From assembly GCF_000733775.1 (NCBI RefSeq), contig NZ_JPOE01000002.1, forward strand, positions 806,001-870,000: a stretch of DNA of 64,000 nucleotides, in the 5' to 3' direction. The notes beneath the pieces were generated by a model, which worked only from the letters and a program-made list of their open reading frames with translations, made no database searches and was not told where the DNA came from. Shown here in pieces: positions 1-64,000 of this stretch (positions are counted from its first letter, which is position 1; every line of letters starts with the position of its first letter). The position numbers were made by a program, and so were the translations under genes. Origin of the DNA: Thiomonas sp. FB-Cd. GTDB taxonomy: Bacteria; Pseudomonadota; Gammaproteobacteria; Burkholderiales; Burkholderiaceae_C.

Positions 1-146
1 CGCGGATTTGTAACTTGAGTTGCTAAAATGCTCGGTGGTGTTTGACGGGTGTCTCGGCAAGCCAGGGCGCCTTGCCCTGTGCGCGACAACTCTTGGCCTC
101 CAAGCCAACTGTTGTCCACATGTACGGCCCGCTATCAGGAGACTTC

Positions 147-611
147 ATGGCTTTGGTGCTTAATAAGGTTGTTCCGGATTTCGAGGCTACGGCCACGAGC
201 GAAATCAAATTCAGCCCGAAAAATTATCTGGGTAAGAAACTCATTCTGTACTTCTACCCCAAGGATCTGACCCCGGGATGCACGACAGAAGCCATGCAGT
301 TTCGAGACCTCTACGCAGAGTTTGAGAAGGCGGGTGCGGTCATTTTCGGTGTGTCGCGGGACAATCTCGTGTCGCACGACCGTTTCCGGGCCCATCTCGA
401 GCTGCCCTTCGACCTCATTGCGGATACGGAAGAAAAGCTTTGCCACATGTTTGGTGTGGTAAAAAACAAGATCATGTACGGTAAGAAGGTCAAGGGGATC
501 GAGCGCAGCACGTTCCTGGTCGATGCCGACGGCGTGTTGCGTCAGGAGTGGCGCGGCGTGAAGGTCGCCGGCCATGTGGAAGACGTGCTCGAAGCCGTTC
601 GCACGCTTTGA
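147..611 (+). CDS. bcp: Thioredoxin-dependent peroxiredoxin, Bcp/PrxQ family
   Basis: This cytoplasmic thiol peroxidase would reduce hydrogen peroxide and organic hydroperoxides. The ATG at 147 is chosen because AGGAG lies 5 bases upstream; it gives 154 residues, the usual family length. The peroxidatic cysteine is C45 in the motif TPGCTTE. The residue five places on, which is the resolving cysteine C50 in E. coli Bcp, is methionine here. A further cysteine, C99 in KLCHMFGV, is kept. The protein is therefore either a 1-Cys enzyme or one that resolves through C99 or an external thiol. It stands alone, on the same strand as the following phoH gene but 188 bases away. The family call is firm; the catalytic subtype is inferred. 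Confidence 0.93.
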   Translation: MALVLNKVVPDFEATATSEIKFSPKNYLGKKLILYFYPKDLTPGCTTEAMQFRDLYAEFEKAGAVIFGVSRDNLVSHDRFRAHLELPFDLIADTEEKLCHMFGVVKNKIMYGKKVKGIERSTFLVDADGVLRQEWRGVKVAGHVEDVLEAVRTL

Positions 612-799
612 ACGCGGCATGCCCCCGCTCTGACCGTGCTGCGCTTGGCGCGGAGCACGGGGGCCTGCCTCGATTCGCCTCTCACCCCTGCGCCAACCGC
701 TCGCCAGCCTCGCCCGAGCGGCGGAAGTTGTCCATTTGGCATTCCCGATCGCGCTGAAACTCCTGGCCTGCGCCCGGCACCCTCCCCACGCCTAACCTC
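612..799. other. Intergenic region between bcp and phoH with an imperfect hairpin
   Basis: No gene is seen. An imperfect inverted repeat around 632-661 (CCGTGCT paired with AGCACGG, with more GC pairs inside) could end bcp transcripts. It has no T-run, so it is not a convincing intrinsic terminator. Confidence 0.3.
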
Positions 800-2488
800 A
801 TGCCCCTGCCCAAACCTCCTTCCAAGCTTGGCTCCCTGCTGAAGGCCGGCGTGACGCCTGCCGAACCGCAGGGTTCGCGCGAGCGGCCACAAGCAAGGCG
901 CGCCGCCGTGGGTCCTGCCACGCCCACCGTCAAGCCTCAGCACGCTCGCCCGGCGCGAGCAATGGCTGTGTCCCCTGCGCAACCCGAGCAAAGGCCCGCT
1001 GCTGCATCGGCATCCGAGGCCGTTGTGTCCGCCCCGGCTCAAAAGCCAACGGTGCCGCGCAAATCGGCAAAACGCGCAACCGCCCCGGCACACGCTGTGG
1101 CGAAGCTCTTTGTGCTCGACACGAATGTGCTGATGCACGACCCGACGTCGCTGTTCCGTTTCGACGAACACGACGTGTATTTGCCGATGATCACGCTCGA
1201 GGAGTTGGACGGCCACAAAAAGGGCATGTCCGAGGTCGCCCGCAATGCACGCCAGGCCAGCCGGGAACTTGACGCGCTGGTCGCTGGGGTCGAGGGCGGG
1301 ATCGAACTCGGGATCCGGCTCGATCACAGCGGGCATCGAGAGGCACGCGGGCGTTTGTTTTTCCAAACCAAGGCGCACGACGTGCGGCTGCCCGAGGCCC
1401 TGCCCCAAGGCAAGGCCGACAACCAGATTCTTGCCGTTCTGCAGGCGCTGACCTCGCTGCATCCGGAGCGACCCGTGGTGCTGGTGTCCAAAGACATCAA
1501 CATGCGGGTGAAAGCCCGCGCGCTGGGTTTGCATGCCGAAGACTATGCAAACGACAAGACCCTCGACGATGCTGACCTGCTGTACACGGGGCTCTTGCCC
1601 CTGCCCGCGGACTTCTGGGAGCAGCAGGCGCAATCCGTGGAAAGCTGGCAGCAAGGCGGGCAGCCGTTTTACCGCCTGCAGGGTCCCCTGGTGTCGGCCA
1701 TGCTGGTCAACCAGGCCGTGTATTGGGAGTCGCCCAGCGCGACGCCGCTGTACGCACGCGTCAAGGAAATCCGGGCGTCAACCGCCGTGTTGCAGGTGGT
1801 GCGCGATTTCACCCACCCCAAGAACGGGGTTTGGGGCGTGACGGCGCGCAATCGCGAGCAGAATTTCGCGCTCAACCTGCTTCTGGATCCGGAAGTCGAT
1901 TTCGTCACCCTGACCGGCCAGGCCGGGACAGGCAAGACCCTGCTGGCGTTGGCAGCGGGCCTGCACCAGGTGCTGGAAGATCGGCGGTACAACGAGATCA
2001 TCATCACACGGGTGACGGTGCCCGTGGGCGAGGACATCGGCTATCTGCCGGGCACGGAAGAAGAAAAAATGTCGCCGTGGATGGGGGCGCTGGACGACAA
2101 CCTTGAGGTTCTCAACCAGTCCGGCGGCGCTTCGCAGGGTGGCGAATGGGGGCGTGCTGCAACGCAGGAACTGATTCGCTCGAAGATCAAGATCAAGAGC
2201 CTGAATTTCATGCGGGGGCGCACGTTTCTGAACAAGTTCCTCATCATCGACGAAGCGCAGAACCTTACGCCCAAACAGATGAAAACCCTGGTCACGCGCG
2301 CAGGCCCGGGTACCAAGATTATCTGCATGGGCAATCTTGCGCAGATCGACACGCCCTATCTCACCGAAGGCAGCTCAGGTCTGACCTATGTGGTCGACCG
2401 CTTCAAGGGTTGGAAGCACGCGGGCCACATCAGCTTGGCGCGCGGGGAGCGCAGCCGCTTGGCGGACTACGCCACGGAAATTCTCTGA
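800..2488 (+). CDS. PhoH family ATPase with N-terminal PIN domain
   Basis: This 562-residue protein joins a PIN-type ribonuclease domain to a PhoH-type ATPase, the architecture of the YlaK/PhoH2 group thought to act on RNA. The first 100 or so residues are rich in Pro, Ala and Arg and look disordered. The PIN domain begins near residue 103 with VLDTNVLMHD and continues with acidic residues in ITLEELDGHKKG. The PhoH domain has Walker A GQAGTGKT near residue 374 and Walker B FLIIDEAQN near residue 479. No strong ribosome-binding site precedes the ATG, so the start could lie slightly further in. It is convergent with dnaB, with only 41 bases between the stops. The domain calls are firm; the cellular substrate is unknown. 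Confidence 0.9.
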   Translation: MPLPKPPSKLGSLLKAGVTPAEPQGSRERPQARRAAVGPATPTVKPQHARPARAMAVSPAQPEQRPAAASASEAVVSAPAQKPTVPRKSAKRATAPAHAVAKLFVLDTNVLMHDPTSLFRFDEHDVYLPMITLEELDGHKKGMSEVARNARQASRELDALVAGVEGGIELGIRLDHSGHREARGRLFFQTKAHDVRLPEALPQGKADNQILAVLQALTSLHPERPVVLVSKDINMRVKARALGLHAEDYANDKTLDDADLLYTGLLPLPADFWEQQAQSVESWQQGGQPFYRLQGPLVSAMLVNQAVYWESPSATPLYARVKEIRASTAVLQVVRDFTHPKNGVWGVTARNREQNFALNLLLDPEVDFVTLTGQAGTGKTLLALAAGLHQVLEDRRYNEIIITRVTVPVGEDIGYLPGTEEEKMSPWMGALDDNLEVLNQSGGASQGGEWGRAATQELIRSKIKIKSLNFMRGRTFLNKFLIIDEAQNLTPKQMKTLVTRAGPGTKIICMGNLAQIDTPYLTEGSSGLTYVVDRFKGWKHAGHISLARGERSRLADYATEIL

Positions 2489-2529
2489 TCGGAAGCTGGC
2501 TCGCGCGCGACCACGGCGCCGAGCCGGGT

Positions 2530-3894
2530 TCAGAACTCGCGCGCCAGATTCTCGAAGCGGGTGAGCTGACGCAGGAAAGCCAGATTGACGGTGCCAATGG
2601 GCCCGTTCCGCTGCTTGCCGATGATGATTTCCGCCACGCCCTGGTCTTTGGAGTCCTTGTTGTAGACCTCGTCGCGGTAGATGAACAGGATGACGTCGGC
2701 GTCCTGTTCGATGGCTCCCGACTCCCGTAGATCACTCATCACCGGACGACGGTCGGTGCGTTTTTCCAGGTCCCGGTTGAGCTGTGACAGGGCGATGACG
2801 GGACACTGCAGTTCCTTGGCCAGCGCTTTGAGCGAGCGCGAGATTTCGGAGATTTCCGTGGCCCGGTTCTCGCCGTCGCGCGATGAGCTCATGAGCTGAA
2901 GGTAATCCACCACGATCAGGCCAAGCTTGCCACACTGACGTGCCAAACGCCGCGAGCGTGCTCGTACCTCAAGCGGGTTGAGCGCGGGCGATTCGTCAAT
3001 ATGAATTTGCACGTCATCGAGCCGCTCGATGGTCTCGGGAAGGCGCGACCACTCATCCTCGGTGAGTTGGCCCGTGCGCAGATGCGACTGATCGATGCGC
3101 CCCAGCGACCCCACGATTCGGAGCACGAGCTGCGAGGCCCCCATTTCCATACTGAATACAGCCACCGGCAGCTGCTCGTTTACGGCCACATGCTCGGCGA
3201 TGTTGATCGCAAAGGACGTCTTGCCCATTGATGGGCGCCCTGCGATGATGACCAGATCCCCCGCCTGCATGCCGGCGGTCATGCGGTCAAGGTCGGCAAA
3301 GCCGGTAGCCACTCCGGTGATCTCGGAGCCGCCGTGCTCGGAAAGTTCTTCGACGCGTACAAGCAACTCACCCAGCAGCTGCTTCATGGGTTGAAAGCCC
3401 GCCTTCCCGCGCGCGCCATCCTCGGAAATGGCGAAGATGCGGGACTCGGCCTCGTCCAGGATTTGCTGCACAGCCCTGCCCTGGGGACTGAGGGCACTTT
3501 GCGCAATTTCGTCGCTGACCGTCACAAGGTTGCGCAAAATGGCACGCTCGCGGACGATTTCGGCGTACCGCCGGATGTTGGCAGCGCTGGGCACACTCTG
3601 GGCCAACGCATTCAGATAGACCAGTCCGCCACAGGCTTCAGCCTGCCCGTGCAGCTGCAAAGCCTCGAGCACCGTGATGACGTCGGCCGGCTTGGTGCCC
3701 TGGATGAGGTCGCTGATGGCCTGATAGATCAGGCGGTGTTCGTGCCGGTAGAAGAAATTGACATGCAGGATGTCAGCGATGCGATCAAACGCCTGGTTGT
3801 CGAGCAGCAGACCGCCGAGTACCGATTGCTCTGCCTCCGCAGAGTGCGGCGGGGTGCGCAAACCCTCGATTACAGGATCCATCAAAGCAGACAT
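2530..3894 (-). CDS. dnaB: Replicative DNA helicase DnaB
   Basis: DnaB is the hexameric 5'-3' helicase that unwinds DNA at the replication fork. The 454-residue length is typical. The N-terminal domain begins near residue 15 with HSAEAEQSVLGGLL. The RecA-like ATPase domain has Walker A GRPSMGKT near residue 220 and the segment LIVVDYLQLM as Walker B. The C-terminal DADVILFIYRDE and GKQRNGP elements are typical of DnaB. No intein or insertion is seen. It follows the ribosomal operon rpsF-priB-rpsR-rplI on the same strand, a common proteobacterial arrangement, but a terminator after rplI suggests dnaB is transcribed mainly on its own. Confidence 0.97.
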   Translation of the reverse strand: MSALMDPVIEGLRTPPHSAEAEQSVLGGLLLDNQAFDRIADILHVNFFYRHEHRLIYQAISDLIQGTKPADVITVLEALQLHGQAEACGGLVYLNALAQSVPSAANIRRYAEIVRERAILRNLVTVSDEIAQSALSPQGRAVQQILDEAESRIFAISEDGARGKAGFQPMKQLLGELLVRVEELSEHGGSEITGVATGFADLDRMTAGMQAGDLVIIAGRPSMGKTSFAINIAEHVAVNEQLPVAVFSMEMGASQLVLRIVGSLGRIDQSHLRTGQLTEDEWSRLPETIERLDDVQIHIDESPALNPLEVRARSRRLARQCGKLGLIVVDYLQLMSSSRDGENRATEISEISRSLKALAKELQCPVIALSQLNRDLEKRTDRRPVMSDLRESGAIEQDADVILFIYRDEVYNKDSKDQGVAEIIIGKQRNGPIGTVNLAFLRQLTRFENLAREF

Positions 3895-3953
3895 GAGAAT
3901 GAGCTTAGCAGCGAGACCATGTTGTCGAAAACCGGCAACGAGTTGCCGAGATG

Positions 3954-3979
3954 AAAAAGCCGCGCATGAGCGCGGCTTT
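3954..3979 (-). terminator. Rho-independent terminator after rplI
   Basis: A perfect 10-bp stem (3956-3965 with 3970-3979) and 4-base loop is GC-rich at its core and, read on the minus strand, runs into T residues. It lies 22 bases past the rplI stop and ends the ribosomal operon before dnaB. Confidence 0.75.
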
Positions 3980-4000
3980 CGTCAAAGAGGCTGACCGCGC

Positions 4001-4453
4001 TCAGACGTGCTCACCGAGCACCGACACCGTGATGGGCACTGTCACGTCGGTGGTCAGCGCCACGTCCAGGTTGTGGTCGCCCACAGTCTTGAGCGGGCCT
4101 GTGGGCATGCGCACAGCGGACTTGGGCACGTCGAAGCCGAGTTTAACCAATGCCTGAGCGATGTCATGGTTGGTGACCGAACCGAACAGGCGGCCATCAA
4201 CACCGGCCTTTTGCACGAGTTGCACGGTCAGGCCTTCCATTTTCAGGGCCATGGCTTGGGCGGCTGCGAGTTTTTCCGCAGCCAGCTTTTCGAGTTCGGC
4301 ACGCTTGAGTTCGAATTCGCGCATGGCCTGGGCCGTGGCGGTACGCGCCTTGCGCTGAGGGATCAGGTAGTTGCGGCCGTAACCGTCCTTGACCTTGACC
4401 ACATCCCCGAGATTGCCGAGGTTGGCCACTTTTTCGAGCAGGATGACTTGCAT
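4001..4453 (-). CDS. rplI: 50S ribosomal protein bL9
   Basis: bL9 is a two-domain large-subunit protein that binds 23S rRNA near the L1 stalk and helps keep the reading frame. The 150 residues begin [19 protein letters not shown] and have the conserved GYGRNYLIP segment near residue 24, the N-terminal rRNA-binding domain. A helical connector rich in Ala, Glu and Lys (residues about 45-75) leads to the C-terminal domain. It is the last gene of the rpsF-priB-rpsR-rplI operon, 17 bases after rpsR, and is followed by a terminator. Confidence 0.97.
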
Positions 4454-4470
4454 GAGATGTCCTTTGCTAT

Positions 4471-4752
4471 TCAGCTCTTGTGCTGGTCGGAGAACGGCAT
4501 GAGGGCCAGAAAGCGGGCACGTTTGATGGCCGTGTTGAGCTGACGCTGGAAGATTGCGCGCGTTCCGGTCAGGCGGGCGGGAATGATCTTGGCATTTTCG
4601 GCCAGGAATTCACGCAGGGTGTCCAGATCCTTGTAGTCAATCTGCTTGACCCCAGCCACGGTGAAGCGGCAGAAGCGCTTGCGCTTGAACAGGGAAGATT
4701 GCTGGTTGCGCTTGGGTTTGTTCTTACGGTCGGTTTTCTTGAAATAGGCCAT
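4471..4752 (-). CDS. rpsR: 30S ribosomal protein bS18
   Basis: bS18 is a small-subunit protein that pairs with bS6 on the platform. The start at 4752 ([12 protein letters not shown]) is chosen because GAGGAG lies about 7 bases upstream. An in-frame start 15 bases earlier adds nothing conserved. The 93-residue product has the family core [16 protein letters not shown] and the conserved basic [12 protein letters not shown] segment. Its first 29 bases overlap the end of priB in another frame, so the two are likely translationally coupled. Confidence 0.96.
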
Positions 4753-5047
4753 GTTCAGGCTCCTCAATCCATTCGGTAATGTTCAGCTTGAGTGTTCGAG
4801 ATCCGCGGCGGCTGGGCATCAAAAACCCGGAGATCCGTAGCATTTGGCCGGCTTGCACATGCTGGAGTTGGCGCGCCAATTCACCATAGGCCACACACTG
4901 CAGGTCCAGTTCGATGTGCTGCGCGTGGCTGCCGATGTGCTGGGTGGATGCGTGGCTGACACGTAGATCCAGCGCCTCAACTCCGGCCGGCGTATAACGC
5001 AGACCCCCACGCTCAGCAACCGCAGCGACAATCTCGATGCGGTTAAT
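4724..5047 (-). CDS. priB: Primosomal replication protein N (PriB), ATT start
   Basis: PriB is a single-stranded-DNA-binding OB-fold protein that helps restart stalled forks with PriA. Between rpsF and rpsR an open frame of 108 codons reads [22 protein letters not shown], which matches the PriB N-terminus, and continues through [15 protein letters not shown] and [14 protein letters not shown]. No ATG, GTG or TTG lies near the N-terminus in this frame. The codon just before the conserved NRIE is ATT, and AGGTGG sits 7 bases upstream of it, ideal spacing. A CTG two codons earlier is too close to that site. I therefore call ATT as the start. The end overlaps rpsR by 29 bases. Gene identity is strong from sequence and position; the start codon is inferred. 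Confidence 0.85.
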
Positions 5048-5049
5048 GC

Positions 5050-5412
5050 TCAGGCCACCTGCTCCGGCTGTGCCTTGCGGGCCTCTTCGCGCTCCACCGA
5101 TCGCATCATCACGGAGGGCTCAGTCTCGGCCTTGTCCATCTTGACGATCAGGTGACGCAAGACGGCATCGCTGAACTTGAAGCCATGCTCCAACTCCTGC
5201 AGCACATCTTGGTTGGCCTCGATGTTGAGACACAGGTAGTGCGCCTTGGCCAGTTTCTGAATCTGGTAAGCCATCTGGCGGCGACCCCAGTCTTCGAAGC
5301 GGTGCACCACGCCACCCTTGCTGGTGACGACGCTCTTGTACCGTTCGACCATCGCGGGAACCTGCTCGCTCTGGTCGGGGTGAATGATGAGAATGATTTC
5401 ATAATGACGCAT
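5050..5412 (-). CDS. rpsF: 30S ribosomal protein bS6
   Basis: bS6 is a small-subunit protein that binds bS18 and 16S rRNA. It begins [19 protein letters not shown] and has the conserved [17 protein letters not shown] stretch. The 120-residue length is normal, with a short charged C-terminal tail. It is the first gene of the operon; its promoter should lie in the 96 bases between it and the end of ppsA. The priB start is only 2 bases past its stop, consistent with coupled translation. Confidence 0.97.
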
Positions 5413-5508
5413 GGAGACTCCTTATGACCCACAGGGGGCTTCTTTGCGGATAAAGCCACCCGGGGCGTCAAACCCGGTGTGGCAAAGAAAACGTTCGATT
5501 ATAGACGA

Positions 5509-7905
5509 CTACGTTGCATGGATGGCCAGAGCCTGCCACGTCGCCACCACCGTGTCCGGATTGAGCGAAATGGATCCGATGCCCTGCTCCATCAGCCAAC
5601 GCGCCAGATCGGGGTGATCCGAAGGCCCCTGGCCGCAGATTCCCACATACTTGCCCTTGGCACGACAGGTGCTGATTGCCTGCTTGATCAGGGCCAGCAC
5701 CGCGGGATCGCGCTCGTCGAAGGCTTCGGCGACCAATCCCGAATCGCGGTCCAGGCCAAGGGTGAGCTGGGTCAGGTCGTTGGAGCCGATGGAGAATCCG
5801 TCGAAAAACTCCAGAAAATCGGATGCCAGCACCGCGTTGGACGGGACTTCGCACATCATGATGAGGCGAAGGCCGTTTTCGCCGCGCTTGAGCCCGTTGC
5901 GCCCGAGTAGCTCGACCACCCCGCGAGCCTCGGCGAGGGTTCGCACGAAAGGCACCATGATTTCCACGTTGGTCAGGCCCATGTCCTCGCGCACGCGCTT
6001 GAGCGCCACGCATTCCATCTCGAAACTCTGGGCAAAGTCCCGCGAGACGTAGCGCGAGGCACCGCGGAAGCCCAGCATGGGGTTTTCCTCGTCGGGCTCA
6101 TACCGTGAGCCGCCGATGAGCTTCTTGTACTCGTTGGACTTGAAGTCTGACAGGCGCACGATCACCGGTTTGGGATAGAACGCCGCGCCAATCGTGGCGA
6201 TCCCTTCAGTGAGCTTGTCGATATAGAAGGCGCGCGGACTTGCATGGCCCCGCGCAACGCTTTCCACCGCCTTCTTCAAATCCGGGTCCACGTTCGGATA
6301 CTCGAGCACCGCGCGGGGATGGATGGCGATGTTGTTGTTGATGATGAATTCCAGACGGGCCAAGCCCACTCCGGCGTTCGGAATCTGTGAAAAATCAAAC
6401 GCCAGCTGCGGATTCCCGACGTTCATCATGATCTTGACCGGGATGTCCGGCATCTCGCCCCGCTTGACCTCGGTGACCGAGGTCTCCAGCAGGCCCTCGT
6501 AGACGATCCCGGTGTCGCCCTCGGCACACGAGACGGTGACCAGCATGCCGTCCTTGAGCAATTCCGTGGCGTTTCCACAACCCACGACAGCGGGGATGCC
6601 GAGTTCGCGCGCGATGATGGCGGCGTGGCAGGTGCGCCCTCCCCGGTTGGTGACGATCGCGGCAGCCTTTTTCATCACCGGCTCCCAGTTCGGGTCGGTC
6701 ATGTCGGTGACCAGGATGTCGCCGGCTTGCACTTGGTCCATCTCCGACACGGATTGCACCAGGCGCACCGGGCCGGCTCCGATCTTCTGGCCGATGGCGC
6801 GCCCGCTCACGAGCGCGGCGCTCTTTTGCATCAGCGTGTAGCGTTGCTCGACACGCCCGTGGGCGCGCGACTTCACGGTCTCGGGTCTGGCTTGCAGGAT
6901 GTAGATTTTTCCGTCCTTGCCATCCTTGCCCCATTCGATGTCCATGGGGCGGCCATAGTGCTGTTCGATCGTCAGCGCGAATTGCGCCAGCTCCGTGGCC
7001 TCGGCATCGCTCAAGCTGTAGCGGTTGCGCAGTTCGACCGGTGTGTCGACGGTCTGCACGAGATGGGCTGACCCCGGTGGAGCGAACTCCATGCGCAGCA
7101 GCTTGGAGCCGAGGTTGCGACGGATCACGGCGGCCTTGCCCGCACGCAATGTGGGCTTGAAGACGTAGAACTCGTCCGGGTTGACGGCGCCTTGCACCAC
7201 GGTTTCACCCAGGCCATACGACGATGTGATGAACACCACGTCGTTAAAGCCTGACTCCGTATCCATCGTGAACATCACGCCCGCAGCGCCCAGATCACTG
7301 CGCACCATGCGCTGGATGCCGGCCGAGAGGGCCACCTGATGATGATCAAAACCCTGGTGCACCCGGTACGAGATGGCGCGATCGTTGAACATGGAGGCGA
7401 ACACATGGCGCACCTTGTCGAGCACCGACACGATGCCCGTCACGTTCAGGAACGTCTCCTGTTGCCCGGCAAAGGATGCTTCCGGAAGGTCCTCGGCGGT
7501 GGCCGAAGAGCGCACCGCAAAACTTGCATCGGGCTGCGCGGCCGAAAGTTGGGCGAAGTGCTCACGAATGGCTGCCTCCAGTTCGGGTGGCAGCGGTGTC
7601 TCAAGCATCCACTGCCGGATCGCCGCACCCGTTGTTGCCAAAGCGCGCACGTCATCGACGTTCAGCGCATTCAGCGCCTGCGCGATGCGCGCATCGAGCC
7701 CGCCCTGCTGCAAGAACTGGCGAAACGCGTGGGCGGTCGTCGCGAAGCCTCCGGGAACGCGCACCCCGCTGGCGGTGAGTTGACTGATCATCTCGCCGAG
7801 GGAGGCGTTCTTGCCGCCAACCACCTCGACATCATGCATTCTCAGCTGCTCGAACGGTACCACCCAGGCCGTGGCGTGTTTCGGCGTTTGGTTTTGATTT
7901 GACAT
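5509..7905 (-). CDS. ppsA: Phosphoenolpyruvate synthase
   Basis: The enzyme converts pyruvate, ATP and water to phosphoenolpyruvate, AMP and phosphate, the entry to gluconeogenesis. The ATG at 7905 is preferred over an in-frame TTG at 7911 because GAGGG lies 6 bases upstream; it gives 798 residues. The N-terminal nucleotide-binding domain starts near residue 25 ([11 protein letters not shown]). The swivelling phosphohistidine domain has the catalytic histidine in [21 protein letters not shown] near residue 421. The C-terminal PEP-binding barrel ends with [12 protein letters not shown], which holds the active-site cysteine. It is divergent from ppsR, which encodes its regulator, across about 200 bases. 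Confidence 0.97.
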
Positions 7906-8105
7906 GAACAACCCTCAATAGAATGAAAGAAATCTGGGGACATCCTGTCAAGGCGGGACAAACACCGAGGCTGCATGCGTTGTTGATGTGGTTCTAATGC
8001 AGACATCATGTTCTGTGTTGGTCCGTGCGCGTGGAAGCGAAACCTCTGCAGGCGAGTCGATACCGAAGATTCTAGGCCCTGACTCCCTTTTTGATGCGAT
8101 GCGAC
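7906..8105. promoter_or_regulatory. Divergent ppsA/ppsR intergenic region
   Basis: About 200 bases separate the two divergent starts and must hold both promoters. It is more AT-rich than its surroundings near 7910-8010. I could not pick out a clear -35/-10 pair or an operator by eye. Confidence 0.4.
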
Positions 8106-8924
8106 ATGCCTAACCGATCCGTGTTTTTTGTCTCCGATGGAACCGGCATCACTGCCGAAACGTTTGGCAATTCCATCCTCGCCCAGTTTGACGCCCAGCA
8201 CCATCGCATCCGCCTGCCTTTCGTTGACACGGTCCAGAAGGCGCTCCAGGCCGTGGAACGTATCGACCAGGCCGCGCGCAACGAGGGGCGCCCGCCGATT
8301 GTGTTCATCACGCTCGTGAATCCCGATGTGTTGCAAGTCATCCGTGGTTGCAACGGTCTGGTGATGGACATGTTCACGACATTCGTGGAGCCGCTGGAAA
8401 TTGCCTTCGGGATCAAATCGAACCATCGCATTGGTCAATTTTCCGATGCAACCAAGAGCGCGCGCTACAACAGCCGCATGGATGCAATCAACTTTGCACT
8501 GATGCATGACGATGGCCAATCGTCGCGAAACCTGGCGCTGGCTGACGTCATCTTGGTCGGTGTGTCGCGCAGCGGCAAGACGCCCACGTCGCTCTACCTT
8601 GCGATGCAGCATGGCGTGCGCGCGGCAAACTATCCGCTAATTCCCGAGGATTTCGCACGCATGTGCCTGCCCTCGGCGCTTGCTGCCCATCGCAGCAAGT
8701 TGTTCGGTTTGAGCATTGCACCCGAGCGCCTGAGTGAAATCCGCCGCGAGCGCAAGCGCGGCAGCGTGTATGCATCGCTGGCCAATTGCATCGAAGAGGT
8801 GACCGAGGCAGAACGGCTCATGCGACGCGAGGGCATCCGCTGGCTGTCGTCCACCCACAAATCCATTGAGGAAATCGCCACTACCATTCTCCAACTCATC
8901 CGCCCGGATCGGCTGGAGTACTGA
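8106..8924 (+). CDS. ppsR: PEP synthase regulatory protein (bifunctional kinase/pyrophosphorylase)
   Basis: This DUF299-family protein inactivates PEP synthase by ADP-dependent threonine phosphorylation and reactivates it by phosphate-dependent phosphorolysis. The start MPNRSVFFVSDGTGITAE at 8106 matches the family N-terminus and gives 272 residues. In-frame TTG and ATG codons at 8091 and 8094 are possible, but no start has a good ribosome-binding site. The P-loop GVSRSGKTPTSLYLA lies near residues 152-166. Being divergent from ppsA, its target gene, supports the call. Confidence 0.95.
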   Translation: MPNRSVFFVSDGTGITAETFGNSILAQFDAQHHRIRLPFVDTVQKALQAVERIDQAARNEGRPPIVFITLVNPDVLQVIRGCNGLVMDMFTTFVEPLEIAFGIKSNHRIGQFSDATKSARYNSRMDAINFALMHDDGQSSRNLALADVILVGVSRSGKTPTSLYLAMQHGVRAANYPLIPEDFARMCLPSALAAHRSKLFGLSIAPERLSEIRRERKRGSVYASLANCIEEVTEAERLMRREGIRWLSSTHKSIEEIATTILQLIRPDRLEY

Positions 8925-8963
8925 GCATCTCCTACGCGACGCACAAGCCCACACTCTGACACC

Positions 8964-10049
8964 ATGCCCGTCATGTCCTACGAAGACAAGAAGAACGACT
9001 ATTTGCTGGGTTTTGCTTCCACGCAGCAGGTCCGGTCCGAGCAAGAACAGGCGTTGCCCGTCAACCCATTGCGGCACCATAACCCCTATGGGGTGATCAT
9101 GGTGGACGCCGCTGCCGACATCTCCAGCGCCATGGCCCAGCACCCACGCATGCGTGTGCTGCCGCTGACCATCCAGTTGCAGGGCCGCACAATCCTGGAC
9201 AAGGGCTTGCATGAAAAGCGCGGTGAGTTGCGCGAGCTCGGCCGTGAGCACTTGCGCGCCGCCCAGATCGTGCCGCCCAGTGTCGAAGGGCTGGAATACC
9301 GGCTGTACCCGAACATCGCCCTCAACGCCGACTGGCTGATCTATATGGGCTCGATGCGAGCGCTCAGCAACCCGGCTGATGCGCTGCAGACCCTGCTGTT
9401 GCAGCATCGCGAAGAGATTCGCGAGCTGCGGCGCAGTCGTGGTCTTCCGCCTGACCTGCAGGTGCTCTGTCTCGATGGGGGCTCGATGCTGGCGGGCCCG
9501 GCCCTGCAGGCCCGCGTGCTCGTGAAGAAACTCGATGCGGGAGAACCGGCCGCGGAGGTGGCGCACGTCGCCACACAACTCTCGGTCATGACCCGTCAGT
9601 GGCTCATCCCGCGCCATCCCGGCGACTTGGCAAGCGCGCTGTCCAAACTGTCCAATCCGGCTCTGGAGCCCTGGGTCCAAGCGGCTTCCCTGGGACTTAA
9701 TCAGCTGCTGAACCCCTACCCCGTCCTGGTCAGCGATGCCAATGGATTGTTCTGCGGCTTCCGCGCCAAGCGCTGGCGTAGCGCCGTGGCCGAGGTGTTC
9801 TCGATCGCCGAACAAGCCATCCAGGACGGCGGCGTTCAGGGCACACAGCTGCAAATCAGCTACGACGGAAGTATCCGTGAGCTGCAGGCGTGGCCTGAAT
9901 TTGCCCAGCTGCGTGAGCGGGCCGACAGCATGCAGGTGCGCCTTCACGTCACGCACATGAGTTTGGCCGGGCGCATCTGGGCCTCCACGGGCTCCATCAG
10001 TCTCGCCTTGCTGCAACCTTCGATCCGCGAGGGTCAGGCGCCTGTTTAA
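8964..10049 (+). CDS. DegV-like fatty-acid-binding family protein (diverged)
   Basis: The 361-residue protein looks like a distant DegV-family member, a group that binds fatty acids and can present them to fatty acid kinase. Near residue 70 VLPLTIQLQGRTILDKG resembles the DegV strand with its invariant TI and downstream acidic residue. The stretch YPVLVSDANGLFCGFRAKRW near residue 252 resembles the DegV segment with a basic loop. The first 45 or so residues (KKNDYLLGFASTQQ) are not part of the usual fold. There is no signal peptide. It lies 39 bases after ppsR on the same strand and may be co-transcribed. No partner kinase (FakA-like) is in the window. Family moderately sure, function unknown. 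Confidence 0.6.
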   Translation: MPVMSYEDKKNDYLLGFASTQQVRSEQEQALPVNPLRHHNPYGVIMVDAAADISSAMAQHPRMRVLPLTIQLQGRTILDKGLHEKRGELRELGREHLRAAQIVPPSVEGLEYRLYPNIALNADWLIYMGSMRALSNPADALQTLLLQHREEIRELRRSRGLPPDLQVLCLDGGSMLAGPALQARVLVKKLDAGEPAAEVAHVATQLSVMTRQWLIPRHPGDLASALSKLSNPALEPWVQAASLGLNQLLNPYPVLVSDANGLFCGFRAKRWRSAVAEVFSIAEQAIQDGGVQGTQLQISYDGSIRELQAWPEFAQLRERADSMQVRLHVTHMSLAGRIWASTGSISLALLQPSIREGQAPV

Positions 10050-10115
10050 ACGCGGGCAAACACGGCGCTTGGCCGCACGCACGGGGCGGATGGGACGCGT
10101 GGCGGAGTCACCCGC

Positions 10116-10898
10116 TCACTTCCCGTTGCCCTGACGCTGACGCACACCTTCAAACAGGCATATGGCCGCAGCGGACGCCACGTTGAGCGATTCCACCGTG
10201 CTGGCCTGGGGAATGCGTACCGCCGCAGAGGCTTTGGCCATCAGGTGCTCGGAAATCCCCTGGCCCTCATTGCCGAATACCCAGGTGACCGGCTTCTTCA
10301 GCTGCAGGTCATAGAGACCCATGTCCGCCATGGCCGCCGTGGCATAGATGGGGCGGGGTACGATCGAAGCTACCTGCTCCCACGGCGCGTCCTCGAAGAT
10401 GGGCACGTAAAAGTGCGCGCCCATCCCAGCGCGCAGCACCTTGGGGGTCCAGGCCCCTGCGGTGCCACGCAGCAGGTACACCGCTCCACAATCGGCCGCT
10501 GCTGCGGTGCGCAGGATGGTTCCCACGTTGCCCGCGTCCTGGATGCGATCGAGGACCACAGCCGTGCCGGGCTTGGGCTTGACGCCCTTGGGTTTGGCGA
10601 TCAGCATGCCCACTTGCGGGCCGTTTTCCAGGGTGGAAATCCAGCTGAAAAGGGCGCGGTGCAGGATGACCGCATTGGTGCTTCCGACGCGCTCGACCAG
10701 GGCGGCAACCTCGGGCAAAAGCAGACCGTCATCCGTCGTGACGAGTGTGTCGGCGTGGTGTCCGCTGTCGAGCGCGGCCTGGACCAGATGCACGCCTTCG
10801 AGCCAGACCTGGCCCAGACGTTTGATCGCTCCTGGATCGCTGCCGAGCACGCGCAACGTTTTGACCAGAGGATTTTCGGCGGAGATGATGCGTTTCAC
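10116..10898 (-). CDS. SpoU/TrmH family RNA 2'-O-methyltransferase
   Basis: This is an AdoMet-dependent RNA ribose methyltransferase of the SPOUT class. The GTG at 10898 is chosen because it overlaps the rnhB stop (GTGA), has AAAGG upstream and begins at the conserved [17 protein letters not shown]; the product has 260 residues. The N-terminal L30e-like substrate domain is followed by the SPOUT core: [24 protein letters not shown] near residue 120, [10 protein letters not shown] near residue 205 and [22 protein letters not shown] at the end, which form the knot. It differs from the RlmB-type paralogue at 29311-30057 and is closer to TsnR/RlmB-like proteins of unknown site specificity. It is the last gene of the long minus-strand run. 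Confidence 0.88.
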
Positions 10899-11527
10899 AG
10901 ATGCCTTTGCTCGGAATGATTGGGGTGATCCAGAAGTCGTCGAATTGGGGCAAAGCTGCGCCGGTGCTCCGCACAAGGCCCATGCTCCTGTAAAGCCTGC
11001 CAATGCTGCATTGTGCCGTAGCCGAAGTGCCGCTCAAACCCGTAAACAGGGTGGCATGCCGCAAGTTCCTGCATAAGGCGATCGCGCCAGACCTTGGCCA
11101 CGATCGACGCAGCGCTGATGGCCGGCTGTGTGGCGTCGCCGCGCACGATGGCGCGGCAAGGCATGGACAGGTCCGGCAACTGGTTGCCGTCCACGAGCAC
11201 GTGCACAGGCGTCAGACTCAGGCCCGCAACGGCGCGCTGCATGGCCAGCAAAGTGGCTTGCAGGATGTTGATGCGGTCAATTTCGGCAGCACTGGCCTGT
11301 CCGATGCTCACAGCAAGGGCCTGTTCTCGGATCAGCGCATCGAGCACCACCCGGCGCTTGGGGGACAAAGTCTTCGAATCGGCCAAACCCGCCAGCGGTC
11401 GCTGGGGATCCAGGATGACTGCGGCGGCCACCACGGGACCTGCCCAGGTTCCCCGCCCCACTTCGTCGCAGCCCGCAATCGGCAACAGCGACGACTGCTC
11501 ATCGGCCCATGCACCAGGACTTTGCAT
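10895..11527 (-). CDS. rnhB: Ribonuclease HII
   Basis: RNase HII cuts RNA in RNA-DNA hybrids and starts removal of single ribonucleotides from DNA. The signature [21 protein letters not shown] is present with acidic catalytic residues D21 and E22; further conserved elements are [10 protein letters not shown] and VLVDGNQLP. The 210-residue length is normal. It follows lpxB by 3 bases, the usual proteobacterial order lpxA-lpxB-rnhB, and overlaps the methyltransferase start by 4 bases. Confidence 0.95.
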
Positions 11528-11530
11528 GCC

Positions 11531-12682
11531 TCAATCCGCCAGATTGGCGCTCTCCAGGATGGCCTGCGCGGCAAGGCTTGCCGTCGGCCGCCGCAAAGCA
11601 GCGTGCAGTTCGGCGAAGCGCATGCGCAAGCGCGCCTGCCTTGGCTCGTCGTTCAGCAAGGCGTCGGCTGCATCGGCCAGCGCCTGCGGCGTGCACTCGT
11701 GCTGCAAGAGTTCAGGCACCAGAAAGCTGCGCGCAAGAATGTTCGGAAGGCCGACCCACGGCAGGTAGCCTTTGTTTTTCATCAGGTGCCACGACAACGC
11801 CGGAAGCCGGTAGCCAATCACCATCGGGCGTTTGAACAGCGCGCATTCGAGGGTGGCGGTGCCGCTGGCAACCAGCGCCAAGTCACAGGCTGCCATGGCG
11901 CGATGCGATTGCCCCGATAGCCATTGCACCTCAAGGCCGGGGTGGGCCGCGCATTGCCGCCGCAGCACACGCTCGAGCCCTGGTTGTGCCACCGGAAGCA
12001 GCACACGCGCCCCATGCCTTTGCTGCAAGAGAGCGGCAGCGCCAAAAAAGCTTGGGCCGATTTGCCGCACCTCGCCCGCGCGGCTTCCCGGCAGCACAGC
12101 AATGACTGGCGACGTCGCTGCGATGCCCAGGGCCTTGCGGGCGGCGACCTGATCAACCTGCTCTGGAATCAACTCAGCCAGTGGGTGGCCAATGTACGTG
12201 GCTCGCACCGTTGTGCCGGCATACAGCTCAGGCTCGAAGGGGAACACGCACAGCAGATGGTCAACCGCTTGCACGATGCCCTGCAGGCGCTCGCGTCGCC
12301 ATGCCCAGATCGACGGGCTGACCAGGTGCACGGTGGGAATGCCTGCGGCGCGCAACCGACGCTCCAGGCCGAGATTGAAGTCGGGGGCATCGACCCCGAC
12401 GAATACCGAGGGGCGTTGCCGCAGCAAGCGCAGGCGCAGTTGCCTGCGCATCCATAACAGCTCTGGCAACCGCGGCAAGACTGCGGCGAAACCGTTGACT
12501 GCCAGCCGCTCTTCCGGCCACCAGGCCGTGAATCCCTGTGCGCGCATGCGCGCACCACCGATGCCCATGCAGGGAACATCGGGCCGCACCCGCCTCAGGG
12601 CGGCCACGACCGTGGATGCGAGCAGGTCGCCCGAGGCTTCGCCTGCGACCATGGCAATGCTGCCGGCCGTCATGGACTGCAT
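11531..12682 (-). CDS. lpxB: Lipid-A-disaccharide synthase
   Basis: LpxB joins UDP-2,3-diacylglucosamine to lipid X to form the lipid A disaccharide at the inner membrane. It begins with the family motif IAMVAGEASGDLLAS and includes GIGGARM and VLPGSRAGEVRQI near residue 195, typical of this GT-B glycosyltransferase. The 383 residues match the usual length. The next in-frame ATG (12673) is a less likely start. Its start is 3 bases past the lpxA stop, so it sits in the lipid A cluster. Confidence 0.96.
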   Translation of the reverse strand: MQSMTAGSIAMVAGEASGDLLASTVVAALRRVRPDVPCMGIGGARMRAQGFTAWWPEERLAVNGFAAVLPRLPELLWMRRQLRLRLLRQRPSVFVGVDAPDFNLGLERRLRAAGIPTVHLVSPSIWAWRRERLQGIVQAVDHLLCVFPFEPELYAGTTVRATYIGHPLAELIPEQVDQVAARKALGIAATSPVIAVLPGSRAGEVRQIGPSFFGAAALLQQRHGARVLLPVAQPGLERVLRRQCAAHPGLEVQWLSGQSHRAMAACDLALVASGTATLECALFKRPMVIGYRLPALSWHLMKNKGYLPWVGLPNILARSFLVPELLQHECTPQALADAADALLNDEPRQARLRMRFAELHAALRRPTASLAAQAILESANLAD

Positions 12683-12685
12683 GGA

Positions 12686-13477
12686 TTAGGGGCGCACGAT
12701 GCCGCGCGCGCTCGCGGCGATGAAATTCAGCAGGAGGGACAAATCATTGCGACTTCCAGCATGCTCGGACTGCATCGCGGCAAGTGCGTGCGTGGCGTCG
12801 TTCAGCGTGAGCCCTTGCCGGTACAACTTGCGATAAGCCTCACGCAACACGCCGATGCGCTCCGGGTTGAAGCCGCGTCGGCGAAGCCCCTCGGCATTGA
12901 TGCCGTGGGGCTTGGCAGGATGACCCGCAAGAAGCACATAGGGCGGGATATCCTGTGTCACCACGGAGCTGATGCCCGTCATCACGTGCGCGCCGATGTG
13001 CACAAACTGATGCACGCCGGTGTACCCACCGAGGATGGCCCAATCACCGACGTGCACATGGCCGGCCAGTTGTGCGCTGTTGGCCAATACCGTGTGGTTA
13101 CCAACTTGGCAGTCGTGCGCGAGGTGCACATACGCCATGATCCAGTTGTCGTTGCCCAAGCGGGTCACCCCAGCGTCCTGCGCGGTGCCCAGGTTCAACG
13201 TGCAATATTCGCGAATGGTGTTGCGATCCCCGATGTGCAGCTCGGTGGGCTCGCCCGCATATTTCTTGTCTTGCGGGATCCCGCCCAGCGATGAAAATGC
13301 GTGGATCTGATTGTCGCGCCCAATGCGCGTGCGACCCTGGATGCTGACATGCGATCCGATGCGCGTGCCGGCGCCAATCTGCACATCGGGCCCGATGACA
13401 CAAAAGGGACCGATGCTTGCATCCGAGGCAATTTGCGCTTTCGGGTCGACGAGGGCTGTGGGGTGAATCGTGCTCAA
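12686..13477 (-). CDS. lpxA: UDP-N-acetylglucosamine acyltransferase
   Basis: LpxA performs the first step of lipid A synthesis, moving a 3-hydroxyacyl chain from acyl carrier protein to UDP-GlcNAc. I start it at the TTG at 13477, where conserved sequence begins (STIHPTALVDPKAQ) and GGGG lies a few bases upstream; this gives 263 residues, the normal length. The open frame extends upstream inside fabZ, but that part has no family similarity. The body is a left-handed beta helix of hexapeptide repeats (ASIGPF, IGAGTR, IGSHVS) with the catalytic histidine region MAYVHLAHDCQVGNH. It lies 10 bases after fabZ. Confidence 0.95.
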   Translation of the reverse strand: MSTIHPTALVDPKAQIASDASIGPFCVIGPDVQIGAGTRIGSHVSIQGRTRIGRDNQIHAFSSLGGIPQDKKYAGEPTELHIGDRNTIREYCTLNLGTAQDAGVTRLGNDNWIMAYVHLAHDCQVGNHTVLANSAQLAGHVHVGDWAILGGYTGVHQFVHIGAHVMTGISSVVTQDIPPYVLLAGHPAKPHGINAEGLRRRGFNPERIGVLREAYRKLYRQGLTLNDATHALAAMQSEHAGSRNDLSLLLNFIAASARGIVRP

Positions 13478-13487
13478 GGCAACCCCG

Positions 13488-13934
13488 TCAGTCAATGACG
13501 CGCTCGGTGCACATGAGCTCCGCCTCGGCGACCATCTCATCGCCAACCCGGGCCACAGCGTTAAATTTGTAGATGTTGCGCATCTGGCGCACCAGCTCCA
13601 CTTCGAGCGTGAGCTGGTCCCCGGGCTCCACCGGGCGTTTGAACCGGGCGCCGTCGATACCCACGAGGTAATAGACCGAGTTGTCGTCAGCTTCGACGTC
13701 CAGCGTGCCAAACGCGAGAATGCCCGCAGCCTGCGCAAGTGCCTCCAGGATCAGCACCCCGGGCATGATCGGCTTTTGCGGAAAGTGACCCGTGAAATAG
13801 GGTTCATTGAACGACACGTTCTTGTAGGCCCGGATGCTCTTGCCCTTTTCGAGCTCCACGACCCGATCCACCAACAGGAACGGGTAACGGTGGGGCAGGA
13901 GCTTCTGGATCTGGTTGATGTCAAAAACGGTCAT
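13488..13934 (-). CDS. fabZ: 3-hydroxyacyl-ACP dehydratase FabZ
   Basis: FabZ dehydrates 3-hydroxyacyl-ACP in fatty acid elongation and so competes with LpxA/LpxD for hydroxyacyl-ACP. The hot-dog fold protein has 148 residues, with catalytic H50 in [13 protein letters not shown] and E64 in LILEALAQ. The start overlaps the lpxD stop in ATGA. Sitting between lpxD and lpxA is the standard arrangement, balancing phospholipid and lipid A synthesis. Confidence 0.97.
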
Positions 13935-15016
13935 GGCTTGCTTTTAGGGGAAAGTTTGGGAGCGTTCAGCATGTTTTCGATCTGGCGTACGCGGTCACGC
14001 AGTTGAGCCAAGTGCCGGAGACTGGCGGCATTTTCTGTCCAGTTTTCATGGCTATCGAGCGGGAAGGCGCCCGTGTAATGCCCGGGCTGGCGAATCGATC
14101 GGGAGACGAGCGACATCCCGCCCACCACCACGTGGTCGGCAATCTCCAGATGCCCGGCGATGCCCACGCCGCCCCCGATGAAACAGTACGACCCGATGCT
14201 GGCGCTGCCTGAGATACCCACGCATCCGGCCACTGCGGTATGTGCACCGATCTGCACGTTATGGGCCACTTGAACCAAATTGTCGATCTTCACGCCATCG
14301 CCAATGCGCGTGTCGTCCAGGGCGCCCCGATCGATGGTGGTGTTGGCGCCGATTTCCACATCGTCACCGATCACCACCCTGCCCGTTTGCGGAATCTTCA
14401 CCCCGGCGCCTTGCTCGTCACGCGCAAAGCCAAAGCCGTCGGCGCCGATCACCGCGCCCGAATGGACGATGCAGCGCGACCCCAGTGTGCAACTGTGCAG
14501 AACCACGCAGCGTGGATGCAGCCGGGTCGCCGCACCAATGACGGCGTCATGGCCGACGAAGCATCCAGCTCCCACCCTCGCGCCCTCGCCAATGAACGCC
14601 CCGCGCTCAATCACCGCACACGCCTCGATGATGGCGGATGGGGCTACCAGGGACTGGGGATGCACGACGGCGGTGGGATGCACGCCCGGCGCGGGCGGCC
14701 TTTCCTGCAAAGCGGCAAACCATTGCGCAAGACGCGCGTAGTAAAGATAAGGATCTGGCGTGACGATGGCGGCCGGAAACGCGCTGACCTGGTCATCAAG
14801 GCCCGTGGGGACGATGACGCAATCCGCCTTGCTTTGCCGCAGCAGATGCGCATTGCCGCGCTGGCTTAAAAAGGCGACGTCGCCGGGGCCAGCCTGATTC
14901 AGTGACGCGACGCGTGCTACGGTGATGTCGCCATTCCCCAGAAGCGCACCGCCCAGCTTGCGGGCAATGTCACGAACCCGCAGGCCCTGTCTTGCGCCCG
15001 AGGGGAGATCGTTCAT
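13931..15016 (-). CDS. lpxD: UDP-3-O-acylglucosamine N-acyltransferase
   Basis: LpxD adds the second 3-hydroxyacyl chain in lipid A synthesis. The N-terminal uridine-binding domain (residues about 15-120, with [14 protein letters not shown] and [10 protein letters not shown]) is followed by hexapeptide-repeat beta helix. The catalytic histidine region reads [27 protein letters not shown]-terminal helix carries [15 protein letters not shown]. The 361-residue length is normal. It begins 2 bases after the skp stop and overlaps fabZ by 4 bases. Confidence 0.96.
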
Positions 15017-15018
15017 GG

Positions 15019-15588
15019 TTATTTGCTGGAGGAAGCATCCAACGCTTTGAGGACTTTGTCGGTGATGTCGATGCGCGGATTGACGTAAACGGCATCCTGG
15101 AAGATGATGTCGTAATTCCCCTGTTCTGCAATTTCCTTGACCACCTTGTTGGCCTTGTCCAGAACGATCGCGAGCGCTGCATTGCGCTTCGCATTGAGGT
15201 CCTCGCCGAATTCACGCTGCTTGCGCTGAAAATCGCGGTTCATCTCCGCCAATTGCTGCTGGGTGTTGATGCGATCCGTATCCGACATCACGGGCCCGTC
15301 TTTTTCCAGCTTCTGATTGAGCCCCTTGATCTTTGCAGCCATGTCCTGAAGATCCTTGTCGCGCTTGGCAAACTCACTTTCGAGTTTTTGCTGGGCATTC
15401 TTGGCCAGCGTGGAATCTTTCAGGATGCGCTCGGTATTGATGAACCCGATCTTGGCCGTGGTCCCGGCTACGGCTGACGCCTTGGCTCCGGTAGCCTGGG
15501 CAAACGCCGGTGTGACCGGCACCACAAGGGCCGCAGCGCAAAAACCGGCAATAACGGATTGGCGAATCAAGCGTGTCATCGACTTCAT
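15019..15588 (-). CDS. skp: Periplasmic OmpH/Skp family chaperone
   Basis: Skp holds unfolded outer membrane proteins in the periplasm on their way to the BAM complex. The start at 15588 ([17 protein letters not shown]) gives a clean signal peptide ending PAFAQ; another ATG nine bases in is possible. After processing, a strand ([12 protein letters not shown]) leads into a long charged helical region (residues about 60-150, e.g. [20 protein letters not shown]), the tentacle coiled coil. It lies between bamA and lpxD, the standard place. The product has 189 residues. Confidence 0.93.
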
Positions 15589-15599
15589 GGTGTGAGAGA

Positions 15600-17885
15600 T
15601 CAGAAAGCAGTGCCGACAGTGAATTGGAACGATTGCAGCTTGTCGCTGGGCTGCGAACGTATGGGCTTGGCGATGCTGAATTTCAGCGGTCCGATGGGTG
15701 AAATCCACGAGACGGCGATACCCACCGCCGCACGCATATCCGTCAGAGCGACCTTCTGGTTTTCACCCCAGACGTAGCCGCTGTCGAGAAAGGTGGACAT
15801 GCGCAGGCTCTTGTCCGCCCCCGTGCCAGGAAATGGAAACTGGTATTCAAAATCGGCAACAAGCAGTTTGGCACCACCGAGGGCATTGCCCTGTGCGTCC
15901 AGCGGACCGAGTGAGCTTTGCTGAAAACCGCGCACGGTGCCGATGCCGCCGGCGTAGAGGTTCTTGAAAATCGGCAGCGGTTGGCCGTTCAGGCCATGGG
16001 CATAGCCGACCAGTCCGTTGAATGCCAGATTGGTCTGGCGCGACACCGGCATGAATTGCTCGTATTGGTACGTGGCGCGAATGTAGCGCAAGGTGCTGAA
16101 CGGGCTGTACTCCGCGCTCAGGCGCTGATAACGACCGTCTGTGGGCACCAATGCACTGTTACGGCTGTCGCGCTGCCAACCCAATGTCAGCGGAATGCCC
16201 GATGAGGTTTTGCCGAACTGGTTCACATACGAGATGTAGGAGGCCGGCGCGCCTGGCGCCAGATCCAGCGTGTATTGCTCGAAACCCGCGCCGAAGTACA
16301 CCCGATCGAGTTCGGTGAAGGGCACGCCGAACTGGAGGTTGAAACCCGGGGTCTTGATCGTGTAGTTGTTCCCCTGGCTGGAGTACGGCCGAATCGTGCG
16401 GTAATACGCATTGACCGTGCGGCTGATCCCGTCTTCGGTGAAGTAGGGGTTGGTGCTGGAGACCGCCAAAGTGCGGTAGTAGCTTGACGTGTTGAAGTCG
16501 ACACTCAGGTTGTTGCCACTTCCGAAGATATTGTCCTGGCTCACGGACGCATTGAACGAAAGCCGATCCGCGCTTGAAAACCCAACCCCCAGGCCCAGCA
16601 TGCCAGTTGGTTTTTCGGTGACCTTCATGTCCAAATCAACCTGGTCGCTGGTGCCTGGGACCTCGCGCGTGCCCAACTGAACATCCTTGAAATACCCAAG
16701 GCGATCGACCCGGTCGCGTGACAACTTGATGCGGTCCACGTCGTACCAGGCATCCTCGAATTGACGGAACTCGCGCCGAATCACTTCGTCGCGGGTCCGG
16801 GTGTTGCCGGAAATGTCGATCCGGCGCACGTAGATGCGGCGCCCGGGATCCGCGTCGATTGTGAAAAACACCTCATGGGTTTGCCGGTTGATATCGGGCT
16901 TGGGCTGGACGCGGGCAAAGGCATAGCCGTAGATCCCGAATTTGTCGACGATGGCCTTCACGCTGTCGTTGAGAACCTTCGCACTGTAGGTGTCGCCCGG
17001 CTCGAGCTTGACCAATGGACGGAATTCGTCAGTCAAGCCCAGATAGTTGCCCTCGAGCTTGAAGCCCGACACCGTATATTTCGGCCCTTCGTAGATGTTG
17101 ACCGTAATGAACATGCTGTCCTTGTCCGGTGACAGCGACACCTGGGTGGACTCGATTCGAAAGTCGAGATAGCCACGGTCCACGTAGTACGAGCGCAGGG
17201 TTTCCAAGTCGGCATTGAGCTTGGCGCGCGAGTACTGGTCAGACTTGGTGTACCAGGTAAACCACCCTGGCGTGGACAGCGAGAACAGGTCGCGCAGCCG
17301 GCCTTCGCTGTACACCTTGTTGCCCACAATGCGAATGGAGCGAATCTTGGCAATGGAGCCCTCGGTCACATTGAACAGCACGTTGACGCGATTGCGTTCG
17401 ATTGGGGTGACCGTGGTGCTGACCTCGGCAGCGTAGTAGCCCTTGGCAAGGTACTGTTGCTTGAGCTCCTGCACGGCACGGTCCATCAGGGCCTGGTCGT
17501 AGGGCCGGGCTTCGCCCAGTCCGACCTGATTGAGGGCATCAATCAGCGTCTTTTTGGGGAACTCCTTGGTGCCGGTGAAATCCACGCTGGCGATCACCGG
17601 GCGCTCCTCGACCACGACGGTGACCACGTCGGCCGCAGTGCGGATGCTCACGTTTTTGAACAACCCGGTGGCGAACAACGCGCGAATGGCTGCCGCCCCA
17701 TTTTCCGGCGTGTAGGTATCCCCCACGCGGAACGGCAGATAGCTGAAGACGGTGCCTGGTTCGGTCCGTTGCAGGCCATCGACGCGGATGTCCTTGATGA
17801 CGAATGAGTCGGCGGCGTAGACCTGGGCGCAGGCCACGGCCAGCACGGCCATGGCAGTACCCTGCAATGCGTGACGGAACCTCAA
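15600..17885 (-). CDS. bamA: Outer membrane protein assembly factor BamA
   Basis: BamA is the central Omp85 protein that folds beta-barrel proteins into the outer membrane. I start it at TTG 17885: GAGG lies 5 bases upstream, and the product MRFRHALQGTAMAVLAVACAQVYA is a proper signal peptide, whereas the first ATG would leave no basic N-region. Five POTRA domains (residues about 25-425) precede the 16-strand barrel. The barrel has the conserved VRGFQQSSLGP lid-loop motif, and the protein ends with TVGTAF, whose terminal Phe fits an outer membrane signature. The 761 residues are typical. It lies between rseP and skp. Confidence 0.96.
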   Translation of the reverse strand: MRFRHALQGTAMAVLAVACAQVYAADSFVIKDIRVDGLQRTEPGTVFSYLPFRVGDTYTPENGAAAIRALFATGLFKNVSIRTAADVVTVVVEERPVIASVDFTGTKEFPKKTLIDALNQVGLGEARPYDQALMDRAVQELKQQYLAKGYYAAEVSTTVTPIERNRVNVLFNVTEGSIAKIRSIRIVGNKVYSEGRLRDLFSLSTPGWFTWYTKSDQYSRAKLNADLETLRSYYVDRGYLDFRIESTQVSLSPDKDSMFITVNIYEGPKYTVSGFKLEGNYLGLTDEFRPLVKLEPGDTYSAKVLNDSVKAIVDKFGIYGYAFARVQPKPDINRQTHEVFFTIDADPGRRIYVRRIDISGNTRTRDEVIRREFRQFEDAWYDVDRIKLSRDRVDRLGYFKDVQLGTREVPGTSDQVDLDMKVTEKPTGMLGLGVGFSSADRLSFNASVSQDNIFGSGNNLSVDFNTSSYYRTLAVSSTNPYFTEDGISRTVNAYYRTIRPYSSQGNNYTIKTPGFNLQFGVPFTELDRVYFGAGFEQYTLDLAPGAPASYISYVNQFGKTSSGIPLTLGWQRDSRNSALVPTDGRYQRLSAEYSPFSTLRYIRATYQYEQFMPVSRQTNLAFNGLVGYAHGLNGQPLPIFKNLYAGGIGTVRGFQQSSLGPLDAQGNALGGAKLLVADFEYQFPFPGTGADKSLRMSTFLDSGYVWGENQKVALTDMRAAVGIAVSWISPIGPLKFSIAKPIRSQPSDKLQSFQFTVGTAF

Positions 17886-17915
17886 ATTAACCTCGAGAGC
17901 GATCGGTGGATGGGA

Positions 17916-19274
17916 TCAATGCAAGGGCCCGATCAACCGGGCGAAGTCGTTGTACAGCGCAATGGCCATCATCAGTGCAATGACAGCGAGACCGCCTTGT
18001 TGCAGTCTTTCCTGCAAGCGCTGGGGAATACTGCGATGGGTGACGCCTTCGATCGCATAATACAAGAGATGCCCCCCGTCCAAGACGGGCACGGGCAGAA
18101 GGTTGAGGACCCCCAGGCTGACGCTGATGATCGCGAGAAAGCTGACGTAAGGCAGCCACCCCATCTCGGCGCTGCGCCCCGCGTAGTCGGCGATCGTCAC
18201 CGGACCACTCAGGTTGCTCAGCGACGCCTGCCCAACCACAATCTTGCCCAGCGTCTTGAGCGTCAGCGCGCTGAGCTGCCAGGTCCGGGCAAAACCCTCG
18301 GCCACTGCACCCGCGGGCCCGCGCTTGACCACCACGCTCGGGATGTCTCCGCCCAACAGGGCGCCAATGCGCCAGACATCGCCGGCGCCGTTTGCCGCAT
18401 GCTGGCGCTGGGGGTGCACGATCAGCGCGACATCTGCCTCACCGCGCCGCACCAGGACGCGCAGCGGTTGGCCCCCGCTGGCGGCAATCGCCTGCAACAA
18501 GGCGTCAGAGCCACTGATGGCTCGGCCATTGACTTCTTTCACCAGATCGCCGGCGCGCATGCCCGCCTTGGCGGCGGGATCCCCCGGCAGCACTTGCCGA
18601 ATCAAGGCAGGCGGGCTTTGCAAGCGCAGGCCCTGTTCGGCAAGAAAGTGGGGTTGGCCGGCCGCGTCTTGCATGCCGGCGAATTGCAGGGTCGCGCTCG
18701 ACAGCGCCCCCGTTGCCGAGCGCAGCTGGAGTCGCACGGCACGGCCATCCAGGGCCGCAGTCAGCAACTGCAACTGAAGGTCGGCCCACGACTGCACGGG
18801 CTCACTGCTGCCACCGGTGCTCGTCGCAAGCACTTGGTCGCCGGCACGCACTCCAGCCATGGCGGCGGGGCTGCCTGCCGCCGGTGTGCCGAGAATCGCC
18901 ACCGGCTGCCGCACCCCGACGAAGGCAACCACTGCAAACAGCACGACTGCCAGCAACAGATTGGCCAACGGGCCAGCGGCCACAATGGCAGCGCGTTTGG
19001 GCAATGGCTGGCGGTTAAAGGCGCGGGAAAGTTCGGGTTCGGCCACTTCACCTTCACGCTCGTCGAGCATGCGCACGAACCCCCCGAGCGGCACGGCCGC
19101 AATCACGAATTCGGTGCGATCCTTGCCCCGTGTCCATTTGACCAGCGGCTTGCCGAATCCAATCGAAAAGCGCAGGACTTTCACACCGGCGGCTACCGCG
19201 ACGCGGTAGTGGCCATACTCATGGATGGTGATAAGCAGGCCGAGTGCGAAAACAAACGCAAGCACAGTGATCAT
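17916..19274 (-). CDS. rseP: Site-2 intramembrane zinc protease RseP
   Basis: RseP cuts anti-sigma factor RseA and remnant signal peptides inside the inner membrane. The ATG at 19274 has AGGAG about 7 bases upstream and gives 452 residues. The zinc motif HEYGH (H18, E19, H22) lies in the first membrane segment. Two PDZ domains occupy about residues 120-310, with GVRAGDQVLAT and AGMRAGDLVKEVNG. The second zinc/active-site segment LNLLPVPVLDGGHL is near residue 385. HEYGH replaces the commoner HEFGH, a conservative change. It is flanked by dxr and bamA as in other proteobacteria. Confidence 0.95.
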   Translation of the reverse strand: MITVLAFVFALGLLITIHEYGHYRVAVAAGVKVLRFSIGFGKPLVKWTRGKDRTEFVIAAVPLGGFVRMLDEREGEVAEPELSRAFNRQPLPKRAAIVAAGPLANLLLAVVLFAVVAFVGVRQPVAILGTPAAGSPAAMAGVRAGDQVLATSTGGSSEPVQSWADLQLQLLTAALDGRAVRLQLRSATGALSSATLQFAGMQDAAGQPHFLAEQGLRLQSPPALIRQVLPGDPAAKAGMRAGDLVKEVNGRAISGSDALLQAIAASGGQPLRVLVRRGEADVALIVHPQRQHAANGAGDVWRIGALLGGDIPSVVVKRGPAGAVAEGFARTWQLSALTLKTLGKIVVGQASLSNLSGPVTIADYAGRSAEMGWLPYVSFLAIISVSLGVLNLLPVPVLDGGHLLYYAIEGVTHRSIPQRLQERLQQGGLAVIALMMAIALYNDFARLIGPLH

Positions 19275-19331
19275 GGAAAAACTCCTCTCGGGGCGCAACC
19301 ACCGCCGACGTCAGCGTGCATTGTGCCCCGA

Positions 19332-20507
19332 TCAATGCTTGAGGCCGTCAACCAGAGCCATGGCCCGCGCGCGTGCACGCCGGTCTGCCTCGAGGATGTC
19401 GTCGAGATTGCGGACCGCATCGACGTTGACTGCGTCGAGCGTTGCCGCATTCACCTGGTGGATATCGGTAAAGCGCATGCGCCGCTGCAAGAAGGCGCCG
19501 ACGGCCACTTCGTTGGCGGCGTTCAACACGGCGCAAGCGCCCATTGGCATCGACAGCGCCTGGTAAGCGAGTTGAAGCCCCGGGAAACGCACGGGATCGG
19601 GCTGTTCGAAATCCAGCCGCCCCACGCGGGCCAGATCCAGCCACGATACGCCAGATGCCATGCGCTGTGGATACGACAGGCCGTAGGCAATGGGTGTGCG
19701 CATGTCGGGCACCCCCATTTGCGCAACCACCGAACCGTCGTGATAGCAAACCATCGAGTGCACAATGCTTTGCGGATGGATGAGCACCCGGATCTGCTGC
19801 GGTCGCAGTCCGAACAGGTGGTGGGCCTCGATGACCTCCAGCGCTTTGTTCATCATCGTGGCGGAGTCCACCGAGATCTTGCGCCCCATGCTCCAGTTGG
19901 GATGGGCACACGCCGCATCCGGAGTGACATCGGGCAGCCTCGCAGGGTCTGCCTGACGGAACGGGCCGCCGGAGGCGGTGAGTGTGATTTCGCGCACGCT
20001 GTGGGCCCACTGCGCACAGTCATCCGGAAGACTCTGGAGGATTGCGCTATGTTCACTGTCAATGGGAATGAGCTTTCCGCCGCCCTCGCGCATGGCCTGC
20101 ATGAACAGCTCGCCCGCCACCACGAGAGATTCCTTGTTGGCCAGCAGAACACGCTTGCCCGCGCGCGCGGCAGCCAAGCCCGATGGCAGCCCTGCGGCGC
20201 CCACGATGGAGGCCATGACGATGTCGGTCTCAGGAGCCGCGGCAATGGCAACCTGGGCTGCCTCGCCCTGCAGCACTTCGGTCGCGCTGCCGTGCGTGCG
20301 CAGGGCCAGGCGCAGCCGGTTCGCCGCAGTCGCATCGCTCAGCACGGCATAACGCGGCTTGAAGCGCAGACACTGTGCCAGAAGGAGGTCGTCGCGCTGA
20401 TAGGCGCCAAGCGCGAAGACCTCGAACTGCTGGGGGTGCAAGGACAGCACCTCCAGCGTGCTGGAGCCGATGGAGCCGGTGGAACCCAGGATGGTGACGC
20501 GTTTCAT
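19332..20507 (-). CDS. dxr: 1-deoxy-D-xylulose 5-phosphate reductoisomerase
   Basis: Dxr rearranges and reduces DXP to MEP with NADPH, the committed step of the non-mevalonate isoprenoid pathway. The nucleotide-binding motif [14 protein letters not shown] is at residue 8. The metal and substrate residues lie in PIDSEHSAI and LTASGGPF, and the conserved [13 protein letters not shown] and [11 protein letters not shown] segments follow. The 391 residues match the usual length. It overlaps the cdsA end by 4 bases (ATGA), giving coupled translation with cdsA. Confidence 0.97.
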
Positions 20508-21340
20508 GCAATCAAAAGAAGAAGGGCAATGGGCAGCAGAGGCAGCAAGGCATCGATGCGGTCAAGCACACCACCGTGACCGGGCAGCAGTCCGCTGCTG
20601 TCCTTCACGCCTGCGTGACGCTTGAGCAGCGACTCGAACAAGTCACCCATCACGGTCAAGGCAAGCAATGCCAGGGCGCAAACCAGGAGGATCGGCAGAC
20701 CCCAGTGATGACCGATACGCGAGAACAACGAGTCCGACAGTACAGGCCAAAGGGTACAGACAAGGGCGTAAAGCACGACAGCCACGGCGGCAGACCACAC
20801 TCCAGCCCAGGTCTTTCCCGGGCTGATGTGCGGGGCCAATTTCGCGCCGCCAAAGGCACGCCCGCCAAAATAGGCGGCCACGTCGGCAACCCAGGCCACG
20901 AGCAAAATCGAAAGCAGGAAACCCGCTCCGAAGTGGCGTGCCCGGATCAAGGCCAGCCAGGCGGCGAACATCACCACGAAGCCGAGCGCGCTCAGGACGG
21001 GCGGAGCTGACAGAGCGCGCGGCAATGCGGCCCTTGGAAGGCTTGAGGCCAGCAGCGCAGCCCAGGCGAAGGCCGAGAGCGTCAGCGCTCCCGTCAGCAG
21101 GCGCGATGACGGGGAGATGATGGACGCGCCGAAGAGCAGCGCTGCGGCGGCCACCAGCCACAACGCTGCCCATAGCAGGCACGCAAGGGGCTTGTGCCCT
21201 GCCAAGCGGGCCCACTCCCACATGGCAGCGCAGGCGAACAGGCCCGCCACCGCCGCGAAGACTGCTGCTGGCGCCAGAAATAGCGTAGGAAGCAGAACCG
21301 CCAGAAGAATCAGCGCGGTAATGACGCGTGTGCGCAGCAT
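20504..21340 (-). CDS. cdsA: Phosphatidate cytidylyltransferase
   Basis: CdsA makes CDP-diacylglycerol from phosphatidate and CTP, the branch point of phospholipid synthesis. It is an inner membrane protein with about eight hydrophobic segments over 278 residues. The C-terminal signature, [20 protein letters not shown] followed by VLDRIDAL, is complete, including the metal-binding Asp. It lies between uppS (27 bases upstream) and dxr (4-base overlap). Confidence 0.95.
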
Positions 21341-21367
21341 GAACGATGGATGGCGCCGCCGGCCTCT

Positions 21368-22126
21368 TCAGGCCACGCGCAGCCCCGTGGCTTGCGCCTC
21401 GGGCTGTGGCGGCACCGAGCCGAACCGCCTCTCGCGCTGGGCGTAGTCGGCAATGGCCAGAGCAAGTGCCTTCTCGTCGAAGTCCGGCCAGAGTGCGTCG
21501 GTGAAATAGAACTCCGTGTAGGCAATTTGCCAAAGCAGAAAATTGCTGATGCGCCGCTCACCACCGGTGCGAATCAACAGATCCGGAGCCGGCATGTCGG
21601 CCAGGCACAGGTGCTGCGCCAGGGTTTGCTCGGTGATGGGGCCCCCACTGGCCTGCAGCGCCCGCATGGCCTGCACGATGTCCCACCGGCCACCATAGTT
21701 CAGCGCGACGTTGAGCACCAACGTCGTATTGGCGGCAGTGAGATCCTGCGCTTGCTGCATGAGTTCGCGCATGGGAGGCTCGAACGCCTCGCGGTCACCC
21801 ACGAAACGCAGCCGCACGCCTTGTGCAGCCAGCTCCCGGGTTTCACGCCGCAGCGCCTGCACGAACAGATCCATCAGGGCGCGCACCTCATCGGCAGGCC
21901 GGTTCCAGTTTTCCGACGAAAAGGCAAAGACGGTGAGGTAAGGCACGCCCTGGGCGATGCAGCCTCGCACCGTGCTTTTCAGCGCGTCGACTCCATATTT
22001 GTGCCCGGCCGTACGCGGAAGCAGCCGGCGAGTCGCCCAGCGGCCATTCCCATCCATGACCACTGCGATGTGGCGCAGTCCGGCCGGAGCCAGCTCACGT
22101 TTGGTCACTGTTCGTTTTGACGCCAC
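21368..22126 (-). CDS. uppS: (2Z,6E)-farnesyl diphosphate-specific undecaprenyl diphosphate synthase
   Basis: UppS extends farnesyl diphosphate to the C55 lipid carrier used for peptidoglycan and O-antigen. The GTG at 22126 is chosen because AAGGAGG lies 4 bases upstream; it gives 252 residues like E. coli UppS. The open frame runs further upstream without family similarity. Catalytic D25 is in [10 protein letters not shown], and the conserved [20 protein letters not shown] is near residue 190. It sits between frr and cdsA. Confidence 0.95.
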
Positions 22127-22208
22127 TATCCCTCCTTGGTCACACGTTCGCAACGCGCGCCATGCCACGCCAGCCCGCGTTGCGCCTGCACGCACCACGG
22201 ACCATCCG

Positions 22209-22231
22209 CTGACAAGCCACAGGCTTGTCAG
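22209..22231 (-). other. Perfect hairpin over the frr stop codon
   Basis: A 10-bp perfect stem (22209-22218 with 22222-22231) with a 3-base loop spans the end of frr. No T-run follows, so it is unlikely to be a full terminator. It could slow or process the mRNA between frr and uppS. Confidence 0.45.
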
Positions 22232-22788
22232 ACCGCCATGATCTCGACTTCCTTCTGGCTGACATGCTTGTCGATCTCCACGATGAAGCGATCGGTCATC
22301 TTTTGAATGTCGTCTTGCGCGCGACGCTCATCATCCTCGGATGCCTCTTTTGCTTTGACCAGATCCTTGAGCTGCTGGTTCGCGTCCCGTCGCAAATTGC
22401 GTACGGCAACCTTGGCGCCCTCACCTTCGTGTTTGATCAATTTGACCAGATCGCGCCTGCGCTCCTCGGTGAGGGCGGGCATGGGCACGCGGATGAGATC
22501 ACCCTGGCTTTGGGGGTTGAGCCCCAGATCCGATTCGCGAATGGCCTTTTCCACGGCCTGGGCCATTTTCTTTTCCCAAGGCTGCACACTAATGGTGCGC
22601 GCATCGAGCAAATTGACGTTGGCCACCTGATTGATGGGCATCATGGTGCCGTAATAGTCCACCATGACGTGATCCAGAAGTCCCGTGTGTGCGCGACCGG
22701 TGCGGACCTTTGTCAGGTCCGCGCGCAGGGCTTCCATGGATTTGAGCATCTTTTGCTCACAGGATTTCTTGATCTCGGCAATCGACAT
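22228..22788 (-). CDS. frr: Ribosome recycling factor
   Basis: RRF splits post-termination ribosomes with EF-G. The 186 residues form the expected L-shaped protein: a three-helix bundle with [26 protein letters not shown] near the start, then an inserted beta domain with NQVANV and ISVQPWEK. The C-terminal helix includes [18 protein letters not shown]. It follows pyrH by 27 bases in the standard tsf-pyrH-frr order. Confidence 0.97.
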
Positions 22789-22815
22789 GATCGTTCGGGA
22801 CTCCGGGGCTTGAAT

Positions 22816-23526
22816 TTACAGGTGCACGAGGGTGCCTTCAGGCTCGCCTTGCACGACACGCAGCAAAGCGCCAGGTTTGAAAATGCTGAACACGCGAATG
22901 GGCAAGCCCTGGTCGCGGCACAGCGCGAAAGCCGTCGCGTCCATCACCTGCAGGCGCTTGACGATGGCCTCGTCGAACGTGATGCTCGGATAGCGTGTGG
23001 CCTCCGGGTTGCGGGCGGGGTCGGCGGAGTAAATGCCATCCACCTTCGTGGCCTTCAGCATCACCTCGGCGCCGATTTCCGCTGCGCGCAGGGCAGCCGC
23101 TGTGTCGGTGGTGAAGAATGGGTTACCCGTTCCACCCGCGAAAATCACCAGCTTGCCCTCTTCCAGATATTGCAGCGCCTTCGGGCGGACATAGGATTCA
23201 ACCACCTGGTCGATGCTGATGGCGGACATCACGCGCGCGACAAGCCCGGCATGGCGCATGGCGTCGGCCAAGGCCAGGGAATTCATGACCGTGGCCAACA
23301 TGCCCATGTAATCGGCTGTGGCGCGGTCCATGCCGACCGCGCCCCCGGCCACGCCCCTGAATATGTTGCCGCCGCCGATAACGATGGCGACTTGCACCCC
23401 GCTGTGCACGACCTGGGCGATGTCCTCGACCATCTTCACGATGGTGGCGCGGTTGATGCCATAGGCATCATCGCCCATCAGAGCTTCACCCGAGAGTTTG
23501 AGTAAAACCCGCTTATAGCCGCTCAT
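22816..23526 (-). CDS. pyrH: UMP kinase
   Basis: PyrH phosphorylates UMP to UDP in pyrimidine synthesis; bacterial forms are hexameric and GTP-activated. The ATG at 23526 begins the family sequence [18 protein letters not shown] and gives 236 residues. The open frame extends upstream into tsf but is not conserved there. Conserved segments are [25 protein letters not shown] and [21 protein letters not shown]. It lies 46 bases after tsf. Confidence 0.97.
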
Positions 23527-23572
23527 GCGTGGTGCCCCGCTTGTGTTGGTGAGTTGAGTCGGATGAAGCAGC

Positions 23573-24481
23573 TCAGTTCGCGCGGGCCGCGGCCATTTGC
23601 GCAGCCACCTCGTCGGCGAAATTCTCCGACTTTTTCTCAATGCCTTCACCGACGACGTACAGCGTGAAGCCGCTGACGGTGGTATTCGCCGCCTTGAGCA
23701 TCTGCTCAACCGTCTGCTTGTCATTCTTCACGAATGCCTGGTTGAACAACGAGACCTCCTTGAGGTACTTCTGCACGGAACCCTCGACGCGCTTGGCTAC
23801 GATTTCGGGAGGCTGGGTCGGTTTGCCCTCGGCGCGAGCCTTCTCAGCGTCTTCGGCTGCTTTCTGTGCGGCAATGGATCGCTCCGTCTCAATCAGCGCC
23901 GCGGGCACGTCGGCCGACGACAGTGCAACGGGCTTCATCGCGGCGACGTGCATGGCTACGTCTTTGGCTGCCACGTCGTCCCCGGTGTACTCCACCACGA
24001 CACCAATACGCGTGCCGTGCAGATAGCTGGCAAGTTTGGAGGTGCCTTCGAAGCGCTTGAAGCGTCGAATGGACATGTTTTCGCCGATCTTGCCGATAAG
24101 CACGGCGCGACGCGCCTCGACGGTCGTGCCATCCATGTCCAGCGCCGACAATGCGGCGACGTCGGCGGGGTTGCGCTGCGCCACCAGTTGCGCCAGCGCT
24201 TTGCCAAAGGCAAGGAAATCGTCGTTCTTGGCGACAAAGTCGGTCTCGCAGTTGATCTCGACCATGGCGCCAGTGGTGCCCTGGATGTCGATGGCGATGA
24301 TGCCTTCTGCGGTGACGCGCGAGGCGGCCTTGCTCGCCTTGCTGCCCAACTTGACGCGCAAGAGTTCCTCGGCGCGTGCCATATCGCCTTCCGCCTCGGT
24401 CAGCGCTTTTTTGCATTCCATCATGGGCGCGTCGGTCTTCGCGCGTAGTTCAGCGACCATGGATGCGGTGATTGCCGCCAT
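23573..24481 (-). CDS. tsf: Elongation factor Ts
   Basis: EF-Ts is the nucleotide exchange factor for EF-Tu. It begins [20 protein letters not shown], where the [12 protein letters not shown] core contacts EF-Tu, and includes [14 protein letters not shown] near residue 80. At 302 residues it is slightly longer than the E. coli protein. CAGGAG lies 6 bases before the ATG. It follows rpsB after 72 bases containing a hairpin that may reduce read-through. Confidence 0.97.
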
Positions 24482-24503
24482 ATTGCTCTCCTGGATTGAA
24501 GAA

Positions 24504-24523
24504 GGGGGCTGTGAACAGCCCCC
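24504..24523 (-). terminator. Attenuator-like hairpin between rpsB and tsf
   Basis: A perfect 8-bp stem of G and C (24504-24511 with 24516-24523) with a TGAA loop lies in the 72-base rpsB-tsf gap. On the minus strand it is followed by a short pyrimidine stretch (TTCTTC), not a full T-run. A partial terminator between these genes is known in E. coli, so an attenuator is plausible. Confidence 0.5.
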
Positions 24524-24553
24524 TCGGTATGTCAGAAAAAAACTGGGACCTGC

Positions 24554-25312
24554 TCAGGCGGCGTGCGTCTCATCTTGCACTTCGACAAATTCGCTGGATT
24601 CCTCGCCAGACGTCTGCACGACCTCGTGCAACGCATCGTTCTTGCCTTCGAGGATGGCATCCGCCATGTCGCGGCAGTACAGCGTCACGGCCTTGCCCGA
24701 GTCATCATTGCCCGGGATCACGTGATCAATGCCGATGGGCGAATGGTTGGTATCGACCACGCCAATGATGGGAATGCCCAGCATGTGCGCCTCGGCAACG
24801 GCGATCTTGTGGTAGCCCACGTCGATGATGAACAACGCGTCGGGCAAGGCGGCCATGTCCTGGATGCCGCCAATGGATTTCTCCAACTTGTCCAGTTCGC
24901 GCTGGAACATGAGCTGTTCCTTCTTGGTCATGTGCTCCAGCGCACCTTCGGCGGCCTGCGCCTGCATGTCCTTGAGCTTCTTGATGGACCCCTTGACGGT
25001 CTTGAAATTCGTCAACATGCCGCCGAGCCAGCGCTCATTGACATAAGGCATGCCGCAGCGGTCGGCTTCGGCCTGGACGATTTCCCCGGCCTGACGCTTG
25101 GTTCCGACAAACAGGATGGTGCCGCGACGCGCTGCCATCTGGCGGGCATACTTGCATGCGTCCTGGAACATTGGCAACGTCTTTTCGAGGTTGACAATGT
25201 GAATCTTGTTGCGATGGCCAAAAATATACGGTGCCATCTTGGGGTTCCAGAAACGGGTTTGGTGACCGAAGTGCACCCCCGCTTCCAGCATTTCACGCAT
25301 TGAGACTGACAT
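24554..25312 (-). CDS. rpsB: 30S ribosomal protein uS2
   Basis: uS2 is a late-assembling small-subunit protein. It begins [24 protein letters not shown] and contains [16 protein letters not shown] and the conserved [14 protein letters not shown] segment. It has 252 residues with an acidic C-terminal tail. It is the first gene of the long minus-strand superoperon; its promoter should lie in the 288 bases upstream. Confidence 0.97.
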
Positions 25313-25600
25313 GGTTCGTCCTAGGTTGGGTCTGAAATCTGGCCAGAACCCTGGGGAGCCGGTCTAGTACGCGCGGGGGCGCACATCGAACCGTTGGCTC
25401 CTTCGAGCACCTGGTAAGGCCAGTTTGCGATTGTTTCCACCGCGCAGACCGCCCTCGGGCGTCCTGCGGTAAAGCGAAACCCGCTCATTATATCGACAGC
25501 GCGCGGCGCGTCCCATACCCCGCACCGTTCCCCTTCCCCGTCCGCGCCCCGCTATGCTTTCGGCCCAGATCCTGGTTCCGAACCTCAAGCCCACTCAGCC
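25313..25600 (-). promoter_or_regulatory. rpsB promoter and leader region
   Basis: This 288-base gap lies between the divergent rpsB and DUF3422 genes. On the minus strand a perfect TATAAT is at 25492-25487, which would give a leader of about 170 bases. The -35 region is not close to consensus, so the exact promoter is tentative. A long rpsB leader could allow control by uS2, as in E. coli, but I could not show a conserved structure. Confidence 0.4.
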
Positions 25601-26884
25601 ATGCACGAATACGCGCTGCGCCAGCAGTTGCACAACGAAATCCACGCGCGACCCTATGAGCGCCTGGTCACGCCCCTGCAAATCAGTCACATGGCCTTCT
25701 TGGCCGATGCCCAGCAACAGGCGCAGGCGCATGCGCACCTGTGCAAGCTTCTGAGCGACCAGCAGTTGCCGCTGCCCTCGCAGGATAGTGGCTTTTACGT
25801 CGCGGACATTGGCGCCGTGCGCCTGCGCTGGGAGCGGCATGGCGAATTCACGTCCTACACGTTCATGCGCCAGGGTCTGCCGGAGGCTGTGCCGTCATGG
25901 TTCGATCAGTGCGCCTGCTCGGCAATCTCGAGCGCATGGCGCCAGAGCATTCCGGGCGAGCTCCTCAGTGCCAACCATATCGCGTTGTTGCCGGATCATA
26001 CCGAGGCGCATTGGCCGCAACCGGAGCTTGATGCCGCGTTGGATGCGGAGGCGCTGGTGGCGTCCGAGGTGGCTGATGGCCAGGCGCGGGTGTACACCGA
26101 TTTGCGCATCCACGCCGACGGTTTTGCGCGGTTTGTCGTCCTCAGCCGCGCCATGTCGCCCCGGCGGCGGGGACGGCTGACCCAGCGTCTGCTCGAGATC
26201 GAGACCTACCGCATGTTGTCGCTGCTCGCGCTGCCGGCAGCGCGGGAGATGACGCCGCTGCTGGCCCAGTATGAAGTGGAGTTGGCGCAGGTCATGGATG
26301 CGATTCACGCCAGCCAATCCGAGCGTGACCGCCCGACGCTGGATCGGCTGTCACAACTTGCCTCCATCGTGGAGAGCCGCTACGCCCAACACCATGCGCG
26401 CTTTAACGCATCGAGCGCGTATTACGACCTTGTGAACCGCCGGATCGCCGATCTGCACGAGCAGCAGTTTGGCGGGCTGCAGACGATCGGACAGTTCATG
26501 GACCGACGCTTGGCCCCTGCGATGCAGACGTGCGCCCACGCCGTCCGGCGCATGCAGGGCTTGTCTGAACGCATCTCGCGCTGCAGCAACCTCCTGCGTA
26601 CACGCGTCGAGGTTCAGGTGCAGCAGCAAAATCGCGAATTGCTTGCGTCCATGAATCGGCGCCAATACCTGCAATTGCGTTTGCAACAAACGGTCGAGGG
26701 GCTGTCAGTTGCCGCCATCACGTATTACGCCTCGTCACTGGTCGGTCACATGTTCGAGGCTGCGCATGCGTGGTTGCATATCGACGCCGGCATTGCCCAA
26801 GGCTGGTCGATACCCCTGATCGCCCTGGGCGTTTGGCTGGGGTTGCGGCGAGCCCATCAGCGTTTGGCCAAGCTCGATCGTTGA
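25601..26884 (+). CDS. DUF3422 family protein, C-terminal membrane anchor
   Basis: The 427-residue protein begins MHEYALRQQLHNEIHARPYERL, the typical start of the DUF3422 family, whose function is unknown. Further family-like segments are FTSYTFMRQGLPEAVPSWFD near residue 85 and GFARFVVLSRAMSPRRRGRLTQRLLEIETYR near residue 175. The middle is helical and probably coiled-coil (residues about 225-375). The C-terminus has hydrophobic stretches AAITYYASSLVGHMFEA and WSIPLIALGVWLGL, which suggest an inner membrane anchor with most of the protein in the cytoplasm. The ATG lacks a clear ribosome-binding site. It is convergent with the DUF1631 gene. Confidence 0.8.
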   Translation: MHEYALRQQLHNEIHARPYERLVTPLQISHMAFLADAQQQAQAHAHLCKLLSDQQLPLPSQDSGFYVADIGAVRLRWERHGEFTSYTFMRQGLPEAVPSWFDQCACSAISSAWRQSIPGELLSANHIALLPDHTEAHWPQPELDAALDAEALVASEVADGQARVYTDLRIHADGFARFVVLSRAMSPRRRGRLTQRLLEIETYRMLSLLALPAAREMTPLLAQYEVELAQVMDAIHASQSERDRPTLDRLSQLASIVESRYAQHHARFNASSAYYDLVNRRIADLHEQQFGGLQTIGQFMDRRLAPAMQTCAHAVRRMQGLSERISRCSNLLRTRVEVQVQQQNRELLASMNRRQYLQLRLQQTVEGLSVAAITYYASSLVGHMFEAAHAWLHIDAGIAQGWSIPLIALGVWLGLRRAHQRLAKLDR

Positions 26885-26910
26885 ACGCCCCGCCGTTGCG
26901 CCCGTTCCCG

Positions 26911-29133
26911 TCAAGTCAAGCTGCGCGAACGGTGGTGCGTAGCCTTGCCGATGTCTTGAACCGCGCCGTCGATGAACGCCTGAGGTTGCATCGGCAGGAT
27001 CTGCTCGCTCCTGAGCAATCGCTCAAATGCGCGCCGTGTCAGAGAATGCGCCTGCCCGCCCACGCGGCTCGTGAACATGAACAGCAATCCCTGCGGGCTT
27101 CGCCAGGTCAATTGCGCCGACGTCCACTGGCCCTGCAGATTCCAGAGCACCCAGTCGCTTTCATGCAGGGCGTCGATGAATGCCTGCGGATCGTCCATGG
27201 CGCGCGATTGCGCCGGCCCCGCCGAGCCTGAAGGGGTGGCACCGGATGGCAAAGGATCCTCGGGCGGCCGCAGCGCTTCGGGGCGGCCCGGATCTCCCTG
27301 ATTGTTGTTCGGGGCTGGAGCGTTTGCAGACGTGCCGATAGCCTCTGGCGCCGGCACGTGGCCCATCGAAGGCGGCAGATCGCCGGCGTCTTGCAGCACC
27401 AGATCATCCAGTGGCTCGATTGATGGCACGCCACCCGCACCGCGAATGGCTTGCGCGTGGGTACGCATCAGGTTTGAGAAGAAGGAAGCGCACTGTGCCT
27501 GCGGCCACTCGATCAACGATAGTCCCGCATGCAGCTGTCGCACGAGGCCCGGAAGCTGCTCCAGCAACGCCTTGCGCTCTGTCTCGGAAGCCTTCGCCTG
27601 CACGCTTTCCAGCAAATCCTGGCCGCACTGTCGGTAGGCGCGCGTCGCGTGCCCTTCTTCGCCGTTGCAAAGGGTCGACTCAACCAGAACTGCAGTCCAG
27701 GGCCCACGCATGAAATCCACCAAATACGGGTCGATATCCCGATGTTCGAGCTGGCGCAAGGTCTCGCGCCCCAGCGCGTCGCGCAGTGCCGCACGTTGGG
27801 CCAATTCCTGCGCCTTGTCGGCGGCTTTCGGGCTGGCCGCCCGGCCTCGGGCGACCCATTCGTGCAGACGTTCAAGCGCTTGCGCGTAGACGTCTTCGCT
27901 TTCACGACTGGAGCGAACGATGACGGCCACCTGAGCATTCAGCCAGTCGAGGAAGCCACTGGCTGCAGCCTCATCGGCCGTGGCGTAGTCGGCGCTGACG
28001 CTCGCGATCCGGTTCATGAGGCGACGCGCGGCATGTTCGGGTGAGCTGAGCACGCCCGCATCCAAAAGAGCCAGCCGCAGCACAGGCACTTGCAGGCGTC
28101 CCAGCGCGATGCGCACCTGCGGGTGCAGCCGCGGATCGGCCAGCGTATGGTCAAACATCAATGCCACTGCGTCGATGATCAAGCGGTCCAGCAGTCCACT
28201 GGTTGCGTCCTGCAATTCCTGGCGGTGGGCCTGGATGATGTTGAGCGGCGGGGCCTTCACGCCGCCCTCCGAGCCGGTAGACAAGAAGGCATCGCCCGCA
28301 TCCTGGCGGCTGGCTTGAGTCATCCGATCAAGGACAGCTCGCAACGAGGTCGTTTGGCCGGTTTGCGTGGCCGGCGCCTTGAGGTCGGAGGCTGGCCCGG
28401 GCAGCGACGCCGGGTTGGCTAACCCTTGCTGCTGGTCCGGTATTGCGCCCGGCCCCGGCGCCTGCGCGGCGTCGGCGCGCCCCGCGGTGTCGGCGGCCGC
28501 CGCGCCTGGAGGATTGCCACGCAGGCTCTCCCTGGCTGCTTCAAGGCGTTCGTTGTAGGCACCGTACATCACCTTCAGCGCATCGGCCATGGCCACACCG
28601 AAGGCACCCAGCAGCGCCTCCCGGGTTTCAAGGTCCACATCCAGGCTCTTCAACGCCTGGTGCAACGTGCGCGCAAAGAGCTCGGGACGCAAGGGATTGG
28701 CAGGCGTCGCGCCACGATCGACCGTGGATCCCTGGGGCAACAGCGACTCCATGCGTGAGTCAAGCTCGCGAAGCTCCCACTCGGTGCCCGACTCGATCAT
28801 GAGCATGAGCTGCGAGACCTCCACGTCCTCCCACAGCGTATCGTCATCCTCGAGCTGCAATCCGGCCGAATCGGCTTGTCCAGCCGGCTTGCCCAGCATG
28901 CTCGGCTGCAGAAGCGTGTCGAAGCTTTGGACGCAAGCCCGCACCAGATCGACCTCAACCCGGCGCAGGACCGTCAAATAATCTGCGTAGCGCTTCCTGT
29001 CGCGGCTGCTCAAGGCCGATTCGGCATGGGCTTGAAACGTCTCCAAAACCTGCCTCGTGACTCCGCGGAACAATCCATCTGAGTCGTTGCGCGCGGCATC
29101 AATGCATTTTTGGTAGACGTCGATTTGCGCCAT
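26911..29133 (-). CDS. DUF1631 family protein
   Basis: This is a large, mainly helical cytoplasmic protein of the DUF1631 family, function unknown. The ATG at 29133 (MAQIDVYQKCIDAARNDSDG) gives 740 residues; a TTG at 29172 would add 13, and neither has a good ribosome-binding site. The N-terminal part holds RKRYADYLTVLRRVEVDLVRAC. A low-complexity linker rich in Ala, Gly and Pro follows near residues 225-265. A helical middle includes IIDAVALMFDHTLADPRLHP, and a second Pro/Asn/Gly linker runs near 610-660. The short C-terminal domain (LFMFTSRVGGQAHSLTRRAF) looks PilZ-like. No signal peptide or membrane segment is seen. Confidence 0.75.
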   Translation of the reverse strand: MAQIDVYQKCIDAARNDSDGLFRGVTRQVLETFQAHAESALSSRDRKRYADYLTVLRRVEVDLVRACVQSFDTLLQPSMLGKPAGQADSAGLQLEDDDTLWEDVEVSQLMLMIESGTEWELRELDSRMESLLPQGSTVDRGATPANPLRPELFARTLHQALKSLDVDLETREALLGAFGVAMADALKVMYGAYNERLEAARESLRGNPPGAAAADTAGRADAAQAPGPGAIPDQQQGLANPASLPGPASDLKAPATQTGQTTSLRAVLDRMTQASRQDAGDAFLSTGSEGGVKAPPLNIIQAHRQELQDATSGLLDRLIIDAVALMFDHTLADPRLHPQVRIALGRLQVPVLRLALLDAGVLSSPEHAARRLMNRIASVSADYATADEAAASGFLDWLNAQVAVIVRSSRESEDVYAQALERLHEWVARGRAASPKAADKAQELAQRAALRDALGRETLRQLEHRDIDPYLVDFMRGPWTAVLVESTLCNGEEGHATRAYRQCGQDLLESVQAKASETERKALLEQLPGLVRQLHAGLSLIEWPQAQCASFFSNLMRTHAQAIRGAGGVPSIEPLDDLVLQDAGDLPPSMGHVPAPEAIGTSANAPAPNNNQGDPGRPEALRPPEDPLPSGATPSGSAGPAQSRAMDDPQAFIDALHESDWVLWNLQGQWTSAQLTWRSPQGLLFMFTSRVGGQAHSLTRRAFERLLRSEQILPMQPQAFIDGAVQDIGKATHHRSRSLT

Positions 29134-29310
29134 GGCAGTAGCGTGAGAAAGTTTTGCCGGATTCGCTTGCAATCACCGGGACATAGGACGTGCCCGATTC
29201 GCGTGCCTCGCCCACTATAGGGCCGACGCGCACAGTTCTCAATCGTCCGGCCGCATTCGGGCGCGTAGTGGCGCGGCGGCACGACACTTGCCGCCTGTTG
29301 CGCACGGCGC

Positions 29311-30057
29311 TTAGCCGGCGCAGGGGCCGAGTCGCTGCCGAACGGCCTCGAACAGACACACGCCAGCCGCCACGGAAACATTGAGGCTTTCCACGCTGCC
29401 TGCCATGGGAATGTGCACGAGCTGGTCGCAGCCCTCGCGCACCAGGCGCCGCATTCCGCTGCCCTCCGCACCCAACACCAGCGCCGTGGGTCCGCGCAGG
29501 TCCGCCGCATACAGGCTCTCGGGGGTTTCGCCTGCGGTACCGACCACCCAGACACTTCGCTCCCGCAGTGCGGCCAACGTGCGGGCCATGTTTGTCACCA
29601 TGATGTATTGCATCGTGTCGGCCGCGCCACTGGCGACCTTTGCCACGACAGGCGTCAGCCCCACGGCGCGATCCTTCGGCGCGAACACCGCATGCACCCC
29701 CGCCGCATCGGCCGTGCGCAGGATGGCGCCAAGGTTGTGTGGATCCGTCACCCCGTCAAGACCAAGCACCAAGGGCACGTCCACGATGGCGTCGAGCACG
29801 GCATCGAGCGTCGACAGTTTGTCCAATGGTTCCACGCGTGCGACCACGCCTTGGTGTCGGCGGGTGCCGGCCAGCGCGTCCAGTCGCGCCCCGTCGGTGG
29901 CAATGATCGCTCGGCCAGACTCTTGGGCGCGCGCCACAAACTGCTGCATGCGTGCGTCGTGGCGTGTCGTATCGACCAGCAGCTCATGCACGCTTTGGGG
30001 GGCCGCGCGCAGACGCGCGCTGACCGCGTGAAAGCCGTAGAGAAGCTTCAGACTCAA
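29311..30057 (-). CDS. rlmB: 23S rRNA (guanosine-2'-O-)-methyltransferase RlmB
   Basis: RlmB methylates the ribose of G2251 in the peptidyl-transferase P loop of 23S rRNA. The 248-residue protein starts with KLLYGFHAVSARLRA, the RlmB N-terminal hallmark, and has the SPOUT core: VLGLDGVTDPHNLGAILRTADAAGVHAVF, LVLGAEGSGMRRLV and IPMAGSVESLNVSVAAGVCLFE. The start is TTG at 30057, and TTGA overlaps the stop of the ABC ATPase gene, so the two are translationally coupled. Confidence 0.93.
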   Translation of the reverse strand: MSLKLLYGFHAVSARLRAAPQSVHELLVDTTRHDARMQQFVARAQESGRAIIATDGARLDALAGTRRHQGVVARVEPLDKLSTLDAVLDAIVDVPLVLGLDGVTDPHNLGAILRTADAAGVHAVFAPKDRAVGLTPVVAKVASGAADTMQYIMVTNMARTLAALRERSVWVVGTAGETPESLYAADLRGPTALVLGAEGSGMRRLVREGCDQLVHIPMAGSVESLNVSVAAGVCLFEAVRQRLGPCAG

Positions 30058-30788
30058 GCTGCCACCTCGGAAAGGTCTTGAGCGACCATCGCATTCGCCT
30101 CGCGCGTGTGCACACGGCCACCGTGGAGGCTCACCACGACCTCGCAGCGCGAGGCAAGCTCCATATCGTGCGTGACCAAAACCAGCGTTGTGCCCTGTTC
30201 ACGCTGGAGCCCAAACAGCAGATCGATGATGCGCTGGCCCGTGGCGGCGTCGAGGTTGCCAGTGGGTTCGTCAGCCAGAAGCAAGCTCGGGCGCGTCACG
30301 AACGCCCGCGCCAGCGCCACGCGTTGCTGTTCGCCTCCGGAGAGTACGGCAGGAACGTGCCGCAGTCGCTGGCCGAGTCCAACGCGTTCGAGCATGGCTT
30401 GAGCCTCGGCTCGCGTATTACCCGCGCGCTCTGCAATATCCAGGGCCAGCATCACATTTTCCAGTGCGTTGAGGTGTCCGATGAGCTGGAAATTTTGGAA
30501 CACGAAACCAAGCTTGCTGGCTCGTAAGGCGGCACGCCCGTCCTCATCCAGCGCGAAAAGATCAACGCCATCGATCCACACCCGCCCGGAGCTCGGCAGA
30601 TCCAAACCGGCCAGCAGGCCTAGCAGGGTGGACTTGCCCGAACCCGACGGGCCCACGATGGCAAGGCTCGAAGCCCGCGCAACACTGAGGTTGACATCCT
30701 CCAGCAACGTCAACGTGCCTTGGGCGTCGGACACGTGCTTGCTCAGGTGCTGGGCGACAATGGCAGCTTGCGGGTCGATGGAATCCAT
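30054..30788 (-). CDS. ABC transporter ATP-binding protein, YbbA/LolD type
   Basis: This is an ABC ATPase of the MacB/LolD group, which usually works with an FtsX-type permease in lipoprotein release, efflux or mechanotransmission. Walker A is GPSGSGKST near residue 55, the Q-loop is [19 protein letters not shown], the signature is [15 protein letters not shown] and Walker B is [11 protein letters not shown]. The ATG at 30788 gives 244 residues; one at 30818 is possible, and neither has a strong ribosome-binding site. It is divergent from the TesA esterase, as ybbA and tesA are in E. coli, but rlmB stands where the partner permease would be. Confidence 0.88.
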
Positions 30789-30798
30789 GGGGGCGTTG

Positions 30799-31464
30799 AT
30801 GCGAGTGTTGAAGGCCATTCTAGGAACTGTGCTGGCATTGGTGGGCAGTACGGCTTTGCTGCATCCGGCGCTAGCCGCTGTGAAAACGCCTGCTGTCATG
30901 CCGGTCACGCTGGTCGTGGGCGACAGCCTGTCCGCCGGCTATGGGTTGGAAACAGGTCAGGGATGGGTCAGCCTGATGGCCGCGCGCATGGCCCGCGAGT
31001 TCCCGCGCTGGACGGTGGTCAATGCCAGCGTCAGTGGCGACACTACGGCAGGCGGCCTGGCCCGCCTGCCAGCCCTGCTCGCCCGTGACAAGCCGCGCGT
31101 GGTCATCATCGAGCTCGGCGGAAACGATGCCCTGCGCGGCCTGTCCTTGTCCAACACCCGGGCCAATCTCGCCGCGATGGCGAAACAGTCCAAAGCGGCT
31201 GGTGCGCGCGTCTTGCTGTTGGGCATGCAGATTCCTCCGAATTACGGGCCGGTTTACACCGAGCGTTTTGCAGCGATCTATCCAGCCGTTGCACGGGTCG
31301 AGCATGCCGCGCTGGTTCCCTTTTTTCTGGCCGGCGTGGCCAATCATCCCGACTGGTTCCAGCCCGACAACATTCACCCCACTGCACGGGCGCAGCCAGT
31401 CATGCTCGATAACGTCTGGCGGCAGCTCCTGCCCCTGCTGCGCGCGCCAGGCCCGGCACGATGA
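30799..31464 (+). CDS. tesA: Periplasmic GDSL arylesterase/lysophospholipase, TesA type
   Basis: TesA is a periplasmic SGNH hydrolase acting on thioesters, lysophospholipids and aryl esters. The ATG at 30799 has GGGGG 5 bases upstream and gives a signal peptide, MRVLKAILGTVLALVGSTAL through HPALA. The four SGNH blocks are present: nucleophile S43 in VVGDSLSAGYGL, the Gly of block II, the Asn in GGNDALRG and the catalytic Asp/His in DNIHPTARA. In-frame ATGs up to 21 bases upstream are alternatives. Its end overlaps the selU start in ATGA. Confidence 0.9.
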   Translation: MRVLKAILGTVLALVGSTALLHPALAAVKTPAVMPVTLVVGDSLSAGYGLETGQGWVSLMAARMAREFPRWTVVNASVSGDTTAGGLARLPALLARDKPRVVIIELGGNDALRGLSLSNTRANLAAMAKQSKAAGARVLLLGMQIPPNYGPVYTERFAAIYPAVARVEHAALVPFFLAGVANHPDWFQPDNIHPTARAQPVMLDNVWRQLLPLLRAPGPAR

Positions 31465-32522
31465 GCGTGCACATCATTGCGGCCGATGAGGCGCTGATGC
31501 GACTGGACGCGTACAGCGCTGTGCTGGACGTGCGCAGCCCCGGCGAGTACGCCCTGGACTGCCTGCCCGGAGCTGTCAACTGGCCGGTGCTGGATGACGC
31601 CGAGCGTGAGCGTGTGGGCACGCTGTACGTGCAAGCTGGGGCCTTCGAGGCGAAGCGGCTCGGTGCCGTGCTCGTGGCACGCAACATCGCGCGACACATG
31701 GAGAGCCATGCGCGGGACTGGCCCAAGAGCCACGAGCCGCTGGTGTACTGCTGGCGCGGCGGCAACCGATCGGCGGCGATGGCCCACGTGCTGGGCCAGG
31801 TCGGCTGGCGTGTGCATCTCGTGCAAGGTGGCTACAAGGCGCTGCGCGCTGCGCTCGTCAAGCAGCTCGAGCGACAGGTTGGCAGCCTGCGCCTGCGTGT
31901 CGTATGCGGACCGACGGGCAGCGGCAAGAGCCGGCTGCTGCAGGCCCTGGCTCGCCAAGGGGCCCAGGTTCTGGATCTGGAGCAGCTCGCCGCCCATCGC
32001 GGCTCCGTGCTTGGTGCCATGGAGGACGAGGCACAGCCCACGCAGAAGCAGTTCGAAACCCGGATCTGGAACACCTTGCGCAAATTTGACCCCTCGCAAA
32101 CGGTGTTTGTCGAAAGTGAGAGCCGAAAAATCGGGCGCCTTCAGCTTCCGGTCACCTTGCTCGCATGCATGCACGCTAGCGCGTGCATGCGACTGCAGGC
32201 AAGCTTGCCGGTGCGCGTGCAACTGCTCCTGCAGGACTATGCCGCGCTCACGCGCAGCCCACAGGAACTCAACCTCCGGCTGGACGCGCTCACCGAGCTG
32301 CGCGGCAAGGTAACCATTGCTCGCTGGCACAGCCTGGTCGATGCGGGGACGTTTGCCACGTTGGTCGAGGATCTGTTGGCGCAGCATTACGACCCCAGCT
32401 ACGCCCAATCGATGGCACGCAACTACGCGGGCTTTGGGTCCTGCCGGGCGTGGCCGGTCGAGTCGGCCGATGCGGGTGCGTTCGATACTTTGGCGCGCGA
32501 GATCCTGCAAGCAGCCTGTTGA
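31461..32522 (+). CDS. selU: tRNA 2-selenouridine synthase
   Basis: SelU (MnmH, YbbB) replaces sulfur by selenium at 2-thiouridine in the wobble position of some tRNAs, through a geranylated intermediate. The N-terminal rhodanese domain has the catalytic cysteine C97 in CWRGGNRS, the same position as in E. coli. A P-loop (GPTGSGKSRLL) lies near residue 152 and is followed by LDLEQLAAHRGSVLGA. The 353 residues fit the family. The start overlaps the tesA stop. No selD, which supplies selenophosphate, is in the window. A perfect 10-bp inverted repeat occurs inside the gene at 32167-32190. Confidence 0.92.
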   Translation: MSVHIIAADEALMRLDAYSAVLDVRSPGEYALDCLPGAVNWPVLDDAERERVGTLYVQAGAFEAKRLGAVLVARNIARHMESHARDWPKSHEPLVYCWRGGNRSAAMAHVLGQVGWRVHLVQGGYKALRAALVKQLERQVGSLRLRVVCGPTGSGKSRLLQALARQGAQVLDLEQLAAHRGSVLGAMEDEAQPTQKQFETRIWNTLRKFDPSQTVFVESESRKIGRLQLPVTLLACMHASACMRLQASLPVRVQLLLQDYAALTRSPQELNLRLDALTELRGKVTIARWHSLVDAGTFATLVEDLLAQHYDPSYAQSMARNYAGFGSCRAWPVESADAGAFDTLAREILQAAC

Positions 32523-32562
32523 GGCTGCGCAGCACACGGCGCGTCCCTGCCAACGCGGCGGC

Positions 32563-33084
32563 TCAGGCGCCTCGGCGCACGGCGCGCAAGATGCCCTGCA
32601 ACAGGGCTTCGGGGCTGGGCGGGCAGCCCGGCACCGTCACGTCCACCGGCAACACGTTGGCGACGCGCCCGCAGCTCGCGTAGCTTTCCCCGAAGATGCC
32701 GCCCGAACATGCGCAGTCCCCAGCGGCCACCACCAGCTTCGGATCGGGCATGGCATCAAAGGTTCGGCGCAGCGCCCCGTGCATATGGCGCGATACGGGG
32801 CCCGTCACCAGCAGCAGGTCCGCATGGCGCGGACTGGCAACGAACTGGATGCCCAGCCCCTCGATGTTGTAGTACGGGTTGGACAGCGCGTTGACCTCCA
32901 GTTCACAGCCGTTGCATGAGCCGGCGTCGACGACACGCACCGTCAGGGCGCGCCCGAGAACGCGCAACAGTTCGCTCCGAACCTTCTGCTCGGCTCCGGG
33001 CTCCGCGGCTCCTCCATGGTCGTCGGTTGCAGGGGTCTCGGTGATACGCCCGACGCGCGCGATTTGTCGTAAGGTCTGCCACAT
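32563..33084 (-). CDS. Complex I/hydrogenase-4 small (PSST/NuoB-like) subunit
   Basis: This is the HyfI/NuoB-type iron-sulfur subunit that would carry the N2-like 4Fe-4S cluster. Cluster cysteines are visible at C57 and C60 (GSCNGCELEV), C124 or C126 (GDCACSGG) and C154 (PGCPPSP). The first 40 residues are a poorly conserved extension. It is the last gene of the six-gene membrane-complex operon, 10 bases after the large subunit. Because the large subunit lacks NiFe ligands, this subunit probably serves an Ehr-type complex with no hydrogenase activity. The electron donor is unknown, since no HyfA- or HyfH-type ferredoxin gene is present. Confidence 0.88.
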   Translation of the reverse strand: MWQTLRQIARVGRITETPATDDHGGAAEPGAEQKVRSELLRVLGRALTVRVVDAGSCNGCELEVNALSNPYYNIEGLGIQFVASPRHADLLLVTGPVSRHMHGALRRTFDAMPDPKLVVAAGDCACSGGIFGESYASCGRVANVLPVDVTVPGCPPSPEALLQGILRAVRRGA

Positions 33085-33094
33085 GGTCCGCCCC

Positions 33095-34615
33095 TCAGCC
33101 GTCGTGCCCCGAATAGGACAGGTTGAACGATTTGTTGATCAGCGGGAAGTCGGGCACGATATCCTTGATGACCGCCCATTCCAAGGCCGGCCAGTTTTGC
33201 CAGGATGGATCGTGCGGATGGCAACGTGCGATGCTTGCGCCCGGGCCGGCTTGCAGAGCAATGAAGGCCGGGCCGCGCCAGCCTTCCACCACGCCGAGTG
33301 CGAGACCCGGAGCGATGGTGGCCGGCATGGGCGTCGCCACCATGCCATCGGGAAGTGTGGCGAGCAACTCGCCACACAGGCGCAGGCTTTCGAACAGTTC
33401 GGCGAAGCGCACGGCCACGCGGGCCGCCACGTCGCCGCCAATCTCAACCGCGACCTTCACCCCAAGGCGGTCATAGGGCGCGAAGCCGGGCAGACAGCGC
33501 AAATCCAAGTCCTGGCCGCTTGCGCGGGCCGCCAGGCCCAAGAGACCCAAATTGCGCGCCAGCTCGGGCGACACACGCCCAGTGGTCTTGAACCGGTCCT
33601 GCAGTCCTTCGTGCTGATCAAGAATTGCCTTGAGTCTTTGTACCTGCACCTGCAGGCTGTCGCACTGTGCCCGCAACGACTCGCACGCATCAGGATCGGG
33701 ATCCACGGCCACCCCTCCGGGCTGCACAGCATCCATCGGGTAGCGTGCGCCGAAAACGCGTGCATTCATGCGCAGGACGTCTTCCTTGAGCCGTGAGAAC
33801 TGCGCGAGCGCGAAACCGAAGCCACCGTCGTTGCCGATGGCGCCAATGTCCCCCAGGTGGTTCGCCAGGCGCTCGCGCTCGAGCACGATGGCGCGCCAAT
33901 GCAGGGCGCGGGGAGGCGGCTGCACGCCGGCCAAGGCTTCCAGGGCCATGCAATAGGCCCAGGCATAGGCGGTCGCGCTGTCGCCACTCAGCCGCGCAGC
34001 CAAGCGAACCCCCTCGACCAGCGACAGTTGCTCAAAGCGCTTTTCCACGCCTTTATGGGTAAACCCCAGGCGTTGTTCCAGACGCAACACTTTCTCTCCA
34101 ACCACGGAAAACCGGAATTGGCCTGGTTCGATCACCCCCGCATGGACCGGGCCCACGGCGATTTCATGAACGCCCTCGCCGTCCACGCCAATGAAGGCAT
34201 AGCGCTCCAGGGCTGGATCCCCACACGCAGCCGCAGCAGGCGCATCATGCCGCAGGGGAAACACGTCATCGGGCCAGGCCGCGTGGCGCAGCCACGGCCG
34301 TGCGTCCATGCCCAGTGCCTGAAGGCCAAGCAAATCGCGCATCGCACGTTGCAGGCGCTCAGCCACCGGAAACAGATCGTGCAACGCGGGATAGTGCGTC
34401 ACGCCGGGGGGAAGCTGGAGTGTGGCCAAAGTCAGAACCTGGCCGTGCAACCAGCACGCATGGACCGTGAATCCACCATGCAGCGCTCGCGCGTCATCGC
34501 CCCACAGCGTGAGTAGCCGTGCCCCTTGTGCGTGCATGCCCCGGGCCAGCGCAGCCCACGCCTGGGCATCCACGCAATGATGATCCACCGGCATCACAGA
34601 GCACAGCGCTGCCAT
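33095..34615 (-). CDS. Hydrogenase-4-like large subunit lacking NiFe ligands (Ehr type)
   Basis: The 506-residue protein fuses a NuoC-like N-terminal domain (residues about 1-135) to a NuoD/HycE-like domain (GPVHAGVIEPGQFRFSVVGE near 155; FTHKGVEKRFEQLSLVEG near 185). In HycE the first ligand pair sits in RVCGICGFAH. Here the aligned segment is RLSGDSATAY, with Ser210 and Ser213 in place of both cysteines. The second pair (DPCYSC in HycE) corresponds to NLSYSG near residues 498-503, and the protein ends just after it. All four NiFe-binding cysteines are therefore missing. This fits energy-converting-hydrogenase-related complexes, not active formate hydrogenlyase. No maturation genes are nearby. 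Confidence 0.88.
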   Translation of the reverse strand: MAALCSVMPVDHHCVDAQAWAALARGMHAQGARLLTLWGDDARALHGGFTVHACWLHGQVLTLATLQLPPGVTHYPALHDLFPVAERLQRAMRDLLGLQALGMDARPWLRHAAWPDDVFPLRHDAPAAAACGDPALERYAFIGVDGEGVHEIAVGPVHAGVIEPGQFRFSVVGEKVLRLEQRLGFTHKGVEKRFEQLSLVEGVRLAARLSGDSATAYAWAYCMALEALAGVQPPPRALHWRAIVLERERLANHLGDIGAIGNDGGFGFALAQFSRLKEDVLRMNARVFGARYPMDAVQPGGVAVDPDPDACESLRAQCDSLQVQVQRLKAILDQHEGLQDRFKTTGRVSPELARNLGLLGLAARASGQDLDLRCLPGFAPYDRLGVKVAVEIGGDVAARVAVRFAELFESLRLCGELLATLPDGMVATPMPATIAPGLALGVVEGWRGPAFIALQAGPGASIARCHPHDPSWQNWPALEWAVIKDIVPDFPLINKSFNLSYSGHDG

Positions 34616-34619
34616 CGCT

Positions 34620-36071
34620 TCATCCTCCGATCATGCTGGCGGCCAAATGCCACCAGGACACGAGAAAAGCGGGGATCCACAGGCCCAGGAGCAAGACGAG
34701 GCCGAGATGGACGAAAACCGGAATCATGTCGGGATGGTGCGGCAGCTTGCGCAGGGTGCTGGCGCCAAAGACCATGCCCTGCACGCGCAGAAAAATCGCC
34801 CCGAAGGCCACACCGAGAGCCAGCAGCAAAATTGGCGTGGCCCAGGGTTGGGCCTGCATTGCCGTGGTCAGGATCAGGAATTCGCTTGCGAAGATGCCGA
34901 AGGGCGGCAGCCCCACGATGGCCAAGGCGCCCATCATCAGCCCCCAGCCCAGCGCCGGGGACTGCTCGCGCAAGCCCTGAATGGCATCCATGCGTTGCGT
35001 CCCCGCTTTTTGCGTGGCGTGCCCAGTGGTAAAAAAGATCGCGCTCTTGGTCAACGCATGACCCGTCATATGGAGCAAGGCGGCAAAGTTGGCGACTGGT
35101 CCGCCCATGCCAAAGGCGAAGGTGATGATGCCCATATGCTCGATGGACGAATAGGCGAACATGCGTTTGACATCCTTTTGCCGCCAGAGCAAAAAAGCAC
35201 CCACGAGCACGGACAGCAGTCCAAATCCCATCAGCATCTGCCCAGGCCACGCCGCGTGCAGGCTGCCTTCGACCAGCACCTTGCAGCGCATCACCGCATA
35301 CAAAGCCACATTGAGCAGCAGACCCGAGAGCACTGCCGACACGGGCGTCGGACCTTCGGCGTGCGCGTCAGGCAACCAACTGTGCAGGGGCGCAAGCCCG
35401 ACCTTGGTGCCGTAACCCACCAGCAGAAAAACGAAGGCGATGCCGATGACGCTGGGTTCGAGCCTGCCCTTCACGGCGTTGAGATGGGTCCACAGCAAGG
35501 CGCGCATGCCCTCGGAGCCGAGCACTCTCTCGGCGGCGAAGTACAGCAGAACGGTCCCGAAGAGCGCCAGCGCAATGCCCACGCCGCAGAGGATGAAGTA
35601 TTTCCACGCTGCCTCCAGGCTCGCCTTGGTCCGGTAAAGCGAAACCAGAAGCACTGTGGACAGCGTGGCAGCCTCCATCGCCACCCAGAGAATCCCCATG
35701 TTGTTGGTGGACAGCGCCAACAACATGGTGAACATGAAGAGTTGGTACATGCTGTGGTACAGACGAAGCCGCGCGGGGCTCAGTTTGCCGTGCTCGTGCT
35801 CGATGCGCATGTAGGGGCGTGAGAAAGCCGCCGTGGTCATCCCGATGAAGGCCGTGAGGGTGACCAGGAACACATTAAAGGGGTCGATGAAAAACTGCTC
35901 GGCAAGCACCTGCATCGGCCCTTGAGCGATGACCTCCACGGTGAGCACACACGCAGCCACGAAGGTTGCCGTGCTCGCCGCCAGGTTCAGCCACGGGGCC
36001 CACGGACGATGGCCAACCAGCGCCAACAGTGCGGCGCCGGCCAGCGGCAGTGCAAGCAGGATCAGGAGCAC
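34620..36071 (-). CDS. Hydrogenase-4 component F-like antiporter subunit (NuoN/Mrp type)
   Basis: HyfF-type subunits belong to the NuoL/M/N and Mrp antiporter family and are thought to move protons or sodium ions. This 483-residue membrane protein has about 14 hydrophobic segments. It shows the family elements GYGTKVGLAPLHSWLPDAHAEGPTPVSA near residue 220 and FAYSSIEHMGIITFAFG near residue 305, with conserved Lys and Glu/His residues in membrane segments. The start is GTG at 36071, three bases after the hyfE stop. It is one of two antiporter-like subunits in the operon. Confidence 0.88.
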   Translation of the reverse strand: MLLILLALPLAGAALLALVGHRPWAPWLNLAASTATFVAACVLTVEVIAQGPMQVLAEQFFIDPFNVFLVTLTAFIGMTTAAFSRPYMRIEHEHGKLSPARLRLYHSMYQLFMFTMLLALSTNNMGILWVAMEAATLSTVLLVSLYRTKASLEAAWKYFILCGVGIALALFGTVLLYFAAERVLGSEGMRALLWTHLNAVKGRLEPSVIGIAFVFLLVGYGTKVGLAPLHSWLPDAHAEGPTPVSAVLSGLLLNVALYAVMRCKVLVEGSLHAAWPGQMLMGFGLLSVLVGAFLLWRQKDVKRMFAYSSIEHMGIITFAFGMGGPVANFAALLHMTGHALTKSAIFFTTGHATQKAGTQRMDAIQGLREQSPALGWGLMMGALAIVGLPPFGIFASEFLILTTAMQAQPWATPILLLALGVAFGAIFLRVQGMVFGASTLRKLPHHPDMIPVFVHLGLVLLLGLWIPAFLVSWWHLAASMIGG

Positions 36072-36074
36072 CCG

Positions 36075-36773
36075 TTAGTCCTCTTTGAGTGTTTCCATAT
36101 GGTGCAGGTCCAGGCTGTCGAACTGTTCGCGGATCTGGAAGAAAAAGATGCCCAGGATGAAGACCCCCACGAGCACATCCAGTCCAATGCCCAGCTCCAC
36201 CACCATGGGCATGCCATACGTGGCACTGGTGGCGGCGAACAGCAGGCCGTTTTCCATGGCCAGGAAGCCCACAACCTGGGCGATAGCCTTGCGCCGCACG
36301 ATCATCATCAGGAAGGCGATGAACACCACCGCGATGGCGATCCCAAGCGTGCTGCGCGTCGCAGCCCCGGCGAATTGCGAAATCGGTTGCGCCAGCACAA
36401 ACGCGAAGATCACGAGAAGAATGCCAATGATTTGCATGGTGGGAATGTTCACCAGGGTTTCCGTGTCCCATTCCGCGTGCAGCTTGCCAATGAGTTTGTG
36501 CAGCACATAGGGCAGCACAAGCACTTTGAGCAGTAGCGTCAGCGCAGCCGATTCATACAGGTCGGGCTGGTTGGTCGACCACCCGACCACGACGGCGCAT
36601 GCCACGAGCGTCGCGCCCTGGGCGGCAAAGAGATTGACGAGATTGACCACCCGTCGCTGCGCAAGCATGGCGAAGGACAGCAGCAGGAGCAAGGCGGCAA
36701 ACAGGTGGATGAGCTGGATCCCGACCGGGGAGGCCGCAGCGATGGAGTTCGACAGTGCGATTGACGTCGTCAT
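36075..36773 (-). CDS. Hydrogenase-4 component E-like membrane subunit (NuoK-like)
   Basis: HyfE-type proteins carry a NuoK-like core that links antiporter subunits to the rest of the complex. The 232 residues contain about seven membrane segments, with LAMENGLLFAATSATYGMPMVVELGIGLD near residue 165; glutamates within membrane helices here are like those in NuoK. It lies between hyfC- and hyfF-like genes with 3-base gaps on both sides, so all are one transcript. HyfD, which in E. coli precedes HyfE, is absent. Confidence 0.85.
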   Translation of the reverse strand: MTTSIALSNSIAAASPVGIQLIHLFAALLLLLSFAMLAQRRVVNLVNLFAAQGATLVACAVVVGWSTNQPDLYESAALTLLLKVLVLPYVLHKLIGKLHAEWDTETLVNIPTMQIIGILLVIFAFVLAQPISQFAGAATRSTLGIAIAVVFIAFLMMIVRRKAIAQVVGFLAMENGLLFAATSATYGMPMVVELGIGLDVLVGVFILGIFFFQIREQFDSLDLHHMETLKED

Positions 36774-36776
36774 GCC

Positions 36777-37727
36777 TCAATCCCCCAGCATCAGCCGCAC
36801 GAGCAAGCCGAGCACGGCGAGCAAGAAGGCTGTAGCGAGAAATTCCGGCGCGCGGAAAATGCGCAGCTTCGCGCTCAGGGTTTCGATCAATCCAACGGCA
36901 AACCCGGCAACGGCAAGTTTGAGCACGAGCGGCGGCAGCGCGGGCAGCAGCCACAGCACGCCATCGGCTCGGTTGGCCATGCCCCAAGGCAGGAACAGTG
37001 CAAAGCCGATGCAGGCATAGTTGAAGAGCTTGAGGCTGCTGGCCCATTCAATCAGCGCCAAATGACGCGCGGAATATTCGAGCACCATGGCCTCGTGGAT
37101 CATGGTGAGCTCCAGGTGCGTGGTTGGGTTGTCGACGGGAATCCGCGCGTTCTCCGCCAGAAGGACCATGACGAAGGCCACCCCGGCAAAGGCCAGACTG
37201 GCGTGAATGCCCAGGGCACGCGACTGCAGGGCTTCGGCGATGGTGGGCAAAAGCGTGCTGCCGGTGATGAGCGACGAGGTGAACAGAACCATCAAGAGCG
37301 CAGGTTCGGCCAAGAAACCAACCATCATTTCGCGGCGCGATCCCATGCTGCCAAACGCGGTGCCGATATCCATGCCGGCCAGCGCAATGAACACGCGTCC
37401 CAGCGCGAACAGGCCGACGAGCGCGATGGCATCGGCAGCCGACGCAAACGGCAGGTCGGTGGACAGCGAGGGAATGATCGCCGCTGCGGCCACCATCACC
37501 CCGAACAGGATGTAGGGCACGGCGCGAAACAGCGGCGTGGCGGTGTGCGCCAGCACCGCATCCTTATGAAACAGCTTGCGCAGGCGCCAGTACGGCAGCC
37601 AGATTGGCGGCGCAGTGCGGTTGGAAAGCCACGCGCGGCACTGCATGACCCAACCGGAAAACAGCGGTGCGATAAGCACCGAAACCGTCACCGCGAACAA
37701 CTGGGTGAAGAGCCCGGAAGGATTCAT
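36777..37727 (-). CDS. Hydrogenase-4 component C-like membrane subunit (NuoH-like)
   Basis: HyfC/NuoH-type subunits anchor the peripheral arm and form the entry to the membrane arm. The ATG at 37727 overlaps the hyfB-like stop (ATGA) and gives 316 residues with about eight membrane segments. Family landmarks are PYWRLRKLFHKDAV near residue 40, the acidic cytoplasmic loop ARIPVDNPTTHLELTMIHEAMVLEYS near residue 200 and a hydrophobic C-terminus. The glutamates of that loop are kept, as in quinone- or membrane-linked homologues. Confidence 0.9.
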   Translation of the reverse strand: MNPSGLFTQLFAVTVSVLIAPLFSGWVMQCRAWLSNRTAPPIWLPYWRLRKLFHKDAVLAHTATPLFRAVPYILFGVMVAAAAIIPSLSTDLPFASAADAIALVGLFALGRVFIALAGMDIGTAFGSMGSRREMMVGFLAEPALLMVLFTSSLITGSTLLPTIAEALQSRALGIHASLAFAGVAFVMVLLAENARIPVDNPTTHLELTMIHEAMVLEYSARHLALIEWASSLKLFNYACIGFALFLPWGMANRADGVLWLLPALPPLVLKLAVAGFAVGLIETLSAKLRIFRAPEFLATAFLLAVLGLLVRLMLGD

Positions 37728-39727
37728 CGCACCACCACCATGAGCAACACCAGCAGGGTCATGAAGCTGTAGAGGAGGTAAATGGCGATGCGCCCCTGCT
37801 GAATGCGGCCAACCTGTTGCGCGAGCCACAAAACCGCATTGCCCAGAGGGGTGTACACCTGTGCCCAGAAGCGATCCACCACCGCCACGCGGTACCGCGG
37901 CGCGATGTCCGACGGCGCGGGCAACTCGACATGGGTCTGAAAGAACGGCTCAAACAAGCGCCGGATCGGCTGCCCGAACCCCTCCGCCGTATCCTGCATG
38001 CGTGCCGTTTGGTCGGGTGAGCCGCAATCCCATGGGTCGGCACGACGCGTGCGCCCGGTGTACAGGCGATGCGTGCCCCAGACCGTGATTGCAATCACCA
38101 GCAGGCCTGCCGCCAGCACCACGATGGGGTTGTAAGCGGCGCGCTGTGCTGACATGGGGACAAGCCAAGCCCAATTGCCGCTCTGCGCAAGCGCCTGCCC
38201 AAGCAGCGACACATTGACGTGATCAATCATCTGCAGCACGAGGCCCGGCAGGATCCCGAGCAGCACGCAACCTGCAGCCAGCCACACGAGGCCAAAGCGC
38301 TCCAGCCAGCCTGCGTCATGGGCGTGCTCCAACTGCGCCTCCCGGTGGTTGCCCAGAAAGATCACGCCGTAAAACTTCACCATCACGTACGCAGCCAGCG
38401 CGGCGGTCAGCACCAGCACGGCAGCTCCCAGCGGAATGAGCATGTTGAAAAATGGCTCAGGGATCCTCGGTGTGAAGAGAAAGGCTTGCAAGAGCAGCCA
38501 TTCGGCGACGAATCCGTTGAGTGGCGGCAGTCCCGCAATCGCCAGAGTGCCGACCAGAGCCGTCCAGCCCACCCAGGGCATGCGCCGGAGCAAGCCACCC
38601 AAATGTCCCAAACTGCGCTGGCGCGTGGCGTGCAGGACGGATCCCGTGGCGAGGAACAACAGGCTTTTGAAAAACGCATGGTTGAGCAGGTGGTACAGCA
38701 TGGCCGCCAAGGCCAGCGCTGCAAGCACGGGCATGCCCACGCCATGAAAGACAAGCGCCAGGCCCATGGCCGCAAAGGCGATGGCAATGTTCTCAATCGA
38801 CGAATAGGCCAGAAGCCGCTTCATATCGCTTTGCACCGCGGCGAACAAGACACCAAACAGCCCGCCGAACAGCCCCAGAACCAGCAGCGGAACGCCCCAC
38901 CACCACACCGGTGCGTGCAGGAGATCAAAGCTCACCCGCAGCAATCCGTACAGCGCAGTCTTGAGCATCACGCCGCTCATGAGCGCCGATACTGGAGAGG
39001 GGGCAGCCGGGTGCGCCTCGGGCAACCAGATATGCAGCGGCACCAAGCCCGCCTTGGCGCCAAAGCCAACGGTGGCCAGGCCAAAGGCCAAGCTAGACCA
39101 CGCAAGCGACAGATGGTCCAAGCGCATGGCCGCGAAAGTCAGGCCATTGCCACCGCCCTGCATCATCACGCCGAAACACAGGAGCAACGCAATCGCGCCA
39201 AGGTGGGCAAGCAGCAGGTAGGTGAACCCGGCGCTGCGAATCTCGGCAATGCGATGCTGGCTGACAACGAGGAAATACGAGGCAAGCGCCATCACCTCCC
39301 AGGCAACCATGAACGTATAGGCGTCAGCCGCCAGCATCACCATGCACATGGCAGCGAGAAAGACGTGATATTGCAGCCCCAGAAGCCCGGGAGCCGTGCC
39401 TTCACCGGAGCGAAAGTAGCCTGCGGCGAAAACGGAGATCCCCACGCTGGAGGCGCCAAGCAGAAATAAAAAGAAACCTGACAACGCGTCGAGCCGCAGA
39501 TGCATGGGCAGACCCGGCAGGCCCACGGGCAGAACCATGGACGTCGCCGGCATCAGCAGCGCCGCCAAGCCCACGCCAGCCATCAGTGCGCTGCCAACGG
39601 CGCCCAGCGGAAACAATCCGTGCGCGACCCAGCGCGTCGAGCGCGGCGCCAGCATGCCAGCCAGTCCGATCGTCACCCAAGCTGCGACCACGCCCAAGGC
39701 GGCAGGCAAAAGTCCGAGTGGATCCAT
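37724..39727 (-). CDS. Hydrogenase-4 component B-like antiporter subunit (NuoL-like)
   Basis: This large membrane subunit of the NuoL/HyfB family has about 16 hydrophobic segments and would take part in ion translocation. The ATG at 39727 (MDPLGLLPAALG) matches where HyfB proteins begin and gives 667 residues; an ATG at 39772 would add 15. Neither start has a clear ribosome-binding site. Landmarks are VMLAADAYTFMVAWEVMALASYFLV near residue 140, GAKAGLVPLHIWLPEAHPAAPSPVSALMSG near residue 220 and YSSIENIAIAF near residue 300. It is the first gene of the operon and is divergent from a small ribbon-helix-helix gene. Confidence 0.9.
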   Translation of the reverse strand: MDPLGLLPAALGVVAAWVTIGLAGMLAPRSTRWVAHGLFPLGAVGSALMAGVGLAALLMPATSMVLPVGLPGLPMHLRLDALSGFFLFLLGASSVGISVFAAGYFRSGEGTAPGLLGLQYHVFLAAMCMVMLAADAYTFMVAWEVMALASYFLVVSQHRIAEIRSAGFTYLLLAHLGAIALLLCFGVMMQGGGNGLTFAAMRLDHLSLAWSSLAFGLATVGFGAKAGLVPLHIWLPEAHPAAPSPVSALMSGVMLKTALYGLLRVSFDLLHAPVWWWGVPLLVLGLFGGLFGVLFAAVQSDMKRLLAYSSIENIAIAFAAMGLALVFHGVGMPVLAALALAAMLYHLLNHAFFKSLLFLATGSVLHATRQRSLGHLGGLLRRMPWVGWTALVGTLAIAGLPPLNGFVAEWLLLQAFLFTPRIPEPFFNMLIPLGAAVLVLTAALAAYVMVKFYGVIFLGNHREAQLEHAHDAGWLERFGLVWLAAGCVLLGILPGLVLQMIDHVNVSLLGQALAQSGNWAWLVPMSAQRAAYNPIVVLAAGLLVIAITVWGTHRLYTGRTRRADPWDCGSPDQTARMQDTAEGFGQPIRRLFEPFFQTHVELPAPSDIAPRYRVAVVDRFWAQVYTPLGNAVLWLAQQVGRIQQGRIAIYLLYSFMTLLVLLMVVVR

Positions 39728-39798
39728 GAGGGGGGGGCTTGCGTGAGGATCAAAATCACATACGATGTGCATGCAATGCTAATCCAAAATACCTTCAA
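39728..39798. promoter_or_regulatory. Divergent promoter region with palindrome, hyf-like operon and RHH gene
   Basis: These 71 bases must hold at least part of two divergent promoters. An 8-bp perfect palindrome, TGCATGCA, is at 39768-39775, next to related half-sites (GATGTGC, GCAATGC). Ribbon-helix-helix proteins often bind such short repeats, so this is a candidate operator. No promoter consensus is clear. Confidence 0.4.
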
Positions 39799-39990
39799 AT
39801 GGAACGACGGACCACACGATTGACGCTTTTGATCGACCCGCAGAAAAAAGCGGTGTTCGAGCATCTTTGCGCACGCGAAGATCAGACGCCGTCGCAAGTC
39901 GTGCGGCGTCTGATCCGTGACTACATCGAAGCGCAGCTCGGTCGCCCATTGAAGCCGGGCGAATCGGTGGACGACGCGCTCAAGCGCTGA
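39799..39990 (+). CDS. Small ribbon-helix-helix (CopG/Arc-like) protein
   Basis: The ATG at 39799 gives a 63-residue protein, MERRTTRLTLLIDPQKKAVF onward. The strand RTTRLTLLID followed by two helices (KKAVFEHLCARED and TPSQVVRRLIRDYIEAQL) is the ribbon-helix-helix DNA-binding layout. It is divergent from the hyf-like operon across 71 bases and is a good candidate to regulate that operon and itself. No toxin gene is adjacent, so an antitoxin role is less likely. An in-frame upstream start at 39739 would place extra residues before the DNA-binding strand and seems wrong. Confidence 0.75.
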   Translation: MERRTTRLTLLIDPQKKAVFEHLCAREDQTPSQVVRRLIRDYIEAQLGRPLKPGESVDDALKR

Positions 39991-40055
39991 GCAGGGGCTC
40001 AACCGCTGCCTTGGCAGGGCGCTGGGTGCGCCCGTTTCGTCGGACCCCGACGCGT

Positions 40056-41138
40056 TTAGGCCGCGAGGGGCGCGTTGTGCGCGAGTCGAGCGCGTTTCGC
40101 CTGCCGAAACAAATCAGCCGGGGGAAGGCCTCGCAAGGCCGGATCGCTGAGCACCTGGCGCCACAGCCGGGCGCCAGGTGCTCCTTTCCAGAGGTTAAGC
40201 ATGTGGCGCGTCACGGCAAATGGGGGAGTCCCCTTCCCGGCCATGCGCTCGGCGTAACCGAGCATTGCGTCCTCAACCTCATCAGGCGTTGCCCGTGGCG
40301 GTTGCACGCCGAAGTACAGCGCATCCCAACTTGCCAGCCACCAAGGGCGCTGATACGCCTCGCGGCCGATCATGACGCCATCGACATGGCGAAGGTGCTC
40401 CGCCACCTGCGAATCGGTCTTCACCCCGCCATTGATCACGATGGTCAGATGGGGGAACTCGCGCTTGAGTCGATACACGAACTCGTGCCGCAGGGGCGGG
40501 ATCTCGCGGTTGTCTTTCGGACTCAAGCCTTGGAGCCAGGCGTTGCGCGCGTGGACGATGAACACTGAACAGCCGGCTTCGGCCACGGTGCCCACGAAAT
40601 CCTGCACGAACCCAAAGCTTTCCACTTGGTCGATGCCGATGCGGTGCTTGACGGTGATCGGCAATGCGTCGCCCACAGCGTCGCGCATCGCCGCTACGCC
40701 GTCCCGGACCAACGCCGGCTCAGCCATCAGGCAGGCGCCAAAGGCACCCCGCTGCACCCTCTCGCTGGGGCATCCGCAGTTCAGATTCACCTCGGCATAG
40801 CCCCACCGGTGCGCCAGGGTGGCGCAAGCGGCGAGGTCCGCGGGTTCACTGCCGCCCAGCTGCAAGGCTAGAGGCTGCTCCTCGGCACTGAAATCCAGAT
40901 GCCGGGATTGATCGCCATGCAACAGCGCGCCCGTGGTCACCATCTCGGTGTACAGGCGCGCGTGGCGGCTCAGCTGCCGATGGAAATAGCGGCAATGGCG
41001 ATCGGTCCAGTCGAGCATTGGGGCCACCGCCAGCGTCCAGGCACTGGATGGACCAGGAAGCGGCCGATCGTTCGTCGCCTGGTGCGGGCGCGCCGGTGAT
41101 GCACTGCTGGATGCCAGGGAAATGTTGGGCGTTTGCAT
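40056..41138 (-). CDS. dusA: tRNA dihydrouridine synthase A
   Basis: DusA is an FMN-dependent enzyme that reduces uridines 20 and 20a in the tRNA D-loop. The ATG at 41138 gives 360 residues; the open frame reaches further upstream through a repeat-rich leader with no family similarity. The barrel starts with AVAPMLDWTDRHCRYFHR. The catalytic cysteine is in LNCGCPSERVQRGAFGACLM near residue 120. Conserved VKHRIGID, NDNREIPPL-like KDNREIPPL and INGGVKT segments follow. A perfect 14-bp inverted repeat lies within its 3' coding part (40149-40183). The 32 or so residues before the barrel are variable. Confidence 0.93.
   Translation of the reverse strand: MQTPNISLASSSASPARPHQATNDRPLPGPSSAWTLAVAPMLDWTDRHCRYFHRQLSRHARLYTEMVTTGALLHGDQSRHLDFSAEEQPLALQLGGSEPADLAACATLAHRWGYAEVNLNCGCPSERVQRGAFGACLMAEPALVRDGVAAMRDAVGDALPITVKHRIGIDQVESFGFVQDFVGTVAEAGCSVFIVHARNAWLQGLSPKDNREIPPLRHEFVYRLKREFPHLTIVINGGVKTDSQVAEHLRHVDGVMIGREAYQRPWWLASWDALYFGVQPPRATPDEVEDAMLGYAERMAGKGTPPFAVTRHMLNLWKGAPGARLWRQVLSDPALRGLPPADLFRQAKRARLAHNAPLAA
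40149..40183. repeat. Perfect 14-bp inverted repeat inside dusA
   Basis: GAGCACCTGGCGCC (40149-40162) pairs perfectly with 40170-40183 across a 7-base loop. It lies within the dusA coding sequence, about 100 bases before the stop. There is no T-run on the minus strand after it. Confidence 0.7.
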
Positions 41139-41450
41139 GAATGAGTACGGTGTGGCTGCCGCGAGTACGGTGTGGCTGCCGCGCACACCGCAGCGGCGGT
41201 GTGCGGGTGCCACACGGGTGTTCGATCCCGACATTTTCGCTTGCCGTGGCAAAGGCAGCAGCGTGGTGCCCATCCTGTGGGCGACGCCTGAACCTGACGG
41301 GGTGGCTGCGCAGCGATGGACCGCCCGGCCACAGGACAGGGCTTTTCGCGGCATTCCGGGTTTTGTTGATGTAACGCAATCCGATCAAACGTTTCGTAGT
41401 GTAACCTTCAATAGTTAATAGCCGGTATCTTTTACCCATAGGAGTTTGTC
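41139..41450. other. Repeat-bearing intergenic region between dusA and the repeat-protein gene
   Basis: This 312-base gap separates divergent genes. It holds two exact copies of a 20-bp unit (GAGTACGGTGTGGCTGCCGC at 41143-41162 and 41163-41182). These are followed by a perfect 10-bp hairpin (41182-41191 with 41196-41205). The final 80 bases are AT-richer and should contain the promoter of the plus-strand gene, whose AGGAG lies 6 bases before its ATG. No further gene is seen. Confidence 0.6.
41143..41182. repeat. Tandem 20-bp direct repeat (two copies)
   Basis: Two adjacent identical 20-bp units begin 5 bases upstream of the dusA start codon, in its leader. A perfect 10-bp hairpin follows directly. 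Confidence 0.8.
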
Positions 41451-41825
41451 ATGAAATCCTCGTCTTTGCGTAGAAGTCTTGTTCTTTCAGCCTGCGCGTT
41501 GCTTGTTGGCTCAGCCTTTGCTGCCGGTGGTGGAGCAGGCGGAGGTGGCATGGGTGGCGGCATGGGTGGCGGGATGGGTGGCGGGATGGGTGGCGGATAT
41601 GGCGGGGGGATGGGCGCTGGTCCACAAGGCCAGAACCAGAACCAGAACCAGAATCAGATTCAGAACCAGAATCAAAACCAAAACCAGTACCAGAATCGGA
41701 ACCAAAACCAAAACCAAAACCAAAACCAAAACCAAAACCAGACACCGGACCAGACACGCGACCAGACACGTGACCAGACACGCGACCAGACACGCGACCA
41801 GACCCAGGATCAATTGCAGAAATAG
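41451..41825 (+). CDS. Exported low-complexity Gly/Met, Gln/Asn and Asp-Gln-Thr-Arg repeat protein
   Basis: The ATG has AGGAG 6 bases upstream, and the 124-residue product has three repeat zones after a signal peptide (MKSSSLRRSLVLSACALLVG through SAFA, cleavage likely after A24). Residues 25-58 are Gly-rich with repeated GGGM units. Residues 60-97 are nearly pure alternating Gln-Asn. Residues 100-120 are DQTR repeats ending in KTE-free DQLQK. A lipobox-like LSAC at residues 12-15 makes lipoprotein export possible but less likely. There is no globular domain. Good signals for translation and export argue that it is a real gene. The function is unknown. The methionines and the RND metal-type efflux operon 179 bases downstream raise metal binding as one idea; the QN tract could also form amyloid-like assemblies. 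Confidence 0.75.
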   Translation: MKSSSLRRSLVLSACALLVGSAFAAGGGAGGGGMGGGMGGGMGGGMGGGYGGGMGAGPQGQNQNQNQNQIQNQNQNQNQYQNRNQNQNQNQNQNQNQTPDQTRDQTRDQTRDQTRDQTQDQLQK

Positions 41826-41834
41826 GATCAATTG
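41806..41834. repeat. 11-bp direct repeat around the stop of the repeat protein
   Basis: AGGATCAATTG occurs at 41806-41816 and again at 41824-41834, spanning the stop codon. It contains the palindrome CAATTG. It may reflect slippage or duplication at the end of the gene. Confidence 0.5.
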
Positions 41835-42003
41835 ATGCGAGGCGTCGGGATCAGAGCGAGCTGGTCGAGGGTGTCGCAACGCGGCTAGTCCGCAGACGCT
41901 GCGATCAGTTCGCCACGTTGAACCCGGAGACCATTGGCGGGTGGGGTGCGCTTCTCCAGGCGCTTCGCCGTCCATTCGCACCAACCAATCATGGAGAGCG
42001 GCC

Positions 42004-43163
<1,160 letters not shown>

Positions 43164-43167
<4 letters not shown>

Positions 43168-46100
43168 TTCTGCACACGCTCACCCAGGCAGCCCTGCGCC
43201 AACGGCTCATTGCCATTGGCGCCATGCTGGCGCTAGTCATTGGCGGAATCATTGCATGGCGATCGTTGCCTGTGGACGCCTTCCCCGATGTGTCCTCGCC
43301 GCAGGTGAAGGTCATCATGAAGGCGCCGGGCATGACCCCCGAGGAGGTGGAAACCCGCATCGTGCTGCCTATTGAGCAGGAAATGCTGGGCATTGCAGGC
43401 AAACGCATGGTGCGCTCCATTTCAAAATACGGGATCGCCGACATCACGGTGGACTTCAACGAGGGAACCGACGTGTACTGGGCGCGCCAACAAGTTGCTG
43501 AGGCGCTCGCCAATGCACGGGGCGAGCTTCCCGTCTCGGCACAAGGCGGTCTCGCGCCAATCACCACGCCGCTGTCCGATCTTTACATGTTCACCATTCA
43601 GGGCAATGCCACCCTCGAGCAAAAGCGCAGCACCCTGCAATGGGTCATCCGCCCTGCCCTGCGGACGGTTCCCGGCGTCGCGGATGTGAACATGCTTGGT
43701 GGCGATGTGCGCGTCTTCGAGGTCCAGCCGGAATTGGCCAAGCTTGCGGCATGGGGCCTCTCGCTCAGCCAACTGCGCATGGCACTTTCGTCAAACAACG
43801 GCAATGACGGCGCTGGACGTCTCGATGAAGGCGAGGAAACACGCATCGTGCGTGTCCAGGGCGCCTTTGCCAATGCAGAGGACATCCGCAACACGGTCAT
43901 TGCCACCGTGCGCGGCACACCGGTTCGCGTCGCCGACGTGGCGCAGGTCGACATCGCAAGAAGCACGCCTTACGGTATCGTCACCTCGGACGGCACGGGT
44001 GAGACCGTCGAGGGAATCGTGCTCGGTTTACGCGGTGCCAACGCGTCGCAAGTCATCGCGGGAGTGAAGGCGCGCTTGGCCGATCTCGAGCCCAGGCTGC
44101 CCCAGAACATGAAATTGCGTGTCTTCTACGATCGCAGCCAGCTCGTGGAGCGTGCCGTGGGCACGGTGATGCGCGCGCTGATGGAAGCCGTTGTGCTGGT
44201 GGTGGTGATGCTCCTGGCTTTTCTCGGCAACTGGCGTGCCGCACTCGTGGTGGCCATCACCCTGCCGCTTTCAGCCCTGGCTACCTTTTTGCTCATGCGC
44301 GTGGCTGGCCTCTCCGCCAATTTGATGAGTCTGGGGGGATTGGCCATCGCGCTGGGCATGCTGGTCGATGCGGCCGTGGTCGTGGTCGAGAATCTGGTGA
44401 ACCACATGAGCCATGATCCCCAACGCGCAGTGGACCCCGACCCCGGCTCGGCCACCAGCGATCGCCTCACCCGCATTCTGCGCGGCGTGAGCGAAGTGGC
44501 AGGCCCGGTGCTCTCGGGCGTGGCCATCATTGCCATCGTTTTCCTGCCGCTGCTTTCCCTCGAGGGCTTGGAGGGCAAGCTGTTTCGCCCTGTTGCATTG
44601 ACCATCGTGTTCGCCTTGGGCGCCTCGCTGCTCATCGCCCTGACCATCGTGCCGGTGATGGCCTCGCTGCTCCTCAAGACAATGCCTCACCGCGACCCGT
44701 GGCTCGTGCGCCAACTCTCGGCCGGGTACCGCTGGTTGCTGCAGTGGAGCTTTGCCCATAGCCGCATCGTGGTAGCGGTTGCGCTCGCATCCTTGCTGGC
44801 CGCAGGATTTGCCTATACGCGGGTGGGCAAGGCGTTCATGCCGACCCTTGACGAGGGCGACCTGATCGTGCAGTTGCAAAAGCTCCCGTCAGTGAGCCTT
44901 GGCGCGACCGCCGCGCTGGATCTGCGGGTGGAACGCGCCGTGCTCAAGACGGTTCCCGAGGTCAAGTCCATTGTGGCACGCAGTGGCTCGGACGACCTCG
45001 GGCTCGACCCGATGGGCTTGAACGAAACCGACATGTTCCTCGTGCTCAAACCTGCCGCCGAATGGCGAGGCAACAAGGACTCTGTGGTCGCGTCCATCCG
45101 AAAGGTCCTGGAGAACTTTCCCGGCTTGGATTACAGCTTCACCCAGCCCATCGAGATGCGCGTGTCGGAGATGCTCACCGGCTCCCGCGGCGACCTCGTG
45201 GTGAAGATCTTTGGTCCGGACATCGGGCAGCTCGGCCAGTTGGCGCAAGAAGTGGCGCAAGTCCTGCGCGGCCTGCCCGGAGCGCAGGAGGTTCTGGCCG
45301 CGCGACCCGAGGGGGTCCAGTACCTGACCGTGCGGATCAATCGCCTCGCTGCGGGCCGGGCAGGATTCGACATCGACACCCTGCAGCAGGACCTGCGCGC
45401 CTTGGTCGAGGGTCAGCCCGTGGGTACCGTGCTCCAGGGCATACGCCGCACCCCGGTGTTGCTGCGCGGCAACCCCGATCTGCGCCGAAACCCGCAGACA
45501 TTCGCGAGTGCGATGCTCACGGCGTCAGACGGCACGAGCTTGCCGCTGTCCCACTTGGCACAATTGGTGTCGACGGCTGGACCCGTATTGGTGACCCATG
45601 AGGACGGCAGCCGCTTTGCGGCGGTTCAGGCCAATGTGAGCGGACGCGATCTGGTGAGCTATGTGGACGATGCCAAGCGCGCCGTGGCCGAGAAAATCAA
45701 GCTGCCCGAAGGTGTGCGCCTGCAGTGGGGCGGCCAGTTCGAGAACCAGCAACGCGCGGCCGCCCGCCTGGGCCTGGTCGTGCCCCTGGCGTTGGCGCTC
45801 ATTTTCGTCCTGCTGATGACGACCTTCGGTTCGGTACGCCAATCCGTGCTGGTGTTTGCCAACATCCCCTTCGCGTTGGTCGGTGGCATTTTGGCGCTGT
45901 GGGCAAGTGGTCAATATCTGTCGGTGCCGGCCTCGGTTGGCTTCATCGCGTTGCTGGGCATTGCCGTGCTTAACGGCGTCGTGCTGGTCAGCCACTTCAA
46001 TGAATTGATGCAGCGCGGTGTGCCATTGGCTCAGGCCGTGCACGACGGCGCGATCCGGCGCCTGCGCCCCGTGATGATGACGGCGTGCATCACCGGCCTT

Positions 46101-46289
46101 GGCCTCGTTCCGCTGCTTTCGGCCACGGGGCCGGGCTCGGAAATCCAAAAGCCTCTTGCCATTGTCGTGGTCGGGGGCCTTGTGAGCTCCACAGCCTTGA
46201 CCCTCGTCCTCTTGCCGCTTCTTTTCGCACGCTTTGGTCTGCCGCGCCGCGCACGCGAGGCTGAAGCCCACCCAGCGGAGAATGCCTGA
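43164..46289 (+). CDS. RND efflux permease, heavy-metal (CzcA/CusA) type
   Basis: This is a proton-driven inner membrane pump of the HME-RND family with 1041 residues and 12 membrane segments. The start is GTG at 43164, overlapping the adaptor stop. HME landmarks are LPVDAFPDVSSPQVKV near residue 32 and YGIADITVDFNEGTDVYWARQQV near residue 90. In transmembrane helix 4 the sequence LGGLAIALGMLVDAAVVVVEN keeps Asp and Glu but has Ala where CzcA has DFG, which resembles CusA-type pumps. The C-terminal half has LQWGGQFENQQRA and FIALLGIAVLNGVVLVSHF. Substrate ions cannot be fixed from sequence; Cu/Ag or divalent metals are both possible. Confidence 0.92.
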
Positions 46290-47728
46290 TGCGCCCGATG
46301 CGCTCTGTCCTAGCCAGCGGCTTGCTCGCCGTGGCCGTTGCATGGGTCTGCGTGCCAACTTTGGCGCAATCCGCTCCAGGCCAGCAGCAAGCGCCTACTC
46401 AGGCTCCCCCGGCCGCGGCCGCCCTGCAACCCGGTCTTGCAGGGCGTGAGTCCCTTGTATCCCTGGCGGCTCTTCCCGATCCCTCGCTGCCGCAGCCACA
46501 GGTGCTTGACGCGCTGCTGAGCGACGCACCCATGCTGCGCGAGGCCCAGTCCTTGAAAGAGGCTGCCGCACAAAACGGGCAGGTGCTGCGCTCGGGCACG
46601 CAAGAGTTCACCGGCCAGGCGCAGGTGCAGCAGCGCCGCATCGACACGGCGCCCGACGCGGGAACCTACGCGGAGTGGCAACTGCTTCTCAGTCGGCCAA
46701 TCCGGCTGCCATCGCAAACACAAGCCGACGTTCGCATGGCCGGCGCTCTCACCCATGCGGCGGATGCCACGTTGATCGATGTCCGCCAAACGCTGCTGCA
46801 AGGCGCGCTCACCGCCTGGTTCCAGGCGCAACTGACCCAGGCCGATGTGGTGCTCGTCAAGGACAACCTCGCGCTGCTGCATGCGCAGGTCCAGGCACTG
46901 CACCGCCGCAACGCTTTGGGGGACGCCAGTGTGCTGGAGTTGGAGCAACTGCAGGCCGAGGAGGCGCGGGCCCAGTCTGCGCTGGTGCTCGCTCAGGGAC
47001 TCGCCGAGAGTACGCGCAACGCATTGACAACCCGCTATCCGGCATTTGCCGACGACTCGCAACTCGTCGGGCAACCCGGCAGTGCCGCGCAACTGAGTCT
47101 GCCAGCGCTTCCTGTCGATGCCCTGCGCACACTCGTTGAGCAGCACAGCGCAAGACTGGCGCAAGATCGTGCTCGGCTGCAAGAGGCGCAGGCTGCAGCC
47201 GAACAGGCGCACGCTGCCCGCACCCCGCAGCCCACGGTTGGCGCCTATCTCGGCTCGGACCGCGGAGGGCGCGAGCACATCGTGGGCCTCCAGTTTTCCA
47301 TGCCGTTCGGCGGTGCGGCGCGGGTGGCGCGCGAGCGAAGCGCGTTGGCCGAGGTCGACGCGGCCCAGTGGCGGCTGCAGGATGCGCGGGCACAAACGCT
47401 TGCAGCTTTCGCAAGGCTGTATGCCCTTGCACGATCGCAAGCCAGCGGTGCGCTGGCGTTGGCGCGTGCCTCGCAGGTTCAGAACCAGGCCAGTGCGCGC
47501 ATGCTGCGCGCCTACCAGCTGGGCGAGGCGGGCGTCTCCGATTGGCTTGTCGCGCGGCGCAGCGCTTTGGACGCCGTGCGCCAGGCACTGCAGGCGCGTT
47601 TCGACGCAGCCGAATCGGCCGCATCGCTGCGGCTTCAAGCGGGATTGCTGCTCAATCGGGCGGACGTTGCAAACGAGCCGCCGCGCGCGGCCGCCGTTCC
47701 CGCGTCCGAACCTGATCGCCAAAAATAA
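46289..47728 (+). CDS. TolC-family outer membrane efflux channel
   Basis: This completes the tripartite pump as its outer membrane factor. The 479-residue protein has a signal peptide (MRPMRSVLASGLLAVAVAWV, ending near TLAQ), a Gln/Ala/Pro-rich linker and then two helical repeats of the TolC type (residues about 70-260 and 275-460). The final repeat holds ARMLRAYQLGEAGVSDWLVARRSALDAVRQAL, a typical CzcC-like segment. The start overlaps the pump stop by one base (TGATG). It is convergent with the MFS gene; no regulator of the efflux operon is adjacent. Confidence 0.9.
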   Translation: MRPMRSVLASGLLAVAVAWVCVPTLAQSAPGQQQAPTQAPPAAAALQPGLAGRESLVSLAALPDPSLPQPQVLDALLSDAPMLREAQSLKEAAAQNGQVLRSGTQEFTGQAQVQQRRIDTAPDAGTYAEWQLLLSRPIRLPSQTQADVRMAGALTHAADATLIDVRQTLLQGALTAWFQAQLTQADVVLVKDNLALLHAQVQALHRRNALGDASVLELEQLQAEEARAQSALVLAQGLAESTRNALTTRYPAFADDSQLVGQPGSAAQLSLPALPVDALRTLVEQHSARLAQDRARLQEAQAAAEQAHAARTPQPTVGAYLGSDRGGREHIVGLQFSMPFGGAARVARERSALAEVDAAQWRLQDARAQTLAAFARLYALARSQASGALALARASQVQNQASARMLRAYQLGEAGVSDWLVARRSALDAVRQALQARFDAAESAASLRLQAGLLLNRADVANEPPRAAAVPASEPDRQK

Positions 47729-47760
47729 GCGGGTCATGCCCTGCCGCATGGGTGCTGCAT

Positions 47761-49059
47761 TCACGCCGGCAAGGTTTGTCCCCGCGTTTCAAGAGCAAAG
47801 GGAATGACCGCAATTCCGGCGACGAAGACCAGGGCCGTGTAAGCCACCGGAATACCCAGCGTGCCCATGCTGCTGACCGCCGCCGCAAGCATGAAGTTGA
47901 CGATGGCACCAACGAAGCGGCCCACGGACGTATTGAAAGCGAATGCGGTGGCCCGCACCCGCGTCTCATACTGCTCAGGAAGCCAAAGACTGAACATCGC
48001 GAAATTCCCGCCAAAAAAGCCCAGGATGAACAAGGTGGCGATGAACGTCGTCAATCCGTCGGGAAGATAGAAGGCCCAACCAAAGCTGAGCGTGATGGCC
48101 ACCGCCATGCCCAGGAAATACACCATCAGGGTCCGCTTTCGCCCCATGCGTTCGGCCAGCGGGGGAAGCGCCAGACACCCGAGAATGGTCCCGATGGACA
48201 AGATGCCTGTGCCGATCGAAGCCATGTGGACCGCCTCGATCTGAAGCATCCCTTGCTTCTTCGCCAAGAAGATGATGGCAGCGGGTTCGTACACCGCGCC
48301 GGCCCAAAGACCGATGATGGCCACCGTCAGCAAAACCGAGTTGACGATCGTGCGGCGACGATACTGGGCACTGAAAATTTCCCGTAATGGACTGCGCGCG
48401 ACGGTCCGCTTTCCAGCCACCTCCCATTTTGCGGGCTCGTGGACCTTCAGCATGGTGTAAAGAGAAACAATGACCGGGAACAGACCACAGAGGAACATGG
48501 CACGCCAGCCAAAACGCGCACCGACGGTGAAATTCAGGGCTGCGGCGATGAAAAAGCCCGTGTAGTAGCCCGTCTGCAGGTAGCCCGCGCCCATCTTGCG
48601 ACGGTCCTCCGGCCACGACTCAGCCACATACGTTCCGGCAAGCGCCCACTCGCCGCCAATCCCCACCCCGGCAAGGAGGCGGAAGATGGCCAACTCCCAG
48701 ACATTCTGCGACAGCGCCGCCAGCCCTGTGAACAACGCGTAGCCGAAGATCGTTGCTGCGAGTACCTTGGTGCGGCCGAAGCGATCCGCGATGGGGCCCC
48801 AAATGAAGGACAGTCCCCATCCAACGAGAAAAAGCGCAAACAACACCGAGCCTGCAAGGCCGATGTTCCCCGGGGTGACCGCGTAGCCACTTTTGGGCAG
48901 CAACTCGGTGAGCGCAGGCACGAGAACGAGCGCATAGATGACCGAGTCCATGCCGTCCAAAGTCCAGCCGAACCACGCTGCCCAAAATCCGCGGACCTGG
49001 TCCCGATTGAGCGGCGTGCGCACCGGCGCCAGGACGCCAGCGGTTGTGGTGTTTTCCAT
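47761..49059 (-). CDS. MFS transporter, metabolite/carboxylate:H+ symporter-like
   Basis: This 12-segment major facilitator protein has 432 residues. The ATG at 49059 has GGAG 8 bases upstream. The MFS A motif is GPIADRFGRTKVL near residue 88, and GVGIGGEWALAGTYVAESWPEDRR near residue 130 is typical of sialate/lactate- and aromatic-acid-type symporters. LPPLAERMGRKRTL in the second half repeats the A motif. It lies 114 bases downstream of mdcH on the same strand. Because the mdc operon lacks the usual MdcF or MdcLM transporter, this protein is a good candidate for malonate uptake; that role is inferred from position only. Confidence 0.85.
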   Translation of the reverse strand: MENTTTAGVLAPVRTPLNRDQVRGFWAAWFGWTLDGMDSVIYALVLVPALTELLPKSGYAVTPGNIGLAGSVLFALFLVGWGLSFIWGPIADRFGRTKVLAATIFGYALFTGLAALSQNVWELAIFRLLAGVGIGGEWALAGTYVAESWPEDRRKMGAGYLQTGYYTGFFIAAALNFTVGARFGWRAMFLCGLFPVIVSLYTMLKVHEPAKWEVAGKRTVARSPLREIFSAQYRRRTIVNSVLLTVAIIGLWAGAVYEPAAIIFLAKKQGMLQIEAVHMASIGTGILSIGTILGCLALPPLAERMGRKRTLMVYFLGMAVAITLSFGWAFYLPDGLTTFIATLFILGFFGGNFAMFSLWLPEQYETRVRATAFAFNTSVGRFVGAIVNFMLAAAVSSMGTLGIPVAYTALVFVAGIAVIPFALETRGQTLPA

Positions 49060-49173
49060 TGATTGTCTCCTTGATCCGGATGCTTGGTCCGGCGCATTGA
49101 TCTGGTGGTTCTGGCAAGGCAATCCGATGGGTCGGATGCCCGTGTCGGGATGGGTGCAGCGGTCAGGGCATCA

Positions 49174-50124
49174 TCATGAGTCCCTCCCCTGCTGGGCTCG
49201 CTGGGCACGGAAGACCATCGAGCGGAGATTGGTGGTGTCGGCAGCAACGGCCTCCACCGAACACGTCAGATTCTTCACAAGCTGTGTCAACACCTGGTTC
49301 GGCGGCATTTCGATGAAGAGCTGCACGCCATGCTCGAGCATGGTGACGTTGCATTCGTGCCACCGCACCGGCTGCATGACGCTTTGCGCGAGATCCTGCG
49401 CCACCTCTTGTGCTGTCCTGAGCAATCGTGCCGAGCCGTTCGCCACATAGGGGATCACCGGCGCCTGCAGCGCGCATTGCGACAAGGCTCCACGCAAGGT
49501 TTCCGCGACGCCGGCAAGCAGGACGCAGTGCGATGGCACGGACACAGGCAACCGCTCGACCATGCGCGCCCCGCCGGCTCGGGCGCGCTCGATGACGTCC
49601 TCGAGCGCCAAGTCGCACCCGGCAACGACAAACTGCCACGGAGAGTTCAGATTCGCCAGGTACGCATGATCGTCGGCGGCAGCGCGCGATGCATTCAGCT
49701 CGGCGATCAGGGCCTCGACAGCGGGTTGACTCAACCCTGAAATGGCCACCATGCCATAACCCCGTGGAAACCCCGCAGCCATCGCATGCGCGCGCAGGAA
49801 CACCACGCGCAAGGCATCGTCAAATCGCAGGCATCCAGCGACCACGGCAGCGGTGAATGCCCCCACGGAAAGGCCTGCGACCACGTCGGGAACAACGCCC
49901 TCGGCCTGCAGTGCCCTTGCCATGGCCACGCCTGCTGTGACGATGCCAAGTTGCACAGCCACGGTGGATCGCAACGCTTCGGGGTGATCGGCTTGACAGA
50001 GATCCATCTGCACCGCAGTGCTGGCTTCCTCAAGGGTTTCCTGCACCCGTGCGTGGGCAACCAGCCGGTGCAAATAGCCCTCTGTCTGGGACCCCTGGCC
50101 GGGGCACAGAAACGCAATCCTCAC
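49174..50124 (-). CDS. mdcH: Malonate decarboxylase subunit epsilon (malonyl-CoA:ACP transacylase)
   Basis: MdcH charges the malonate decarboxylase acyl carrier protein with malonyl from malonyl-CoA so that the cycle can start. The FabD-like fold is clear: FLCPGQGSQ near residue 5 and nucleophile S86 in GLSVGAF. The partner arginine region (LRVVFLRAHAM) and a conserved VPSHC histidine follow. The start is GTG at 50124, overlapping the mdcG stop. The 316-residue length is normal. It is the last mdc gene. Confidence 0.92.
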   Translation of the reverse strand: MRIAFLCPGQGSQTEGYLHRLVAHARVQETLEEASTAVQMDLCQADHPEALRSTVAVQLGIVTAGVAMARALQAEGVVPDVVAGLSVGAFTAAVVAGCLRFDDALRVVFLRAHAMAAGFPRGYGMVAISGLSQPAVEALIAELNASRAAADDHAYLANLNSPWQFVVAGCDLALEDVIERARAGGARMVERLPVSVPSHCVLLAGVAETLRGALSQCALQAPVIPYVANGSARLLRTAQEVAQDLAQSVMQPVRWHECNVTMLEHGVQLFIEMPPNQVLTQLVKNLTCSVEAVAADTTNLRSMVFRAQRAQQGRDS

Positions 50125-50843
50125 GCCGCTGCCTCGCCACCCCAGTTGATCCAGGGGTCAGGGGTGAGCACCGGGCCATGATGCGTGCGCAGCATCACGC
50201 GACCTTCGGCTCGCGCGTATTCACTGAGCGCAATGCCACCGGCCGGTGTTTCGAGCAGCACATCGATGCGAGCCGGTGCCGCGATGGGAAGACTCGCCAG
50301 AAGAGCCGTGGCTTGGGCTCGACTGACGGGGTGAGAACTGCGGATGACGATGTCCAGGTCGCTGGATGGAGTGACCGCCGGGCACGCCGTGGCAAGCTCG
50401 AAGCCCGCACTGCCGCCAGGCCCCCAGTGCAGTTCAGGCCATCGCCGCCAGACACCTTCAACAAGCGCCAGCGCTTGCATGGCTGGCAATCGTGCGCGCG
50501 GCGCGTCCAGCTGAGGCGCTCTTGTGCGTGCTTCCTGGGGCTGCACGCAACACGCGACGCGACCAGGATCCAACCATGCGGCAACGCGTTCACTGCGAAG
50601 CGCGCCGCGCACGCCCACGGCCACCAAGCCCGATCGGTCAGGAGCGCGTCGCACCACCACCCATGGTGCGCGCATGAGGGCGGGCGCGACCCAGTTCGGC
50701 GGCGCCGCGTCGAACTGGAGCGAAGCCGCGCCGTCGATGCGCAACAGGTCGTGCACCCGCGGCCGCACGAGCAGGGGATGCGCCGGCAAAGGGCTGGACA
50801 CGCTTCCGCTCCGCTCCACGGGACCGAGACGTATGGATGCCAT
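50121..50843 (-). CDS. mdcG: Phosphoribosyl-dephospho-CoA transferase MdcG
   Basis: MdcG attaches the triphosphoribosyl-dephospho-CoA prosthetic group to the decarboxylase carrier protein MdcC. The nucleotidyltransferase acidic motif SDLDIVIR is at residues 161-168, preceded by the glycine-rich GPGGSAGFELATA. An N-terminal domain with RPRVHDLLRID is typical. The product has 240 residues. The ATG at 50843 lacks a strong ribosome-binding site and lies 14 bases after mdcE. It works with MdcB, encoded upstream in the same operon. Confidence 0.9.
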   Translation of the reverse strand: MASIRLGPVERSGSVSSPLPAHPLLVRPRVHDLLRIDGAASLQFDAAPPNWVAPALMRAPWVVVRRAPDRSGLVAVGVRGALRSERVAAWLDPGRVACCVQPQEARTRAPQLDAPRARLPAMQALALVEGVWRRWPELHWGPGGSAGFELATACPAVTPSSDLDIVIRSSHPVSRAQATALLASLPIAAPARIDVLLETPAGGIALSEYARAEGRVMLRTHHGPVLTPDPWINWGGEAAA

Positions 50844-50857
50844 GGGCTTCTACGCCC

Positions 50858-51679
50858 CTACCACTGGGCGGCCAGTCGCTCGCGCACAGCGGCCGAGGCG
50901 CTCCGACCCGAACTTGACGCCGACGCTGACAGCCGCCGGCTCAGGCTGGCTTCCCATGGCGCGATATCAGCAATGGACTCCGCAAGCGTCCCGCGCACCA
51001 CCTCCACGTCCGCGGGTGTCGGGGCATCAGCCTGCACGCCAGCAATCAAGCGGTGGAGCAGGCCCAGCTTGTCGAAGTCTGCAATGCGGTAGGACATCGG
51101 TGGATTTGCGCGGCCGAGTTCTTCCAATTCGGCGAGTGTGCGACGCGTAACGCGTGCGGCAGCCTCGCGCCCCATCGCGTGCACGACGACTCCGGGATCG
51201 TCAAGCGCGACGAGGCGGTGAGCCTGAAACCCGTGCGCCAGAAAGGCGCCAGACATTGCGGCGCCGACGAGAAGGGCCACAACGGGATGCCCAGCCATGC
51301 GCGCCGATGCATAAGCGTCCACGGCAGCTGCGCAGGCGAGGTGAATGCCCAACATTTCCTCGCGACGGCCGTACGCCTGGCTGGGCACATCGACGATGGC
51401 CACCAGCGCACGCTTGACGCCATCGCGATCCAACTCCACCGCATCGCGCACAGCGTGCGCCAGGGCCCAACCTTCGCGCAAACCCACCTCGCCACGGCGC
51501 GCCCGGACGAATGGACTGGAAGAATCGGGCACAACAGCCAAATATCTGACGCTTCGATGCGCGATCATGGCGTCCGCGGCAAGCACCGAGGGCGGCAGCC
51601 CTGGCACACGCGGTGCCTGCCCATCGAGGTGCCCAAACCAGAGTTGACCGCGCGTTGGCACCGCCGGCGCCCCGCTCAT
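50858..51679 (-). CDS. mdcE: Malonate decarboxylase subunit gamma
   Basis: MdcE and MdcD together form the carboxyltransferase-like decarboxylase that turns malonyl-S-ACP into acetyl-S-ACP and CO2. The 273 residues have a crotonase-like layout with RALVAIVDVPSQAYGRREEMLGIHLACAAAVDAYA near residue 90 and GHPVVALLVGAAMSGAFLAHGFQAHRLVALDDPGVVVHAM near residue 130, where backbone amides form the oxyanion hole. It overlaps the mdcD stop in ATGA. Confidence 0.92.
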   Translation of the reverse strand: MSGAPAVPTRGQLWFGHLDGQAPRVPGLPPSVLAADAMIAHRSVRYLAVVPDSSSPFVRARRGEVGLREGWALAHAVRDAVELDRDGVKRALVAIVDVPSQAYGRREEMLGIHLACAAAVDAYASARMAGHPVVALLVGAAMSGAFLAHGFQAHRLVALDDPGVVVHAMGREAAARVTRRTLAELEELGRANPPMSYRIADFDKLGLLHRLIAGVQADAPTPADVEVVRGTLAESIADIAPWEASLSRRLSASASSSGRSASAAVRERLAAQW

Positions 51680-52512
51680 GGCTGGTCGCTCCAGAGGGTG
51701 CGTAACGCAGCGGCATCCATATCGAGCGCGGCAGCCTGCTCGATGCGCTGGCGAAAACGCGCAACCTGCTCGCTTCGTGCCGGTGCCGAAGGCGCCACGC
51801 GCACCGCGGCCAGGACCTCGTCCCGAATCTGCTGTGCATCGTCCTCGACCAGCGCGTCGGCCAAACCCGTGGCCCAGCGCTGCTCACCACCGATCAAGCT
51901 CCACACCAGCTTGCGATCGCCCGCATCGAGCTCCTCGATCCCTGCCTCCTGTTCGATCACCTCCGGGCCATTCATGCCAAGCCGCGCCTGGCGCGTGACG
52001 ACAATGTGGCTGCACAATGCAGCAACCAGGGACATGCCGCCGAAACAGCCGACCATGCCCGCGATAACCGCAATGACAGGTACGTGGCGGCGCAGGGCAA
52101 TCACGGCAGCCTGAATCTCCGCAATGGCGGCAAGGCCCAGATTGGCTTCCTGCAATCGCACCCCGCCAGTCTCCAGAATGAGCACGGCGCAAACCGTGTG
52201 GCCTGCCTCACAGTCGCGCAGTGCCAATTCCAATGCGCCTGCAATTTTCGCCCCCGAGACTTCGCCGATGCTGCCGCCCTGAAATCGGCCTTCGACTGCG
52301 AGCGCCACGGCGCTGTGGCCCCCGATCTGCCCCTTCATCGCGACGACCCCGTCGTCGGACTGGGGCACGATTCCCTGGCGCGCCAACCAGGGAGACATCA
52401 TCTGATCAAACGGGCCGAGTAGCTCGCGTTGGCAGTCCTGATCAAGGATGCACTGGGCCCTCTCCCGTGCACCCATTTCGATAAAACTGCTGCGGATCAT
52501 CGGAGCGGTCAT
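51676..52512 (-). CDS. mdcD: Malonate decarboxylase subunit beta
   Basis: MdcD is the second half of the decarboxylase, homologous to acetyl-CoA carboxylase/transcarboxylase beta subunits but biotin-independent. Conserved features are SFIEMGARERAQCILD near residue 8, GGHSAVALAVEGRFQGGSIGEVSGAKI near residue 68 and GMVGCFGGMSLVAALCSHIVVT near residue 150. The 278-residue product overlaps mdcC and mdcE by 4 bases each (ATGA), so all three are coupled. Confidence 0.93.
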   Translation of the reverse strand: MTAPMIRSSFIEMGARERAQCILDQDCQRELLGPFDQMMSPWLARQGIVPQSDDGVVAMKGQIGGHSAVALAVEGRFQGGSIGEVSGAKIAGALELALRDCEAGHTVCAVLILETGGVRLQEANLGLAAIAEIQAAVIALRRHVPVIAVIAGMVGCFGGMSLVAALCSHIVVTRQARLGMNGPEVIEQEAGIEELDAGDRKLVWSLIGGEQRWATGLADALVEDDAQQIRDEVLAAVRVAPSAPARSEQVARFRQRIEQAAALDMDAAALRTLWSDQP

Positions 52513-52808
52513 GATTGGCTGGCCTCCACAGCCTGTTCCAGGCGCAGGGACACGACTCCGGGAGTGGCGCCGAAGTCATTGATCTGCAAACGAGCGGCAA
52601 GACGGTGCCGCTCGAAGAATCGCTGCAGGACCTGCCGCCAGACCTCCCCATAGCCCGTGACGCTCGTGCAGACACGCACCTGCGCACCCTGCTCTGGAGC
52701 GTCGGCCGGCTCCATCAGGATCTCCAGGTCGCCCGAGCCCACGACCCCGATATGCGCGCGTTGGGCAATAGGCGCGTCGGCGGCAAATTCAAATTCGAGA
52801 GTTTCCAT
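52509..52808 (-). CDS. mdcC: Malonate decarboxylase acyl carrier protein (delta subunit)
   Basis: MdcC carries the acetyl/malonyl thioester on a 2'-(5''-triphosphoribosyl)-3'-dephospho-CoA group. The ATG at 52808 gives 99 residues and places the attachment serine at S25 in GSGDLEIL, the same number as in the Klebsiella protein; an ATG 6 bases earlier is the alternative. The rest has ASVTGY-like TSVTGYGEVWRQVLQRFF and a C-terminal INDFGATPGVVSLRL. It overlaps the end of mdcB by 20 bases in another frame. Confidence 0.92.
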   Translation of the reverse strand: METLEFEFAADAPIAQRAHIGVVGSGDLEILMEPADAPEQGAQVRVCTSVTGYGEVWRQVLQRFFERHRLAARLQINDFGATPGVVSLRLEQAVEASQS

Positions 52809-53703
52809 CGTCATTGATCCAGGATTGCGTGTCGCCGACGCCGCCCGCGTCGAGAAACAACGTCGCGGCCAGAAGGTCTGCACTTCCACCGGGCGACGCG
52901 TTGTGCGCGAGAAGCTCGGCATCGAGCCTCAGCAGCGCCGCATGGCCAGACGCGGTGGCACTGCCGCCCAGATCCAGCACTCTTTGGGCCCCGCACTGGG
53001 CGATCCCAAGCGCCTTTCGCCCGCCGCGGTGCAGCAAACAGGTGTCATCGAGATGAGCCATGATGCAAAGCAGCGCGTCAATCCGGGCGTTGCGCTCTGC
53101 CCAGCCAGCAACTCGCGCAGCGTGCAATCCCGGAAGCCCATGACGCACCACGTGCGGGAAGCCGCCACAAGCCTCAGCACGGGCACCGCCAACGCCAAAC
53201 GTCCTGCCGACACGGGCGCCGTGGGTGTCCTCAGGCGGCACGTGCTGCGGGTCGGGACAACGTGCAATGGCTCCAGCGGTCGCGCAGAGCACGGCAGCAT
53301 CCGCATCGGGCGCGCACATTGCGCCCGCCGCAACCAGCAATCCGAGCGCCCAGATTGCGCCTCGATGCGCGTTGCTGCCATCGGTGGCCATCATCATGCG
53401 CTGCTCGGCCACGCGCCCAATTGCCGCAAGCTCGCCGCGCAGTTGCGCAGAGGGTGCGGCACAGTCTGCGGCACGCGCCATTTCGGCGAAGGGGCGTCGC
53501 AGGGCTTCAGCGGACCGCAGCATGCGGGGCAGATCGAGGTCCTGATGCGCCCCGCTGCCGCGCGCATCGACCAGCGCCGGCTTTGGTGTGAGGCTTGCTT
53601 CGTCGCGCAGGGCACGAACCGCACGATCGGCCCAGTCCTCGGGCCTCCGCACGACCCGCGCACAGGGCATGCACGCGTTGGCAGGCGGCATGCTCGCGCT
53701 CAC
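52789..53703 (-). CDS. mdcB: Triphosphoribosyl-dephospho-CoA synthase MdcB
   Basis: MdcB makes the prosthetic-group precursor from ATP and dephospho-CoA. Motifs of the CitG/MdcB family are RALRDEASLTPKPALVDARG near residue 30, GSGAHQDLDLPRMLRSAEAL, and ATDGSNAHRGAIWALGLL near residue 105; a late HLDDTCLLHRGG segment also fits. The GTG at 53703 overlaps the mdcA stop in GTGA and gives 304 residues. An ATG at 53691 and a GTG at 53748 are alternatives, none with a strong ribosome-binding site. Confidence 0.9.
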   Translation of the reverse strand: MSASMPPANACMPCARVVRRPEDWADRAVRALRDEASLTPKPALVDARGSGAHQDLDLPRMLRSAEALRRPFAEMARAADCAAPSAQLRGELAAIGRVAEQRMMMATDGSNAHRGAIWALGLLVAAGAMCAPDADAAVLCATAGAIARCPDPQHVPPEDTHGARVGRTFGVGGARAEACGGFPHVVRHGLPGLHAARVAGWAERNARIDALLCIMAHLDDTCLLHRGGRKALGIAQCGAQRVLDLGGSATASGHAALLRLDAELLAHNASPGGSADLLAATLFLDAGGVGDTQSWINDDGNSRI

Positions 53704-55376
53704 CAACTGCGAAAGCGTGCTGGTGGCGCGTACAAGCCACCCGACCACGCAACAAGATCTTCGATGCTTCGCGCGGCCAGCATCGAACGTTTGGCTTGCA
53801 GCGGACTGACGCCCAGATCGGCAGCGTAGGCCACGATCCCCCTTTGACGCAGGCTGCGGGCACGCTGCGTGTCAACGCCTTGTCCAATCGGCGTCACACC
53901 GGCCACGGCCGCAAGCGCCTCGCGCCGCTCCTGTTCGCCCTGTGCCTTGTACAGGTAGGCGATGCCTTCCTCGGTCACGACATGGGTGACGTCGTCGCCG
54001 TAGATCATGACCGGTGCGATGGGCATGCCACTCTTCTGTCCGACGGCGACGGCGTCGAGCGACTCCACCAGCGCGGGAACCCCACCCTTTTGGAAGGTCT
54101 CGACGAGCTGCACGACGAGTTTTCGGCCGCGCACAACCGCACTGTCAGCCGTGATGAGCGCCAGCCACGGCGGGCTTGCGTGGCGCCTGCCATGCGGATC
54201 ATGCCCCATGTTGGGTGCGCCGCCGAAGCCCGTGAGCCTGCCGAGGGTCACGGTCGAGGAATTTGCGTTCGCATCCATTTGCAGTGTGGAGCCGATGAAC
54301 ATGTCCACGCCGTACTGCCCGGCTAATTGGCACAGCACGCGGTTTGAGCGCAAGCTGCCGTCACGCCCCACGAAGAAGACGTCCGAGCGCGCAGCGACAT
54401 AGGCCTCCATGCCCACTTCACTGCCAAAGCAGTGCACGCTTTCGACCCATCCGCTTTCGATCGCGGGAATGAGGGTCGGGTGAGGGTTCAACGCCCAGTT
54501 GCGGCAGATCTTGCCCTTCAGCCCGAGCGATTCGCCATAGGTCGGCAGCAGCAGCTCGATGGCAGCCGTATCAAATCCGATCCCGTGGTTCAGCGAAGTG
54601 ACTTCGTAGCGCTCGTAGATGCCGCGAATCGCCATCATTCCCATGAGCACCTGCAAATCGGTGATGTGGCGAGGGTCGCGTGTGAAAAGAGGCTCAATCG
54701 CATAGGGCCGATCAGCCACCACGACAAAATCCACCCAGGAGCCGGGGATGTCCACACGCGGCAAGGCATCGGTCATTTCATTGACCTGCGCAATCACAAT
54801 ACCTTGCCGGAATGCCGTGGCCTCCACGATCGTGGGGGTGTCCTCTGTGTTGGGGCCGGTGTACAGGTTGCCGGCCGCGTCAGCCTTTTCCGCGCACACA
54901 AGCGCCACATGTGGTGTGAGCTCGATGAGCATGCGCGCGTAGAGCTCCACATACGTATGGATGGCGCCGATCTCCAGCTTGCCGTCCTCCAGCAATTGCG
55001 CCACGCGAAGGCTCTGGGGACCGGCAAAGGAGAAGTCAAGGCGGCGCGCAATCCCGCTCTCGAACAGGTCCAGGTGCTCGGGCCTGCTGACGCTGGAAAT
55101 CAGCAGATGCAGATCGTGCACCCGGCGCGGATCGACGCGCGCCAGGCTGCGCGACAGGAAATCGGCCTGCTTCTGATTGTTGCCTTCCAGGGCCACCCGG
55201 TCTCCGGGCTTCAACAGCAGCTCGAGGGCATCCACCAGGCGCTGCGTGGGTAACTGGCAGCCATCGGCCAAGTGCGCCACCATGCCAAGGCGCCCGAGCT
55301 TTTCGTCGCGTCGTCGACTCCACGGGCTGGCACTTCCCGCCAGCGCTTCGGTTCGGGAGGGGCTGCTGGATGTCAA
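53700..55376 (-). CDS. mdcA: Malonate decarboxylase subunit alpha (acetyl-S-ACP:malonate transferase)
   Basis: MdcA swaps acetyl for malonyl on the carrier protein and releases acetate. The protein is related to CoA transferases and has 558 residues. Features are VALEGNNQKQADFLSRSL near residue 60, GNLYTGPNTEDTPTIVEATAF near residue 155, YEVTSLNHGIGFDTAAIELLLPTYGE near residue 260 and MGHDPHGRRHASPPWL near residue 395. The start is TTG at 55376 with GAGG 8 bases upstream; the first ATG would remove 31 residues. It is the first gene of the mdc operon and divergent from the GntR gene. Confidence 0.93.
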   Translation of the reverse strand: MTSSSPSRTEALAGSASPWSRRRDEKLGRLGMVAHLADGCQLPTQRLVDALELLLKPGDRVALEGNNQKQADFLSRSLARVDPRRVHDLHLLISSVSRPEHLDLFESGIARRLDFSFAGPQSLRVAQLLEDGKLEIGAIHTYVELYARMLIELTPHVALVCAEKADAAGNLYTGPNTEDTPTIVEATAFRQGIVIAQVNEMTDALPRVDIPGSWVDFVVVADRPYAIEPLFTRDPRHITDLQVLMGMMAIRGIYERYEVTSLNHGIGFDTAAIELLLPTYGESLGLKGKICRNWALNPHPTLIPAIESGWVESVHCFGSEVGMEAYVAARSDVFFVGRDGSLRSNRVLCQLAGQYGVDMFIGSTLQMDANANSSTVTLGRLTGFGGAPNMGHDPHGRRHASPPWLALITADSAVVRGRKLVVQLVETFQKGGVPALVESLDAVAVGQKSGMPIAPVMIYGDDVTHVVTEEGIAYLYKAQGEQERREALAAVAGVTPIGQGVDTQRARSLRQRGIVAYAADLGVSPLQAKRSMLAARSIEDLVAWSGGLYAPPARFRSW

Positions 55377-55508
55377 AGCAGCACCTCAATAAAATACGTA
55401 AATTGCATTTTTGTATTTTTATCAAAGCTTTTTGCATGCAAACAATAGGGTTTTCATGGGGACGAGATTGCCCCGGGCCATGCAGGACGAGGAGGTAACA
55501 TACGCACA
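55377..55508. promoter_or_regulatory. Divergent mdcA/GntR control region with palindrome
   Basis: This AT-rich 132-base region drives the mdc operon and the regulator. A perfect 12-bp palindrome, TTTGCATGCAAA, lies at 55431-55442 and is a candidate operator for the GntR protein. On the minus strand TTGATA at 55425-55420 could be a -35 element overlapping this zone; no good -10 at standard spacing was found. Confidence 0.5.
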
Positions 55509-56195
55509 GTGGACAAAAATCTTTCACTCGCTGACCAGCTCCGCGAGAGCATTGAAGACGCCATTGCCACCGGCAAACTGCCACCCGGCGCACCGCTGGA
55601 CGAGGCGGAACTCACACGGCAATTCGGTGTTTCGCGCACGCCCGTGCGAGAGGCGCTGCTGCAGCTTTGTGCGGCTGGAATGGTTGACATTCGCCATCGA
55701 CGCGGCGCCACCGTTACCCAACTCAGCGCGCAGCGCCTCATCGAGATGTTCGAAGTCATGGCGGAGCTTGAGGCGATGTGCGGGCGGCACGCGGCCCGCC
55801 GCATGTCCGACGCCGAACGCGCGGAGCTTGAGGCGGCCCACCGCGCGTGCGAGGCCGCACGCAGCGCAGGGGACGCCGACGGCTATTACCGCCTCAATGA
55901 GCATTTCCATCATCTGGTGTACGCCGGAAGTCACAATGAGTTTCTGGCTGCGCAGGCCTCTGCGCTGCATCGCCGCCTGCGCCCGTATCGGCGCCTTCAA
56001 CTACGCGTCAAGGGACGCCTGGCTGCATCCTTCAACGAGCACCAGGCCATCGTGGACGCCATTGCGAGCGGTGATGGGGACCAAGCCGCGCAGGCCCTTC
56101 GGGATCATGTGCTTGTCCAGGGCGAGCGCTTTGGCGACCTGATGGCGGCGCTGGCCCAGTTTCAGCCGCAGATTGGCGAGCCGCTGCGTGCCTGA
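55509..56195 (+). CDS. GntR/FadR-family transcriptional regulator (FCD domain)
   Basis: The 228-residue protein has an N-terminal winged helix (IATGKLPPGAPLDEAELTRQFGVSRTPVREALLQLCAAG, residues about 20-58). A helical FCD ligand domain follows, with FEVMAELEAMCGRHAARRM, the metal/ligand residues in NEHFHHLVYAGSHN and EHQAIVDAIASGD. The start is GTG at 55509, and the GGAGGT lies 12 bases upstream, a longer gap than usual. It is divergent from mdcA, so it probably controls malonate use. Mdc operons more often have a LysR-type MdcR, so this is a different control logic. Confidence 0.9.
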   Translation: MDKNLSLADQLRESIEDAIATGKLPPGAPLDEAELTRQFGVSRTPVREALLQLCAAGMVDIRHRRGATVTQLSAQRLIEMFEVMAELEAMCGRHAARRMSDAERAELEAAHRACEAARSAGDADGYYRLNEHFHHLVYAGSHNEFLAAQASALHRRLRPYRRLQLRVKGRLAASFNEHQAIVDAIASGDGDQAAQALRDHVLVQGERFGDLMAALAQFQPQIGEPLRA

Positions 56196-56305
56196 GCGCT
56201 AATTGACGCGCTGTGGGGCGATGTCGCGCACACGGTGCGCCAGCGCCTGCATGCTGTTGTGGCTCCACGATACCTCAGTCTTGACCAACCCGAGTACCGA
56301 TCCCC

Positions 56306-57343
56306 ATGAACACGATTGACCTTGGAAATAGCGCCCTGCATGTCTCCCGCATTGGCCTGGGCACGATGACTTTTGGCCAGCAAAACAGCGAAGCCGAGGC
56401 CCATGCACAACTGGACTATGCCCTCGCCCGCGGCATCAATTTCTTCGACACCGCCGAGATGTACCCCGTGCCCACCCGCAGCGAGACCGCGGGAAGGACC
56501 GAACGCTACGTCGGCACCTGGCTCAAGCGTCAACCCAGGGACCGCATCGTCCTGGCCACCAAGGCAACGGGACCCGGGCGCGCCCTGGACTGGATCCGGG
56601 GTGGCGACCTCACGTTCACCCGCGACAACCTCCAACGAGCTCTGGAGGGATCCTTGCAAAGACTGCAAACGGATTACGTCGATTTGTACCAGTTGCATTG
56701 GCCCGACCGCAACGTTCCACTCTTCGGCCAGTACCACTATCAACCGAGCCAGGAGCGTGAAACCGTGCCGCTTCGACAAACGATGGAGGCGCTCGCCGAC
56801 CTGATCAAGGCCGGCAAGATCCGTCACTGGGGCCTGTCCAACGAAACGCCTTGGGGGCTGATGAGCTGTCTGCGCATTGCCGAAGAACACGCGCTGCCGC
56901 GCCCGGTATCCGTTCAAAATGCGTACAACCTGCTCAACCGGACGTGGGAAAACGGGATGTCCGAAATCGGTTTTCGCGAGCGGGTCAGCCTCCTGGCCTA
57001 CTCGCCACTGGCATTCGGTGTGCTGTCGGGGAAGTACCTGCAGGATCCCAAGGCGCCGGGACGCGTCAATTTGTTCGGCGGATTCAACCAGCGTTACAAC
57101 AAGCCCAATACGCCCAAAGCGGTGGCTGCCTACGCGGAGCTGGCGCAGGAGCACGGCCTGAGCCTGACGCAACTCGCCTTGGGTTTCGTGTACCGACACT
57201 GGTGCGTGGGCAGCACCATCATTGGGGCGACCACCCTGTCACAATTGCAGGAGAACATTGCTGCATGGCAGGTTTCCCTGTCGCCCGCCGTGCAGGCCGG
57301 CATCGAGGACATTCACCTCGCGTTCCCGAACCCCGCGCCCTGA
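56306..57343 (+). CDS. Aldo/keto reductase, Tas-like
   Basis: This NADP(H)-dependent TIM-barrel oxidoreductase has 345 residues. The catalytic tetrad is visible: Asp and Tyr in INFFDTAEMYPVPT near residue 48, Lys in VLATKATG near residue 90, and His in YQLHWPD near residue 130. The C-terminal cofactor segment STIIGATTLSQLQENI is near residue 302. The whole protein closely resembles E. coli Tas in its motifs. Its physiological substrate is unknown. It lies 110 bases after the GntR gene on the same strand and is convergent with the P-type ATPase. Confidence 0.9.
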   Translation: MNTIDLGNSALHVSRIGLGTMTFGQQNSEAEAHAQLDYALARGINFFDTAEMYPVPTRSETAGRTERYVGTWLKRQPRDRIVLATKATGPGRALDWIRGGDLTFTRDNLQRALEGSLQRLQTDYVDLYQLHWPDRNVPLFGQYHYQPSQERETVPLRQTMEALADLIKAGKIRHWGLSNETPWGLMSCLRIAEEHALPRPVSVQNAYNLLNRTWENGMSEIGFRERVSLLAYSPLAFGVLSGKYLQDPKAPGRVNLFGGFNQRYNKPNTPKAVAAYAELAQEHGLSLTQLALGFVYRHWCVGSTIIGATTLSQLQENIAAWQVSLSPAVQAGIEDIHLAFPNPAP

Positions 57344-57412
57344 GCACTTGTGGGCCCACGCGGCGCGGCCGCTGGCCCGCGCGGACCAGCGCGAAAGTGC
57401 GGTGATCGGGCG

Positions 57413-60115
57413 TCACGATGCCTCCGCCGCGTGCAGGTTTTGCCGCCAGATGCGCCGCACCCACCATTTGCGACCTTCCTCGAGCACGAGCAATGCGACC
57501 GCGAATGGCCCGATGGCGGCCCAGTGCACGGGCGCAATCGGTGCGGTGCCAAATATCGCATTGCCCAGGGGCGTATAGGCGATGAGCGCCAGTGCACCGA
57601 CTTCAACGCCGACGCCTGCGAGAATCAGCCGGTTGCCAAGCAGTCCCGTGCCCCACACCGATCGGGTTGGGCTGCGACACAGGAACACGTTGACCACTTG
57701 CAGCAAGACGATGGCGCCCAGGGCTACTGTCGTGACGTGCAGGTACAGGGGCGCCGTTGCAGCAAGGGCGTCCCCGTAGTGCCAGCCTGCTGCGCGCAGC
57801 GTCACCAGGAACACGCTCATCACAGCAGCCGCTTCGAGCAGGCCCAGGAAGAGATAGGCGCGCACCGCCAGGCGCCAGTCGAGCAGTCGTTCACGCGGTG
57901 AGCGCGGCGCACGGCGCATGACGTCGGGCTCGGGAGGTTCCACCCCCAGACCGAGCGCTGTCAGCGAATCGGTTCCCATATCCACGGCAAGCATCTGAAT
58001 GGGAGTCAATGCCAAGGGAATGGGAAAGAAAACGAACGCCAAGTAGGGCACGAGTTCCGGAACATTGTGCGCCAGGATGTAGGTGAGAAACTTGCGGATG
58101 TTGTCGAACACGGCGCGCCCCTCCTCGATGCCTGCGACGATGCTTGCAAAGTTGTCATCGAGGATGACGACATCGGCCGCTTCCTTGGCCACGTCCGTGC
58201 CGCTGCGCCCCATGGCCACGCCCACGTGGGCGCTTTTGAGCGCGGGCGCATCGTTGACGCCGTCGCCCGTGACGGCCACGATGTGGCCCTTGCGCTTGAG
58301 GGCTTCGACGATCCGCGTTTTCTGCTCGGCTCCAAGTCGCGCAAAGTGCACCTCGGGTTCATCGAGGGCGAGCTGCAGCTGCGTATCAGACAAGCGCCGC
58401 AACTGCTCACCGCTGATGACCCGGGCATTGGCGGAACGCACAAGGCCGATGTTGCGGGCAACGGCAAGCGCCGTGCGCGGATGGTCGCCGGTGAGCATGA
58501 TGACCTTGATGCCGGCGTGGTGGCACTGCTCGATCGCGGCGGGGACTTCCTGGCGTGGAGGGTCTTCCATTCCGACAAGTCCGGCAAAGATCAAGTCGTG
58601 TTCGCCGTCCTCGATCGCCACTCCAGCGTCGACCGGGCGGTACGCCAAGGCGATGACACGCAATCCCGTATCAGCCATGCGTTCCTGGGCGCCCAGAACC
58701 GCGTCACGCATGGTCTGGGTCAAAGGTTGCTCACCCGCATCGGCGAGGGCGCGTGTGCACAACTGCAACACCGGTTCGGCCGCCCCCTTGCAGTACAGCG
58801 TGGGCCCTTGCGGGCCTGCATAGATCGTGGACAGTCGCATGCGCTGCCCATCAAACGGCAACTCGTCAATGCGCTTCCAGTGCGGCAGCGGCACGTTTGC
58901 TTGTTGGGCAAGATCGACGAGGGCCAGCTCCATCGGATCGCCCTGCCAGCTCCTGCGGCCGCCTTGTTCGATTTCCGTCAAGTCATGGCACAGGCCCGCC
59001 GCCAGAAACATGGGAGCGTAGTGCGCAGCGAGGGCCACGCTGGCACCCGCCGGCACGGGAAGGGCCGCGGCACCGGGCAGCACAGTCATCGCGCGCATGC
59101 GGTTTTGGGTCAGCGTGCCGGTCTTGTCGGTGCAAATGACGGTGGCTGCGCCGAGCGCTTCAACCGCCGGCAAATGCCGGATGAGGACCCTGCGCCGGGC
59201 CATGCTCTGCGTGGCCAGCACCAGCGCCAGGGTGAGGGTTGGCAGCAACCCCTCGGGAACCATGGCCACGATGATCCCAAGGGCGAAGACGAAATTTTTC
59301 TGCGGCGAAAGACCGATCCACCACCCGGCTGCCCAAAATAGCGCGCCAAGCGAGACGGCCAGGATCATGATCAGGCGGCTGATGTGTGAGACTTCCCGGC
59401 GCAAGGGCGACACGCCCTCCCCAGCTGTTTGCGTCAGATGGGCAATGCGGCCGAACTCGGTGTGCATGCCGGTGGCAAACACCACAGCCTTGCCTCGCCC
59501 GGCGACGAGCGACGTGCCCGCAAGCAGAATGTTGCCTGCGCGAATCAGCAACTCCGCGTCAGAGGGCTCGCAGTTGCGCGGCTGTGGGATGGCCTCCCCC
59601 GTCAGGTTGGCGTTGTTGACGCGCACGGCATACGCTTCGATCAGCCGACAGTCCGCTGGAATATTGGCGCCCTGCTCAAGCAGCACCACATCCCCCGGCA
59701 CCAGGGCCTGGGCATCGATTTCCAGGGCGTGCCCATCGCGCTGCACTTGCACGCGGTGCGGAAGAAACTGCCGAAGCGCGGCCAGCGCCTTCTCGACGCG
59801 GAACTCCTGCCAAAAGGAAAAGAATCCACTGATGAGGATGACCACGATGAGCGCAATGCCCAGACGGGCCATGCCCTGGCCAGGAGCCATCAGGCTCAGA
59901 ACGAAAGCCAGTCCTGCCGCGAGCCACAGCACGATGGAAAATAACTGGCTAAATTCCCGCAACAGCAGCAGCGCCCAGGGCCTTTTGCGCTCTTCACGAA
60001 TGCGGTTGGGCCCGAATTCCAGAAGTCGCCGCTGTGCCTCACTGGCTTGAAGGCCATTGACGCCACTGCGCAAACTCGTCAGGCACTCCTCAACATTTTG
60101 CTCTTGGATTTTCAT
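57413..60115 (-). CDS. P2-type cation-transporting ATPase, Na+/K+-ATPase-like motifs
   Basis: This P-type ATPase would pump cations across the inner membrane using ATP. The ATG at 60115 (MKIQEQNVEECLTSLRSGVN) gives 900 residues. The order is N-terminal cation-ATPase domain, actuator domain with LTGEAIPQ near residue 180, phosphorylation site CTDKTGTLTQNRM near residue 330, hinge TGDGVNDAPAL near residue 618 and ten membrane segments. Ion-site motifs are VPEGLLPTL in helix 4, HNVPELVPYL in helix 5 and DMGTDSLTAL in helix 6. These match the Na+/K+-ATPase pattern (PEGLL, NIPEI, DLGTD) better than the SERCA one. The transported ion is not proven. No partner gene is adjacent. Confidence 0.9.
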   Translation of the reverse strand: MKIQEQNVEECLTSLRSGVNGLQASEAQRRLLEFGPNRIREERKRPWALLLLREFSQLFSIVLWLAAGLAFVLSLMAPGQGMARLGIALIVVILISGFFSFWQEFRVEKALAALRQFLPHRVQVQRDGHALEIDAQALVPGDVVLLEQGANIPADCRLIEAYAVRVNNANLTGEAIPQPRNCEPSDAELLIRAGNILLAGTSLVAGRGKAVVFATGMHTEFGRIAHLTQTAGEGVSPLRREVSHISRLIMILAVSLGALFWAAGWWIGLSPQKNFVFALGIIVAMVPEGLLPTLTLALVLATQSMARRRVLIRHLPAVEALGAATVICTDKTGTLTQNRMRAMTVLPGAAALPVPAGASVALAAHYAPMFLAAGLCHDLTEIEQGGRRSWQGDPMELALVDLAQQANVPLPHWKRIDELPFDGQRMRLSTIYAGPQGPTLYCKGAAEPVLQLCTRALADAGEQPLTQTMRDAVLGAQERMADTGLRVIALAYRPVDAGVAIEDGEHDLIFAGLVGMEDPPRQEVPAAIEQCHHAGIKVIMLTGDHPRTALAVARNIGLVRSANARVISGEQLRRLSDTQLQLALDEPEVHFARLGAEQKTRIVEALKRKGHIVAVTGDGVNDAPALKSAHVGVAMGRSGTDVAKEAADVVILDDNFASIVAGIEEGRAVFDNIRKFLTYILAHNVPELVPYLAFVFFPIPLALTPIQMLAVDMGTDSLTALGLGVEPPEPDVMRRAPRSPRERLLDWRLAVRAYLFLGLLEAAAVMSVFLVTLRAAGWHYGDALAATAPLYLHVTTVALGAIVLLQVVNVFLCRSPTRSVWGTGLLGNRLILAGVGVEVGALALIAYTPLGNAIFGTAPIAPVHWAAIGPFAVALLVLEEGRKWWVRRIWRQNLHAAEAS

Positions 60116-60549
60116 CGTCCGTGCGCCTGGCGCAACCCTTCCGTGTGGAAACCACGCTGTCGCGGCGCACCTGCGATCCCCAATCCTCAATCCGCCTTCG
60201 TCCTTGCGACGCAGCGCCAGGCGGCCCGGCGGCCCGGCGGCCCCATCTCGCGTGGCCCTGGGCAGGCCCTTGTGACGTGCAAAGAACGGACACGCAGCCA
60301 CGCAACAACTGCGCCTCGCCTGCATGCCAAGCTGACAGCCCTTAGGCCAATCTAGGCCAGCATGGCTGCTTCGTCCTTGACATTGCTCAACAAAGAACGG
60401 GTGCCATCAGGAGGCGTGGAACATCAGCGGTCCGCTCCGATCCGGGCTCATAAGCCCCCATGGCTGCCCAAGCCAACTGCACCCGTGTTGTTCGATCATC
60501 CCCAGGCAGCCGCGAGGAAGATGCTGCCGATGCATAGGTGGCCGGCCAT
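60116..60549. other. Intergenic region upstream of the P-type ATPase
   Basis: About 430 bases lie between the ATPase start and the terminator of the next minus-strand gene. The ATPase promoter should be here. Short open frames occur on both strands but have no ribosome-binding sites or recognisable motifs, and one runs through the terminator. I see nothing else. Confidence 0.5.
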
Positions 60550-60584
60550 AAAAAAAGCGTGGCGCTGCCTGCACAGCGCCACGC
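60550..60584 (-). terminator. Strong rho-independent terminator
   Basis: A perfect 11-bp stem (60557-60567 with 60574-60584) with a 6-base loop is followed on the minus strand by seven T residues (60556-60550). It ends the lipoprotein transcript about 80 bases after the stop. Confidence 0.92.
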
Positions 60585-60665
60585 CTGGATTGCTGAGGGC
60601 AGCTCCTGCTGTTCCAGTAAAGATCCAGGCAGCAGGAGGCTGACGTTGTTTGCAGTGCGCTCGTC

Positions 60666-62678
60666 CTACTGGCCGAGAATCAGGTTCGGCATCGGCGTGG
60701 CCGAGTCGACCTTGAAGGCCGTGCCCGGGAAGTCCGTGGCATAGATACCAGCCCACCCTTCACTGAGCGCGTTGAGCGAAGACGCCGTCAAGGTCAGCCA
60801 GCCGCCGCGTAGGGCTTCGCGCTCGATACCCAACGAGCTGACATACGAACCCGCTGGTGCCGCTGGATCCAGGATGGACATGTCATCACCCAAGGCGATC
60901 ACCTTGAATACGGCCCCGACCCCAGTACCAGCCTTGAAATTCGCCCCGTAGATCCCTGAAGCGGGCGTGGAAGCAGCGGTTGTGGAGGTCGAAGAACTCG
61001 CCGATGAGGCCGGCGCACTGGCCGTCGACGCTGGTGCAAAAAAGGCGGGGTTCAGCGATCCCTTGAAAATCACACCCAGCTTGCCGTCGACCGCAGCGAA
61101 AGATGATGCGCGCCACCGAGGGGGCTCAGCATCGGTTGGCCCGGATGAGCCCGAACCGCCGGCAGCACCGGACGCCGACGAGCTTGGAGCGCCCGAACCG
61201 GAACCCGAACTGCCAGTGGTCGTTGGTGCACCCGAGAACACCCAGTAGAGGAAATCTGCAAACTGCGCTGGTGTGGCTGAGCCCTGTTCGGCGTCCGCCA
61301 CCATCCAGATCTTTCCGGGCTGGGTCGTGTCGGCGATGAAGATGCCTTGGTTGTTCGGAACGTATTTCGTTGTCTGGCCGCTCGGATACTGAGCCATACA
61401 TGCTGCCTGGAGATCCTTGTTGCCGTCCGTGGCACAGGTCAGTGTGACCCCGTGCATGCCCGGATCGGCGCTGTTGGCCACCTTAGGATTGGTTCCCCAA
61501 GCACCCCAGAAGGCCATGTAGCGGCCGTCAAATGCAAGGCCTTCCCCAACTTGCGTGAAGGTCGGCGCAGCAGCGCTGGCGCTTGGCGCCGGAAGCGGTG
61601 CACCACTTTGGTTGGGCACAGGAGTCACCCCGATATGCACCAGAGGCGTCAACGTGGGCAGGCTGGCGATGGGAGCGAGATAGATCCCCCCGGCAGATGG
61701 CGCATCCTCGTTATCGAGCCCGGTGAATACCACATGGCCATTCGCAGCACTCGGCGGGGCCGTGGAGCCAAACTTCACCGTCGTCCCAGGAATCAGCGTG
61801 TTGCTGTCGGCAATCACCTGGATGGGGGAGGTGCCCGAGCTGACATCCCGGAAATACACGCCGGTCTTGCTCACACTCACCGGGCTCGACGCACCGGTTG
61901 TCGGATCTGTCACGATTTCCGTATCGGTGTAGTTGCCCTTCGTGACCACGTACTTTCCGCCAGTGACGCTTGGCGAGCCGGGAAACTGATCGAACTTGAC
62001 GGGTGTCGTGCTGACTGTATTGGGCACGCGCATGACCGAGGAGAACTCAGGCACGGCGCCAAGAATATTCATGCCTGTGGTCAGCCCGTCCGGCAGGGTG
62101 ACGTACAGCCCCGCCGTTCCGACCTTCGTTTCCAGCAAGGTCGTCGGGTCGGTATAGGTCCACTGCGGCTCGGTCTGCCCGCGCGTGGCCAGAACGCCCG
62201 AACTCATGTCGATGCGCGGAATCGACGGAAATTCATTGAACATCGCGCCCGTGTTGTTCGGCTGCGGAACCAACGTGTTGGCCGTGTCAGCCACCGTGTA
62301 CACGGCGGGTTTCGCCGGACAGACATCCACGGTGTACACGCCGCGCTGCGGTTGACCACCTGATCCCGTCGTCGCACTCTTGGCACGGCCGCGGAACACG
62401 ACCAAACCATAGTCGTTGATGGACGGCTGGTTGTAACTGAAGAAGTTCAAATTGGGCGAATCCGGCATCACGGTGTTGTTGTTGGCCACGGTCTTCCACG
62501 CGCCAATGACATCGGTTCCCGGGACGCACGCTACCGCGTTGGCATCCGGGTTGCTCGGGTTGTAGGGATTAAGTGCTGTGAGCGTGCTGGTCGATGAACT
62601 TCCGCCGCCGCATCCGGCCAGCAGCGCCAAGACGCCGGCCGAAAACATGGCCCTTCTCATTCGTGAATGGCGAGGCAT
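60666..62678 (-). CDS. Large repeat lipoprotein, propeller-like, function unknown
   Basis: The ATG at 62678 has GGAG 7 bases upstream and gives 670 residues. The signal peptide MRRAMFSAGVLALLAGC has a clear lipobox (LLAGC, Cys23), so the protein is a lipoprotein. The body repeats a unit of roughly 70-80 residues: an Asn/Asp-rich phrase such as SINDYGLVVFRG, then a GVY/GLY/GIY-x strand (GVYTVDV, GLYVTLPDG, GVYFRDVSS, GGIYLAPI, GIFIADTT, GIYATDFPG), then a TLVPQP- or TLIPGT-like turn. This pattern suggests a beta propeller. Two Ser/Gly/Ala-rich linkers interrupt the C-terminal third (about residues 475-510 and 545-580). No catalytic motif is seen. It stands alone with a strong terminator. Confidence 0.8.
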   Translation of the reverse strand: MPRHSRMRRAMFSAGVLALLAGCGGGSSSTSTLTALNPYNPSNPDANAVACVPGTDVIGAWKTVANNNTVMPDSPNLNFFSYNQPSINDYGLVVFRGRAKSATTGSGGQPQRGVYTVDVCPAKPAVYTVADTANTLVPQPNNTGAMFNEFPSIPRIDMSSGVLATRGQTEPQWTYTDPTTLLETKVGTAGLYVTLPDGLTTGMNILGAVPEFSSVMRVPNTVSTTPVKFDQFPGSPSVTGGKYVVTKGNYTDTEIVTDPTTGASSPVSVSKTGVYFRDVSSGTSPIQVIADSNTLIPGTTVKFGSTAPPSAANGHVVFTGLDNEDAPSAGGIYLAPIASLPTLTPLVHIGVTPVPNQSGAPLPAPSASAAAPTFTQVGEGLAFDGRYMAFWGAWGTNPKVANSADPGMHGVTLTCATDGNKDLQAACMAQYPSGQTTKYVPNNQGIFIADTTQPGKIWMVADAEQGSATPAQFADFLYWVFSGAPTTTGSSGSGSGAPSSSASGAAGGSGSSGPTDAEPPRWRASSFAAVDGKLGVIFKGSLNPAFFAPASTASAPASSASSSTSTTAASTPASGIYGANFKAGTGVGAVFKVIALGDDMSILDPAAPAGSYVSSLGIEREALRGGWLTLTASSLNALSEGWAGIYATDFPGTAFKVDSATPMPNLILGQ

Positions 62679-63075
62679 GATGAATCTCCAATGTGGACTG
62701 CTCAAGAGGTATGAAACAGAAACAAGTGTAATCAAACGTTTTTTTCAAATATAGGCGCTGAACCTCTACGCATGGTTGATATGTGTCAAGAAAACGGGAG
62801 CCCCGCCCCGCCTTGATCGGGGGTGCCGGCAACGCGCAGGACAAGATCCACACTGCGCGCTACTTGAACGCGCTTTTGCTGGATCCCCCTTGGCCGCCCC
62901 ATCCGACCCTCACGCGCGGTGGAAAATCATCCCTTGAATGCGGGCGCCTTGTCCTGTGCCTGATGCGTTGCGGCCGTCGCCGGCCCCATCTTCTCGGCCA
63001 GGCTGCGCGGCGCCCCGGGTCGTACACCCATCCCGAGTACACGCCACACAGCCGAGCTCGGGCGCCCCAGCAAGG
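62679..63075. other. Intergenic region between the lipoprotein and gamma-glutamyltransferase genes
   Basis: These 397 bases hold the lipoprotein promoter; the stretch nearest its start (about 62690-62780) is AT-rich, with A/T runs around 62730-62750. The rest is GC-rich. A plus-strand open frame enters the next gene antisense and lacks any recognisable motif. No gene, RNA or terminator is supported. Confidence 0.5.
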
Positions 63076-64000
63076 TCACACGCCGGCTGCACCGCCGTCG
63101 CTTCGCGGGTCTGATGCGCCTTCCATGCGCCCGTCACCATGCAGAACCAGGGCACCAGCGTGCCCCATGGTGTCGCTGAACGCTTCGCTGAGGACTTCGA
63201 CCTGGTGGCCTGCATCACGCAATGAGCGCACGAGTGCGGGGTCAAACCTGTCTTCCAATTTCAGGGTTGTGCTGGCGTCACCCCAGGTACGGCCCAGCAG
63301 CCAGCGGGGGGCGCTGATTGCCTGCTGCAGCGACTCGCCGTAGCGGGCATAGCGGGTGAACACAGCCGCTTGCGTTTGGGGCTGGCCCTCGCCGCCCATC
63401 GTCCCATAGGGCATGATGCGCCCATCATCAAACACGGCAAGGGCTGGATTGAGCGTGTGAAAGGGTTTGCGCCCCGGTTCAAGGGCGTTGAGATCAGTCG
63501 GATCAAGGGCGAAGCTGATGCCGCGGTTCTGCCAGGTGACACCGGTGTCGCGCAGCACGACCCCAGAGCCAAACTCCCAGTAGAGGCTCTGGATGAAACT
63601 GACGGCGCGGCCTTCGCGGTCGATCGCGCCCATCCAGATGGTGTCGCCGGGTGACGCCGATTCAGGCCATGGCAAGGCATGGCGCATGTCGATCTCTGAG
63701 GCCAGCGCGTCGAGTGTCTCGGCCTTGAGGTAATCGGCTGGGTCGCCCGGCACCCTGCGCGGGTCCGTCACCATGCGGTTGCGCACGCGAAAGGCCCGCT
63801 TGGTCGCCTCGACCAGGCCATGCACGTGGGCGAACCCCTCCCCCTCGGTAATGCCAAGCCGCTCGTAAATGCCCAGAATCATGAGCGAAGCCAGCCCCTG
63901 CGTGGGCGGCGGCAGGTTGTAGACGGTGCAATCGGTCAAGCGCACGGCAAGCGGTGCGACGCTCTGCGCCTCATAGGCGGCAAGATCGGACGCGCGTATT
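63076..64000 (-). CDS. Gamma-glutamyltransferase family protein (partial, 5' end beyond window)
   Basis: The gene is open to the right edge of the window, so its N-terminal part, including any signal peptide and most of the large subunit, is missing. Visible family segments are NLPPPTQGLASLMILGIYERL, GDTIWMGAIDREGRAVSFIQSLYWEFGSGVV, where the Thr is the likely autoprocessing nucleophile, ALEPGRKPFHTLNPALAVFDDGR, and MGGEGQPQTQAAVFTRY. The C-terminus has the usual EVLSEAFSDTMGHAGALVLH before a short tail. Such enzymes cleave glutathione or related gamma-glutamyl or acyl amides, usually in the periplasm. The exact substrate cannot be told. Confidence 0.9.
   Translation of the reverse strand, partial: IRASDLAAYEAQSVAPLAVRLTDCTVYNLPPPTQGLASLMILGIYERLGITEGEGFAHVHGLVEATKRAFRVRNRMVTDPRRVPGDPADYLKAETLDALASEIDMRHALPWPESASPGDTIWMGAIDREGRAVSFIQSLYWEFGSGVVLRDTGVTWQNRGISFALDPTDLNALEPGRKPFHTLNPALAVFDDGRIMPYGTMGGEGQPQTQAAVFTRYARYGESLQQAISAPRWLLGRTWGDASTTLKLEDRFDPALVRSLRDAGHQVEVLSEAFSDTMGHAGALVLHGDGRMEGASDPRSDGGAAGV

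Follow-up and report, generated by a model that had tools for sequence, protein, structure and literature searches.

The operon at the centre of this analysis encodes a Hyq system, a NiFe-free core of six subunits that is related to complex I and formate hydrogenlyase and belongs to a widespread bacterial family. It lies within a window of 64,000 nucleotides (the whole stretch of Thiomonas sp. FB-Cd DNA that was analysed). Hyq is almost certainly not a NiFe hydrogenase. We tentatively favour the view, drawn from the sequences, that the Hyq complex may be a reversible redox-driven ion pump passing electrons from a soluble low-potential carrier through the HyqI cluster to a small acceptor. Quinone is the leading candidate for the small molecule in the Hyq chamber, although unproven and possible rather than probable.

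In the proposed mechanism, the six proteins would form one complex, as their common operon suggests. The carrier (ferredoxin or flavodoxin) would dock straight onto HyqI, since no HyfA/HyfH-like subunit is encoded. Electrons would move between the single 4Fe-4S cluster and the small molecule in the G-I-C chamber, and this step would reversibly power the passage of ions through B and F. Relatives of these proteins carry annotations as subunits of hydrogenase or NADH dehydrogenase, and the published claim is that of a hydrogenase.

The hyq operon and its neighbourhood

A sequence-only reading of the window had described a hydrogenase-4-like operon of six genes in the order B-C-E-F-G-I, which is borne out by the open reading frames and the profile matches (Table 1). 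Its statement that HyfA, HyfD and HyfH are absent from the operon was likewise confirmed. The start of hyqC overlaps the stop of hyqB.

Table 1. Features of the Hyq region, in positions of the window. Gene starts of the operon were picked by hand from open reading frames; the hyqB and hyqC queries in the profile searches began at earlier starts than those finally chosen.
Feature	Position	Strand	Basis
Hyq operon, six tightly packed genes B-C-E-F-G-I	32563-39727	minus	Open reading frames
hyqB, HyfB/NuoL-like antiporter-type subunit, 667 aa	37724..39727	-	863 bits to NF005086 (hydrogenase 4 subunit B; cut-off 667)
hyqC, HyfC/NuoH-like membrane anchor, 316 aa	36777..37727	-	PF00146 (NADHdh), 100 bits
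hyqE, HyfE-like membrane subunit, 232 aa	36075..36773	-	NF008556 match (hydrogenase 4 membrane subunit; 88.6 bits, under the cut-off of 136) and constant operon position
hyqF, HyfF/NuoM-N-like antiporter-type subunit, 483 aa	34620..36071	-	853 bits to NF005045 (hydrogenase 4 subunit F; cut-off 543)
hyqG, large subunit, NuoC plus NuoD type, 506 aa, without NiFe ligands	33095..34615	-	Profile matches (Complex1_49kDa and Complex1_30kDa) and alignment
hyqG codons 208-213, RLSGDS in place of RVCGIC	33977..33994	-	Alignment
hyqG codons 498-503, NLSYSG in place of DPCYSC	33107..33124	-	Alignment
hyqI, small subunit, 173 aa, cluster cysteines C57, C60, C124, C154	32563..33084	-	PF01058 (Oxidored_q6), 111 bits
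Ribbon-helix-helix (RHH) gene, 63 aa, divergent from hyqB	39799..39990	+	PF19839, 77.6 bits (cut-off 23.4)
71-bp stretch separating the hyqB and RHH start codons	39728..39798		Likely divergent promoter, inferred

The RHH gene, missing from the sequence-only account, probably encodes a regulator, and the stretch between it and hyqB is likely a divergent promoter region. Neighbourhoods were compared at 86 loci (80 from genome contigs and 6 from plasmids), the neighbour lists being bounded by contig ends and some neighbour clusters that resemble antisense readings being left out of the counts. The exact gene order was found at 52 of the 86 loci, part of the remainder being interrupted by contig ends. 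A relative of the RHH gene occurs near the Hyq operon at 21 loci. Other recurrent neighbours are a spermidine-synthase-like gene (18), metG (11 and one weak match), a DUF1275/YoaK protein (10) and a SulP transporter (9). Neighbour genes were dropped as a clue to the substrate, since no redox partner gene is among the recurrent neighbours at the 86 loci.

Purifying selection acts on all six Hyq genes. Measured against the three nearest loci, dN/dS is 0.09-0.18 for all six genes at two of them (L028 and L029) and 0.01-0.09 at the third (L027), a comparison limited to B, C, E, F and G. The small subunit turned out to have its four cluster cysteines intact, as claimed from the sequence alone: C57 and C60 are each present in 84/84 rows, C124 in 83/83 and C154 in 82/82. 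Conservation is equally complete in the antiporter-type subunits, with E144, K225 and E409 of HyqB in 70/70 rows and E133, K223 and E397 of HyqF in 78/78, 80/80 and 82/82, respectively. HyqC residues E192, R195, D199, E206, E212 and E217 are conserved in all 72-73 rows.

The large subunit and the genomes that carry it

In an alignment with HycE, HyfG and NuoCD of E. coli, HyqG reads R208-L-S210-G-D212-S213 against R-V-C-G-I-C and N498-L-S500-Y-S-G503 against D-P-C-Y-S-C, the four NiFe ligand positions being held by Ser210, Ser213, Ser500 and Gly503. The sequence-only reading, which had named Ser210 and Ser213 and declared all NiFe ligands lost, was right on both counts. It had also raised the matter of cysteines at shifted positions, and the same alignment contains none within either ligand loop. 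Among 121 aligned HyqG sequences (the query and 120 listed relatives), NLSYSG is found in 109, and the cysteine at position 210 is retained in 11 (RLCGDS in 10, RVCGDS in 1). Beyond the last ligand position, HyqG continues for only 3 residues, vs. 33-42 in 12 ligand-bearing rows. Both features of a group 4 NiFe hydrogenase, the four cysteine ligands and the protease-maturation tail, are thus absent from the predicted protein.

The pocket residues D212, D256, N262, D469, N494, K495 and N498 are invariant in 50/50 Hyq rows and occur in 0/12 ligand-bearing and 0/2 Nuo rows. Of the two quinone-headgroup residues of complex I, Nqo4 H38 aligns with Ile162 and Nqo4 Y87 with Gly211, each replacement being present in all 50 Hyq rows. 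Glu163, also kept in 50/50 rows, aligns with Glu21 of MbhL, a residue described as required for proton reduction (PMC7684303); Arg447 is kept in HyqG as well. The predicted pocket is of neither the NiFe type nor the complex I type, the old metal site being now made up of the invariant Asp212, Asn494, Lys495 and Asn498. Three chemistries are known in the group, with H2, quinone and sulfane sulfur, and the predicted pocket matches none of them. The nearest relatives also show a promising CHxHD metal motif (C465-H466-P-H468-D469), which was rejected as not conserved across Hyq: in 50 rows, C465 is found 26 times, H466 23 times and H468 19 times vs. 50 for D469.

By fold, the HyqG model is closest to E. 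coli HycE, followed by complex I, and sequence comparison with the PDB also ranks HycE first. The match to MbsL (6u8y) reaches 58 bits, below those to HycE, Nqo4 and MbhL. The model has a mean pLDDT of 82.8, with values under 50 at residues 142-187 (including Glu163 and His187) and 487-506 (the second ligand loop); therefore, no pocket geometry was read from it. In a quick tree (LG+G4, SH-aLRT only), the Hyq large subunits form one clade with the same ligand replacement across many genera, and this clade includes both the Thiomonas and the Rhizobium leguminosarum (L023) HyqG. A copy of the window protein (L137) and a truncated row (L093) were removed first; of the 72 rows then available, the tree covers 55, the thinning of similar Hyq rows having taken away 17. 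Two outlying rows are long-branched.

HyqG was found in 98 of 399 Burkholderiales genomes, about a quarter, a genome being counted on the strength of one match above 600 bits or, for G010, of two pieces split between contigs. At E <= 1e-60 there were 106 genomes; the 8 that were not counted comprise 5 with a ligand-bearing large subunit, 2 with another ligandless type and one unread (G263). In profile searches of assemblies at least 90% complete, 36 of the 98 carriers gave no match to hypD, 65 none to nifH and 33 none to either. Of 104 HyqG loci, not one has hypD within 50 kb, vs. 5/5 ligand-bearing group-4 loci. The survey argues that NiFe hydrogen chemistry cannot be the general job of Hyq: it would be out of reach for more than one third of the carriers, as would nitrogenase-H2 recycling for two thirds. 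The 33 hosts with neither gene offer clean backgrounds for finding the Hyq substrate. Within families, Hyq is mildly associated with hypD (odds ratio 3.4) and nifH (odds ratio 2.7).

The sequence-only reading would have taken co-occurring NiFe maturation genes as evidence against itself. This test calls for refinement: the Thiomonas genome has hypD twice, yet at least 705 kb from the Hyq operon, and the 36 carriers noted above have no hypD match. The same genome has 3 HycI-type matches and strong NiFe hydrogenase large-subunit matches away from the operon, and no nifH over the cut-off was found in it by profile search. Partner and lifestyle were compared between the 36 Hyq-positive genomes without hypD and 44 Hyq-negative controls, also without hypD; the controls were hand-picked within the same families wherever these offered any, which three families did not. 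Neither cbb3 oxidase nor the formate dehydrogenase alpha subunit is enriched in the Hyq-positive set: over cut-off, the former occurs in 24/36 vs. 31/44 genomes (55 in total) and the latter in 28/36 vs. 34/44 (62 in total), both splits being counted by hand.

Competing readings

The hyqRBCEFGI operon of Azorhizobium caulinodans has been described as encoding an 'endo-hydrogenase', a proposed bidirectional H2:quinone oxidoreductase; the authors reported hyq-dependent H2 uptake and evolution and noted the CxxC loss (PMC2650096, PMC3357923). In the same papers, loss of hyq by deletion increases H2 release at 20 μM O2 and decreases it below 1 μM O2. These phenotypes of the hyqRI deletion, the retention of Glu163, Arg447 and the HyqI cysteines, and the mild association with hypD and nifH seen within families all suit a true H2:quinone oxidoreductase without a canonical NiFe site. 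However, all four ligands are missing, 36/98 carriers show no hypD match and 65/98 no nifH match, and nifH is not found over the cut-off in the Thiomonas genome. Moreover, a nifK hupSL hyqRI strain appears to be missing from the published table, and a further, uncharacterised H2 source is mentioned in the text (PMC2650096, PMC3357923). We consider this assignment very improbable. A variant in which Hyq would perform real H2 chemistry at the HyqI cluster, with no NiFe centre or Hyp maturation, beside the rebuilt Asp212/Lys495/Asn498 pocket and with the proton-delivery residues Glu163 and Arg447 kept, appears very improbable. If true, it would amount to a novel mode of hydrogenase catalysis and would explain how the A. 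caulinodans phenotypes can arise without the ligands.

Alternatively, Hyq could use the HyqI cluster to reduce or oxidise another small molecule, for example sulfane sulfur, the substrate of MBS; the pocket would then be of a fourth type, with ion pumping unchanged. This is somewhat unlikely, although the pocket differs from those of NiFe enzymes and complex I, Hyq lacks the quinone-site residues just as MBS does, and MBS is itself a ligandless relative that lost the NiFe site and took another substrate (PMC7684303). The relatives of the window also include the genus Thiomonas. Thiomonas is a genus of the sulfur-oxidiser type. On the other hand, MBS has no equivalent of Glu21 and keeps 2/4 cysteines, HyqG has the Glu and 0/4, its match to MbsL is weaker than those to HycE, Nqo4 and MbhL, and the wide host range is not indicative of sulfur. 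Partnership with a cytoplasmic formate dehydrogenase, as proposed for the Ehr complexes of Margulisbacteria and Saganbacteria (PMC6349859) and of Geobacter (PMC7894505), is hardly probable here: no such gene is among the recurrent neighbours examined, the enzyme is not enriched, and 8 of the 36 carriers compared have no alpha subunit over the cut-off. The Mrp-type antiporter subunits, which make up most of the mass, and the lack of a known electron donor would agree with a non-redox ion antiporter or a conformational device with a merely structural redox part. The HyqI cysteines, kept throughout the 82 to 84 rows covered per position, and the invariant pocket residues make this quite unlikely. 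The coupling of a redox step to ion flow, suggested in the sequence-only reading, is probable. A decaying hydrogenase relic would account for the loss of all four ligands, yet it is contradicted already by the low dN/dS (0.01-0.18 against the three nearest loci). The single clade with the same replacement in many genera and the conserved gene order also oppose it, and its probability is negligible.

Counted in favour of the redox-driven pump are the absence of ligands and tail, the invariant pump-type, cluster and pocket residues, the dN/dS values, the hypD survey, the HycE and complex I fold matches, and the MBS precedent. Counted against the pump and its quinone acceptor are the missing headgroup residues, the retained Glu163, the A. 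caulinodans H2 phenotypes, the within-family hypD/nifH association and the lack of a recurrent redox neighbour gene. The quinone reading in particular is weakened because Nqo4 His38 aligns with Ile162.

Comparison with known systems

The closest described system is Hyq of A. caulinodans. As described, it has the same six genes in the same order, no HyfA or HyfD gene, a large subunit without both CxxC pairs, and a small subunit with CxxC and two further cysteines. In contrast to the Thiomonas operon, with its opposite-strand RHH gene upstream of hyqB and no nifH over the cut-off in the genome, that operon is headed by hyqR, is under NIFA control and is linked to nitrogenase-H2 recycling. R. leguminosarum is among the Hyq carriers named in the papers (PMC2650096, PMC3357923). 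The HyqG residues Cys 258, 491 and 497, described there as conserved over eight genera, correspond, with the numbering matched by hand, to Gly261, Ile493 and Leu499 here and to cysteines in R. leguminosarum HyqG.

The sequence-only reading had placed the operon in the Ehr class with an unknown reaction. The class holds in the broad sense: group-4-like large and small subunits and antiporter-type subunits are present and the NiFe motifs are missing; the published H2:quinone claim had been overlooked. The term Ehr was reportedly defined in Coppi 2005 and Marreiros 2013. It is an umbrella term for systems of Geobacter, comammox Nitrospira, AOA and Margulisbacteria that share a group-4-like large subunit without CxxC motifs. 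The Geobacter subunits differ (EhrA, B, C, L, S; PMC7894505), and the Margulisbacteria complex, unlike Hyq, is proposed to work with formate dehydrogenase (PMC6349859).

The E. coli formate hydrogenlyases Hyf and Hyc have homologous B, C, E, F, G and I subunits but also four NiFe cysteines, a 35-residue tail and ferredoxin subunits A/H (or B/F), with subunit D in Hyf. MBS of Pyrococcus furiosus is a group-4 relative that, like Hyq, has lost NiFe chemistry and both quinone-headgroup residues. It differs in its remaining cysteines and lost Glu21 equivalent, noted above, and in the ferredoxin-type clusters of MbsN, a kind of subunit absent from the Hyq operon. Its proximal cluster is described as having three Cys ligands with the fourth Cys present but out of reach (PMC7684303); the HyqI sequence, with all four cysteines, is compatible with either three or four ligands. 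Respiratory complex I, in contrast to Hyq, has an NADH module and NuoI, and its Nqo4 H38 and Y87 are replaced in HyqG. Nevertheless, the NuoCD-, NuoB-, NuoH- and NuoL/M-like subunits are shared, the large subunit ends as in NuoD, and HyqG Asp263 aligns with Nqo4 Asp139. With six subunits and one predicted cluster, Hyq would be a very small model for the redox-ion coupling of complex I.

The hyq operon and its neighbourhood

The six-gene set B-C-E-F-G-I proposed by the sequence-only reading is present on the minus strand, and those of its sequence details that were tested turned out to be correct.

Features of the hyq region and adjacent genes
Feature	Coordinates	Strand	Remarks
hyq operon, six genes, order B-C-E-F-G-I		-	flanked by mnmH and dusA
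mnmH	31461-32522	+	flank
hyqG, large subunit	33095-34615	-	506 aa
hyqC	36777-37727	-	start picked from reading frame
hyqB	37724-39727	-	start picked from reading frame
ribbon-helix-helix gene	39799-39990	+	63 aa; divergent from hyqB
dusA	40056-41354	-	flank
low-complexity protein	41451-41825	+	Gly/Met- and Gln/Asn-rich; read from translation, marginal Pfam match
RND-adaptor-like gene	41941-43167	+	long Gln-Ala repeat; read from translation
RND-type pump	43164-46289		1041 aa; follows RND-adaptor-like gene; read from translation

Against relatives L028 and L029, dN/dS lies between 0.09 and 0.18 for the six genes. For L027, compared at B, C, E, F and G only, the values are 0.01 to 0.09; the more distant L082 gives 0.22 to 0.30. 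A protein search with HyqG gave at least 8000 candidates, all with E ≤0.001, 120 of which were listed. Among the query and these 120 matches, NLSYSG occurs in 109 of 121 large subunits and a cysteine is kept at position 210 in 11 of 121. Among the matches listed, the nearest named relative is Thiomonas sp. FB-6, whose large subunit shares 70% identity with the window HyqG; that of a MAG relative, also among them, shares 96%. A decaying remnant is ruled out by dN/dS and by the motif shared among relatives. The Hyq complex of this Thiomonas-like bacterium is real, intact, widespread and of an already described type.

The start codons of hyqB and the ribbon-helix-helix gene are 71 bp apart. The latter gene, which presumably regulates hyq, has a relative close to the operon at 21 of 86 loci. 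A spermidine-synthase-like protein recurs in 18/86 loci (e.g., L021:1657-2493) and a SulP-family anion transporter in 9/86 (L072, L081, L052, L086, L061, L090, L041, L093 and L064; family checked for L061 only). The transporter possibly connects Hyq with the uptake of sulfate or bicarbonate. None of the genes that recur beside the operon in the 86 loci was recognised as a redox gene. Tandem Hyq operons on one strand are seen in genome G126 (C46:11717-20668; one profile gives 653 and 816 bits for the two large subunits) and in 3/86 loci.

Large subunit and its pocket

HyqG residues 56-503 can be aligned with E. coli HycE (184.8 bits), and those at about 151-436 with complex I Nqo4 (103 bits) and hydrogenase MbhL (102 bits). 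The claimed loss of all NiFe ligands is borne out by the alignment, which places Ser210, Ser213, Ser500 and Gly503 at the four ligand positions. The 12 ligand-bearing rows examined have four cysteines followed by 33 to 42 residues past the last one; HyqG has three residues there, and its C-terminal end is in this respect like that of NuoD. It is nearly certain that Hyq is NiFe-free. In a quick maximum-likelihood tree of 55 large subunits, the 33 Hyq rows form a single clade (SH-aLRT 97), the 12 ligand-bearing rows a separate one (92), and Hyq groups with the other ligandless rows (99).

Asp212, Asp256, Asn262, Asp469, Asn494, Lys495 and Asn498 are each found in all 50 Hyq rows and are absent from the 12 ligand-bearing and two Nuo rows; of the eight other ligandless rows, one has Asp212, Asn494 and Lys495, and three have Asp469. 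Asp263, aligned with Nqo4 Asp139, is present in 50/50 Hyq, 2/2 Nuo and 0/12 ligand-bearing rows. Glu163, which lines up with MbhL Glu21, is present throughout the Hyq, ligand-bearing and other ligandless rows and missing from the Nuo rows. Complex I His38 and Tyr87, which hold the quinone headgroup (PMC7684303), align with Ile162 and Gly211, both invariant in Hyq. Since Hyq-specific residues are invariant and the quinone-headgroup residues are replaced, the pocket, as judged from sequence, is rebuilt and constrained, being neither NiFe-type nor like that of complex I or of MBS, the group-4 relative of Pyrococcus furiosus. Asp212 and Lys495 are probably near each other, because the two ligand loops are close in hydrogenases.

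A second ligandless complex (L005; order C-E-F-G-I-B) lies outside the window at about 119.2-126.7 kb of contig C2 of the same genome. Its small subunit carries a fused ferredoxin domain with two clusters, its large subunit has the motif RVSGID and the C-terminal end AGADR, and the complex is 11.7 kb from a hypD gene.

Hydrogenase genes in Hyq hosts

Searches for HyqG, hypD and nifH used the same draw of 399 Burkholderiales genomes: 98 contain HyqG, 136 hypD (134 over the cut-off) and 55 nifH over the cut-off. Among the 98 HyqG genomes, 36 have no hypD match (23 of these are at least 98% complete, and the 36 span 20/50 families), 65 have no nifH, and 33 have neither. In the window's own genome hypD occurs twice, four open frames match NiFe large subunits strongly, and no nifH match exceeds the cut-off.

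Hyq is possibly tied to H2 metabolism in some hosts. Its co-occurrence above expectation with hypD (odds ratio 5.3 crude, 3.4 within families, z 3.0) and nifH (6.4 crude, 2.7 within families, z 2.6) counts against a non-hydrogenase reading; a shared lifestyle could explain both associations. At the level of loci, hypD was found within 50 kb of HyqG in 0 of 104 (68 in hypD genomes; 9 on a shared contig, at least 183 kb away), a comparison limited by short contigs since only these 9 share a contig with hypD. For ligand-bearing group-4 loci the distance to hypD is at most 13 kb in 5/5 cases; of the other ligandless loci, 1/9 is near it (11.7 kb away, in the window's own genome). The positive control, L143-L147 from Burkholderiales genomes, comprises group-4 large subunits with RICGICGS, DPCFSC and a 33-42 residue tail that adjoin hypD. 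No enrichment with Hyq was found for formate dehydrogenase (28/36 vs. 34/44 genomes) or cbb3 oxidase (24/36 vs. 31/44). The published hydrogenase claim is thereby restricted in scope, and the genomes surveyed include hosts in which it could be decided.

Possible mechanism and published Hyq

Four cysteines are conserved in HyqI. Both antiporter-type subunits and the NuoH-like anchor also keep charged residues, presumed equivalents of known proton-path residues. As the operon encodes no ferredoxin-type subunit, a soluble carrier, probably ferredoxin or flavodoxin, most likely docks on HyqI. Electrons would then most likely pass between it and a small molecule in a chamber between G, I and C, driving ion movement through B and F. 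Quinone is the leading, albeit rather doubtful, candidate for this molecule, though its usual contacts are missing. In the reverse direction, membrane potential could pay for ferredoxin reduction.

According to the 2012 paper, HyqG from eight genera has neither CxxC motif and a NiFe site in it is 'uncertain, if not unlikely'; Hyq is nonetheless given an H2:quinone oxidoreduction role (PMC3357923). The same text mentions a further, uncharacterised H2 source in Azorhizobium caulinodans, and its table, as read, lists no nifK hupSL hyqRI strain (PMC3357923). Electron routing by Hyq might alter H2 release there without Hyq handling H2. Three HyqG cysteines are described as conserved (PMC3357923); R. 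leguminosarum has Cys at the matching positions and the window protein has Gly261, Ile493 and Leu499, so these cysteines are not clade-wide. R. leguminosarum, listed as a hyq carrier (PMC2650096, PMC3357923), has its HyqG (L023) inside the Hyq clade. The window operon is identical in gene set and order to A. caulinodans hyqBCEFGI, as given in both papers (PMC2650096, PMC3357923).
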